A stretch of DNA of 41,705 nucleotides, taken from Ectothiorhodospiraceae bacterium (lineage in GTDB: Bacteria > Pseudomonadota > Gammaproteobacteria > XJ16 > Halofilaceae). Position 1 is the first letter of the stretch. Every line of letters starts with the position of its first letter. Under the pieces are notes generated by a model that saw nothing but the letters and a program-made list of their open reading frames with translations, searched no databases and was not told the DNA's origin. Positions 1 to 41,705 of the stretch are shown here, in pieces. The stretch is taken from NCBI GenBank assembly GCA_007134775.1, contig SLKC01000029.1, positions 1 to 41,705 of the forward strand. Direction: 5' to 3'. Both the position numbers and the translations under genes were made by a program.

Positions 1-443
1 CCCTCGGCGCCGTCGAGGCGGCCGATCCGCGCTTCGCCGCGCCCATCGTGCGCCGCCACGCCTTGCAGTACGTTGCCGAGCGTGTGGCGCTGGTCGGCGA
101 TGCCGCGCATACCATCCATCCCCTCGCCGGCCAGGGTCTGAATCTGGGACTGCTCGACGCCGCGGCGCTGGCCGAGACGGTGGGCGCTACCGGTGATCCC
201 GGCGAGGCCGTCCGCCTGCGGCGCTTTGCCCGGTGGCGACGCGGTCACAACGTCGCCGTGATGTCGGCGATGGACGGCTTCCATCTCGGCTTCGCCTTCG
301 GTGGGGCCGTCCAGGCCGGGCTGCGCAGTCTCGGCATGCAGCTCGCCGCTCGCGCCGGCCCGGTGAAACAGGCCTTCATCCGCCGCGGCAGTGGCCTGGT
401 CGGCGACCTGCCGGCGATGGCGCGGCCGCTGCCCCGCCCGTGA
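1..443 (+). CDS. UbiH/UbiI/VisC-type FAD-dependent hydroxylase, C-terminal part
   Basis: This is the C-terminal part of a flavin monooxygenase of the UbiH/UbiF/UbiI/VisC family, which hydroxylates the ring of ubiquinone precursors at the inner membrane. The frame is open from base 3, so the gene begins before the window. The visible portion carries the family FAD-binding signature GDAAHTIHPLAGQGLNLGL (about bases 99-155), followed by a helical tail that ends at a TGA at 441-443. Family members run to about 400 residues, so roughly two thirds is missing. It lies 94 bp upstream of gcvT, and a ubiI-type gene just before gcvTHP is a common gammaproteobacterial arrangement. The fragment does not show which ring position is modified, so no symbol is given. 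Confidence 0.9.
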   Translation, partial: LGAVEAADPRFAAPIVRRHALQYVAERVALVGDAAHTIHPLAGQGLNLGLLDAAALAETVGATGDPGEAVRLRRFARWRRGHNVAVMSAMDGFHLGFAFGGAVQAGLRSLGMQLAARAGPVKQAFIRRGSGLVGDLPAMARPLPRP

Positions 444-537
444 TGCCGGGCCGCGGTGGCTGCGTGGACAGTGCGGGCGTGGCAATGCAGACTGGACGAC
501 GGCAAGCGGTGTCTGCGCAAACGAAAACGAGAGGGCG

Positions 538-1611
538 ATGACGAATCCGACTCCGCTGTATGAACACCACCGCGCCGCCGGGGCACGCCTGGTCGATTTC
601 GCGGGCTGGGACATGCCGCTGCACTACGGCTCGCAGCTCGAGGAGCATCACGCGGTGCGCCAGCGGGCCGGGATGTTCGATGTCTCGCACATGACCCAGC
701 TCGACATCGGTGGGGCCGAGGCGACGGCGTACCTGCGCCGGGTGTTCGCCAACGATGTCGGTCGGATGGACATCGGGAGCGCCCTCTACGGCTGTCTGCT
801 CAATGAGCAGGGCGGTGTCGTCGACGATGGTATCGCCTACCGCTTCGGTGAGGGCGCTTATCGGCTTGTGACCAATGCGGCCACGCGTAACCGTGTGCTT
901 GCCTGGCTCCACGATCATGCCCGCGCTTTTGCGGTCACCCTGCGCGAGCCCGATGAACCCGCGATGATCGCGGTCCAGGGACCGGAGGCGCGGGCGCACA
1001 CAGAGGCCGTACTGCCGGCGGGCCTGGGCGCAGCAGCGCGCGAACTCGGGCGCTTCCGCCATACGGAGCAGGGGCGGATGGTCGTCGCGCGGACCGGTTA
1101 CACCGGCGAGGATGGCTACGAGATCATGTTGTCCGGTAGCGAGGCCGGTACGCTGTGGGATGCGCTGCGTGCGCGTGGGGTCGCTCCCGCGGGCCTTGGC
1201 GCGCGCGATACGCTGCGCCTTGAAGCCGGTCTCGCGCTCTACGGACACGAAATGGATGAACAGACCACGCCGCTGGAGGCGGGGCTCGGCTGGACGATCG
1301 CTTGGCGACCGAGCGATCGGCGTTTCATCGGCCGTGAAGCGCTCCAGCGCCAGCGTGATGCGGGCCCGGCGCGCGATCTCGTGGGGGTCGGGCTGCAGGG
1401 GCGCGGGGTGGCGCGAGCCGGACAGGTCGTCTATACGTCGCTCGGCGAGGGCGTGCTGACCAGTGGCGGTTTTGCGCCGACGCTCGAGCGCTCGATCGGC
1501 TTGGCCCGTGTCCCGGCCGGACTCGAGCCGGGGACTGCGGTGGAGATCGACATCCGTGGGCGCCGGGTGCCGGGAGAGATCGAGCGCTATCCGTTCATCC
1601 GTCGCAGCTAG
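538..1611 (+). CDS. gcvT: Glycine cleavage system T protein (aminomethyltransferase)
   Basis: GcvT transfers the methylene group from aminomethyl-lipoyl GcvH to tetrahydrofolate, releasing ammonia and restoring dihydrolipoyl-GcvH. The 357-residue length is normal. Visible family motifs are LVDFAGWDMPLHYG near residue 17, MFDVSHM, and LLNEQGGVVDDG, whose Asp96/Asp97 correspond to the catalytic aspartate region. GYTGEDGYEI and the C-terminal barrel are also present. The frame is open upstream to 391, inside the preceding gene, but the ATG at 538 has a GAGAGG ribosome site about 4 nt upstream and gives the usual N-terminus. It is the first gene of the gcvT-H-PA-PB cluster. The 94-bp leader lacks the conserved core of a glycine riboswitch. 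Confidence 0.97.
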   Translation: MTNPTPLYEHHRAAGARLVDFAGWDMPLHYGSQLEEHHAVRQRAGMFDVSHMTQLDIGGAEATAYLRRVFANDVGRMDIGSALYGCLLNEQGGVVDDGIAYRFGEGAYRLVTNAATRNRVLAWLHDHARAFAVTLREPDEPAMIAVQGPEARAHTEAVLPAGLGAAARELGRFRHTEQGRMVVARTGYTGEDGYEIMLSGSEAGTLWDALRARGVAPAGLGARDTLRLEAGLALYGHEMDEQTTPLEAGLGWTIAWRPSDRRFIGREALQRQRDAGPARDLVGVGLQGRGVARAGQVVYTSLGEGVLTSGGFAPTLERSIGLARVPAGLEPGTAVEIDIRGRRVPGEIERYPFIRRS

Positions 1612-1686
1612 TCGGCACTGCTGTGCGTGCAATCCGCCTGCAGCGGCGTCTGCGGGTGAGGGCCGTGAAACAGGGGAGATCGCAGC

Positions 1687-2082
1687 ATGAGTGAGGTACC
1701 AAACGATCTGAAATACACCCGTGAACATGAATGGGTGCGTAGCGAGGACGATGGGACCTGCGTGATCGGAATCACCGACCACGCGCAGGCCGAGCTGGGC
1801 GATCTGGTCTTCGTCGAGCCGCCCGAGGTGGGCACCAGCTTCGGTGCCGGGGATGCCGTCGCAGTGGTCGAGTCGGTCAAGGCCGCTTCCGACATCTACG
1901 CCCCCGTTGCCGGCGAGATCGTTGAGGCGAATGACAGCCTTGCCGACAGCCCCGAACTGATCAACAGTGATCCCTATGGCGAGGGCTGGATCTACCGCCT
2001 GCGCCCGGAGAGCCCGGACGATCTGGCGGATCTGCTCGACGCCGACGCCTACCAGGAGTTCGTTGAGGCCGACAGCGACTGA
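1687..2082 (+). CDS. gcvH: Glycine cleavage system H protein (lipoyl carrier)
   Basis: GcvH is the small lipoylated shuttle that carries the aminomethyl intermediate from the P-protein to the T-protein. The 131-residue product has the usual length. The lipoylation site is Lys65 in [14 protein letters not shown], inside a biotinyl/lipoyl hybrid fold that begins YTREHEWV. The ATG at 1687 follows a GGGGAGA ribosome site. It lies 75 bp after gcvT and 15 bp before gcvPA. The protein is very rich in Asp and Glu, particularly in its last 30 residues, consistent with a halophilic host. Lys65 would be modified through the LipB/LipA pathway encoded at 34580-36210. Confidence 0.97.
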
Positions 2083-2097
2083 CGCCGGGGAGGCACT

Positions 2098-3462
2098 GTG
2101 CCCTTCATTCCGCATACTGAGCCCGATGTCCGCGAGATGCTCGCGGCCATCGGCGTCGAGGCGATCGACGAACTCTTCGACGAGATCGCCCCCGAGCTGC
2201 GCACGGGCCAGCTCGATGCCATCCCGGAGGGTTTGCCGGAGATGGCGGTCACGCGGCTGATGCATGAGCGTGCCCGGGCAGAGGGCGACATGCTCTGCAT
2301 GACCGGCGCCGGTGCCTATCCGCACCACATCCCGCAGGCGATCTGGCAGCTCGTCGGCCGCGGCGAATACTATAGCGCGTATACCCCCTACCAGGCCGAG
2401 GCGAGTCAGGGCACCCTTCAGGTCACCTACGAGTTCCAGTCGATGATGGCGGCGCTGACCGCCACCGAGGTGGCCAACGCCTCGCTCTACGATGGTGCTT
2501 CGGCGCTCGGCGAGGCGACGCTGATGGCCGTGCGGGCGAATCGTAAGGCGAAGTCGAAGCGCATACTGCTCCCCCGCTCCGTGCATCCGCGCTACCGTGC
2601 CGTCGCGGGGACCGTGGTCGGCAACCAGGGCCTGGAGCTGGTCGAGCTGCCTCTGGATGTGGAGACCGGGCGAACGCCGCTTGAGTCCGTCGACTCGGCG
2701 GGTGCGGAGGGGGCCGCCGCCGTGGTCGTGCCGCAGCCCAATTTCCCGGGGTGCCTTGAGGACGTCGACGCCCTGGTCGATCGTGCCCATGCCGCTGGGG
2801 CGCTCGTGATCGCTGTGGTCAATCCGACCTCGCTGGCGTTGCTGCGTCCGCCCGGCGAATGGGGCGAACGCGGGGCCGATATCGTCGTCGGCGAGGGCCA
2901 GCCCCTCGGGATACCGCTCTCCGCGGGCGGGCCCTACTTCGGCTTTCTCTGCACGCGCAAGGCGATGGCGCGGCAGATGCCCGGGCGAGTGGTCGGCCGA
3001 ACGGTCGATACGCAGGGGCGTACTGGCTACGTCATGACGCTGCGCGCCCGCGAGCAGGACATCCGCCGCTCGAAGGCGACCTCGAACATCTGCACGAATC
3101 AGGGCCTGATGGTCACGGCGGCGACCCTGTATATGGCCCTGATGGGGGCCGAAGGGCTGGAGCGGGTCGCGCGCCACAGCCACGCTGGGGCGGTCGCTCT
3201 GCGCGCGGCGCTGGCTGAACTCGACGGTGTCGAACCGGTGTTCGACGGCCCACTGTTCCACGAGTTCGCGGTCCGTCTCGACGGGCCGCCCGTCGCCGAG
3301 GTGCTCGACGGCCTCGCCGCACGCGGCATCCTCGGCGGCTTCGCGCTCGAGCCCGACTACCCGGAACTCGGCAACAGTCTGCTGCTGTGTACGACGGAGC
3401 TGCACACCGAGGCGGACCGGGCCGCCTACGTCAAGGCGTTGCGAGAGCTCGTGGCGGGTTGA
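2098..3462 (+). CDS. gcvPA: Glycine dehydrogenase (decarboxylating) subunit 1
   Basis: This is the N-terminal half of glycine decarboxylase (P-protein), which decarboxylates glycine with pyridoxal phosphate and passes the aminomethyl group to lipoyl-GcvH. The 454-residue protein is the alpha subunit of the split form. It begins [17 protein letters not shown] and contains [14 protein letters not shown] and [12 protein letters not shown], typical of this subunit. It lacks the PLP-binding lysine, which sits in GcvPB. The start is a GTG at 2098 with GGGGAGG 6 nt upstream. Many gammaproteobacteria, including Escherichia coli, have a single fused GcvP, so the split form is a useful taxonomic hint. 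Confidence 0.96.
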
Positions 3463-3557
3463 GCGCTGTGCCGCAAGGGCGACGCGCCGTTGGCCTCGGC
3501 ATCGGTAGGTGAGACCAGGCGCAGTGATTCTGCGGGCAGGCATGGGGAGCTGAAACG

Positions 3558-5033
3558 ATGGGTTTGCACGAGACCGGCAAGGTGATCTTCGACTACGGCC
3601 GCGAGGGCCGTGCGGCAGGCGCCCAGTTGCCGCCGCCCGCTCCCGAGCCCTCCGATCTGCCCGACACGCTGCGCCGCCGCGGGCGCCCGGCGCTCCCCGA
3701 GGTCTCGGAGCTCCAGGCGGTGCGCCACTATACCCGGCTGTCGCAGAAGAACTTCTCGATCGACACCAACTTCTATCCGCTCGGGTCGTGCACGATGAAG
3801 CACAACCCGCGTGCCTGTAACGCGCTCGCGATGCTGCCACAGTTCTTGGGCCGCCACCCGCTGGCGCCGCCGGGTGCGGGCCAGGGTTTCCTCGCCTGCA
3901 TGCATGAACTCCAGGAAATTCTCGCCGAGGTCACCGGCATGCGCAGGGTGTCGCTCGCACCGGCGGCCGGGGCCCAGGGCGAGTTCGCTGGCGTGTCGAT
4001 GATCCGCGCCTACCACGATGCCCGCGGTGACCACGAGCGCACCGAGATCCTCGTGCCCGATGCCGCCCACGGCACCAATCCCGCCTCCGCGGTCATGTGC
4101 GGCTACCGTGTGCGCGAGCTGCCCACGGACCGCAACGGCGATGTCGACCTCGACGCCTTGCGCGCGGCGGTGGGGCCGCAGACGGCCGGCATCATGCTGA
4201 CGAACCCGTCGACGGTCGGCGTGTTCGAGCGCCATATCAGCGAGATCGCGACCATCGTGCACGATGCCGGTGGTCTGCTCTATTACGACGGCGCCAATCT
4301 GAACGCCATCCTGGGCAAGGTGCGGCCCGGCGACATGGGTTTCGATGTCATCCATCTCAACCTCCACAAGACGTTCTCGACGCCGCACGGCGGTGGCGGG
4401 CCCGGCGCCGGCCCCGTCGGCGTGCGCGAGACGCTGCTGCCCTATTTGCCGATCCCGATCGTCACCCATGAAGGCGGCCGTTACCGCTGGCTGGAGGAGG
4501 CCGACTGCCCCCACTCGATCGGGCGCATGACCGCCTTCGCGGGCAACGCGGGCGTGCTACTGCGCGCGTATGTCTACATCCGTATGCTCGGGCAAGAGGG
4601 GATGGTACGGGTCGGTGAGTACTCGACGCTGAACGCGAACTACCTGATGCACCGGCTGCAGGCGGAGGGGTTCGAGCTGGCCTTCCCCCGGCGCCGCGCG
4701 AGCCATGAGTTCATCGTCACGCTCAAGCGCGAGCACGACGCGTATGGGGGCACCGCGATGGACTTCGCCAAGCGCATGCTCGACTACGGAGTGCATGCGC
4801 CGACGATGTATTTCCCGCTGCTCGTGCCTGAGTGTCTACTGATCGAGCCGACTGAGACGGAAACGCGCGAGGAGATCGACGCCTTCGTCGATATCCTGGT
4901 CGCAATCCGCGAGGAGGCATCGCGGGATCCGGAGATCTTGCACGAGGCACCGCACACCTTGCCGGTACGCCGCCTCGACGAAGTACGGGCGGCCAAGGAG
5001 CTCCATCTGCGCTGGTCGCCCGAGACCGGCTGA
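3558..5033 (+). CDS. gcvPB: Glycine dehydrogenase (decarboxylating) subunit 2, PLP-binding
   Basis: This is the C-terminal half of glycine decarboxylase and carries the cofactor lysine. The 491-residue product has Lys271 in [16 protein letters not shown], the conserved Schiff-base lysine followed by the glycine-rich loop. Other family motifs are [17 protein letters not shown] near residue 58 and [11 protein letters not shown]. The ATG at 3558 is preceded by GGGGAG about 8 nt upstream. It follows gcvPA after a 95-bp gap and appears to be the last gene of the cluster. The next 153 bp to the convergent tetR-type gene hold GC-rich inverted sequence around 5095-5125 but no clear T-tract terminator. 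Confidence 0.97.
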
Positions 5034-5186
5034 AGCTGCGCTTGGGACCGCGACAGGCGCGAATGAACGATTGCGCGTGTCGCGCTGCAGCGCAGCCGCG
5101 GGCCCTTCTCCGGGGGCCGCTCGAGCGCTCCCTGGGCGCTTGGCGTGCTTGGCGCCTCGGCGAGAGTTACCCCTCCCCGCTCAAGT

Positions 5187-5807
5187 TCAGGAATGCGACT
5201 CGGTAGTGGTATCGCCACTGAAGCGCCCGCCGGGGATGAAGCGGGCGGTGGCTTCGAGCACGGCGAGCCCGCGGTCGAGGCGGCGGCGGGTGCGCTCCTG
5301 ATCGGGGGAGTCGTCGTCGAGCCAGTGCAGGAAGGTCTTGACGAAGAGGGCCGTCAGCGCGGTCTCTTCGAGGGCGCGGCGCGGCAGCGGCGCGTCGAGG
5401 CGGGCGGCCTCGCGCAGCCACTGGACGGTGCGCGAGATCCGCAGCAGGGCGGGGAACTGGACATGCAGATGGCCAGGCTCGAGCTTGTGCCCGATCATCT
5501 CGCGCGTAACCCGCTGGTGCGGTGCCAATGTGTCGAGCCAGGTGGTGATCAGCCGATAGAGGCGCTGGCGGGCATTGTGGCCGGTGAGCCGGTCGCGATC
5601 GTGCAGAGCCAGCATCGCGGCGTCGGCGCGGTCAAGCCAGGCATCGATGATCTCGTCTTTCTCGGAGAAGTGGCGGTGCACGTCGTCGAGCCCGCCCCCG
5701 CATTCCGCGGCGATCTGGTGGAGGCGCACGGCCTCCCACCCCTCGCGTTCGGCCACAGTGAGGGCGGCGTTGACCATGGCGTCACGGGTCGGGCGCTTGC
5801 GTGCCAT
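5187..5807 (-). CDS. TetR/AcrR-type transcriptional regulator
   Basis: This 206-residue protein has a TetR-like N-terminal helix-turn-helix. RDAMVNAALTVAEREGWE forms the first helix, and IAAECGGGLDDVHRHF followed by SEKDEII is the recognition region. The C-terminal part, about residues 60-200, is helical and would bind a ligand or dimerise; its effector is unknown. An in-frame GTG at 5831 could extend the protein by 8 residues, but the ATG at 5807 has a GGAG about 9 nt upstream and gives the normal TetR start. It is divergently transcribed from the secreted chalcone-isomerase-like gene across 82 bp, so that gene and itself are the likeliest targets. COQ9-like proteins share some of this fold, so a non-regulatory role is not excluded. 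Confidence 0.8.
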   Translation of the reverse strand: MARKRPTRDAMVNAALTVAEREGWEAVRLHQIAAECGGGLDDVHRHFSEKDEIIDAWLDRADAAMLALHDRDRLTGHNARQRLYRLITTWLDTLAPHQRVTREMIGHKLEPGHLHVQFPALLRISRTVQWLREAARLDAPLPRRALEETALTALFVKTFLHWLDDDSPDQERTRRRLDRGLAVLEATARFIPGGRFSGDTTTESHS

Positions 5808-5853
5808 GACGATGCTCCGGTCCCCCGGCACGGGGTCGCGTAACCACTGGAGC

Positions 5854-5862
5854 TGTTATGCT
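5854..5862 (+). promoter_or_regulatory. Possible extended -10 promoter element
   Basis: TGTTATGCT lies 27 nt before the ATG at 5890 in the 82-bp divergent gap. It matches the TGN-TATNNT extended -10 pattern. No convincing -35 hexamer is seen about 17 bp upstream, which extended -10 promoters tolerate. Confidence 0.35.
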
Positions 5863-5889
5863 GAACCGGGCACGAGCGTGGGTGCAAGC

Positions 5890-6456
5890 ATGAGAGCGGT
5901 ACTGTTGATATTGCTGGCATTGTTGTGGGCGCCGCTCGCGGTGGCCGAGCGTGAGGTCGGCGGCGTCGAATGGCCCCAGCACGTCGAGGCGCAGGACGGG
6001 AGCGAGCTGACCTTCAACGGCGCTGCGCTGCGCACGCGCTTTCTGGTGCGTGTCTATTCGGGTGCGCTCTACGTCGCCGCGACGAGCGCTGATCCGGCGG
6101 TGCTGCGGGATCCGCAGCGGCCGGCCCGCATGGTGATCCACTTCCTCCGCGACGGCATCCGCGCCGATCAGGTTAATGACGCCTGGCGCGACGGCATCAC
6201 CGCCAACCACGACGAGGCGACGGTCGAGGCGCTCGCAGGGGCGCTGGACGAACTGCTCGCGCTCACGCCCGAGGAAGTGGACGACGGCGATGTCCTGGCC
6301 TACGAGCACGTCCCCGGCGAGGGCACGACGGTCTCGCTCAATGGCGAGCCACGGGGGCGCGTCGACCGTGACGAGCTGTTCGCCGCGCTGCTGGCGACGT
6401 GGATCGGCGACGATCCGCCCAGCGGCGGCTTCCGTGACGCCATCCTCGGCCGCTGA
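5890..6456 (+). CDS. Secreted chalcone-isomerase-fold protein
   Basis: The 188-residue product starts with a clear signal peptide, MRAVLLILLALLWAPLAVA, so it should be periplasmic. The mature part has the bacterial chalcone-isomerase-like pattern. VEWPQHVEAQDGSELTFNG, FLVRVYSGALYVA and a long helical segment with INDAW-like and EGTTVSLNG motifs are seen in this family. Bacterial members usually lack flavonoid cyclisation and may bind fatty acids, but no activity can be assigned from sequence. The ATG at 5890 is chosen because it directly precedes the signal peptide; the longer open frame overlaps the tetR-type gene. It is divergent from that regulator, and dgkA follows 5 bp downstream, suggesting a two-gene lipid-related unit. 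Confidence 0.82.
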   Translation: MRAVLLILLALLWAPLAVAEREVGGVEWPQHVEAQDGSELTFNGAALRTRFLVRVYSGALYVAATSADPAVLRDPQRPARMVIHFLRDGIRADQVNDAWRDGITANHDEATVEALAGALDELLALTPEEVDDGDVLAYEHVPGEGTTVSLNGEPRGRVDRDELFAALLATWIGDDPPSGGFRDAILGR

Positions 6457-6461
6457 TCGCC

Positions 6462-6854
6462 GTGCCGGCTCGCGAATCACGAGAGACTTCGGCAGCCAAG
6501 CGTCGCGGCGGATGGCAGCGCCTCGCGGTGGCGGTGCGCTCGTCGGGCCGTGGCTTGGCAGCGGCCTGGCGCCACGAGCTGGCATTCCGCATCGAGTGCA
6601 TCGTACTGATATTCGCGCTGCCGCTCGCGCTCTGGCTCGGGAAGATGCCACTGGAACAGGCTGCACTGATCGCCGTCGTGGCTGCCATCGTCGTGGTCGA
6701 GCTGATCAACTCCGCGGTGGAGGCCGCGATCGACCGCATCGGGCTCGAGCCCCATCCGATGTCCGCACGGGCGAAGGAGCTGGCCTCGGCGGCTGTGCTC
6801 GTCACCATCGGCGTTGCCCTGCTGACCTGGGCGCTGATCCTCTGGCCGCGGTGA
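6462..6854 (+). CDS. dgkA: Diacylglycerol kinase (prokaryotic, integral membrane)
   Basis: DgkA phosphorylates diacylglycerol in the inner membrane, recycling the by-product of membrane-derived oligosaccharide synthesis and other envelope reactions. The 130-residue length is typical. The catalytic signature VVELINSAVEAAIDR and the later AKELASAAV are present, with three hydrophobic segments at about residues 45-60, 65-85 and 105-127. The start is a GTG at 6462. The first 25 residues are basic and longer than usual, and an internal start is possible. It lies 5 bp after the secreted chalcone-isomerase-like gene and converges on the RDD gene with a 7-bp gap. Confidence 0.93.
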   Translation: MPARESRETSAAKRRGGWQRLAVAVRSSGRGLAAAWRHELAFRIECIVLIFALPLALWLGKMPLEQAALIAVVAAIVVVELINSAVEAAIDRIGLEPHPMSARAKELASAAVLVTIGVALLTWALILWPR

Positions 6855-6861
6855 AGCCGTT

Positions 6862-7356
6862 TCAGACCTGCAGCCGCGAGAGTTCGTCACTCAGATCGGC
6901 CTCACGGACGACGACGCTCCCGGCGAGCTTGTCGTGTAAGCCCTGCTTGCGGCGGTCGACTGCCACCCAGAAATAGCCCAGCAGCAGCGGCAGGGCGGAG
7001 ACGATGTAGGCGAAGTAGCGCCCGATGCACTGCCCGGTCGACAGCGGCTGCAGCGATTCCGCGTCGACGATACGGATGCCGCAGAGCATCTTGCCCGGTG
7101 TCGCACCCCGGAGCCGCCAGAAGAGGATCACGATGACCGCAATGGCGGCGGCCATGACAAGGTCCGCCATCATGGTCTCGGGGGTGGGCTCCGCGGGCGG
7201 CTGGGCGCTGCCGAACAGCAGGTACGCGACCGGCAGCGAGATGGCGAGGATCAGGAGCCCGTCAATGATGTGCGCCACGACCCGGATCCAGAAACCCGCG
7301 TAGCGCGGCTCGGGGCGGGCCTCATCGGTCGTAGGTGCGAGTGGGTCGGACGGCAT
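6862..7356 (-). CDS. RDD family membrane protein
   Basis: This 164-residue integral membrane protein is of the RDD type, named after conserved Arg-Asp-Asp residues. GFWIRVVAHIIDGLLIL forms the first membrane helix with the R and D positions. GATPGKMLCGIRIVDA and AVDRRKQGLHDKLAGSVVV are the typical loop and C-terminal motifs. Three to four membrane segments are visible. RDD proteins are of unsettled function; a few are implicated in ion exchange or transport. The longer frame to 7551 overlaps the upstream permease gene, and ATG 7356 gives the normal start. It follows the TauE/SafE-type permease after 40 bp on the same strand. Confidence 0.88.
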   Translation of the reverse strand: MPSDPLAPTTDEARPEPRYAGFWIRVVAHIIDGLLILAISLPVAYLLFGSAQPPAEPTPETMMADLVMAAAIAVIVILFWRLRGATPGKMLCGIRIVDAESLQPLSTGQCIGRYFAYIVSALPLLLGYFWVAVDRRKQGLHDKLAGSVVVREADLSDELSRLQV

Positions 7357-7396
7357 CGGTCGCTCCCGGTTCAACACGGCGGACGAGCGCCGATTC

Positions 7397-8188
7397 TCAG
7401 CCGAGCAGCATGCGCAAGGCAACCGCTGCGAGGAACGCCGCAAAGATCCAGCGCAGCCGGTCGACGGGCAGGGCATGGGCCAGGCGCACACCGAGCGGGG
7501 CCGTGGCCACGGCGAGTGGCGCGATCGCCAGGAAGGCCGGCCAGTAGACATGCCCGCTGGTGCCGGGTGGCAGTCCTGCCAGCCCCCAGCCGGTGTAGAT
7601 GTAGGCGGCGGTGCCCGCGATGGCGATCGGCAGGCCGCACGCGGCCGAGGTGCCGACCGCGCGGTGTAGCGTGACGTTCGACCAGGCCAGCAGGGGCACG
7701 GTCAGCGTGCCGCCGCCGATGCCGAGCAGGGCGGAGGCTGTGCCGATGCCGGTGGCCCAGGCCGACAGCGCCGGGTTGCGCGGCAGGGTACGCCCGGGGC
7801 GCGGCTGGCCGCCGAACACCAGGCGCAGCGCCACCAGCAGCAGGAAGATACCGAAGATCGTGGCCAGGGTCGCACTGTGCAGATCGGCAGCGATGACGGC
7901 GCCGACGACCGCGCCGAAGGCGATCCCCGGCGCCAGGCGTTTGAAGATTGACCAATCGACGGCACCACGGCGGTGGTGTGCGTAGAGCGACGAGATCGAG
8001 GTGACGACGATACAGGCCAGCGAAGTGCCGACCGCGACATGCATGACCCGGTCCGGCGCGATGTCGCCACCGGCGAGGAGCAGGGCCAGACCGGGGACGA
8101 TGATGATGCCGCCGCCGACGCCCAGCAGTCCGGCGAGCACGCCGCTGGCGATGCCGACGCCGAGGAAGGGGAGTAGCTCGACGATCAT
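7397..8188 (-). CDS. TauE/SafE (TSUP) family sulfite/anion permease
   Basis: This 263-residue, eight-helix membrane protein belongs to the TSUP family, whose characterised members export sulfite, sulfoacetate or other organic anions. The two family half-repeats are visible as GIASGVLAGLLGVGGGIIIV near residue 13 and GIGTASALLGIGGGTLTVP near residue 150, each with the GxGGG loop. Its ATG overlaps the stop of the upstream phosphatase gene in an ATGA (8185-8188), implying translational coupling. A sulfur-related substrate is plausible in a sulfur-oxidising phototroph but is not shown by the sequence. Confidence 0.9.
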   Translation of the reverse strand: MIVELLPFLGVGIASGVLAGLLGVGGGIIIVPGLALLLAGGDIAPDRVMHVAVGTSLACIVVTSISSLYAHHRRGAVDWSIFKRLAPGIAFGAVVGAVIAADLHSATLATIFGIFLLLVALRLVFGGQPRPGRTLPRNPALSAWATGIGTASALLGIGGGTLTVPLLAWSNVTLHRAVGTSAACGLPIAIAGTAAYIYTGWGLAGLPPGTSGHVYWPAFLAIAPLAVATAPLGVRLAHALPVDRLRWIFAAFLAAVALRMLLG

Positions 8189-8985
8189 GCGCGGTGGGCG
8201 CGGGCGTGGATGAGTCGCAGCGCGTTGATATCCAGGTATTCCGTGCCCGGTTGGAGCCCGGCGAGGACCCGCCAGGGGCGGTCGGGATCGCCGAGCGAGT
8301 CGGCCACGAGCGCCGCACCCGTGAAATCATGGTGGCCGGTGTAACTGCTCGTGGTGACGATCGTGGTAACGCCGGCGCGTACCGCGGAGAGACAGCCGTT
8401 CTCCGAGTCCTCGATCGCCACGCAGGCGCTCGCATCGAGTTCCAGGCGTTCGAGCACGCGGCGATAGATATCGGCCGATGGCTTCTTCTCGGCTGCATCG
8501 CTGCCGGTGACGATGGCGTCGAACACCTCCTCGGGCGGTTCAACCAGGATCTGGCTGAGCAGGGCCATGACGTTGGCGCGCAGACTGGACGAGGCGATCG
8601 CCAGGCGCAGCCCGTCGGCACGCGCCTCGGCGATCAGTCGGCGGATCCCCGGGCGTAGGGGGACCGCACCCGATGCGAGCCGCTCGCGGTAGTACTGGTT
8701 CTTGCGCTCGTAGGCGGCGTCGAGGAAATCGTCCTGACCCGCCTCGGGCTCGAAATCGGGTTGGTAGAACGCAAGGTAATGCCGCAGGCGCTCGTAGCCG
8801 CCCTCGACCTCCAAGAGCTCGCCGTACTCGCTCTCCGACCAGGACCAGTCGGCGCCGAGGTCGTCGAACGCCTGGTTGTAGGCGGGGCGATGGCCGAAAC
8901 GCTCCGTGTCGGCCAGCGTGCCGTCCACGTCGAAGATCAGCGCCTGTAGTGTCGGCGTCTCGTCCGAGTCCATACCGGGCGTCAC
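8185..8985 (-). CDS. cbbY: CbbY-type HAD phosphatase
   Basis: This HAD-superfamily phosphatase resembles CbbY, which dephosphorylates xylulose-1,5-bisphosphate, a misfire product that inhibits RuBisCO. The catalytic nucleophile motif LIFDVDGTLADTE places Asp19 and Asp21. The cap region GADWSWSESEYGELLEVEGG closely follows the CbbY pattern, and IEDSENGCLSAVRAG is the fourth HAD motif. The start is uncertain. GTG 8985 has GGGGAG 6 nt upstream and gives 266 residues, ATG 8973 would give 262, and the open frame reaches 9015. It lies 69 bp downstream of hemL and overlaps the permease gene by 4 nt. A related beta-phosphoglucomutase-like activity is the main alternative. Confidence 0.85.
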   Translation of the reverse strand: MTPGMDSDETPTLQALIFDVDGTLADTERFGHRPAYNQAFDDLGADWSWSESEYGELLEVEGGYERLRHYLAFYQPDFEPEAGQDDFLDAAYERKNQYYRERLASGAVPLRPGIRRLIAEARADGLRLAIASSSLRANVMALLSQILVEPPEEVFDAIVTGSDAAEKKPSADIYRRVLERLELDASACVAIEDSENGCLSAVRAGVTTIVTTSSYTGHHDFTGAALVADSLGDPDRPWRVLAGLQPGTEYLDINALRLIHARAHRA

Positions 8986-9054
8986 ATCGTGCTCCCCCGA
9001 TGGCGGGGCCGGCACCGGGCCGCAGGCTGGGCGTGTGCCGGGCGCACCGCCGCC

Positions 9055-10335
9055 TCACAGGCGCGCGAACGCGCGCTCGGCGGCCTCGAGCGTCTGCTCG
9101 ATGACGCCGTCGTCGTGGGCCGCGGAGAGGAACCCGGCCTCGAATGCCGAAGGGGCCAGGTAGATACCCTCTTCCAGCATGGCGCAGAAAAACGCCGCGA
9201 ACCGCTCCGTGTCGCAGGCGGTGACATCGTCGAGGCAGCGTACGGCTGGGGCGTCGGTGAAGAACAGGCCGAACATCGCGCCGACCTGGTTTGTGCGCAG
9301 CGCCACGCCCGCCTTCTCCGCGCGCTCGCGCAGCCCCGCGAGTAGTGTCGCCGTGCGCGCCTCGAGGGTGTCGAAAAATCCGGGTTCGCCGACGATCTCC
9401 AGGGTCGCCAGTCCCGCCGCTGTTGCCAGCGGATTGCCCGACAGCGTGCCCGCCTGGTAGATGGGGCCGAGCGGGGCGAGCTGAGCCATGATGTCGCGGC
9501 GCCCACCGAAGGCGCCGACGGGCAGGCCGCCGCCGATGACCTTGCCGAGCGCGGTGAGGTCGGGCTCGATGCCGAAGCGCTCCTGTGCGCATCCCGGCCC
9601 GACGCGGAAGCCGGTCATGACTTCGTCGAAGATCAGCAGCGCGCCGTGCTCGCTGCACAGCTCCCGCAGGGCCTCGAGGAAGCCCGGTGCCGGCGGAACG
9701 CAGTTCATGTTGCCCGCGACCGGCTCAACGATGACGCAGGCGATCTCGTCGCCACGCTCCTGGAACAGGCTGAAGGCCTCGCTGACGTCGTTGTAGGGTA
9801 GCGTCAATGTGTCGGCGACCACCGCGGGGGGGACGCCGGGGGAACTCGGTGTGCCATGGGTCAGCGCGCCCGATCCGGCATTGACGAGCAGCGCGTCGAC
9901 GTGGCCGTGGTAGCAGCCGGCGAACTTGACGATGAGGTTGCGCCCGGTGAAGCCGCGCGCGAGCCGCAGCGCGCTCATCGTGGCCTCGGTGCCGGAGTTG
10001 ACCAGACGCACCATGTCGAGCGATGGCACCCGCTCGCACAGGGTCTCGGCCAGATCGGTCTCGCGTGTGGTCGGCGCCCCGAAGGAGAGACCGGCCGCTG
10101 CCGCGCGGTTCACCGCGGCGACGACGTCCGGGTGGGCGTGGCCCACGATCATCGGGCCGAACGAGCCGACGTAGTCAATGTACTCGTGACCGTCCGTATC
10201 GCGTACCCGTGCGCCCTCGGCGGACTCGATGAACAGCGGCGTGCCGCCGACGCTCTTGAACGAGCGTGCCGGCGAGTTCACGCCGCCGGGGATGCGCGCA
10301 CTCGCGCGCTCGAACTGCGCTTGACGTGTACTCAT
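9055..10335 (-). CDS. hemL: Glutamate-1-semialdehyde 2,1-aminomutase
   Basis: HemL converts glutamate-1-semialdehyde to 5-aminolevulinate, the last step of the C5 route to tetrapyrroles (heme, and bacteriochlorophyll where made). The 426-residue length matches the family. Lys265 in [17 protein letters not shown] is the PLP lysine, at the same number as in Escherichia coli Hem[13 protein letters not shown] near the N-terminus, [15 protein letters not shown] and FDEVMTGFR complete the pattern. The frame is open to 10458 over the end of thiE, but ATG 10335 gives the standard [11 protein letters not shown] start. It lies 97 bp downstream of thiE and may have its own promoter at 10375-10404. Confidence 0.97.
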
Positions 10336-10374
10336 GCTGATCGCGGGAATCTTCTTGTAGGATCGCAGCCCAGG

Positions 10375-10404
10375 ATTGTAGCAGGCCGCGGCCGAGCGGT
10401 TCAT
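10375..10404 (-). promoter_or_regulatory. Possible hemL promoter
   Basis: On the minus strand a TACAAT (10375-10380) is preceded by ATGAAC (10399-10404) with an 18-bp spacer, which is a fair sigma-70 match. It sits 40-70 bp upstream of the hemL start within the thiE-hemL gap. Found by eye only. Confidence 0.35.
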
Positions 10405-10432
10405 GCCGCTGTCGGCGTGCCCGCGCACGAGA

Positions 10433-11059
10433 TCAGTCTTTTTGGGCAAAGAGGGCACGGTATTGCGCCGCTCGTGCCGCGATGTCGTCTGCGGCGAACA
10501 GATCGGTGATGACCGCGAGTAGATCCGCGCCGGCGGCGATCAGCTTTGGGGCGTTGTCCACAGTGATGCCGCCGATCGCGCAGACGGGCAGGCCGGTGAC
10601 TTCCCGGGCGCGGCGCAGGATGTTGTGGGGCGGTCGCGGTCCCTCGGGCTTGGTCGGCGAGGGGAACATGCGCCCGAAGGCGACATAATCGGCGCCTGCG
10701 GCTGCACCTCTGCGGGCGCGTTCGAGCTCGTCGTAGCAGGAGACGCCGATGATGGCGTCGCCGCCGAGGCGGGCGCGCGCCTGCGCGGGATCGCCGTCGC
10801 CGTCGCCGAGGTGGACACCGGCGGCGCCCGTCGCGCGCGCGAGTTCGATGTCGTCGTTGATGATGACCGGCACGCCGCGTCCGCGACCAAGCTCGACGAG
10901 CGTGCGCGCCCGTTCAGCCCGCTGCGCCGGCCCGCTCTGTTTATCGCGGTACTGCACCAGTGCGGCACCGCCGTCGATGGCGGCGGCGACGGCCGCAAGC
11001 AGATTGCGCCCGGCGAGCGTATCCGCATCCGCGATCGCGTAGAGTCCGCGCAACCCCAT
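10433..11059 (-). CDS. thiE: Thiamine-phosphate synthase
   Basis: ThiE joins hydroxymethylpyrimidine pyrophosphate and thiazole phosphate to make thiamine phosphate. The 208-residue TIM barrel shows [20 protein letters not shown] (pyrophosphate and substrate binding), [30 protein letters not shown] and [12 protein letters not shown], all conserved ThiE segments. ATG 11059 is chosen because AGGAGAG lies just upstream; the frame extends to 11083, but that extension contains the ribosome site. It is divergent from the rubredoxin gene across 107 bp and heads the minus-strand run thiE-hemL-cbbY-permease. No TPP riboswitch-like leader was recognised in that gap. Confidence 0.95.
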
Positions 11060-11166
11060 GTGCTTCTCTCCTATGGATGGCATTTCACCGCGGTTCGTGG
11101 CTGTGGGAGAATCGCGCGCCGGTGCGCGCGGCGCAGATTCCCCGTTATTCCTCCCGGAGAGCCATC

Positions 11167-11337
11167 ATGGAGTATCGCAAGTACATGTGCATCGTCTGCG
11201 GTTATATCTACGACGAGGCCGAGGGCGCGCCCGACGATGGCATCCCGCCGGGCACGCGCTGGGAAGATGTGCCCGATACCTGGTTGTGCCCGGATTGCGG
11301 TGCACCGAAGGAAGACTTCGAGATGATGGAGATCTAG
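11167..11337 (+). CDS. Rubredoxin
   Basis: This 56-residue electron carrier has a single iron bound by four cysteines. The two knuckles are [13 protein letters not shown] and [11 protein letters not shown], and the spacing and aromatic core (Tyr, Trp) are those of classical rubredoxins. The ATG at 11167 has GGAGA 6 nt upstream. Gammaproteobacterial rubredoxins can serve alkane hydroxylases, rubredoxin reductases or oxygen and peroxide detoxification; no partner is adjacent here. Its TAG stop overlaps the TAG of the facing aldolase gene in a shared CTAG (11334-11337). Confidence 0.96.
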
Positions 11338-11882
11338 AGTCGGGCCAGCCATGCGATCCGCGCGCAGGCCTCGACCTGCGAGCACCAGCGATAGGCCTCC
11401 TCCGCGTTGCGCCCGCGGGCATAGATGCCGTGGCCGCGCAGGATCGCCGCCGGGTGTTCAGCGAGTGTCTCGGCGAGTCGCGGCGGCGCGGCGCTCCGAT
11501 GTGCCTCGAGCGGGATATCGATGACCGGCACGCGCGGGAACAACATCCGACCCTCGAAATCCACCGGCCGGAAATCGTCACCCGCGAGTGAAAGGGCGAT
11601 CGTGTGCGGGCCGTGGCTGTGCAGCACGGCCCCGTCCTCGCTGAGCGCGGCGTGGACGGCGAGATGTAGCGGCGCGTCGGATGAGGCGCGCACGGGGGGC
11701 GCGAGTTCGACGTGGCAGGCAACGAGGGCGTCGGGCTCCAGCGTGTCGCCGCACGCCCCCGTCGGCGTGATCCATACGGTGGCGCCCTCGCGGATCGAGC
11801 CGTTGCCGGAGTGGGAGTCATTGTCGCCGTGCTGGCGCAGCAGGCGGTAGTAGTGGACCAATTCAGTGCGCGCATCGGGCAT
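11334..11882 (-). CDS. Class II aldolase/adducin family protein
   Basis: This 182-residue enzyme has the class II aldolase fold, a zinc-dependent family that includes fuculose-phosphate aldolase, ribulose-phosphate 4-epimerase and methylthioribulose-phosphate dehydratase. [18 protein letters not shown] is the phosphate-binding N-terminal motif. The zinc ligands fit HSHGPHT (first pair) and RGHGIYARG (third histidine), and an acidic residue follows [14 protein letters not shown] 11882 has a GAGGAGG ribosome site; the open frame to 12080 is not supported. It is shorter than fuculose aldolase, about 215 residues. The substrate is unknown; no methionine-salvage partner genes are nearby. Confidence 0.85.
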
Positions 11883-12094
11883 GGCGTCCGCCTCCTCGCG
11901 AATCCGCGTATGATGGCGCATCCTGCCTGTCTTGAGGGGCGCCGGCCAGGCGCCGCCCCGGGCGCCCCCGAACGGACCGCACACCCGAGCGACCCGGCGC
12001 TGGCGGCGATTGCCTGGCATGGCCACGGGTTCGTTGCAGCCTGATTGCTCGGATCGGCTTCCGGCATTCACCCAGCGCACATCGGAGATCGTTT
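11883..12094. other. Divergent intergenic region between aldolase-family and O-methyltransferase genes
   Basis: The 212-bp gap separates two divergent genes. A GC-rich imperfect inverted repeat built on GGCGCCGGCCAGGCGCC lies at about 11939-11955 and could form a hairpin. A TATGAT lies at 11909-11914 on the plus strand. No regulator site was recognised, and no small coding sequence is convincing. Confidence 0.4.
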
Positions 12095-12781
12095 ATGTCG
12101 ACGGAGACCCTGCAGCTCGATCCCGCCCTCCAGGCCTATCTGCACCAGCACGCCCTGCGCGAACCACCGCCCTGCCGGCGCCTGCGTGAACATCCACGCA
12201 CCCAGCAGGAACTCCACCTGGCGACGGCGCCGGAGCAGGTCCAGCTCCTCGCGCTGCTGCGCCGCCTGATGGGCGCGCGCCGGGTACTCGAGGTGGGGAC
12301 GTTCACCGGCTACACCGCGCTGTGGCTAGCGCTGGAGTTGCCCGAGACTGGCTCCATCCTCTGCCTCGACCACGACGCCGAGGTCGGCGCCGTCGCCCGC
12401 GCCGCGTGGGAGGAGGCGGGCGTTGACGACCGCATCGAGCTGCGTGTCGGGGATGCGAAAGAGCGGCTCGCGACCCTGTTCGACGAGGGGGAGGCTTCGA
12501 CCTTCGATTTCGCCTACATCGACGCCGACAAGGAGCCGCTGGCCGACTACTTCGAGGCCTGCCTGAAGCTGGTGCGCCCGGGCGGGCTGGTCGCGGTCGA
12601 CAATGTCCTCTGGAAGGGTCGCGTAGCCGAGCCCGAGGCCGACGACGCCGCCACCGAGGCGGTCCGCGCCTTCAACCGCAGTCTGCATGGTGACGACCGC
12701 ATCGATCTCAGCCTCGTGCCGATCGGCGATGGCCTCACCCTGGCCCGACGGCGCGATGAGGCCGGCCTCGATGCCGGTTGA
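12095..12781 (+). CDS. Class I SAM-dependent O-methyltransferase (caffeoyl-CoA OMT-like)
   Basis: This 228-residue methyltransferase is of the small bacterial O-methyltransferase family 3 (catechol or caffeoyl-CoA type), normally Mg-dependent. RRVLEVGTFTGYTALWLA is SAM motif I, ILCLDHDAEVGAVARAAWEE gives the acidic ribose-binding residue, FDFAYIDADKE carries the metal-ligand aspartate region, and GLVAVDNVLWKGRV is the later motif. The ATG at 12095 follows CGGAG. The natural substrate cannot be read from sequence. It converges on znuA with only 21 bp between the two stops. Confidence 0.92.
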   Translation: MSTETLQLDPALQAYLHQHALREPPPCRRLREHPRTQQELHLATAPEQVQLLALLRRLMGARRVLEVGTFTGYTALWLALELPETGSILCLDHDAEVGAVARAAWEEAGVDDRIELRVGDAKERLATLFDEGEASTFDFAYIDADKEPLADYFEACLKLVRPGGLVAVDNVLWKGRVAEPEADDAATEAVRAFNRSLHGDDRIDLSLVPIGDGLTLARRRDEAGLDAG

Positions 12782-12802
12782 GGGCGCAGCCCGGCGATGC
12801 GC

Positions 12803-13873
12803 TCAGCGCGCCAGGCACGCGTCAAGATCGGTCGCCAGGTTGCGCAACAGCGTGAAGTAGGCATCCGGGCCCGGTTCGATCCTCGCCCCGAGTGGGTCGA
12901 GTTCGCCGACGGGGATGTCCGTCGCCTCGGTGATGACCTCGATCACCCGGGGCTCGAACTGCGGCTCGGCGAAGACGCAGGCGATGTCGCCAGCGCCGAC
13001 GCGCTGCTGCAGCTCCCGTATGCGGCGGGCGCCCGGCGGGCGCTCCGGATCGATCGTCACCGACCCGGCCGCCGCCAGGTCGAAGCGCTGTTCGAAGTAC
13101 TGATAGGCGTCGTGGAAGACGAGGTAGGGCCGCTCACGCGCCGCCACGAGCCCCTCGTCGAGCTCATCGATGAGCGCCTCCAGGCGTCCCACCTGGGCGT
13201 CGGCATTCGTCCGATACTGTTGCGCGTTGTCCGGATCGATCGCGGCCAAATGCGCCGCAGCCTGCTCGGTCAGCACAATGGCGTTGTGCGGGTCGAGCCA
13301 GAGATGCCCGTCGATCCCCGAGTGGTCGTGCCCGTGGTCTTCGGCGTGGCCATGTCCATTTTCGCGGTGCTCGTCATGGCCATGCCCATTTTCGTGACGT
13401 TCGTGGTCCTCGGCGTGCCCATGCTCGCCATGCCCGTCATCGGAGTCATGCCCGTGCCCATCTTCGTGCTTTTCGTGGTTATGGTCATGCGCCTCCCACG
13501 CCCCACCTTCCCTGGCCTCAAGCAGCACCACCCCCTCCATTTCATCCAACCAGACGATGCGGTTATCCTCGTCCAGACTCCGTGCGGCCCGGGTGAGGAA
13601 GCCCTCGACGGACTCGCCAGCGGCGAAGATGGCATCGGCGCCATGCAGGGCACGCGCATCGGAGGTGGTCAGTGAGTAGCCGTGCGGCGACTGGCCGCCG
13701 CGGATGAGCTGCCGGGGCTCGGTTACGCCATCGGTAACCCCGGCCACCAGTGAGTGGATGGGCTGGATGGTGGTCACGATCTGCGGGCCGTCGGCACTGG
13801 CCGCCGGTATCAGGCTCATTAGCCCGGTGGCCAGGATGCCTGCGCTGAACCGTCTTCCGGCAGTGCTGCGCAT
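12803..13873 (-). CDS. znuA: High-affinity zinc ABC transporter, periplasmic binding protein
   Basis: ZnuA captures zinc in the periplasm and delivers it to the ZnuBC permease. The 356-residue precursor has a signal peptide ending near ASA at residue 27. Candidate metal ligands are His64 (QSPHGYSL), His190 (IDGHLWLDP) and His254 (VFHDAYQYFEQ). Between them, residues 129-184 form a His- and acid-rich loop with 19 histidines, including a repeated ten-residue unit of the form xENGHGHxEx, encoded by 30-bp DNA repeats near 13348 and 13378. Such loops mark zinc- rather than manganese-binding members of the cluster A-I family. It is divergent from zur-znuC-znuB across an AT-rich 89-bp operator region. 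Confidence 0.96.
   Translation of the reverse strand: MRSTAGRRFSAGILATGLMSLIPAASADGPQIVTTIQPIHSLVAGVTDGVTEPRQLIRGGQSPHGYSLTTSDARALHGADAIFAAGESVEGFLTRAARSLDEDNRIVWLDEMEGVVLLEAREGGAWEAHDHNHEKHEDGHGHDSDDGHGEHGHAEDHERHENGHGHDEHRENGHGHAEDHGHDHSGIDGHLWLDPHNAIVLTEQAAAHLAAIDPDNAQQYRTNADAQVGRLEALIDELDEGLVAARERPYLVFHDAYQYFEQRFDLAAAGSVTIDPERPPGARRIRELQQRVGAGDIACVFAEPQFEPRVIEVITEATDIPVGELDPLGARIEPGPDAYFTLLRNLATDLDACLAR
13345..13400 (-). repeat. 30-bp tandem repeats encoding the ZnuA His loop
   Basis: Two near-identical copies of GGCCATG(T/C)CCATTTTCG begin at 13348 and 13378, exactly 30 bp apart. They encode the successive decapeptides HENGHGHDEH and RENGHGHAED. Further degenerate ATGNCC copies continue to about 13490, so the loop probably grew by in-frame repeat expansion. 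Confidence 0.75.
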
Positions 13874-13923
13874 GGTTCACTCCCTCTCGCGCGCGGAGCG
13901 CTGATTCACACGATACGTTAAGT

Positions 13924-13949
13924 GTTATGTTATAGCGGTATTATACCGC
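13924..13949. promoter_or_regulatory. Candidate Zur operator in the znuA/zur divergent gap
   Basis: An AT-rich island in the 89-bp gap contains ATGTTATA (13927-13934), which equals the left half of the gammaproteobacterial Zur consensus. It is followed by a perfect 7-bp-arm inverted repeat GCGGTAT-T-ATACCGC (13935-13949). The position, 14-51 bp before the zur start and 51 bp before the znuA start, suits repression of both directions by zinc-bound Zur. The assignment rests on motif resemblance and context; the right half does not match the consensus well. Confidence 0.6.
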
Positions 13950-13962
13950 GTGGGACTGAAGA

Positions 13963-14433
13963 ATGCATACGGATTCCGTACACGGCCACACCGACCCGGC
14001 CACGGCGCTGGCGCGCGCGGAGGCGCTCTGCCGCGAACGCGGAGCGCGTTTTACTCCGCTGCGTCGGCGCGTGTTCGAGCTTGTCGTTGAGGCGGGTCAA
14101 CCGCTGACCGCCTACGAACTGCTCGCCCGGTTTGCCGAGGATGGCGGCAATCCGGCACCGCCCACCGTCTACCGCGCCCTGGAGTTCCTGCAGGCGCACG
14201 GGCTCGTCCATCGCCTGGCGAGCCAGAACCGCTGGGTGGTCTGTGATCATCCCTCGGACCCCCATGGCGGGCTCTTCCTCGTCTGCCGCACCTGCGGCCG
14301 CGCAGTGGAATGGGCCGACGAGGGAGTCGCCCAGGCGCTGCACACGAGTGCGCGAGCGGCCGGTTTCCAGCTGCCGGTGGAAGTCCTGCCCGAGGTCGAA
14401 GGCCTGTGCGGGGATTGCGTTGACGCCCACTGA
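13963..14433 (+). CDS. zur: Fur-family zinc uptake regulator
   Basis: Zur is a zinc-sensing repressor of the Fur family that shuts off zinc uptake when zinc is plentiful. The 156-residue protein has the winged-helix domain, with RFTPLRRRVFELV and PPTVYRALEFLQAHGLVHRL as the recognition part. The structural zinc site is CRTCG (with HPSDPHGGLFLV before it) and CGDC near the C-terminus. The gene sits between znuA and znuCB, which favours Zur over Fur or PerR. Pseudomonas aeruginosa has the same order, znuA divergent from zur-znuC-znuB. The ribosome site before ATG 13963 is weak (GAAGA). Confidence 0.94.
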   Translation: MHTDSVHGHTDPATALARAEALCRERGARFTPLRRRVFELVVEAGQPLTAYELLARFAEDGGNPAPPTVYRALEFLQAHGLVHRLASQNRWVVCDHPSDPHGGLFLVCRTCGRAVEWADEGVAQALHTSARAAGFQLPVEVLPEVEGLCGDCVDAH

Positions 14434-15181
14434 CACCACTGCGCTGGTCCGCCTCGAGGGCATCGAGATCGCGTTCGACCGCCGCATCGTGCTGCGCGAT
14501 GTCCACTGCGCCGTACACCCGCGCGAGATCCTCACCCTGATCGGGCCGAATGGCGCCGGCAAGACGACGCTGGTGCGGGTTATGCTCGGCCTACTCCGTC
14601 CTCGCCGCGGCCGTGTCCGGCGGGCCTCCGGGTTGCGCGTGGGCTACGTCCCCCAGCGCTTGCATATCGAGCCGACGCTGCCGCTCACTGTGCGCGATTT
14701 CCTCGCGCTGGGCCAGCGCGCCTCCCGTGCGGCCTGCGAGCGCGCCCTCGCCGAGGTCGGTGTCGGCCACCTGATCGCGAGCCCGGTCCAGCACATCTCG
14801 GGTGGCGAGATGCAGCGTGTCAGCCTTGCGCGCGCGCTCTTGCGCGAGCCTGATCTGCTGGTGCTCGACGAGCCCGGACAGGGCGTCGACGTCGTCGGCC
14901 AGCGCGAACTCTATCGGTTGATCGCCGATCTGCGTAACCGGCGCGGTTGCGCCGTGATCCTGGTCTCCCACGACCTGCATTTGGTGATGTCGGCGACCGA
15001 TCGGGTGATCTGCCTCAACGGCCACGTCTGCTGCGCCGGTGAACCGCATGCGGTGTCGAACGATCCCGAGTATCGCCGGCTCTTCGGCCCGCTCGCCGAC
15101 GAGGTCGCGCTCTACGCCCACCACCACGACCATCGCCACGATGTCGATGGCCGCATCATCGAACCGGAGCGGGACGGATGA
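14420..15181 (+). CDS. znuC: Zinc ABC transporter ATP-binding protein
   Basis: ZnuC is the ATPase driving ZnuB. The 253-residue product contains Walker A LIGPNGAGKTTLVRV, the ABC signature HISGGEMQRVSLARA, Walker B LLVLDEPGQGVDV and the switch histidine in VSHDLHLV. No ATG or GTG is available near the N-terminus. The best start is a TTG at 14420 (MTPTDTTALVRLEG), which overlaps zur by 14 nt with GGGGA just upstream. The C-terminal tail YAHHHDHRHDVDG is histidine-rich and might bind zinc on the cytoplasmic side. Its stop overlaps the znuB start in ATGA. Confidence 0.94.
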   Translation: MTPTDTTALVRLEGIEIAFDRRIVLRDVHCAVHPREILTLIGPNGAGKTTLVRVMLGLLRPRRGRVRRASGLRVGYVPQRLHIEPTLPLTVRDFLALGQRASRAACERALAEVGVGHLIASPVQHISGGEMQRVSLARALLREPDLLVLDEPGQGVDVVGQRELYRLIADLRNRRGCAVILVSHDLHLVMSATDRVICLNGHVCCAGEPHAVSNDPEYRRLFGPLADEVALYAHHHDHRHDVDGRIIEPERDG

Positions 15182-15984
15182 TCGACGCCTGGAGCGAACC
15201 CTTCATCCTGCGTGCCCTGGCCGCCGGTATCGCGGTGGCGCTGGTGGCTGCACCGCTTGGCTGTTTCGTGGTCTGGCGCCGCATGGCCTATTTCGGCGAT
15301 ACGTTGTCGCATTCGGCGCTGCTCGGGGTTGCCCTGGGCGTGGTGTTGTCGCTGAACCCGATGCTCGGCGTGCTCATCGCCGCAATGCTCTGTGGCCTGC
15401 TCCTGCTGGTACTACAGCGCTTCGGGGAGTTCGCCAGTGACACCATTCTCGGCATCCTCGCGCACAGCACCCTGGCGACCGGCGTCGTGGTGCTGTCGTT
15501 CTTCGAACAGGTGCGCGTCGATCTCTTCGTCTACCTGTTCGGCGACATCCTCGCCGTCGCCGGCGGCGACCTGCTCTGGATTGCCCTCGGCGCCGTCGTT
15601 GTGCTCGGCGCCCTCGCCGCCCTTTGGCGCCCTCTGCTGGCCACCACGGTCAGCCCCGATCTGGCACAGGTCGAGGGTGTGCCCGTGCTGGCGGTGCGCG
15701 TGGCCTTCATCCTGTTGCTCGCTGTGGTGGTCGCGGTCGCGATGCAGATCGTCGGCATCCTGCTGATCACCGCGCTACTGATCATCCCGCCAGCCACCGC
15801 GCGCCGCCTCGCCGGCAGCCCGGTGCAGATGGCCGTGATCGCCGCTGGGTCGGCGGCCTTGTCTATCGTCTGTGGACTGGCTGCGTCGCTGGGCTGGGAT
15901 ACCCCGGCGGGGCCCTCGATGGTGGTCACCGCTGCATTGCTGTTCGTGGTCACGCTGTTGGGTTCGGCCGCCTACGCGCGGTAG
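15178..15984 (+). CDS. znuB: Zinc ABC transporter permease
   Basis: ZnuB is the membrane channel of the zinc importer. The 268-residue protein is almost entirely hydrophobic, with about eight membrane helices. It shows the ABC-3 family pattern, including CFVVWRRMAYFGDTLSHSA near residue 30, LLFGDILAV-type sequence around residue 120 and a GILLITALLIIPPATAR helix near residue 195. The ATG overlaps the znuC stop by 4 nt. Its last 13 bases overlap the 3' end of the facing acyltransferase gene. Confidence 0.96.
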   Translation: MIDAWSEPFILRALAAGIAVALVAAPLGCFVVWRRMAYFGDTLSHSALLGVALGVVLSLNPMLGVLIAAMLCGLLLLVLQRFGEFASDTILGILAHSTLATGVVVLSFFEQVRVDLFVYLFGDILAVAGGDLLWIALGAVVVLGALAALWRPLLATTVSPDLAQVEGVPVLAVRVAFILLLAVVVAVAMQIVGILLITALLIIPPATARRLAGSPVQMAVIAAGSAALSIVCGLAASLGWDTPAGPSMVVTAALLFVVTLLGSAAYAR

Positions 15985-16730
15985 TCCTCGGCCACGGGCG
16001 CCGGGGGCGGATGGCGCACCGTGGCGGCAATCCCGCTCTGGGCCTTCTCGGCGATTTGGCGCCGATCGTGTCCCGCCGGATGGATCACGGGCAGGATCTC
16101 CACTTCGATGCGCAGGCCGCGTTCACCGATCACGCGCCAGAGATTGCGCACGAAGGGCTCCTCATCGACGTAGGCGAGATCCGGGCGGCTATAGCGCAGC
16201 GCCACGGGCTGCACGGGGGCCCCGCTGCGGATCGCGGCATCAAACAGGCGCGGATGAAAGCGGCGCACGTCACGGCCGTCCGAGGTGGTGCCCTCGGGGA
16301 AAATGGCCGCGCGGTCGCCGCGGTCGAGGCGCTTGACCATCTCCTCCACCGCCGTGCCGGCCGCGTTACGCGCGCCGCGCTCGATGAAGATCGTGCCGCC
16401 ACGGGCGATGATCAGGCCGAGCAGGGGCCACTTGCGCAGCTCGTGCTTGCCGATGAAGCCGGCGTCGATGACCGTGAGCAGCGCCGAGATGTCAAGCCAG
16501 GAAACGTGGTTCGCGACGAACAGCACGGGGCCGTCGACGGTCTCGCCGCGTACCTGGAGCTCGACGCCACAGAGCGCGAGCACGCGCCGGTGCCACCAGC
16601 GGACCAGGCGCCAGTGCGCCTCGCTGCGTGGCGGTGGTGTCTTCGGCAGACCCGTCGTCGCGAGCCAGAGCCCGTGGAGCAGATGGGGCAGCAGACGGGC
16701 GAGACGGGCGAGACGGCGCAAGGTGCGCAT
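15972..16730 (-). CDS. PlsC-type 1-acyl-sn-glycerol-3-phosphate acyltransferase
   Basis: This 252-residue membrane-associated acyltransferase has the glycerolipid acyltransferase motifs: NHVSWLD (HX4D catalytic motif), FIERGARN (block II) and FPEGTTSDG (block III). An N-terminal helix rich in Leu and Arg, partly encoded by a 9-bp tandem repeat near 16690-16712, probably docks it on the membrane. Lysophosphatidate is the expected acceptor, but ornithine-lipid OlsA and other PlsC paralogs have the same motifs, so no symbol is given. ATG 16730 is used; a TTG one codon earlier is possible. It is divergent from the GT39-type gene and overlaps znuB tail to tail. Confidence 0.9.
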   Translation of the reverse strand: MRTLRRLARLARLLPHLLHGLWLATTGLPKTPPPRSEAHWRLVRWWHRRVLALCGVELQVRGETVDGPVLFVANHVSWLDISALLTVIDAGFIGKHELRKWPLLGLIIARGGTIFIERGARNAAGTAVEEMVKRLDRGDRAAIFPEGTTSDGRDVRRFHPRLFDAAIRSGAPVQPVALRYSRPDLAYVDEEPFVRNLWRVIGERGLRIEVEILPVIHPAGHDRRQIAEKAQSGIAATVRHPPPAPVAEDYRA

Positions 16731-16879
16731 CAACGGTGGCGGTCCCCGATCACGAGGGCAAACACGGGATTGTAGCCGATCGCTCGGGCGAGCTGGCGCC
16801 CGGGCTTGTCACCCGGAGCGGGCACGTCCTGTGCTAGTGTCCCAGCGCAACGGCCCCCGCCAGGGATCCCATACCGACC

Positions 16880-18400
16880 GTGCCCATCCTCCCGCGAGCC
16901 GCCTACGACGACCGCGTCTTCATCGGGGCGATCGCTGCTGCCGTAGCGATCAAGCTGGTGCTGGCCCTGCTGCTGCCCGTCACCGGTGATGAGGCCTATT
17001 TCATACAGTACGGGCGCGCCGTGGACTGGGGCGGCTTTTACGATCACCCACCGATGATCGGCTGGATCCTGTGGCTGATCGAGCGCATCAGCAGCCATCC
17101 GCTGGTACTGCGCCTGCCCGCGATCGCCGCGGCGCTGATTGTCGCGCTCGGGCTCTACCAGTTGTTGCGCCCCGTCGATCAGGGCCGTGCCCGGCTACTC
17201 GCGCTGATCCTGCTGTTCAGTCCGGTCTATCTGGTCAACGTGTTGGTGACGACGGACACGCCGCTGATCGCCTTCGGCCTGCTCTCCGCTGTGGCGCTGC
17301 AGCTCGCGCTGCGCCACGGGCGGTTGCCGCTGTTTGCCGTCGCCGGCGTGCTGCTCGGGCTCGCCTTCCTGTCGAAGTACTTCGCCGTGCTGCTGGGGGT
17401 GGCCTACCTCGTGCTGATCCCGCTCGCCGGACGTGAGCACTGGCGCGGCTTCCTACTGCTGTTCGCCAGTGCGCTGCCCTTCGGCCTGTTCAACCTCGCC
17501 TGGAATTACTGCCACTGCTGGAACCATATCCTGTTCAATGTCTTCAATCGCGCCGGTGGCAGCGGCCCCTCGCCCGAGGGGCTGGCGCTCTACGGGCTGA
17601 TGCTCGCCTACCTGTTCGCGCTGCCCGGCTGGTACCTGTTACGCGAGCGGCGCCGCCTGCGCCATGAACTGGATCTGACCGGGGGCGGCGCGTTGGTCCT
17701 CTGCGGTGGGGTCCCGCTGCTGCTCTTCGCCCTGGTGGCTCTGTTCTTCCCCGGCGGGGATATTGGCCTGCACTGGCCACTGCTCTTTGTGCCCCTGGTT
17801 ATGGCCGCCGGCATCGGGTTGTCACAGGAGGACCTCGCGCGCGGCGTGCGCTTCATGGCCTGGTTCGGGGGCGGGCATGCCCTGATCCTGGGGGGGGTGC
17901 TCGCGATGCCGGTGCAGGTCTTCGATGGCCGGACGATCGCGCGCGATGCCGTGTTCTATCTGGAGCCGACTGCCTATACGGCCGCGATCGCCGAATTCGA
18001 GGGCGATTTCCATGCCACGGACAGCTATGCGCGCGCCGCCGTTTCCAGCTACTACAGCCGCCACCACTGGCGGGTATTCGGCACGGGCAGCCGTCATGGC
18101 CGCCTTGATGACACGCTGACCGACTGGCGCGAGCACGACGGCGACACCATGGTTTTTTTGAGCCGCGACCACGACATCGATCGCGACGCGCTCACGCCCC
18201 ATTTCACGGCCGTCGAGATCGAGACCTTCCGGGCGGCCGGCCAGGCGTTCGAGGTCGCCCGCGCCGAGGACTTCGATTACACCGCCTATCGCGACAGTGT
18301 TCTGCGTGAGATCCGCGATCGTTACTACGCCCTGCCGCACTGGCTGCCGATGGGCGGCTGTCCCTTCCTGGAGCGCTACTTTCCAGAGGCCGTCGACTGA
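16880..18400 (+). CDS. Glycosyltransferase family 39 (ArnT/PMT-like) membrane protein
   Basis: This 506-residue multi-pass protein resembles the protein-mannosyltransferase/ArnT superfamily, which uses polyprenyl-phosphate sugars. The first periplasmic loop, [20 protein letters not shown] followed by HPP, holds the conserved acidic catalytic residue, and around ten membrane helices follow to about residue 350. The remaining 150 residues form an acidic soluble domain without a recognised motif. The GTG start at 16880 gives the usual short cytoplasmic N-terminus before the first helix. Neither the sugar nor the acceptor is known; lipid A or a cell-surface polymer is likely for the family. Confidence 0.88.
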
Positions 18401-18459
18401 CACCGGGAGGGCATCAGACCGGCGACGAGGCAGGTGGTGTCACGTACAATGCCGTGCCC

Positions 18460-19251
18460 ATGATCGACTACCCCGACATCGACCCCGTCGCCATCGACCT
18501 CGGCCCGGTGGCCATCCACTGGTACGGCCTGATGTACCTGGTCGGCTTCGCCGCGGCCTGGCTACTGATGCGTTACCGGGCGAAGCGCTCGGGTGGGCGC
18601 TGGAGCCAGGACCTGATCGATGATCTGGTCTTCTTCGCGGCCGTGGGTGTCATCGTCGGCGCGCGGATCGGCTATATCCTCTTCTATCAGTACGAGGCCT
18701 GGCTGTCCGATCCGACCATGCTGCTGCGCGTGTGGGAGGGCGGCATGTCGTTCCACGGGGGGCTGCTTGGCGTCGTCGCAGCCGCCTGGTGGGTGGCGCG
18801 CAAGCATGGGGTGCACATGGTCGATCTTGCCGACTTCGGCCTGCCAATGGCGCCGATCGGACTGGGTGCGGGGCGTATCGGCAACTTCATCAATGGCGAA
18901 CTCTGGGGGCGGGTGACCGAGGTGCCCTGGGGCATGGTCTTTCCCGGCGCGGGACCGGACCCGCGCCATCCATCGCAGCTCTACCAGGCTACCCTGGAAG
19001 GGCTCGTGCTCTTTGCGGTGCTCTGGTGGTTCTCCGCGAAGCCGCGGCCGCGCTTTGCGGTAACCGGGCTGTTCCTGCTCCTCTACGGTGTCTTCCGTGG
19101 ATTCGTCGAATTTTTCCGTGAGCCCGATGCCCACATCGGCTATCTCGCCTTCGGTTGGCTGACCATGGGGCAGTTGCTCAGCCTGCCGGTGATGCTCGCC
19201 GGTGCGATCATGCTCTGGCTCGCCTATGGCCGTGGCCAGGGGAGCGGGTGA
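18460..19251 (+). CDS. lgt: Prolipoprotein diacylglyceryl transferase
   Basis: Lgt transfers diacylglycerol from phosphatidylglycerol to the lipobox cysteine of prolipoproteins, the first step of lipoprotein maturation. The 263-residue, seven-helix protein has [27 protein letters not shown] and the signature [14 protein letters not shown] with its essential arginine and asparagine. ATG 18460 is used; a GTG two codons earlier (18454) is equally possible. A TACAAT lies at 18445-18450, very close to the start, so transcripts might have a short leader. Its TGA shares one base with the thyA ATG. Clients in this window include RlpA and the lipoprotein at 40738. Confidence 0.96.
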
Positions 19252-20045
19252 TGCGCAGCTACCTGGACCTGCTCGCCGAGGTGCGCCACCACGGCACGCC
19301 CAAGGGCGACCGCACGGGCACGGGCACGCGCTCGGTCTTCGGTCGCCAGTTGCGCTTTGATCTCGCGGCCGGCTTCCCCGTGGTGACGACGAAGAAGGTC
19401 CATCTGCGCTCGGTGATCCACGAGCTGCTCTGGTTTCTCCGCGGTGATACCAATGTCGCCTACCTCCAGGCCAACGGGGTCCGGATCTGGAACGAGTGGG
19501 CGGGGCCGGACGGCGATCTCGGCCCGGTCTATGGGGCGCAGTGGCGGTCGTGGCCCGCGCCCGATGGCCGCCGTATCGATCAATTCGCTGAGGTCATCGA
19601 TACCCTGCGGCGGGATCCCGACTCGCGCCGGCTGGTGGTCTCGGCCTGGAATGTGGCCGATCTACCCGCGATGGCACTCGCGCCCTGCCACTGCCTGTTC
19701 CAGTTCCATGTCGCTGACGATCGCCTCTCCTGCCAGCTCTATCAGCGCAGCGCGGACCTCTTCCTCGGCGTGCCCTTCAACATCGCGTCCTATGCGTTGC
19801 TCACGCACATGGTGGCGCATGTGACCGATCTGGCCCCGGGCGAACTGGTGCATACCTTCGGCGATGCCCACGTCTACAACAACCACTTCGCCGCGGTCGA
19901 CGAGCAGCTCACGCGCACCCCGCGGGCGCTGCCGCGGCTGTCGCTGGCGCCGCAGGTGACGGATCTGTTTGCCTTCGATTATGATCACATCCGGATCGAG
20001 GGCTACGATCCGCATCCCGCGATTCCTGCCCCGGTGGCCGTATGA
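19251..20045 (+). CDS. thyA: Thymidylate synthase
   Basis: ThyA methylates dUMP to dTMP using methylene-tetrahydrofolate, producing dihydrofolate that FolA then reduces. At 264 residues it is the same length as Escherichia coli ThyA. The nucleophile is Cys146 in [10 protein letters not shown]. Other conserved parts are [48 protein letters not shown] and [12 protein letters not shown]. The ATG overlaps the lgt stop by one base (TGATG), and the stop overlaps the folA start (ATGA), so the three genes are probably translationally coupled. The methylene-folate it consumes can come from the glycine cleavage system. Confidence 0.98.
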
Positions 20046-20539
20046 CGCACACGCTCAGTCTCATGGTGGCGATGGACCGCAACCGGCTGATCGGCCGTGA
20101 CGGCGACTTGCCCTGGCACCTGCCCGCCGATCTGCGCTGGTTCCGCCACCACACGGTAGGCAAGCCGATCGTGATGGGGCGGCACACCTGGGAGTCCATC
20201 GGCCGCGCCCTGCCGGATCGAACAAGTATCGTGCTCACACGCGACCCGGCGTATCGCGCCGAGGGGGCGATCGTCGTTGACGCTTTCCAGTCGGCGCTCA
20301 TGGCCGCCGGCGATGTGCCCGAGGTGATGGTCATCGGTGGGGGGGTGCTGTTCGACGAGACGATCCACTTCGCCGATCGGCTCTACATCACGGTCGTGGA
20401 GGGGGAGTTCGAGGGCGATACGTGGTTCCCGCTGTTCGACACGAGCGAGTGGCATGAGGTGCAGCGCGAGCACCACGAGCCGGACGAGCGCAATCCCTGG
20501 CCGTATACCTTCCTGATTCTCGAGCGCGTGAGCGGGTGA
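20042..20539 (+). CDS. folA: Dihydrofolate reductase
   Basis: FolA reduces dihydrofolate to tetrahydrofolate with NADPH. The 165-residue protein shows [20 protein letters not shown] with the catalytic acidic residue in the following PADLRWFR, then [12 protein letters not shown] and [10 protein letters not shown] for cofactor binding. The C-terminal strand pair [14 protein letters not shown] is typical. It is coupled to thyA by a 4-nt overlap, a frequent pairing because ThyA generates dihydrofolate. A 68-bp gap separates its stop from the convergent apaH stop, with no obvious T-tract terminator. Confidence 0.97.
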
Positions 20540-20607
20540 CGCGAGCAGCGCCAGGCGTCGGCTCCATCGGGTTGCGTCCGGTGCTGCGCTAGGCGTGTCC
20601 GTCGAGG

Positions 20608-21441
20608 TCAGCGCCGACGCGGTTGCTGGTGGCCGGTGCAGTCGAGCTGGACGACGCGGGCGGGGTCGTCGAGGCAGAGTGCGGTTAGGGCGCCGCCCCA
20701 GAGGCAGCCGGCGTCGAGGCCGTAGGTACCGGCTTGGTGTCGGTAGCCGAGGGTGGACCAGTGGCCGAAGACGATGCGCAGGTCGGCGTTGGCGCGTCCG
20801 GGTACGTCGAACCAGGGCCGTAGGTCGGCAGGCTGTGAGCCGGGCGGGCCCGAGGGGCCGAAATCCAGCTCCCCGTCCACCGTGCAGTAACGCATTCGGG
20901 TGAAGGCGTTGATGGCGAAGCGGTGGCGCTCCGTGCCCGCCAGAGCGGGTGACCATGCGGCGGGCTCGTCACCGTACATCCACGTGAATACTTGCGCGTA
21001 ATCGGGTGCGCGCAGCAGCGCCTCGACCTCGCCGGCGAGCTGTTGCGCGGTCGCGAGATCCCAGACGGGGGGGAGCCCTGCGTGGACCAGGGTGAAGCCG
21101 AGTTCGGCGTCGTGGTGGAGCAGTGGCCGCCGCCGCAGCCAGTCGAGCAGGGCCTCGCGGTCGGGGGCGTCGAGCACGTCGTCGAAGGTGTCCTTGCCGC
21201 GCGGGGTGCGGCTGCCGTGGGCGGCGGCGAGCAGGTGGAGGTCGTGGTTGCCCAGCACCACCACGGCGGCGTCGCCGAGATCGCGGACGAAGCGCAGGGT
21301 CGCCGCGGAATGGGGACCGCGGTTGACCAGGTCACCGACGAACCAGAGGCGGTCGCGTTCGGGGTGGAAGTCGATGCGTTCGAGCAGCGCCTGCAGCTCG
21401 TCGAGGCAGGCGTGGACGTCGCCGATGGCCCAGGTGGTCAT
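20608..21441 (-). CDS. apaH: Bis(5'-nucleosyl)-tetraphosphatase, symmetrical
   Basis: ApaH splits diadenosine tetraphosphate into two ADP and in enterobacteria also removes Np4 caps from RNA. The 277-residue metallophosphatase has the blocks GDVHACLDEL, FVGDLVNRGP and LGNHDLHLLA, plus a late histidine in IVFGHWSTLGY. Length and order match the family. It is the last gene of the lptD-surA-pdxA-rsmA-apaG-apaH cluster and lies 11 bp after apaG. The last residues are very basic (HQQPRRR). Confidence 0.97.
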   Translation of the reverse strand: MTTWAIGDVHACLDELQALLERIDFHPERDRLWFVGDLVNRGPHSAATLRFVRDLGDAAVVVLGNHDLHLLAAAHGSRTPRGKDTFDDVLDAPDREALLDWLRRRPLLHHDAELGFTLVHAGLPPVWDLATAQQLAGEVEALLRAPDYAQVFTWMYGDEPAAWSPALAGTERHRFAINAFTRMRYCTVDGELDFGPSGPPGSQPADLRPWFDVPGRANADLRIVFGHWSTLGYRHQAGTYGLDAGCLWGGALTALCLDDPARVVQLDCTGHQQPRRR

Positions 21442-21452
21442 GCGAGCCGGCC

Positions 21453-21839
21453 TCAGTGCAGCGTGCGCGGTGTCGTCAGCAGGAACTCGGGGATGGCCGC
21501 CTTGAATGCGGTGCCATGGTCATCGACGAGGTGATAGTGCCCCTTCATCGTGCCCATGGCGGTCCGCAGTTGCGCCCCGGAGGTGTACTGAAAGCCCTCG
21601 CCGGGGCGCAGGTAGGGCTGCTCTCCGACGACGCCATCACCCTCCACCTCCTGGACGCGGCCCTCGGCGTCGGTGATGAGCCAGTGGCGCGAGATCAGGC
21701 GTGCCGGTGTATCGCCCTCGTTGTGGATGGTGACGGTGTAGGCGAACACGTACCGACTCTCCGCGGGCGCGGATTCCCCTTCGAGGTAGGCGGTTTCCAC
21801 ATGGATGCGGATGTTCTCGCCCGGGTTGTCGCTGGTCAT
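21453..21839 (-). CDS. apaG: ApaG/CorD family protein
   Basis: ApaG is a small protein with an immunoglobulin-like beta-sandwich. It is linked to cobalt/magnesium resistance phenotypes in enterobacteria, and its biochemical role is unsettled. The 128-residue product shows YVFAYTVTIHNEGDTPARL, SRHWLITDAEGRVQEVEGDG, the glycine-rich GVVGEQPYLRPGEGFQYTSG and GTMKGHY. ATG 21839 is preferred over an upstream in-frame start at 21872 because it gives the family N-terminus. It sits between rsmA, 48 bp upstream, and apaH. Confidence 0.96.
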   Translation of the reverse strand: MTSDNPGENIRIHVETAYLEGESAPAESRYVFAYTVTIHNEGDTPARLISRHWLITDAEGRVQEVEGDGVVGEQPYLRPGEGFQYTSGAQLRTAMGTMKGHYHLVDDHGTAFKAAIPEFLLTTPRTLH

Positions 21840-21887
21840 CGCTACGCCCCTCGTGCTGCGGTCGGCGCGCATGATAACAGGCCGGCT

Positions 21888-22676
21888 TCAGCGGGCGTCG
21901 TCGGCAGCGACCGTAGCGGCCAGCGCGGCGAATTCGGCGACGGTCAGCCGCTCGGGGCGCAGCCCCGGGTCGACGCCGCAGCCGGTGATGGCGTCCGCTG
22001 TCAGCAGCGGTGCGAGGGTGCGGCGCAGGGTCTTGCGCCGGCCGCCGAAGGCGCGGCGCACGATGTCGGCGTAGGCGCGCGCCTGCCCGCCTTGCACGAC
22101 GGGCTCGGTCAGCGGGGTCAGGCGCGCCACGGCCGAATCCACTCGGGGCGGCGGGCGGAAGGCGCCCGGGGCGAGGCGGAACAGCGACTCGACCCGGCAG
22201 TAGGCCTGCAGCATCACCGCCAGTCGCCCGCGCGCGGGTTCGCCGGGCGCGGCGGCCATGCGCTCGACGACCTCGCGCTGGAGCATGACGTGCATGTCGG
22301 CGATCCAGGCGAGCTGATCGAGCAGGTGGAACAGCAGCGGTGTGGAGATGTTGTAGGGCAGGTTGCCCACGAGCCGCAGCCGGCGGCCCACGGCGAGCGT
22401 GGCAAGGTCGACGGTCAGCGCGTCGCCGACGTGTACATGCAGCCGATCGGCCGCGGTGACGACGCCGGGCAGGCGCGCTGCCAGGTCGCGGTCGATCTCG
22501 ATGGCATCGACGCGGCCCGCAGCCGCGACCAGCGGCTCAGTCAGTACGCCCTCTCCCGGGCCGATCTCGCAGATGTGATCGTCTGTCTGCGGAGCGATGG
22601 CGTCGATGATCCGGGCGACCGCTTGGCGGTCGTGCAGAAAGTGCTGACCCCAGCGCTTGCGCGGTCGATGGCTCAT
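21888..22676 (-). CDS. rsmA: 16S rRNA (adenine1518/1519-N6)-dimethyltransferase
   Basis: RsmA (KsgA) dimethylates two adjacent adenines in helix 45 of 16S rRNA late in small-subunit assembly. The 262-residue protein starts RKRWGQHFLHD, then has SAM motif I CEIGPGEGVLTEPL, an acidic motif II (AIEIDRDLA) and the catalytic LVGNLPYNIS, followed by the helical C-terminal domain. The ATG overlaps the pdxA stop in ATGA. KsgA loss gives kasugamycin resistance in enterobacteria. The neighbours surA-pdxA upstream and apaG-apaH downstream follow the classical gammaproteobacterial order. Confidence 0.97.
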   Translation of the reverse strand: MSHRPRKRWGQHFLHDRQAVARIIDAIAPQTDDHICEIGPGEGVLTEPLVAAAGRVDAIEIDRDLAARLPGVVTAADRLHVHVGDALTVDLATLAVGRRLRLVGNLPYNISTPLLFHLLDQLAWIADMHVMLQREVVERMAAAPGEPARGRLAVMLQAYCRVESLFRLAPGAFRPPPRVDSAVARLTPLTEPVVQGGQARAYADIVRRAFGGRRKTLRRTLAPLLTADAITGCGVDPGLRPERLTVAEFAALAATVAADDAR

Positions 22677-23653
22677 CCGGGGGCCTCGCGCTCGGCCAGG
22701 GTGAGGGCGACATCGAAGGCGGCGTACAGGCTGCCCGCCTCGGCGCGGCCGCTGCCCGCGAGATCGAGCGCGGTGCCATGGTCCACGGAGGTGCGGATGA
22801 AGGGCAGGCCCAGCGTAACGTTGACCGCCTGACCGAAGCCGGCGTACTTGAGCACGGGCAACCCCTGGTCGTGGTACATCGCCAGTACGGCGTCGGCGCC
22901 TTCGAGATGGCGCGGTGTGAATGCGGTGTCGGCCGGCAGGGGGCCGGTAAGCCGCAGCCCGGCGGCGCGCAGGCGGGTGAGGGCGGGCTCGATGATGGTT
23001 CCTTCCTCGTGGCCGAGGTGTCCGCCTTCGCCGGCATGCGGATTGAGGCCGAGGACGAGGACCTGCGGCTCGCTGATGCCGAAACGCCTCGTCAGTTCGT
23101 CGACCAGGGTGTGGCAGCTGCGCTCGATGCGCCCGGCGGTGATCTGCCCGGGTACGTCGCGTAGCGGCAGGTGCGTGGTTACCAGCGCGACTCGCAGCCG
23201 TTCGGCAATCAGCATCATGACGGGCAGGCAGCCGGTGTCTTCGGCGAGGTACTCGGTGTGCCCGCTGAAGGCGATGCCCGCTGCGTTGATTACGCCCTTG
23301 TGCACGGGGCCGGTCACGAGCGCGTCAAAGGTGCCGTCGAGGCAGCCGGCCCGCGCGCGCCGCAGAGCCTCGACGACGGCAGGGGCGTTGCGCGGATCGA
23401 GGCGACCGGCGACGACGGGGGCGGCGCGCGCTACGGCGAGGACGGCGATCTCGCCCGCTTGTTGCGGGCGCGCTGGGGCATTGGGGTCGAAGGTGTAGGG
23501 CGAGAGCGTGATCCCGAGGGCGTCGGCGCGCGCTGTGAGGGTCTCGGGGTCGGCGATGACCACGCGCTCGACCGGGCTGGCTGTCGCGGCCAGCCGCGCC
23601 GTGATATCGGGCCCGATGCCGGCCGGCTCGCCCGGCGTCAGGGCGATGCGCAA
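22673..23653 (-). CDS. pdxA: 4-hydroxythreonine-4-phosphate dehydrogenase
   Basis: PdxA oxidises 4-phosphohydroxy-threonine in the DXP-dependent pathway to pyridoxal phosphate. The N-terminal block LTPGEPAGIGPD is diagnostic. Metal-binding histidine regions occur in SGHTEYLAEDTG, VTTHLPLRDV and NPHAGEGGHLG-type segments, and LPADTAFTPRH and MYHDQGLPVLKY follow. No ATG or GTG fits. The start is taken as the TTG at 23653, giving 326 residues, close to the usual 329. That codon lies one base beyond the surA stop (TGACTTG), which suggests strong coupling. Confidence 0.95.
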   Translation of the reverse strand: MRIALTPGEPAGIGPDITARLAATASPVERVVIADPETLTARADALGITLSPYTFDPNAPARPQQAGEIAVLAVARAAPVVAGRLDPRNAPAVVEALRRARAGCLDGTFDALVTGPVHKGVINAAGIAFSGHTEYLAEDTGCLPVMMLIAERLRVALVTTHLPLRDVPGQITAGRIERSCHTLVDELTRRFGISEPQVLVLGLNPHAGEGGHLGHEEGTIIEPALTRLRAAGLRLTGPLPADTAFTPRHLEGADAVLAMYHDQGLPVLKYAGFGQAVNVTLGLPFIRTSVDHGTALDLAGSGRAEAGSLYAAFDVALTLAEREAPG

Positions 23654-23654
23654 G

Positions 23655-24980
23655 TCAGTCCCCCGCGCCCAGACGTTCGAGGCGTTTTTCGATGAAGGCT
23701 TCGTCGCGCAGCTCGGAGATCCAGCGTTCGGTCTCCTCTTCCACCAGGTTGCGGAACAGGCGCTGCTCGGCCTCGGCGCGCAGATGGCGGTCGTCGCCCT
23801 CGGCCTCACGCCGTTGTTGTACCTCGGCGATATGCCATCCCTCCTCGGTCTGGAAGGGCTCACTGATCTCGCCAACGCCCAGGTCGTCGATCACTTCCTG
23901 GAAAGCGGGGCTGACATCGCCGGGGCCGAACCAGCCCATCTCACCGCCCTCGTCGGCCGAGGCGGGGTCGTCGGAGTGGGTGGCGGCGAGATCGTTGAAC
24001 GCTTCGCCCGCGTCGAGGCGACGGCGGAGCTCGTGGATGCGTTCGCGGGCGGCATCGTCGGCGGCTTGTTCCCTGTCGCCGCTGCGGATGAAGATCTGGC
24101 GTGCGCGCGTCTCGGTGACGGTCTGTGCACCCCCGCGCCTATCTGCAAGGCGTAGGATGTGGAAGCCGTTGGAACTCTCCAGCGGCTCGGAGAGATCGCC
24201 GGGCTGGAGTCCTTCAAGGGCCTCGACGAAGAGCGTGGGCAGCTGGTCCTGCCCCCGCCAGCCGAGATCGCCCCCCTCCTGTGCCTGGGGTCCGTCCGAG
24301 TGCTCGGCCGCGAGTTCGGCGAAGTCGGCGCCCGCTTCGAGCTGTGCGATCACTGCGCGTGCCTCACGCCGCTTCTCGGCAACGGCTTCGTCGTCGGCAC
24401 CGCTCGGTGTCGAGATCAGGATATGTTCGATTCGGTATTCGCGATCCGCGGTGTCCGCTTCCTCCGCCATTTCCGCGACGAGGTCGTCGATTTCCTGTTC
24501 GGCGACATTGACCCGGCTGTGTACCGCCCCCTGCTGGAGCTGCTGCATGATGAGCTGGTTGCGCACATCCTCGCGTAATGTCGAGAAGTCGACGCCCTGG
24601 GCGGCAAACTGCTCACGCAGACCGCTGATGTCGGTGTTGTTGTCCGCGGCGATCTGCTGCAGGGCGCGGTTGACGGCCTCGTCATCGACCGAGAGCCCGA
24701 ACCGGCGGGCGCGCTGCAGTTGCAGCTCTTCCGTGATCAGTTGATCCAGTATGCGCTCGCGCAGCACGTCATCGCTCGGTGGGCTCTCGCCCCGCTGCAG
24801 CATCTGCTGGCGGACCATCGCGACCTCCTCTTCGAGGTCGCTGGCCAGGATGACGTTGTCGTTGACCACGGCGACGATACGCTCCAGCGGTCGCGCCTCC
24901 GCCGCCAGGGCCGACGGAAATAGCGCGCCGAGCGCGAGCAGGGTGGCGAGTAGGGGCGCAGAGAGTTGCAACAGGCGCAT
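23655..24980 (-). CDS. surA: Periplasmic chaperone/peptidyl-prolyl isomerase
   Basis: SurA escorts unfolded outer-membrane proteins, including LptD, across the periplasm. The 441-residue precursor has a signal peptide (MRLLQLSAPLLATLLALGA onward, cleaved near residue 27). It then has the chaperone N-domain beginning LERIVAVVNDNVILASDLEEE and two parvulin domains at about residues 175-280 and 285-390, with GGDLGWRGQDQLP and GGEMGWFGPGDVS signatures. The C-terminal helix that packs on the N-domain is also present. The protein is strikingly acidic. It follows lptD by 48 bp, as in many gammaproteobacteria. Confidence 0.97.
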   Translation of the reverse strand: MRLLQLSAPLLATLLALGALFPSALAAEARPLERIVAVVNDNVILASDLEEEVAMVRQQMLQRGESPPSDDVLRERILDQLITEELQLQRARRFGLSVDDEAVNRALQQIAADNNTDISGLREQFAAQGVDFSTLREDVRNQLIMQQLQQGAVHSRVNVAEQEIDDLVAEMAEEADTADREYRIEHILISTPSGADDEAVAEKRREARAVIAQLEAGADFAELAAEHSDGPQAQEGGDLGWRGQDQLPTLFVEALEGLQPGDLSEPLESSNGFHILRLADRRGGAQTVTETRARQIFIRSGDREQAADDAARERIHELRRRLDAGEAFNDLAATHSDDPASADEGGEMGWFGPGDVSPAFQEVIDDLGVGEISEPFQTEEGWHIAEVQQRREAEGDDRHLRAEAEQRLFRNLVEEETERWISELRDEAFIEKRLERLGAGD

Positions 24981-25028
24981 CAATGGGCTCAGTCCGTACT
25001 GGCGGTGGTCGGGTTCCCGGGGCGTGCG

Positions 25029-27287
25029 TCAACGGGCCGTGGCGGTATCGCGGTAACCCAGAATAGCACGCTCGAATACCCTACCTGCATCGTCGCCGAC
25101 GCCACCGAGGCCGCGCAGCACCAGTTCCAGGTGTATCGAGGTATCCGATTCATCAAGATCGCTGACATACTCGCGCGCGATCGCGCGCACGCTCCAGCAG
25201 CAGCTGTTGTACTCGACACCACCGAGGGCTTCGAGGTTCCGCCCCACCGCCAGCGAGTGATTGAGCCGGCCGAGGAGCTGCCAGCGCGGACTCACCGGCC
25301 AGGCGAACGAGGCGTCGATCTGGTCCTGCTCGGTGGCGCCATCCAGGCCGCGCCGCGTCCGCCAACCGAGGTTGGCGATGCCGCCGTCGCTGCCGCGGTA
25401 GCCTGCGCGCACAGTCGCCCGGCGGGTCTCGTCGTGCTCCGGGTCCCACTGCACGGTCGCCTCGGTCCGCCACTGCGGCAGCGGGCTGAAGGCGGCCTCG
25501 GCGATCAGGTCCGAGGTTGAACGCTCAGCGGCGTCGCCGGGCTCGAGGCCGACCTCGCGGTCGTCGAAGTAGCCGATGCCGCCGAGGCTGGCACGCAGGA
25601 CCTCGCGGCCGTCGCCACGCTCGAGCAGGCGTGAGGTCACGGCCAGGGCGAGGCGGTGGTCGTCCCCGATACGGTCGCCACCGGTGAAGCGGCGCTCGCG
25701 GAAGAGCTGATCGAACCGGAACGCGTGGCGGGCCGTGTCGAACAGCGGGATCTCGTCCTGATCCTCGCGCGGTATGTGTACATAGAACGCCCGCGGTTCC
25801 AGGGTCTGGCGAAAACGGCCTGCCCTGCGGTCGAAGCGTAGGCCCGCGTCGAGGGAGGTGACTGGCAGCGTGCGGTCGATCGACTCCGCGCCGGGGTCGT
25901 CCGTGGCCCGGTCGAGGCGGTAGCTCGTGTGATCGAGCGCCACGCGCGGGCGGACAAACCACCCCGGGCGTTCGATCGGCGCGCGGAGTGCGGGGCGCAC
26001 GCGTACGCGGGTGCCCGTGGTGCTCGCGCTGCGCTGCCACTCGATCGCCTCGGCATCGAGATCGAAGCGCGCCGCACCGGCCCGGTGATCGCGGGTCTCG
26101 TAGTCGATCCGCGGCAGCTGCTCGTAGGGACGATCTGCCACCGCGATGGTCTCGTCCAGGGTCTGATAGGTCTGCACGCGCGTGCGCAAGCGACTGCGCC
26201 CGGCGCGCCACTCCAGATCCGCGCGGCGCAGCAGGTGGGTCCGGCTGGTCAGGTCGAGCTCGTCGCCGAGATCGTCGAAATAACGCTCATCGGAGGCGGA
26301 GGCAACGTCGAGTTCCGTGGTCCAGCGCCGCCCCAGGGCGCCCTCGTGCTGGAGCTGTGTGAGCATGCGGTCATCACCGAAGCGACGATCACCGGGCAGA
26401 TACTCGTTGTCGAGCTGCCACTGCCCCTGGGGGTTGAGCCACCGCCACTGCGTGCGCAGCTGCCCGCCCCGGCGCTGCAGGTAGACTGGCGTGATCGTGG
26501 CATCGAAATTGGGCGCGGCGTTCCAGTACCACGGCGTGGCCACCTCGATACCGGAACGGCTCGACTGGCCCACGCGCGGGGCGAGCAGGCCGGTCATGCG
26601 CTCGTCGCCGATGGGGAAACGCAGCCACGGCGAATACAACAGCGGCACACCGAAGAAGCGCAGACTGACGTTGCGCGCCGTGCCCTGGCGGGTCTCGCCG
26701 TCGAGCTCGATGTCGCCGGCAGAGAGGTACCAGTCCTCCTGCTGGCGCGGACAGGTGGAGAAGGTGGTATCGCGAAAGCGGGTGATGCGCTCGCCGTCAC
26801 CCTCGATACGCCCGGCGCGTCCCTGCGCGGGGATCCTGCGTTCCTGGTAACGGGCGCCGTCAACACCGAAGGCGCCCGTGTCCAGCTCCAGGGTACCGCG
26901 TTCGGCCTTGATGAGCAGCTCCTGCGTGGTCAGGAAGACCGCGCCGTCGAGTTCGGCCCGCTGCGCGTCACGGTCGATGCGGATGGTGTCGCTGCCCGCT
27001 GCCCGCAAGTGCTGTGCGATCTCGGCGTTGCCCTGCAGCGTGATGAGCGCGCCCTCGCGGCTTGCATGGTCGGCGCTGGCCACAATCGCGCCCGGTACTG
27101 TGGGTGGGTCGATGGTCAGCAGGGCGGGCGGTGGTGGTGGGGCGCACAGGCGGGTCGAATGCGCCTCGGCGTCGCCGCCGGCCGCCGCAGGGCGGGCGGC
27201 ATCCGACACCGCCTCTGCGGCGGCGAGCGACCCCAGCAGCAGGAGTGCAATGGGCCAGGGCCCCTTTGCGGCCGGGCTGGGTGTCAT
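25029..27287 (-). CDS. lptD: LPS-assembly outer membrane protein
   Basis: LptD forms the outer-membrane barrel through which lipopolysaccharide reaches the surface. The 752-residue precursor has a signal peptide, an N-terminal OstA/jellyroll domain (about residues 60-190, with GALITLQGNAEI and TFSTCPRQQEDWYL) and a long beta barrel with GVPLLYSPWLRFP near its start. Four cysteines are visible: Cys48, Cys179 and the adjacent pair Cys696-Cys697 in YNSCCWS. They match the disulphide pattern that DsbA must form for LptD to work in Escherichia coli. ATG 27287 is chosen ahead of a 15-residue longer frame. It is the first gene of lptD-surA-pdxA-rsmA-apaG-apaH. Confidence 0.96.
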   Translation of the reverse strand: MTPSPAAKGPWPIALLLLGSLAAAEAVSDAARPAAAGGDAEAHSTRLCAPPPPPALLTIDPPTVPGAIVASADHASREGALITLQGNAEIAQHLRAAGSDTIRIDRDAQRAELDGAVFLTTQELLIKAERGTLELDTGAFGVDGARYQERRIPAQGRAGRIEGDGERITRFRDTTFSTCPRQQEDWYLSAGDIELDGETRQGTARNVSLRFFGVPLLYSPWLRFPIGDERMTGLLAPRVGQSSRSGIEVATPWYWNAAPNFDATITPVYLQRRGGQLRTQWRWLNPQGQWQLDNEYLPGDRRFGDDRMLTQLQHEGALGRRWTTELDVASASDERYFDDLGDELDLTSRTHLLRRADLEWRAGRSRLRTRVQTYQTLDETIAVADRPYEQLPRIDYETRDHRAGAARFDLDAEAIEWQRSASTTGTRVRVRPALRAPIERPGWFVRPRVALDHTSYRLDRATDDPGAESIDRTLPVTSLDAGLRFDRRAGRFRQTLEPRAFYVHIPREDQDEIPLFDTARHAFRFDQLFRERRFTGGDRIGDDHRLALAVTSRLLERGDGREVLRASLGGIGYFDDREVGLEPGDAAERSTSDLIAEAAFSPLPQWRTEATVQWDPEHDETRRATVRAGYRGSDGGIANLGWRTRRGLDGATEQDQIDASFAWPVSPRWQLLGRLNHSLAVGRNLEALGGVEYNSCCWSVRAIAREYVSDLDESDTSIHLELVLRGLGGVGDDAGRVFERAILGYRDTATAR

Positions 27288-27478
27288 CGTGTGCCCCAAA
27301 AGCAGACAGGCCTCCCCGCTGAGCCGCACCACCGGTCGGCCTCCACGCGGCGAGCATAACCGGGAACCCCGTGGACTGGAATCCGGATCGCGCCGGCGCG
27401 ATTCGATTCTTTTTCAGAGGCGGCCTTGAACGGGTACACTTGTCTGCTTTTCGTAGAGCATGAGCAAGCGAGAGGAAC

Positions 27479-28012
27479 ATGGACCTTAGCAAGATCAGCG
27501 CAGGCGACAACATCCCGGAAGAGGTCAATGGCGTTATCGAGGTGCCGACCTACGGCGCCGCGGTGAAGTACGAGATCGATCACGACAGCGGCGCGCTCAA
27601 GGTGGACCGCTTCATGAGTGCGTCGATGCACTATCCGTGCAACTATGGTTTCATCCCGCACACGCTCGCCGAGGACGGCGATCCCCTCGATATCTTGGTG
27701 ATCACGCACTCGCCGCTGATGTCGGGCGTGATCATCCCGTCGCGGCCGATCGGCGTGCTCCACATGGAGGACGAGTCCGGCGGTGATGCCAAGATCCTGG
27801 CGGTGCCGAAGGATAAGCTCACGCGGCGCTATCGCGCGATCCGCGACTACAGCGATCTGCCGCCGTCGGTCGTCGATGAGATCGCGCACTTCTTCGAACA
27901 GTACAAGGCGTTGGAACCTGGCAAGTGGGCACGGGTCGATCAATGGTATAGCGCCGAAGAGGCATGCCGCGAGATCAGCGCCTGCGTCGAGCGCTATCAT
28001 CGCAACGAGTGA
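27479..28012 (+). CDS. ppa: Inorganic pyrophosphatase (family I)
   Basis: Ppa hydrolyses pyrophosphate to pull biosynthetic reactions forward. The 177-residue family I enzyme shows EVPTYGAAVKYEIDHDSG, the YPCNYGFIPHTL core, and the metal-binding signature DGDPLDILVIT with its three aspartates. KDKLTRRYRAIRDYSDLP and HFFEQYKALEPGKW follow. The ATG at 27479 has AGAGGA upstream. The 191-bp gap to the divergent lptD start includes a T-rich run (27407-27415) and a TTGAAC (27426-27431), but no confident -10. A 55-bp gap separates it from mrdA. Confidence 0.97.
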   Translation: MDLSKISAGDNIPEEVNGVIEVPTYGAAVKYEIDHDSGALKVDRFMSASMHYPCNYGFIPHTLAEDGDPLDILVITHSPLMSGVIIPSRPIGVLHMEDESGGDAKILAVPKDKLTRRYRAIRDYSDLPPSVVDEIAHFFEQYKALEPGKWARVDQWYSAEEACREISACVERYHRNE

Positions 28013-28067
28013 CGGTGAACAACGGGCCGGCGGTAACCGACATCGCCGGTCTCCCGATGAGGGTTGA

Positions 28068-29969
28068 ATGGGGCTTAGCGAACGCTTCAGGGACCACGAA
28101 AACGAACAGCGCGTCTTCCAGATGCGGGCGCTCGTGGCCGGCGTCATCGCCGCCCTGTTGCTGGCCGGGGTTGTGGGCCGCCTGGTCATGCTCCAGTACG
28201 TCGATCACGGCCACTACACGACCCTGTCCGACAACAATCGGGTTCGACTGCACGCGGTGCCGCCAACCCGCGGTCTGATCCGCGACCGCGAGGGCCGCAT
28301 CCTGGCCCAGAACCTGCCGAGCTATAACCTCGAACTCGTCCCGGAGCGCGTTGATGATCTCGACGCGACCATCGAAGAGCTTGACGCCCTGGTCGACATC
28401 GACGAGCGCGATATCGAGCGCCTGCGGGCGAGTTGGGCGCGCTCACGCCCGTTCGAGAGCCTGCCGTTGCGCTTCCGGCTGAGCGAGGAGGAGGTGGCGC
28501 GCCTGTCGGTGAGCCTCCACCGCTTCCCCGGCGTTGATATCGTTGCCAGTCTCAGCCGCCACTATCCGCACGGTGAAGTCGGCTCCCACGTCGTCGGCTA
28601 TGTCGGGCGCATCGATCAATCGGACCTGCGCCGTCTCGACGCCAATCGCTATCGCGGCACCAACCATGTCGGCAAGGTGGGTGCCGAGTACCAGTTCGAG
28701 AATGTACTGCATGGTGAGCCGGGCTACCGCCAGGTCGAGGTCAACGTACAGGGGCGGGTCCTGCGAGTGCTCGATGAAGAGTCGCCGAAGCCGGGGCGGG
28801 ATGTCCACCTGACCATCGACCTGGAACTCCAGCGTATCGCCGAGGAGGCGCTGGCGGGCCAGGCCGGGGCTGTCGTCGCGCTTGAGCCGAGCACGGGGGA
28901 GGTCCTCGCCTTGGCGAGCACCCCGCGGTTCGATCCCAACCGATTCGCCCACGGCATCGGCAGGGACATGTATGATCTGCTGCAGTCGTCGCCCCGCAAG
29001 CCGCTGCTCAACCGCGCCCTGCGCGGCGAGTACGCCCCGGGCTCGACGGTGAAGCCGATTCTGGCGCTGCACGCCCTCGAGGATGGGCTGCGCGGGCCCG
29101 ATGAGTCGATCCACTGCAAGGGCTACTACCGTCTGCCAGGGGGGTCACGGCGCTACCGCGACTGGCGCGTGCATGGCCACCTGGATCTGGCGCAATCGAT
29201 CGAGCAGTCCTGTAACGTCATGTTCTACGACCTCGCCTACGAAACCGGAATCGACAATCTCGCGACCACATACCGGCGCTTCGGCCTGGGCCAGCAGACC
29301 GGCATCGATCTGCCGGGCGAGCGCAGCGGCCTCGTCCCCGATCCCGACTGGAAGCGCGGGGCGATGGGCGAGCCCTGGCACCGCGGCGAGACGGTGATCC
29401 ACGGCATTGGTCAGGGGTTTATGTCGGTGACCCCGCTGCAGCTCGCGAGCGTCGCCGCGACCTTCGCCAATCGCGGTCGGCCAGTGCGCCCGCGGGTCTA
29501 TCAGGAGGTCACGGGCGATGGCGGTGAGCCCATCCGTGCCGAACTCCCCGATCTCGGGTCCGTGGACGTGGACAACGAAGCGCATTGGGAGTACATCATC
29601 GATGCCATGGTCGACGTCACCCGCGGGGAGCAGGGCACCGCGCGCTCGATGCGTTGGCGCAGCCCCAACGTGATCGCCGGCAAGACCGGCACCGCCCAGG
29701 TCTATTCGCGCCCCGATGGCGTCGAGGCGGTCGATCACGAGGATCAGATCTACGAGCTGCGCAATCACGGTCTGTTCTTCGCCTTCGCCCCGGAAGACAA
29801 TCCGCACATCGCCATCGGCGTGATCGTCGAGCACGGCGGTGGTGGCTCGTCGGCGGCTGCGCCTGTCGCCCAGGAAGTGATCGACGCCTGGCTCGAGAAG
29901 CGTGAGCGCGAGGCCTTCGTGCCCCAACCCTTCGATCCGGATACGCTGCTGGAGCCCGCTGATGAGTGA
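28068..29969 (+). CDS. mrdA: Penicillin-binding protein 2 (elongasome transpeptidase)
   Basis: PBP2 is the transpeptidase that cross-links peptidoglycan during cell elongation, in partnership with RodA. The 633-residue protein has one N-terminal membrane helix (about residues 22-44) and a pedestal domain beginning RLHAVPPTRGLIRDREGRIL. The catalytic domain has Ser326 in PGSTVKP (SxxK), SCN in EQSCNVMFYDLA (SxN) and AGKTGTAQ (KTG). The length is typical. Its last 8 nt overlap rodA. Gene order mrdA-rodA-mltB-rlpA-dacA-ybeD-lipB-lipA is the standard gammaproteobacterial arrangement. Confidence 0.97.
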   Translation: MGLSERFRDHENEQRVFQMRALVAGVIAALLLAGVVGRLVMLQYVDHGHYTTLSDNNRVRLHAVPPTRGLIRDREGRILAQNLPSYNLELVPERVDDLDATIEELDALVDIDERDIERLRASWARSRPFESLPLRFRLSEEEVARLSVSLHRFPGVDIVASLSRHYPHGEVGSHVVGYVGRIDQSDLRRLDANRYRGTNHVGKVGAEYQFENVLHGEPGYRQVEVNVQGRVLRVLDEESPKPGRDVHLTIDLELQRIAEEALAGQAGAVVALEPSTGEVLALASTPRFDPNRFAHGIGRDMYDLLQSSPRKPLLNRALRGEYAPGSTVKPILALHALEDGLRGPDESIHCKGYYRLPGGSRRYRDWRVHGHLDLAQSIEQSCNVMFYDLAYETGIDNLATTYRRFGLGQQTGIDLPGERSGLVPDPDWKRGAMGEPWHRGETVIHGIGQGFMSVTPLQLASVAATFANRGRPVRPRVYQEVTGDGGEPIRAELPDLGSVDVDNEAHWEYIIDAMVDVTRGEQGTARSMRWRSPNVIAGKTGTAQVYSRPDGVEAVDHEDQIYELRNHGLFFAFAPEDNPHIAIGVIVEHGGGGSSAAAPVAQEVIDAWLEKREREAFVPQPFDPDTLLEPADE

Positions 29970-31095
29970 AACGGTGCTGACGGGGGGCAGCCAGCCGGCG
30001 GCGACTGCGGGAGGGCGTTTGCTGCAGGCCCTGCGGCTGGATCCGCCGCTTCTGCTGGGGCTCATCGCCGTCAGTGTCGTGGGCCTGATGGTGCTCTACA
30101 GCGCCAGCGGTGCCTCGCCCGATACGGTCATCAATCAGGGGATTCGCCTCGGCATCGGCTTCGTGCTTATGCTTGCCGTCGCCCAGATTCCGCCGCGCAA
30201 CCTGCGCCAGTGGACGCCGTGGATCTATGTCGCCGCGATCGGCCTGCTCGTTTGGGTCGCCGTCGCCGGCGTCGTGGGGCAGGGCGCACAGCGCTGGATC
30301 GATCTTGGCTTCATTCGTTTTCAGCCCTCGGAGGCGATGAAGATCATCGTGCCGATGATGGTGGCTTGGTATCTCGCGGATCGCGGCCTGCCGGTACGCC
30401 TGCCGCACGCGCTGGTCGCGTTCGTGATCGTGCTCGTGCCTGCGGCGATGATCGCCCGCCAGCCCGATTTGGGCACCGCATTGCTCGTAGCCGCCACCGG
30501 GCTGTTCGTTGTCTTCCTTGCCGGACTGCGCTGGCGCTGGATCTTCGCCATAGGCGGCCTTGCCGCCGCGGCGGCTCCCGTGGTCTGGATGTTCATGCAG
30601 CAGTACCAGCGCGAGCGCGTGCTCACCTTCCTCAATCCGGAGCGCGATCCGCTCGGCGCGGGGTATCACATCATCCAGTCGAAGATCGCGGTGGGGTCGG
30701 GCGGGCTCTACGGCAAGGGGTGGCTTAACGGCACGCAGTCCCATCTCGACTTCCTGCCCGAGCGCTCGACCGACTTCGTCTTCGCCGTCTTTGGAGAGGA
30801 GTTCGGATTGTTCGGTGCCGTGGTGCTGATCCTCATCTATCTTTTCATCATCGGTCGCTGCCTCTATCTGGCGGGGCAGGCACAGGATAATTTCAGCCGG
30901 CTGCTGGCCGGCAGCCTCGCCTTGATGGTATTTGTCTACGTGTTCGTCAACATCGGCATGGCCACCGGTCTGCTGCCCGTCGTTGGCATCCCACTGCCCC
31001 TAGTAAGCTATGGGGGGACGGCGATGGTCACCGTGTTCGCCGCCTTTGGGATTATCATGTCCATCCATTCGCACAAACGGGTTTTTGCCCCGTAG
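29962..31095 (+). CDS. rodA: Rod-shape SEDS peptidoglycan glycosyltransferase
   Basis: RodA is the SEDS-family glycan polymerase of the elongasome and works with PBP2. The 377-residue protein has about ten membrane helices. Characteristic parts are LMVLYSASG, GAQRWIDLGFIRFQPSEAMK, RQPDLGTALLV with the catalytic aspartate loop region, WLNGTQSHLDFLPERSTDF and PLPLVSYGGTAMV. ATG 29962 lies inside the end of mrdA (8-nt overlap); a longer in-frame ORF from 29902 is not supported. It is followed 26 bp later by mltB, whose start has a GGAGG site. Confidence 0.97.
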   Translation: MSETVLTGGSQPAATAGGRLLQALRLDPPLLLGLIAVSVVGLMVLYSASGASPDTVINQGIRLGIGFVLMLAVAQIPPRNLRQWTPWIYVAAIGLLVWVAVAGVVGQGAQRWIDLGFIRFQPSEAMKIIVPMMVAWYLADRGLPVRLPHALVAFVIVLVPAAMIARQPDLGTALLVAATGLFVVFLAGLRWRWIFAIGGLAAAAAPVVWMFMQQYQRERVLTFLNPERDPLGAGYHIIQSKIAVGSGGLYGKGWLNGTQSHLDFLPERSTDFVFAVFGEEFGLFGAVVLILIYLFIIGRCLYLAGQAQDNFSRLLAGSLALMVFVYVFVNIGMATGLLPVVGIPLPLVSYGGTAMVTVFAAFGIIMSIHSHKRVFAP

Positions 31096-31121
31096 CAGGG
31101 GACACGGAGGCAGGATTCATC

Positions 31122-32141
31122 ATGGCTAACCGAAACACCGTGGAACGCAGGGGCGGGCGTGGGTTCGCGGTGGTACGCGTGCTGACCCTGCTTGGCGCCC
31201 TCCTGATTGCTGCCCCCGCGCCGGCTTCGCTGCTCGAAGCGGAAGGGGCGCGGGCGTTCATCGACGAAGTCGCCGAGCGCCACGACCTCAATGCCGCCGA
31301 GCTGCGCGGGATTTTCCGTGGCCTGGAGCACCGCGACGCGGTGATCGAGGCCATCCGGGATCCGGCGGAGGCGCTGCCCTGGTACCGCTATCGCCCGATT
31401 TTCGTCACGGCCGACCGTGCGGCACGGGGCGCGGCCTACCAAGCGCAACATGCCAACACCCTGGCGCGCGCCGAAGCGGAATACGGCGTGCCGGCCGAGA
31501 TCATCGTGGCCATCATCGGTGTCGAGACCGGGTATGGGGCGCACACCGGCGAACATCCCGTGCTCGCGACCCTGGCCACGCTGGCCTTCGCGTATCCCCC
31601 GCGGTCCGACTTCTTTCGCAGCGAACTCGAACACTTCCTGCTGCTGGCGCGCGACGAGGGCGTCGATCCCACAGCGGTGAAGGGCTCTTATGCCGGTGCG
31701 ATGGGCATCCCGCAGTTCATCGCCAGCAGCTACCGCCGCTACGCCGTCGACTTCAGTGGGGATGGTGAGCGCGACCTGCTCGGCAGTGATGCGGATGCCA
31801 TCGGCAGTGTCGCCAATTACCTGGCCGAGCACGGATGGCGGCGCGGTGAGCCCATCGCCGCACCGGCAAGCGCCGGGGACAACGCCTACGCGGAGCTGGT
31901 GGGCACTGGTCTCGAGACCGACATCCGCGGAGCCGATCTGCGCGCGGCCGACGTCGAGGTCGAGCACCAGCCTGTCGATGATGCCGCGATCATGTTGCTC
32001 GAGCTTGAGGGGGAAGACGGTCATGAACTCTGGGTCGGATGGGAGAACTTTCGCGTCATCACCCGCTATAATCACAGTCCCCTCTATGCACTGGCCACGT
32101 TCGAACTCGCCGAGCGCATTGCGGCACTGATGGAGGATTGA
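31122..32141 (+). CDS. mltB: Lytic murein transglycosylase B
   Basis: MltB cleaves glycan strands with formation of 1,6-anhydro ends, making space for growth. The 339-residue protein has a signal peptide (about residues 17-36) without a lipobox cysteine, so it is probably periplasmic or only peripherally attached, unlike lipidated Escherichia coli MltB. The catalytic glutamate is Glu135 in IIGVETGYGAHTGEHP. AGAMGIPQFIASSYRRYAVD and DLLGSDADAIGSVANYLAEHGW are typical. A TTG- or GTG-free start at ATG 31122 follows GGAGG. RlpA follows after 3 bp. Confidence 0.96.
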   Translation: MANRNTVERRGGRGFAVVRVLTLLGALLIAAPAPASLLEAEGARAFIDEVAERHDLNAAELRGIFRGLEHRDAVIEAIRDPAEALPWYRYRPIFVTADRAARGAAYQAQHANTLARAEAEYGVPAEIIVAIIGVETGYGAHTGEHPVLATLATLAFAYPPRSDFFRSELEHFLLLARDEGVDPTAVKGSYAGAMGIPQFIASSYRRYAVDFSGDGERDLLGSDADAIGSVANYLAEHGWRRGEPIAAPASAGDNAYAELVGTGLETDIRGADLRAADVEVEHQPVDDAAIMLLELEGEDGHELWVGWENFRVITRYNHSPLYALATFELAERIAALMED

Positions 32142-32144
32142 AAC

Positions 32145-33032
32145 ATGGCCCCGCGCGCTGCGCTGCTCGCCTGCCTGGCAGTACTGCTGCTCGCCGGCTG
32201 TGCTACGCGCGTGGCCGAGCGCGATGGTCCCCCGCCCGACGGTGCGGCGCGCGACGCGGCCCCGGAACTGCCCGAGGTGGTGCCCCAGAACGAGCCACTC
32301 AGCCCCTACGGCAATCCCGATCGTTATGAGGTCTTCGGTGAGACCTACTACGTCAAGGACGCCGCCGAGGGGTACGTCGAGGAGGGCATCGCCTCGTGGT
32401 ATGGCACCAAGTTCCATGGTCAGCGCACATCGAGCGGTGAGCCCTACAACATGTTCGCCATGACTGCAGCACACACCTCGCTGCCCCTGCCGACCTACGT
32501 ACGCGTCACCAACCTCGACAATGAACGCAGCGTGATTGTGAAGGTCAATGATAGGGGACCGTTCGTCGACAACCGCATCATCGACCTGTCCTACAGTGCG
32601 GCGAAGCGCATTGATATGCACGAGCGTGGCACGGCACCGGTACGGGTGGAGGCGCTGCCCGGGGGTACACCGATCGCCGACGGCGCTACGACGACAGCAG
32701 CAGCGGACGGCGAGGAGGCGGGCGGCGATTCGGTGGTGGTCGACAAGGCCCCGGAACCCGACGTCACCGTGGAGTCAACGAACGCGGGCGGCGCAGAGGA
32801 GGCCTATATCCAGCTTGGAGCGTTCCGAGCGTTCGCTAACGCCCAGCAGGTACGGGCCGAGGCCGCGGGGGCCGATGTGCGCAATGTGAAGGTATCGCGT
32901 GCCCGGACTGCGGAAGGGAAACGGATCTATCGTGTGCGCATCGGGCCGTTGTCGAATGCCGCCGATCGCGACCAGGTGATCGAGCGCCTGGAGGCGGCCG
33001 GCATCGACCCGGGGCGCGTCGTGTTCGACTGA
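32145..33032 (+). CDS. rlpA: Septal-ring lytic transglycosylase-like lipoprotein
   Basis: RlpA is an outer-membrane lipoprotein; in Pseudomonas aeruginosa it is a transglycosylase acting on glycan stripped of side chains. The 295-residue precursor has a lipobox LLAGC with the modified cysteine at residue 20. A double-psi beta-barrel domain follows (about residues 80-170, GIASWYGTKFHGQRTSSGE, VKVNDRGPFVDNRIIDLS). A low-complexity acidic linker leads to a C-terminal SPOR domain (about residues 220-293, AYIQLGAFRAFANAQQVRAE) that binds denuded glycan. ATG 32145 is 3 bp beyond the mltB stop. Confidence 0.96.
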   Translation: MAPRAALLACLAVLLLAGCATRVAERDGPPPDGAARDAAPELPEVVPQNEPLSPYGNPDRYEVFGETYYVKDAAEGYVEEGIASWYGTKFHGQRTSSGEPYNMFAMTAAHTSLPLPTYVRVTNLDNERSVIVKVNDRGPFVDNRIIDLSYSAAKRIDMHERGTAPVRVEALPGGTPIADGATTTAAADGEEAGGDSVVVDKAPEPDVTVESTNAGGAEEAYIQLGAFRAFANAQQVRAEAAGADVRNVKVSRARTAEGKRIYRVRIGPLSNAADRDQVIERLEAAGIDPGRVVFD

Positions 33033-33087
33033 GCGGGTACCGGGTCGGGAGGGCCCCGAGGCTGTGTTGACACGAGTGACGACGATG

Positions 33088-33117
33088 CTGTTGCCGTACC
33101 GACACACTGGCTACAAT
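33088..33117 (+). promoter_or_regulatory. Possible dacA promoter
   Basis: A TACAAT (33112-33117) lies 48 bp before the dacA ATG. It is preceded by CTGTTG (33088-33093) at an 18-bp spacing; TTGCCG three bases on would leave 15 bp. The 133-bp rlpA-dacA gap is the largest inside this otherwise tight cluster, which makes an internal promoter plausible. Confidence 0.35.
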
Positions 33118-33165
33118 CACGCGCCCGCGCGCAGCCGGGCATCAACTTGGAGTATCACGGAACCC

Positions 33166-34311
33166 ATGAAGTCTTCGCTGACAGTTGTTGTCGCCCTGTT
33201 GTCCGGGCTGTTTGCTGCCGTGGCGGTTGCCTCTTCGCCGGTGCCACGGCCGCCGTCGATCTCGACGGACGCGCACATCCTGATCGATGCCGACACGGGG
33301 CGCGTCCTCGCCGAGCACAACGCCGACAAGCATCTCGGCCCGGCCAGCCTGACGAAGATCATGACGGCCTATGTCGTCTACAGCGCCCTGGAGGACGATC
33401 GCATCCGCTTCGACGATCAGGTCACGGTCAGCGAGGACGCCTGGCGCATGGGTGGCTCGCGCATGTTCCTCGAGGTCGGGACCGAGGTGAATGTCGATGA
33501 CCTGCTCGATGGCATGGTGATCCAGTCGGGCAATGACGCCAGCCTGAGCCTTGCCGAGCACACCGCCGGCAGCGAGGACGCCTTCGTTGAGTTGATGAAC
33601 ACCTACGCCGAGCGCCTCGGCCTGCAGAATAGCCACTTCGCCAACTCGCACGGTATGCCGCATCCGGAGCAGTACACCTCGGCGCGCGATATGGCCAAGC
33701 TCGCGCGTGCGCTCATCCGGGAATTTCCGGAGCACTACGAGCGGTACTCGCAGCGCGAGTTCTCCTACAACGGCATTACCCAGCACAACCGCAATCAGCT
33801 ACTGTGGAGTGACGATTCGGTCGACGGCGTGAAGACCGGCTATACCTCTGAGTCCGGCTACGCCCTGGTTTCCTCGGCGGAGCGCGACGGCATGCGGCTG
33901 ATCAGTGTCGTCATGGGATCGAATTCGGTCCAGCAGCGCACCACGGACAGCCGCTCGATGCTGAACTGGGGCTTCCGTTTCTTCGCGACCGACACGATCT
34001 ACGCGGTCGGCGATACGATCGATGAGACCCGGCTGTGGGAAGGGGTGCAGGACACGCTGGCGCTGGGACCGAGCGAGGCCCTGGTGGTCACCGTGCCCCA
34101 AGGTGACTACGATGATCTCGTGGCGACGTTACACCTGGATGGCCCGGCGGTTGCACCGGTTGAGGCGGGGGAGACGCTCGGTCGCGTGACCATCACCCAT
34201 GGCGACGAGGAGATCGCCACGGTGCCGGTTGTCGCCCTCGAGGACGTCGAACGCGCCGGGCTGTTCGGCCGGCTGATCGACCGCGCCCGTCACTGGTTCG
34301 AAGAGCTATGA
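33166..34311 (+). CDS. dacA: D-alanyl-D-alanine carboxypeptidase (PBP5/6 type)
   Basis: DacA removes the terminal D-alanine from peptidoglycan stem peptides. The 381-residue precursor has a signal peptide cleaved near residue 22. The catalytic set is SLTK in GPASLTKIMTAY, SGN in VIQSGNDASLSLAEH and KTG in GVKTGYTSESGY. After the catalytic domain comes the beta-rich PBP5 C-terminal domain and a final amphipathic helix (FGRLIDRARHWFEEL) that would anchor the enzyme to the outer leaflet of the inner membrane. ATG 33166 directly precedes the signal peptide; the longer frame from 33064 is rejected. Its stop overlaps ybeD in ATGA. Confidence 0.96.
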   Translation: MKSSLTVVVALLSGLFAAVAVASSPVPRPPSISTDAHILIDADTGRVLAEHNADKHLGPASLTKIMTAYVVYSALEDDRIRFDDQVTVSEDAWRMGGSRMFLEVGTEVNVDDLLDGMVIQSGNDASLSLAEHTAGSEDAFVELMNTYAERLGLQNSHFANSHGMPHPEQYTSARDMAKLARALIREFPEHYERYSQREFSYNGITQHNRNQLLWSDDSVDGVKTGYTSESGYALVSSAERDGMRLISVVMGSNSVQQRTTDSRSMLNWGFRFFATDTIYAVGDTIDETRLWEGVQDTLALGPSEALVVTVPQGDYDDLVATLHLDGPAVAPVEAGETLGRVTITHGDEEIATVPVVALEDVERAGLFGRLIDRARHWFEEL

Positions 34312-34577
34312 GCGAAGGCGACGACACCCTGCTCGAATTCCCCTGCGACTTCCCGGTCAAGGCCTTCGGCAATGACACGGGGGAGTTCGAAGCGGTCGTG
34401 GTCGAGCTGGTGCGCGAGCATGCGCCCGGCGTGGACATCGAGACGGTGCAAAGCCGCAGCAGTCGCGCTGGCACCTACCGCTCGGTCACGGTGAATGTGC
34501 GCGCGTACAATCGCGACCAGCTCGACGCTATCTACTACGCCCTTACCGCCGACAGCCGCGTGCTCATGGCCCTGTAG
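34308..34577 (+). CDS. ybeD: DUF493/YbeD family protein
   Basis: This 89-residue protein belongs to the YbeD family, an ACT-like ferredoxin fold whose role is unknown but whose gene is almost always between dacA and lipB. LLEFPCDFPVKAFG is the family start, and YRSVTVNVRAYNRDQLDAIY the C-terminal half, ending VLMAL. A regulatory link to lipoate metabolism has been proposed because of this position. It overlaps dacA by 4 nt, and lipB starts 2 bp after its stop. Confidence 0.95.
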   Translation: MSEGDDTLLEFPCDFPVKAFGNDTGEFEAVVVELVREHAPGVDIETVQSRSSRAGTYRSVTVNVRAYNRDQLDAIYYALTADSRVLMAL

Positions 34578-34579
34578 CG

Positions 34580-35233
34580 ATGCCGGGCACGCTCATCGTC
34601 CGCCAACTCGGCCGGGTCCCCTACGAGCCGACCTGGCGGGCGATGGACCGGTTCACCGCCGAGCGCAACGCCGCCACACCGGACGAGGTGTGGCTGCTTG
34701 AGCATCCCCCTGTGTTCACGCTCGGCCGTGCCGCGCGGCGCGAGCATGTGGTCGCCCCGGGCGACATCCCTGTGGTGGCGGTGGATCGCGGGGGCCAGGT
34801 CACCTATCATGGGCCTGGGCAGCTGGTGATGTATCCCCTCATCGACCTGCGCCGTGTAGGCTTGGGGGTGCGCGGTTTCGTCGCGGCCCTCGAGGCCGTG
34901 GTGATCGAAGCGCTCGCCGCGCGCGGGGTTATGGCCGAGGTGGTACCGGGGGCGCCCGGGGTCTACGTCCGCGGGCGCAAGGTCGCGGCCCTTGGCTTGC
35001 GGGTGCGGCGCGGCGCGACCTTTCACGGCCTTGCCCTGAACGTCGATGGCGACCTCGATCCGTTCAGCCGCATCGATCCCTGCGGTTACCGCGGTCTTGA
35101 GGTGACGTGCACCCGCGACGAGGGGGTCGTCGAAGACATGCACAGCCTCGGCGCCGATCTGGTCGAGCGCCTCGCGGCCCGGCTGGGCCACTCCGAACAG
35201 GTCGCCGCCGCAGCGACACGGGAGCCAGGATGA
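34580..35233 (+). CDS. lipB: Octanoyl-[acyl-carrier-protein]:protein octanoyltransferase
   Basis: LipB moves octanoate from acyl carrier protein to lipoyl-domain lysines, the first step of endogenous lipoate formation. The 217-residue protein shows [19 protein letters not shown], the [11 protein letters not shown] segment with the catalytic lysine, [12 protein letters not shown] and DPCGYRG with the catalytic cysteine. The start is ATG 34580, 2 bp after ybeD, and its stop overlaps the lipA ATG (ATGA at 35230-35233). GcvH in this same window is an expected substrate. Confidence 0.96.
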
Positions 35234-36210
35234 CCGAATCGAACCGTTACACCTCGCCCTCACGCCTCGATCCCCAGGGCCATCGCCGCGCCCACGACAA
35301 GGTCCGCACGATCCCCGTGAAGGTGGAGGGTGCGCAGCGACCGCAGCGCAAGCCGTCCTGGATCCGCGCGAAGGCGCAGACGAGTCCGCGCGTGCGCGAG
35401 ATCAAGCGCATCCTGCGCGAGAACAACCTGCACTCGGTCTGTGAGGAGGCGGCCTGCCCGAATCTGGGCGAGTGTTTCTCGAAGGGCACCGCGACGTTCA
35501 TGATCCTCGGCGATATCTGCACCCGGCGTTGCCGTTTCTGCGATGTCGCCACGGGCAAGCCGAACCCGGTCGATCCCGAGGAGCCGGCTCACCTGGCGAT
35601 GACGGTGGAGGCGCTCGGCCTCGACTATGTCGTTATTACCTCGGTCGATCGCGACGACCTGCCCGATCGCGGTGCCACCCAGTTCGCCGAATGCATCCGC
35701 GAGATTCGTGCGCGCACGCCGCAGACGAAGATCGAGATCCTCACGCCCGACTTCCGCGGGCGCATGGAGGAGGCCCTCGATATCCTCGACGTCCATCCGC
35801 CCGACGTGTTCAACCACAACGTCGAGACGGTTGAGCGCCTGTACAAGGCCGCGCGGCCGGCTGCCGACTACGCCTGGTCGCTCGATCTGATCGAGGCGTT
35901 CGGTGCCCGCCACCCGGAGATACCGACCAAGTCGGGCCTGATGGTGGGACTCGGCGAAGAGATCGACGAGGTGGAACAGGTCATGCGCGACCTGCGCGCG
36001 CACGACTGCAACATGCTCACCATCGGCCAGTACCTGCAGCCGAGCCCCGCGCATCTGCCCGTCGCCCGTTACGTCCATCCCGACGAATTCGATCGCCTCG
36101 GGCGCATCGGTTACGAGATGGGCTTCGTCCATGTCGCCAGCGGGCCGATGGTGCGCTCGTCGTATCACGCCGACGAACAGGCAGCGGGGGTCCTCGACGT
36201 CGCGGGGTAG
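35230..36210 (+). CDS. lipA: Lipoyl synthase (radical SAM)
   Basis: LipA inserts two sulfur atoms into the octanoyl chain already attached to the lipoyl domain. The 326-residue radical-SAM enzyme has the auxiliary-cluster cysteines in [12 protein letters not shown] and the SAM-cluster motif [49 protein letters not shown] and the C-terminal [16 protein letters not shown] follow, the last carrying the serine cluster ligand. The longer open frame overlapping lipB is not used. A protease gene begins 4 bp beyond its stop. Confidence 0.97.
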
Positions 36211-36214
36211 GGGC

Positions 36215-38842
36215 ATGATCCCGCCCATGCGATCGCCGGCTGCGGCCGGCGGCCGCAGCCGCCGCCGGGGCCTGGCGTTCGCCGCTGCCGGGGCGCTGCT
36301 GCTGGCGACAGCGGCGGCTGCGGGCGAACGCGATCAGCACCCGCGCGCCGCGGCGGCTGAAGGCCGGCTCACCCATGCGGCGCTCAGCCCCGAGCTGTGG
36401 CCGCCCGATCCCGCGGGCGGTCCGATCCCGCAGCGCTTTGCCGAGGAAGTACCCGGGGAATGGCGCGTCGAGGTCCACGTCGAGGCGCTCGATGGCGCGC
36501 TCGTCGAGCGCATCGGACGCCACGCCGAGCGCCTCCTCCACGTCTCCGAACGCCACCGCCGGATCGCCCTCGCCGTGGTCGAGCGCGCGCCCCTGCTCGC
36601 CATCGCCGACCTGCCTGGGGTCATCGCCATCGAGCCGCTCATCGAGCCGGTACGTCGTGCTGGCAGCGTCACCAGTCGCGCCCCGCGCGCCCTGCGGGTC
36701 ACCGACATCGCCCCGGGGTTGCAGCTCGACGGCAGCGGCGAGAAGCTCGGCATCCTCTCGGACAGCTTCGCCCGCACCGAGGCGCTGCGCACTGCGGAGA
36801 CGCAGCCGGCGCCCTGTGCTGTGGCGGACAACGGTGCCCGCGTGGTCACGGGGCTGGCCAATCAGGCGAGCGGTGATCTGCCCGGCGCTGTCGAACTCTT
36901 TGCCGATAACGCCGACGCCGGAGCCTGCCCCGATGCCGGCGGCCTGACCGACGAGGGCGCCGCCATGGGCGAACTCGCCCACGACATCGCGCCGGGTGCG
37001 GACATGGCCTTCCATACCGCCTTCATCAGCCAGGCGAGTTTCGCCGAGGGCTTCGAGACCCTCTGTGCGCCGCGCAGCGAGGGCGGGGCCGGCGCGACGG
37101 TCGTCGTCGACGACGTCATCTTCCCGACCGAGCCGATGTATCAGCCTGGAGTGATCGGTCAGGCCGCCACCGGCTGCGTCGAGGACGGTGTCCCCGTGTT
37201 CTCCGCCGCGGGCAACTCCGGTGGGGCCGGTATCCGTGCTGCCTACGACGAACTCGACCCAACGCGCACGAGTGGCTTCGGCCCGGACTTTCACGACTGG
37301 GGCGATGGCACCGGCCTGTTGCCGATCGAGCTCGATGAGGGGGACAGCTTCCGCGCCGTGCTGCAGTGGAACCAGCCGTGGGCGACGCTCATGCCCTCCG
37401 GGACCAGCCGTGCTCCGCGGATCGATCTCGACCTCTATCTGCTCGATGGCCCCGATCCCGCGCAGGCCCGGATCGTCGCGAGCAGCACGCGCAACCAGCG
37501 CGCCAACAGCGCGGTTCGCGGCCTTGACCCGTGGGAGACCTTCCGCTTCAGCGCCGAGCGCACGGGCACCTACTATCTCGCCGTCGACCATGCCGGCGGC
37601 TCGAAGACCACCATCCCGCAGGCGCCGGATACCCCGCTGGAGCTGCGCTTGGTGCTCTTCGGCGCCGATGAGGCCCGCGTGGGCGGTGAGGTGGTGCCGC
37701 CGGGCCCTGGCGGCCCCACGCTCTACGGCCACTCCGCCGCCGAGGGCGTCATCGCCGTGGGGGCCGTGCCCTGGTGGACCACGCCCGCCTTCGATCCCGG
37801 CGCGCCGGACTCGCCGACCGACGCGATCGATCCGCAGGCCTTCAGCGCCGTCGGTGGTGAACTCCCCCGCCACTTCGACGCGCAGAGCCGCTTCGTCGGT
37901 GAGTACACGCCCTTGCAGCCGCGCATGGCCGCCGTCGACGCGAACAACACCACCTTTTTCGGGAGTGGGGTCCCAACAGAACAGGACGGTGAGCCCGATG
38001 ACTGGCCCAACTTTGCCGGGACATCGGCGGCGGCGACGAACGCTGCAGCCGTTGCGCTGCTGTTGCAGCAGTTCGGCGACGACCTCGCGCCGCTGACCAT
38101 CGAGCGCCTGCTCGCCGACACGGCGCTCGATGTGACCGGCGAGCGCGCGAGCACGGGCCCCGATCCGGTCACGGGCGCCGGCTTGGTCGACGCGCTGGCC
38201 GCGCTCGGGCGCTTTCCCATCGCCATCGCGGGGCGCGACGGCGAGGTCGGTGCCGGTGCGACGCTGACCCTCGACGGCCGTGCCAGCAGTGGCGGGCGCG
38301 ATGCGCTCACGGCCTACCAATGGCGCCAGATCTCGGGGATGTCGGTGACGATCACGGCTGCCGACGAACCCGTGGCTCAGGTCGAGGTGCCGGACGCCCC
38401 CGGTGGCGAGCTCGCCTTCGAGCTGACCGTGAGCGACGACAGCGGGCGCAGCGATCGCGACGAGATGCGCCTGCGCGTGGTCGATCGACCCCTGCCCGGC
38501 GACCGGCCCTCGCTGGGCAGCGGTGACAACGACCACTGTTTCATCGCTACCGCCGCCTACGGCACAGGTTGGTCGCACGAGCTGACCGCCCTGCGCAGCC
38601 TGCGCGACGACTATCTGGCGCTCACGCCCTGGGGGCGTGGCCTCATCGCCGTCTATGAGCGCTTGTCACCGCCCCTCGCCGCGCTGATTGCCCCGCGCCC
38701 CGCGTTGCGCGCGACGGTGCGTACCCTGCTCACTCCCGTCGTTGCCGCTGCCGCTCGGCCACTGGTCAGTAGCGCCGCCGTGCTGGCGTTGCTGCTCGGG
38801 CTGCTCGCCGGGCGAGCGACATGGCGCGCACGCGGGGCTTGA
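36215..38842 (+). CDS. Secreted subtilase/sedolisin-like protease with CFI-box C-terminus
   Basis: This 875-residue exported protein resembles the S8/S53-like peptidases. After a signal peptide (about residues 18-37) and a propeptide-like region, the catalytic domain has Asp183 in LGILSDSF, an oxyanion Asn334 in FSAAGNSGG and Ser604 in AGTSAAAT. The usual His-Gly-Thr-His motif is replaced by [19 protein letters not shown] (Glu247, His256), so the base may be a glutamate as in sedolisins, or His256. A large beta-rich insert (about residues 355-500) separates the Asn and Ser blocks. A PKD-like region (about 670-755) precedes [10 protein letters not shown] (Cys775) and a final hydrophobic helix, the CFI-box-CTERM arrangement. 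It lies 4 bp after lipA. ATG 36227 is an alternative start. Confidence 0.85.
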
Positions 38843-38900
38843 CCGCGCCGCGTCCGACCCGGAAGCTTGCCGCCGACCGCCGCACCGGAAACCGACCACC

Positions 38901-39593
38901 ATGACCGGACCGCAGAAGCCCCGCATCGCGCCCTCCATCCTCGCCGCCGACTTCGCCCGCCTGGGTCCCGAAGTGGAAGCCGTGCTCGCCGCCGGCGCGG
39001 ACATGGTCCACTTCGATGTGATGGACAACCACTACGTGCCCAACCTCACCATCGGCCCCCTCGTCTGCGAGGCCCTGCGCCGCTACGGCATCACCGCACC
39101 GATCGACGTCCATCTGATGGTCAAGCCGGTCGACCGCATCATCCCCGACTTCGCCGCCGCCGGGGCCGACTGGATCACCTTCCACCCCGAGGCGAGCGAG
39201 CACATCGACCGCTCCCTCGCCCTCGTGCGCGAGCAGGGCTGTCGCTCCGGGTTGGTCTTCAACCCCGCCACCCCGCTCGACGTCCTGCGCCACGTCATCG
39301 ACAAGGTCGACATGGTCCTGCTCATGTCCGTCAATCCCGGCTTTGGCGGCCAGCAGTTCATTCCGCACACTCTGGAGAAACTGCGCGAGGCGCGCCGGAT
39401 CATCGACGCCAGCGGCCACGCCATCCGCCTGGAGGTCGACGGCGGCATCAAGGCCGACAACATCGGCGCTGTCGCCGCCGCCGGTGCTGATACCTTCGTC
39501 GCCGGCTCCGCCATCTTCGGCCAGGACGACTACGCTGCCGTGATCGCGCAGATGCATCGCGCCATCGCCGAGGGTCAGGGCCGGACCTGCTGA
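38901..39593 (+). CDS. rpe: Ribulose-phosphate 3-epimerase
   Basis: Rpe interconverts ribulose-5-phosphate and xylulose-5-phosphate in the pentose phosphate pathway and the Calvin cycle. The 230-residue TIM barrel has [30 protein letters not shown] with metal ligands, [25 protein letters not shown] and [11 protein letters not shown]. The ATG at 38901 gives the standard start; the open frame from 38688 overlaps the protease gene. It is followed 11 bp later by gph, a very common pairing. Codons in rpe and gph end in C unusually often. Confidence 0.97.
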
Positions 39594-39604
39594 ACGCGAT
39601 CCCG

Positions 39605-40297
39605 ATGTCCGACCTCGCCACTCTGCGCGCCGCCCTGATCGACCTCGACGGTACGCTGGTCGATAGCGCCCCCGAACTCGCTGCCGCCGTCGATGGCATG
39701 CTCACCGAACTCGGCCATCCCCCTGTCGGGGAAGCGCGCGTGCGTGACTGGGTCGGAGGCGGTGTCGGCGTGCTCGTCGAAGAATCCCTACGTTACACGC
39801 TGGGCCGCGCGCCGCGCGACTGCGAGCGCGAGCAGGCGCGCACGCGATTCCGCAGTGCCTACGATGAGCGCGTCGGCCATTCCGGGCCGGTCTACCCGGG
39901 CGTCCCGGCCGGCCTCGAGCGCCTGCGCGGCGACGACCTGCGCCTCGCCTGCGTGACCAACAAGATCCGCCGCTTCACCGTCCCGATGCTCGAACGTCTC
40001 GACCTCGCGCGCTGGTTCGACACCGTCGTCGCCGGCGACGACGCCGATGCCCTCAAGCCCGACCCCGCCCTCCTGCACCTCGCCGCGCACCGCCTCGGCG
40101 TGGACCCCGCCGCCTGCATCATGATCGGCGACTCCCCCATCGACATCGAAGCCGCACGCCGCGCCGGCATGGTGGTCTGGTGCCTGCGCAGCGGTTACGG
40201 CGGCGGCGACCCCATCGACTCCGCCGGCCCCGACGCCGCCTTCGACCGCTTCGACGAACTCGCCGCGGCACTCGTTCACGTCCGTCGCTCGGACTGA
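39605..40297 (+). CDS. gph: Phosphoglycolate phosphatase
   Basis: Gph dephosphorylates 2-phosphoglycolate, made by RuBisCO oxygenation or DNA repair. The 230-residue HAD phosphatase has ALIDLDGTLVDSAPEL with both catalytic aspartates, a helical cap (VRDWVGGGVGVLVEESL), VTNKIRRFTVPML as motif II, DALKPDPALLHLAAHRLG with the lysine, and MIGDSPIDIEAARRAGM as motif IV. In relatives rpe-gph is often followed by trpE; here the following region is an unrelated accessory segment. The last 14 bases before the stop recur 1.2 kb downstream at 41469-41482. Confidence 0.95.
   Translation: MSDLATLRAALIDLDGTLVDSAPELAAAVDGMLTELGHPPVGEARVRDWVGGGVGVLVEESLRYTLGRAPRDCEREQARTRFRSAYDERVGHSGPVYPGVPAGLERLRGDDLRLACVTNKIRRFTVPMLERLDLARWFDTVVAGDDADALKPDPALLHLAAHRLGVDPAACIMIGDSPIDIEAARRAGMVVWCLRSGYGGGDPIDSAGPDAAFDRFDELAAALVHVRRSD
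40283..40296 (+). repeat. Duplicated 14-mer at the gph 3' end, copy 1
   Basis: CGTCGCTCGGACTG occurs here as the last coding bases of gph and again at 41469-41482, after the lipoprotein gene. A second shared word, CCGACATCAA, follows both (40338-40347 and 41504-41513), in the same order. Confidence 0.7.
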
Positions 40298-40359
40298 GAC
40301 CTCGTAGCTTGAGCTCGGCGGCGCCGCCGACCCAATCCCGACATCAATCCGTCGTGGTC

Positions 40360-40509
40360 GTGATCACGATTGCTCAGCGCGTAGCGCCTGCGCGCTAGCG
40401 AGTCCCGCCCTGGGAGCGGTCGTGACCCGAACGATCATCCAGATGTCAGTGGCGTGAGCGCGGATGCGATCGACCCATCGCGCCTCGCGCTCACGGCAAT
40501 CGTGATCAC
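40360..40509. repeat. 150-bp segment with terminal inverted repeats (MITE-like candidate)
   Basis: The left end GTGATCACGATTGC (40360-40373) is a perfect inverted copy of the right end GCAATCGTGATCAC (40496-40509). Allowing a short gap, matching continues inward through AGCGCG-NN-GCGC for a total arm of about 27 bp. Each tip is the palindrome GTGATCAC. No open frame of note lies inside, and no clear target-site duplication flanks it. It could be a miniature transposable element, or a pair of sites for one DNA-binding protein. Confidence 0.5.
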
Positions 40510-40540
40510 TGCGTGCCGATGGCCGATATCGTTCGGCTTT

Positions 40541-40577
40541 GTCAGCGAAGACTGACCCGTTGTCAGCCCTGACTGAC
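40541..40577. promoter_or_regulatory. Two tandem GTCAG-N6-CTGAC dyads, 21 bp apart
   Basis: GTCAG-N6-CTGAC occurs at 40541-40556 and again at 40562-40577. The two copies are offset by exactly 21 bp, two helical turns, so two dimers would sit on the same DNA face. The second dyad overlaps a possible -35 (TTGTCA, 40560-40565). The pattern fits an operator for an unidentified regulator of the gene at 40738. Confidence 0.55.
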
Positions 40578-40618
40578 AAGCACTGTACACATTCGCTGAT
40601 TGTGCGGACGCCCACACC

Positions 40619-40676
40619 GCTGGCACTGTCGCGCAGACCGTCGGGGCCCGGGTGTTGCGGTGAGCGCGAACGGATA
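40619..40676 (+). repeat. Duplicated upstream block, copy 1
   Basis: This block aligns with 41528-41583 with small gaps. Both begin GCTGG, share CTGTCG and AGAC, and end in GTTGCGGTGAGC-N4-ACGGATA with identical spacing. It lies 61 bp before the lipoprotein ATG. Similarity continues weakly to the ribosome site (AGGG-N-GAT) and the start codon of each gene. Confidence 0.7.
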
Positions 40677-40737
40677 GGCGGGCATCGCCGATGCAGTTGA
40701 AGTCGTCGTTGGAATCCATTCGTCAGGGAGATTCACC

Positions 40738-41448
40738 ATGTTCATCACGAAATTACGGACCCGTGGCATCGCGGTTCTTGCCATAGCCGTAGTTGCAAGC
40801 GCTTGCCAATCGATCGATCCGGATCACTCAACGGTGCGCGCCAACGCGCTCGGTTTTGACGGCCATCCGCTCGACGGCTCGTTGGAGGTTGGGGAGGTCT
40901 CACCTCCCGAGTCCACCGAAATGCCGGGATGGGTCTCCGGTGCGCTGACCCAGGAGCAGGCCCACAAGGCGCTGACGCAGTCGCTGGCGGGACAGGGCCT
41001 GCTGGCGCGCAACGAGGCCGATGTCCAGTATCTTCTCGACGTCGATTTCCACCAGGAGCGCTACCGTGCAGGGGTGGCGGAACCTCGTGCCGGCGTGGCG
41101 GTCGCGTACAGGCTCACCGATCGTGACGACGGCGAGACGCTGGACGTCAAGCCCGTCAAGGCCATCTATTCAGGTCATCTCAATGTGCGTTCCATCGGTC
41201 GCATCGACGTCGATGACCAGGAACTGTTGACGGCACCACTGTTTGAGGCAGAGGGCCGCCACCACCTCGGCGCCGAATACGTCGACATAGACCCCTTGTT
41301 TGATCGGCGTCTTGCCTATCCGCAAGGTGGTACGCCCTATCACACCACCGGCGACGATCGTCGCATCATCACACGGGAGGGCGCGCTTCGCGCGGCGATT
41401 GCCGAGTACCTCGAGTATCTCCGGCTCGATTTCGACGCGGTAGAGTGA
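40738..41448 (+). CDS. Unrecognised lipoprotein
   Basis: This 236-residue protein starts with a signal peptide and a probable lipobox, VASACQ, with Cys23 as the lipidated residue, so it should be a cell-envelope lipoprotein. The mature part is acidic. It has a helix (LTQEQAHKALTQSLAGQGLL), an alternating strand region (ADVQYLLDVDF, AGVAVAYRLTDRDDGETL) and a final helix (REGALRAAIAEYLEYLRLDF), suggesting a compact alpha/beta domain. No family is recognised. Base composition is visibly lower in GC than gph and rpe. The ATG has CAGGGAGA upstream. An upstream block and a following exported gene suggest it is one member of a tandem paralog set. Confidence 0.8.
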   Translation: MFITKLRTRGIAVLAIAVVASACQSIDPDHSTVRANALGFDGHPLDGSLEVGEVSPPESTEMPGWVSGALTQEQAHKALTQSLAGQGLLARNEADVQYLLDVDFHQERYRAGVAEPRAGVAVAYRLTDRDDGETLDVKPVKAIYSGHLNVRSIGRIDVDDQELLTAPLFEAEGRHHLGAEYVDIDPLFDRRLAYPQGGTPYHTTGDDRRIITREGALRAAIAEYLEYLRLDFDAVE

Positions 41449-41468
41449 TCCCACCGCGCACGCCTCCT

Positions 41469-41482
41469 CGTCGCTCGGACTG
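41469..41482 (+). repeat. Duplicated 14-mer from the gph 3' end, copy 2
   Basis: This is the same 14 bases as 40283-40296, here in non-coding DNA 21 bp after the lipoprotein stop. It is followed by CCGACATCAA at 41504-41513. In copy 1 about 270 extra bases separate that word from the next shared block; here only 14 do. Confidence 0.7.
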
Positions 41483-41527
41483 GAGGCCCTCCGCGCCCGA
41501 AGTCCGACATCAACACCCTCGGCGCAT

Positions 41528-41583
41528 GCTGGGCTGTCGTTGAAGACATCGGAGTGCGGGGTTGCGGTGAGCAACTACGGATA
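41528..41583 (+). repeat. Duplicated upstream block, copy 2
   Basis: This is the counterpart of 40619-40676, ending in GTTGCGGTGAGC-N4-ACGGATA (41561-41583). It lies 41 bp before the preferred start of the truncated exported-protein gene. Confidence 0.7.
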
Positions 41584-41624
41584 TACGGACATTACAGATG
41601 GACTTTCAGAAGAGGGTGATGCCC

Positions 41625-41705
41625 ATGTCGACGATCCTTGCAAGGCGAACGATCGATCTCGTTCTCATGATGGCGCTGGCGGGCTTGCTCGGCAGCGTCC
41701 CGGCC
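41625..41705 (+). CDS. Exported protein, N-terminal fragment
   Basis: Only the first 27 codons are in the window. MSTILARRTIDLVLMMALAG and the following LLGSVPA form a signal peptide, so the product is exported; no lipobox is seen before the end. In-frame ATGs also occur at 41598 and 41619. The ATG at 41625 is preferred because GAGGG lies 8 nt upstream. In addition, the sequence AGGG-N-GAT before it lines up with the ribosome site of the lipoprotein gene at 40738, while 41598 aligns with non-coding bases there. Its upstream region is a partial copy of that of the lipoprotein gene, so a related function or regulation is likely. Confidence 0.55.
   Translation, partial: MSTILARRTIDLVLMMALAGLLGSVPA

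Follow-up and report, generated by a model that had tools for sequence, protein, structure and literature searches.

Clusters of orphan genes at bacterial synteny breakpoints are the closest described counterpart of the region downstream of gph that is analysed here. Their hallmarks are unclassified genes for exported proteins with a lower G+C content than the neighbouring DNA, absence from congeners and a broken gene order. All of these are found at this locus and nothing differs in principle; here, two members of the cluster retain a short repeat in their leaders. Two other known processes leave similar traces. As in a tandem gene duplication, intergenic words are repeated locally, directly and collinearly, but the match is confined to the leader segments, and the gene bodies show no visible homology over the 29 codons of gene 2. 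The locus also resembles a site-specific integration at the 3' end of a gene, with duplication of the att site, in that a foreign-looking gene is flanked by direct repeats of the gph 3' end, 1186 bp apart. The tail of gph is, however, not conserved in the congeners, so integration did not restore an old gene end here. The 1.4 kb before the contig end contain no integrase or transposase gene.

The locus was found in a draft gammaproteobacterial assembly of 3.06 Mb in 201 contigs with 1.35% contamination; its assignment to the class relies on the named sequences that gph matches. The window, that is, the whole stretch of 41,705 nucleotides that was analysed, spans an entire contig (C8), which ends at position 41705. 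Downstream of gph follow, in this order, a first intergenic region of 440 bp (IG1), gene 1, a second intergenic region of 170 bp (IG2) and gene 2, of which the contig contains the initial 29 codons. The G+C content drops from about 0.72 in gph to 0.62-0.63 from IG1 onward (0.62 in gene 1), and GC3 is 0.86 in gph versus 0.71 in gene 1. The features are:

38901-39593, plus strand: rpe, ribulose-phosphate 3-epimerase (Pfam PF00834, E = 2e-88; start ATG at or near 38901)
39605-40297, plus strand: gph, phosphoglycolate phosphatase-like HAD hydrolase (Pfam PF13419, E = 2e-29; orthologues in relatives); its stop codon is TGA at 40295-40297
40283-40296, plus strand: 14-mer CGTCGCTCGGACTG, first copy, at the end of gph
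40338-40347, plus strand: 10-mer CCGACATCAA, first copy, exact sequence match
40360-40509, plus strand: hairpin-forming segment of 150 bp with perfect 14-bp inverted arms GTGATCACGATTGC (40360-40373 and 40496-40509; DNA fold z = -3.25)
40541-40577, plus strand: two operator-like palindromes GTCAG-N6-CTGAC, recognized by sequence (40541-40556 and 40562-40577)
40639-40691, plus strand: leader block, first copy (core 40654-40676; 39 of 53 positions identical with the second copy)
40738-41448, plus strand: gene 1, a predicted lipoprotein of 236 amino acids with a signal peptide and a cysteine in the lipobox-like VVASAC
41469-41482, plus strand: 14-mer CGTCGCTCGGACTG, second copy, intergenic, 20 bp past the stop of gene 1
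41504-41513, plus strand: 10-mer CCGACATCAA, second copy, exact sequence match
41548-41600, plus strand: leader block, second copy (core 41561-41583)
41619-41705, plus strand: gene 2 (29 codons, truncated by the contig end; alternative start 41625), which encodes an exported protein

In related bacteria, gph is normally followed by trpE, as the first-pass annotation had stated. The two genes are adjacent in 25 of the 27 loci from relatives, including both congeners, in which trpE lies about 180-350 bp 3' of gph, and in 46 of the best 80 named gammaproteobacterial gph loci (gaps below 400 bp). Here, trpE is found on another contig (C149), behind yhdP'-nitrilase-tldD-pmbA (genes named by sequence resemblance) and directly after pmbA. 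In both congeners pmbA adjoins DUF3108-purN-purM, which in the present genome is located on contig C9 beside a type I secretion-like locus. The idea that the 3' side of gph is an insertion site therefore falls short: since trpE sits behind pmbA, and pmbA precedes DUF3108-purN-purM in the congeners, the 3' side of gph is a rearrangement breakpoint and not a simple insertion, with several borders rearranged. A reciprocal exchange of the gph-trpE and pmbA-DUF3108 borders was considered and rejected; DUF3108 is on C9, away from the orphans next to gph, so the order cannot be accounted for by one exchange.

On C149, trpE keeps a trp promoter-like sequence, CTTGAC...TTTAATG, and a leader region. Short leader frames that end with Arg-Arg-Trp(-Trp)-Arg plus a few residues and a stop are present at 4985-5106 of locus L044 and upstream of trpE at the congeneric loci L034 and L035. 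Judged from their sequence, these frames after CTTGAC...TTTAATG are possible trp leader peptides, kept though trpE moved. Several other observations were made at these loci. Between pmbA and trpE lies a self-complementary repeat, CACGAAAGGCACGAAAAGCACGAAA / TTTCGTG...CCTTTCGTG (L044, 4815-4920). In the congeners, a gene for a GxxExxY-type protein is found just after trpE (L034, 4888-5277; L035, 7829-8299). The type I secretion-like locus (L054, 8469-14707), with a peptidase/ABC exporter, an HlyD-like adaptor and a methyltransferase, adjoins DUF3108-purN-purM and occupies the place of pmbA in the congeners. All three members of the genus have a gene for a subtilase-like protein close to rpe (36131-38842 in the window; L034, 9697-11985; L035, 2719-5187); the proteins of the window and of L034 resemble each other, and that of L035 differs and is encoded between rpe and gph.

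The three words that the first-pass annotation had seen before genes 1 and 2 are all present, in the same order and on the same strand. Their extent had to be corrected in part. The 14-mer, described as the last 14 bases of gph, has the correct coordinates but corresponds to the last 15 bases of the gene minus the final A. The third word, a block of about 57 bp, is real and has a shared core, GTTGCGGTGAGC-N4-ACGGATA, but its left edges had been placed too far out (40619 and 41528) and the copies can be aligned only from 40639 and 41548. Over this length, 39 of 53 positions (74%) are identical, with one gap. The block is the best-kept part of the repeat and, of all direct repeats in the window that lie no more than 3 kb apart, the longest; its core ends 35-61 bp upstream of both start codons. 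The ribosome sites, said to align, bear only a weak likeness (AGGGAGATTCACCATG versus AGGGTGATG-CCCATG) that was matched by 56 of 2000 shuffles, and their alignment relies on the ATG at 41625, with 41619 being a possible start as well.

Outside the three words, the unit is not continuously similar: upstream of the 14-mer and in the spacers, including that which links the 10-mer to the block, the alignment stays at the level of shuffles, and neither the 14-mer nor the 10-mer has alignable flanks. The spacing from the 10-mer to the block core is 316 bp in IG1 and 57 bp in IG2. IG1 is about 260 bp longer than IG2 between these two words. This stretch, absent from IG2, includes the hairpin-forming segment, whose arms enclose 122 bp and which occurs once in the genome; from its sequence it may be a hairpin or a small inverted-repeat element. 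The two 16-bp palindromes before gene 1 are arranged in tandem with a spacing of 21 bp (two helical turns); no further exact copy occurs in the window or in those contigs of the genome that were sampled.

The 14-mer encodes the final residues RRSD of the gph product, within the tail VHVRRSD. A comparison of the C termini revealed that both congeners lack this tail. What is repeated is therefore no conserved end of gph, and this weakens the case for a duplication that copied gph sequence into the array. The 14-mer may be part of the accessory sequence and have taken the place of the original end of gph; equally, gph could now end in accessory DNA. In 60 columns at 75% identity, 14 consecutive identical positions are expected with a probability of 21%, and the 14-mer is thus compatible with a copy that has diverged moderately.

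To score the likeness of IG1 and IG2, ungapped matches were chained, and pairs shuffled with preservation of dinucleotides served as the null. The chained score was 17.5, as compared to a maximum of 13 for the shuffles; none of 60,000 reached it, and the collinear direct repeat is beyond chance. When the 14-mer or the block was left out, the remaining words were reached by 1 of 30,000 shuffles. When compared with real, unlinked intergenic DNA of the same genome (about 28 kb), IG1 scored at most 10 and IG2 at most 7. Among random pairs of real intergenic regions, 5 of 29,707 scored at least 17.5, and the four highest of those listed derive from one same-contig repeat (L059). A control with all DNA, coding sequence included, was of no help, since 170 of 20,000 pairs equalled or exceeded the score, probably owing to repeat-rich coding sequence, and the intergenic-only control was used instead. 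Even when it is taken into account that each window holds some tens of adjacent intergenic pairs, the likeness is beyond chance.

The 14-mer and the block are not scattered through the genome; a scattered occurrence would have spoken against a duplication. With up to one mismatch, the 14-mer is found at the two known places of the 3.06-Mb assembly and nowhere else. The block core (up to three mismatches) gave the two known places and one match on contig C124. This match was rejected as a third leader; it lies at the three-mismatch limit and is not listed by a sequence profile built from both leaders, which found no third leader in the whole assembly up to E = 10. A slightly looser core pattern had no match in one congener (G001) and one two-mismatch match in the other (G002), not more than the reversed control. 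A promoter motif of a regulon was thus dismissed, as just two adjacent copies are present in the genome; a local duplication would restrict the 14-mer and the leader profile to this pair, as observed, but a regulon motif would not.

Searches of Pfam, NCBIfam, PHROGs and the PDB gave no match for gene 1, and no relative was found in 55 related genomes, plasmids, viral contigs or named genomes. Among 369 genomes of the class there was a single match of 56 amino acids, which was discarded as spurious; it contains a stop and the genes of the locus are unrelated. In its own assembly, gene 1 finds itself alone. A single-sequence AlphaFold2 model was too poor for use (mean pLDDT 37). A reading frame of this length was seen in 19 of 2000 shuffled regions (about 1%), and because such a frame is rare by chance and is accompanied by a ribosome site and a signal peptide, gene 1 is probably a real gene. 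Gene 2 begins with a hydrophobic, signal-like stretch; its visible part gave no family. The 29 visible residues score against gene 1 at the mean of shuffles. At the DNA level, the first 120 bp of gene 1 have a weak likeness to gene 2 that was reached by 42 of 2000 codon shuffles.

These data are probably best explained by an old, local duplication of a leader within an accessory region that lies at the breakpoint and holds orphan genes for exported proteins. A chromosomal rearrangement would have separated gph from trpE, with accessory orphan genes for exported proteins at the breakpoint. The leader of about 60 bp before gene 1, possibly together with the two short words, would have been duplicated locally long ago to a place before gene 2, and the likeness of the leaders would then reflect common descent. 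The better preservation of the block may be due to a transcription start or another DNA control element that it carries for both genes, and the extra 260 bp with the hairpin and the two palindromes may be a gain on the side of gene 1 or a loss on that of gene 2. We would best describe the repeat as a leader duplication whose copies lost or gained sequence unequally. What counts against this explanation is the patchiness of the likeness, with spacers that cannot be aligned and unlike protein starts, and the presence of just two copies of the repeat. In addition, a search for a promoter-like site in the region was negative, and the leader RNAs of both copies exhibit no compensatory change and are not more stable than shuffles; Rfam gave nothing relevant.

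The first-pass annotation had proposed the tandem duplication of a whole gene unit, in an array that may continue. The local repeat is real, but a true duplication of leader plus gene with bodies that have since diverged, which would make gene 2 a paralogue of gene 1, is rather unlikely. Word order and orientation are kept, both genes encode exported proteins and the first 120 bp have the weak DNA likeness mentioned above. On the other hand, the visible parts of the proteins are unlike, the exact words lie amid unalignable stretches and the spacing between the 10-mer and the block core is unequal. Moreover, no paralogue of gene 1 exists in the assembly; together with the lack of a third leader, this also leaves the continuing array without a further member.

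The position of the block core close to both start codons and its better preservation would also fit a binding or promoter site that was kept or gained by selection, with no duplication at all and with the other words being coincidental. Such a shared control element seems distinctly unlikely, as no third copy of core or leader is found genome-wide and the other words are beyond chance even without the block (1 of 30,000 shuffles).

We consider it still less probable that a false join placed the final 1.4 kb of the contig behind gph. The site is at a contig end of a draft assembly with some contamination, and the G+C content steps down at the gph stop; but trpE on C149 is also not beside gph, so that the break is seen twice, and gph ends in frame with its own stop codon. 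Very little weight is given to the idea that the leader is a reused 5' cassette, in which a recombining segment would keep promoter and leader while the bodies of exported proteins are swapped behind it, making the 3' side of gph a site of diversification for secreted orphans in this lineage. A chance likeness is hardly credible: the best block alone is expected about once over every pair of places in the window (rough scaling; BLAST E-value 8e-5), but three collinear words in adjacent intergenic regions were not produced by any shuffle.

With the leader duplication at a breakpoint as the preferred reading, the locus looks like ordinary genome drift and not like a new system. It is of little importance beyond its lineage and adds another break of the common gph-trpE order, in which the trp promoter and leader followed trpE intact to a different neighbour. 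It also adds two orphan genes for secreted proteins with a common leader. If the full gene 2 should turn out to be unrelated to gene 1 behind a homologous leader, the pair would be a small example of leader reuse and body replacement.
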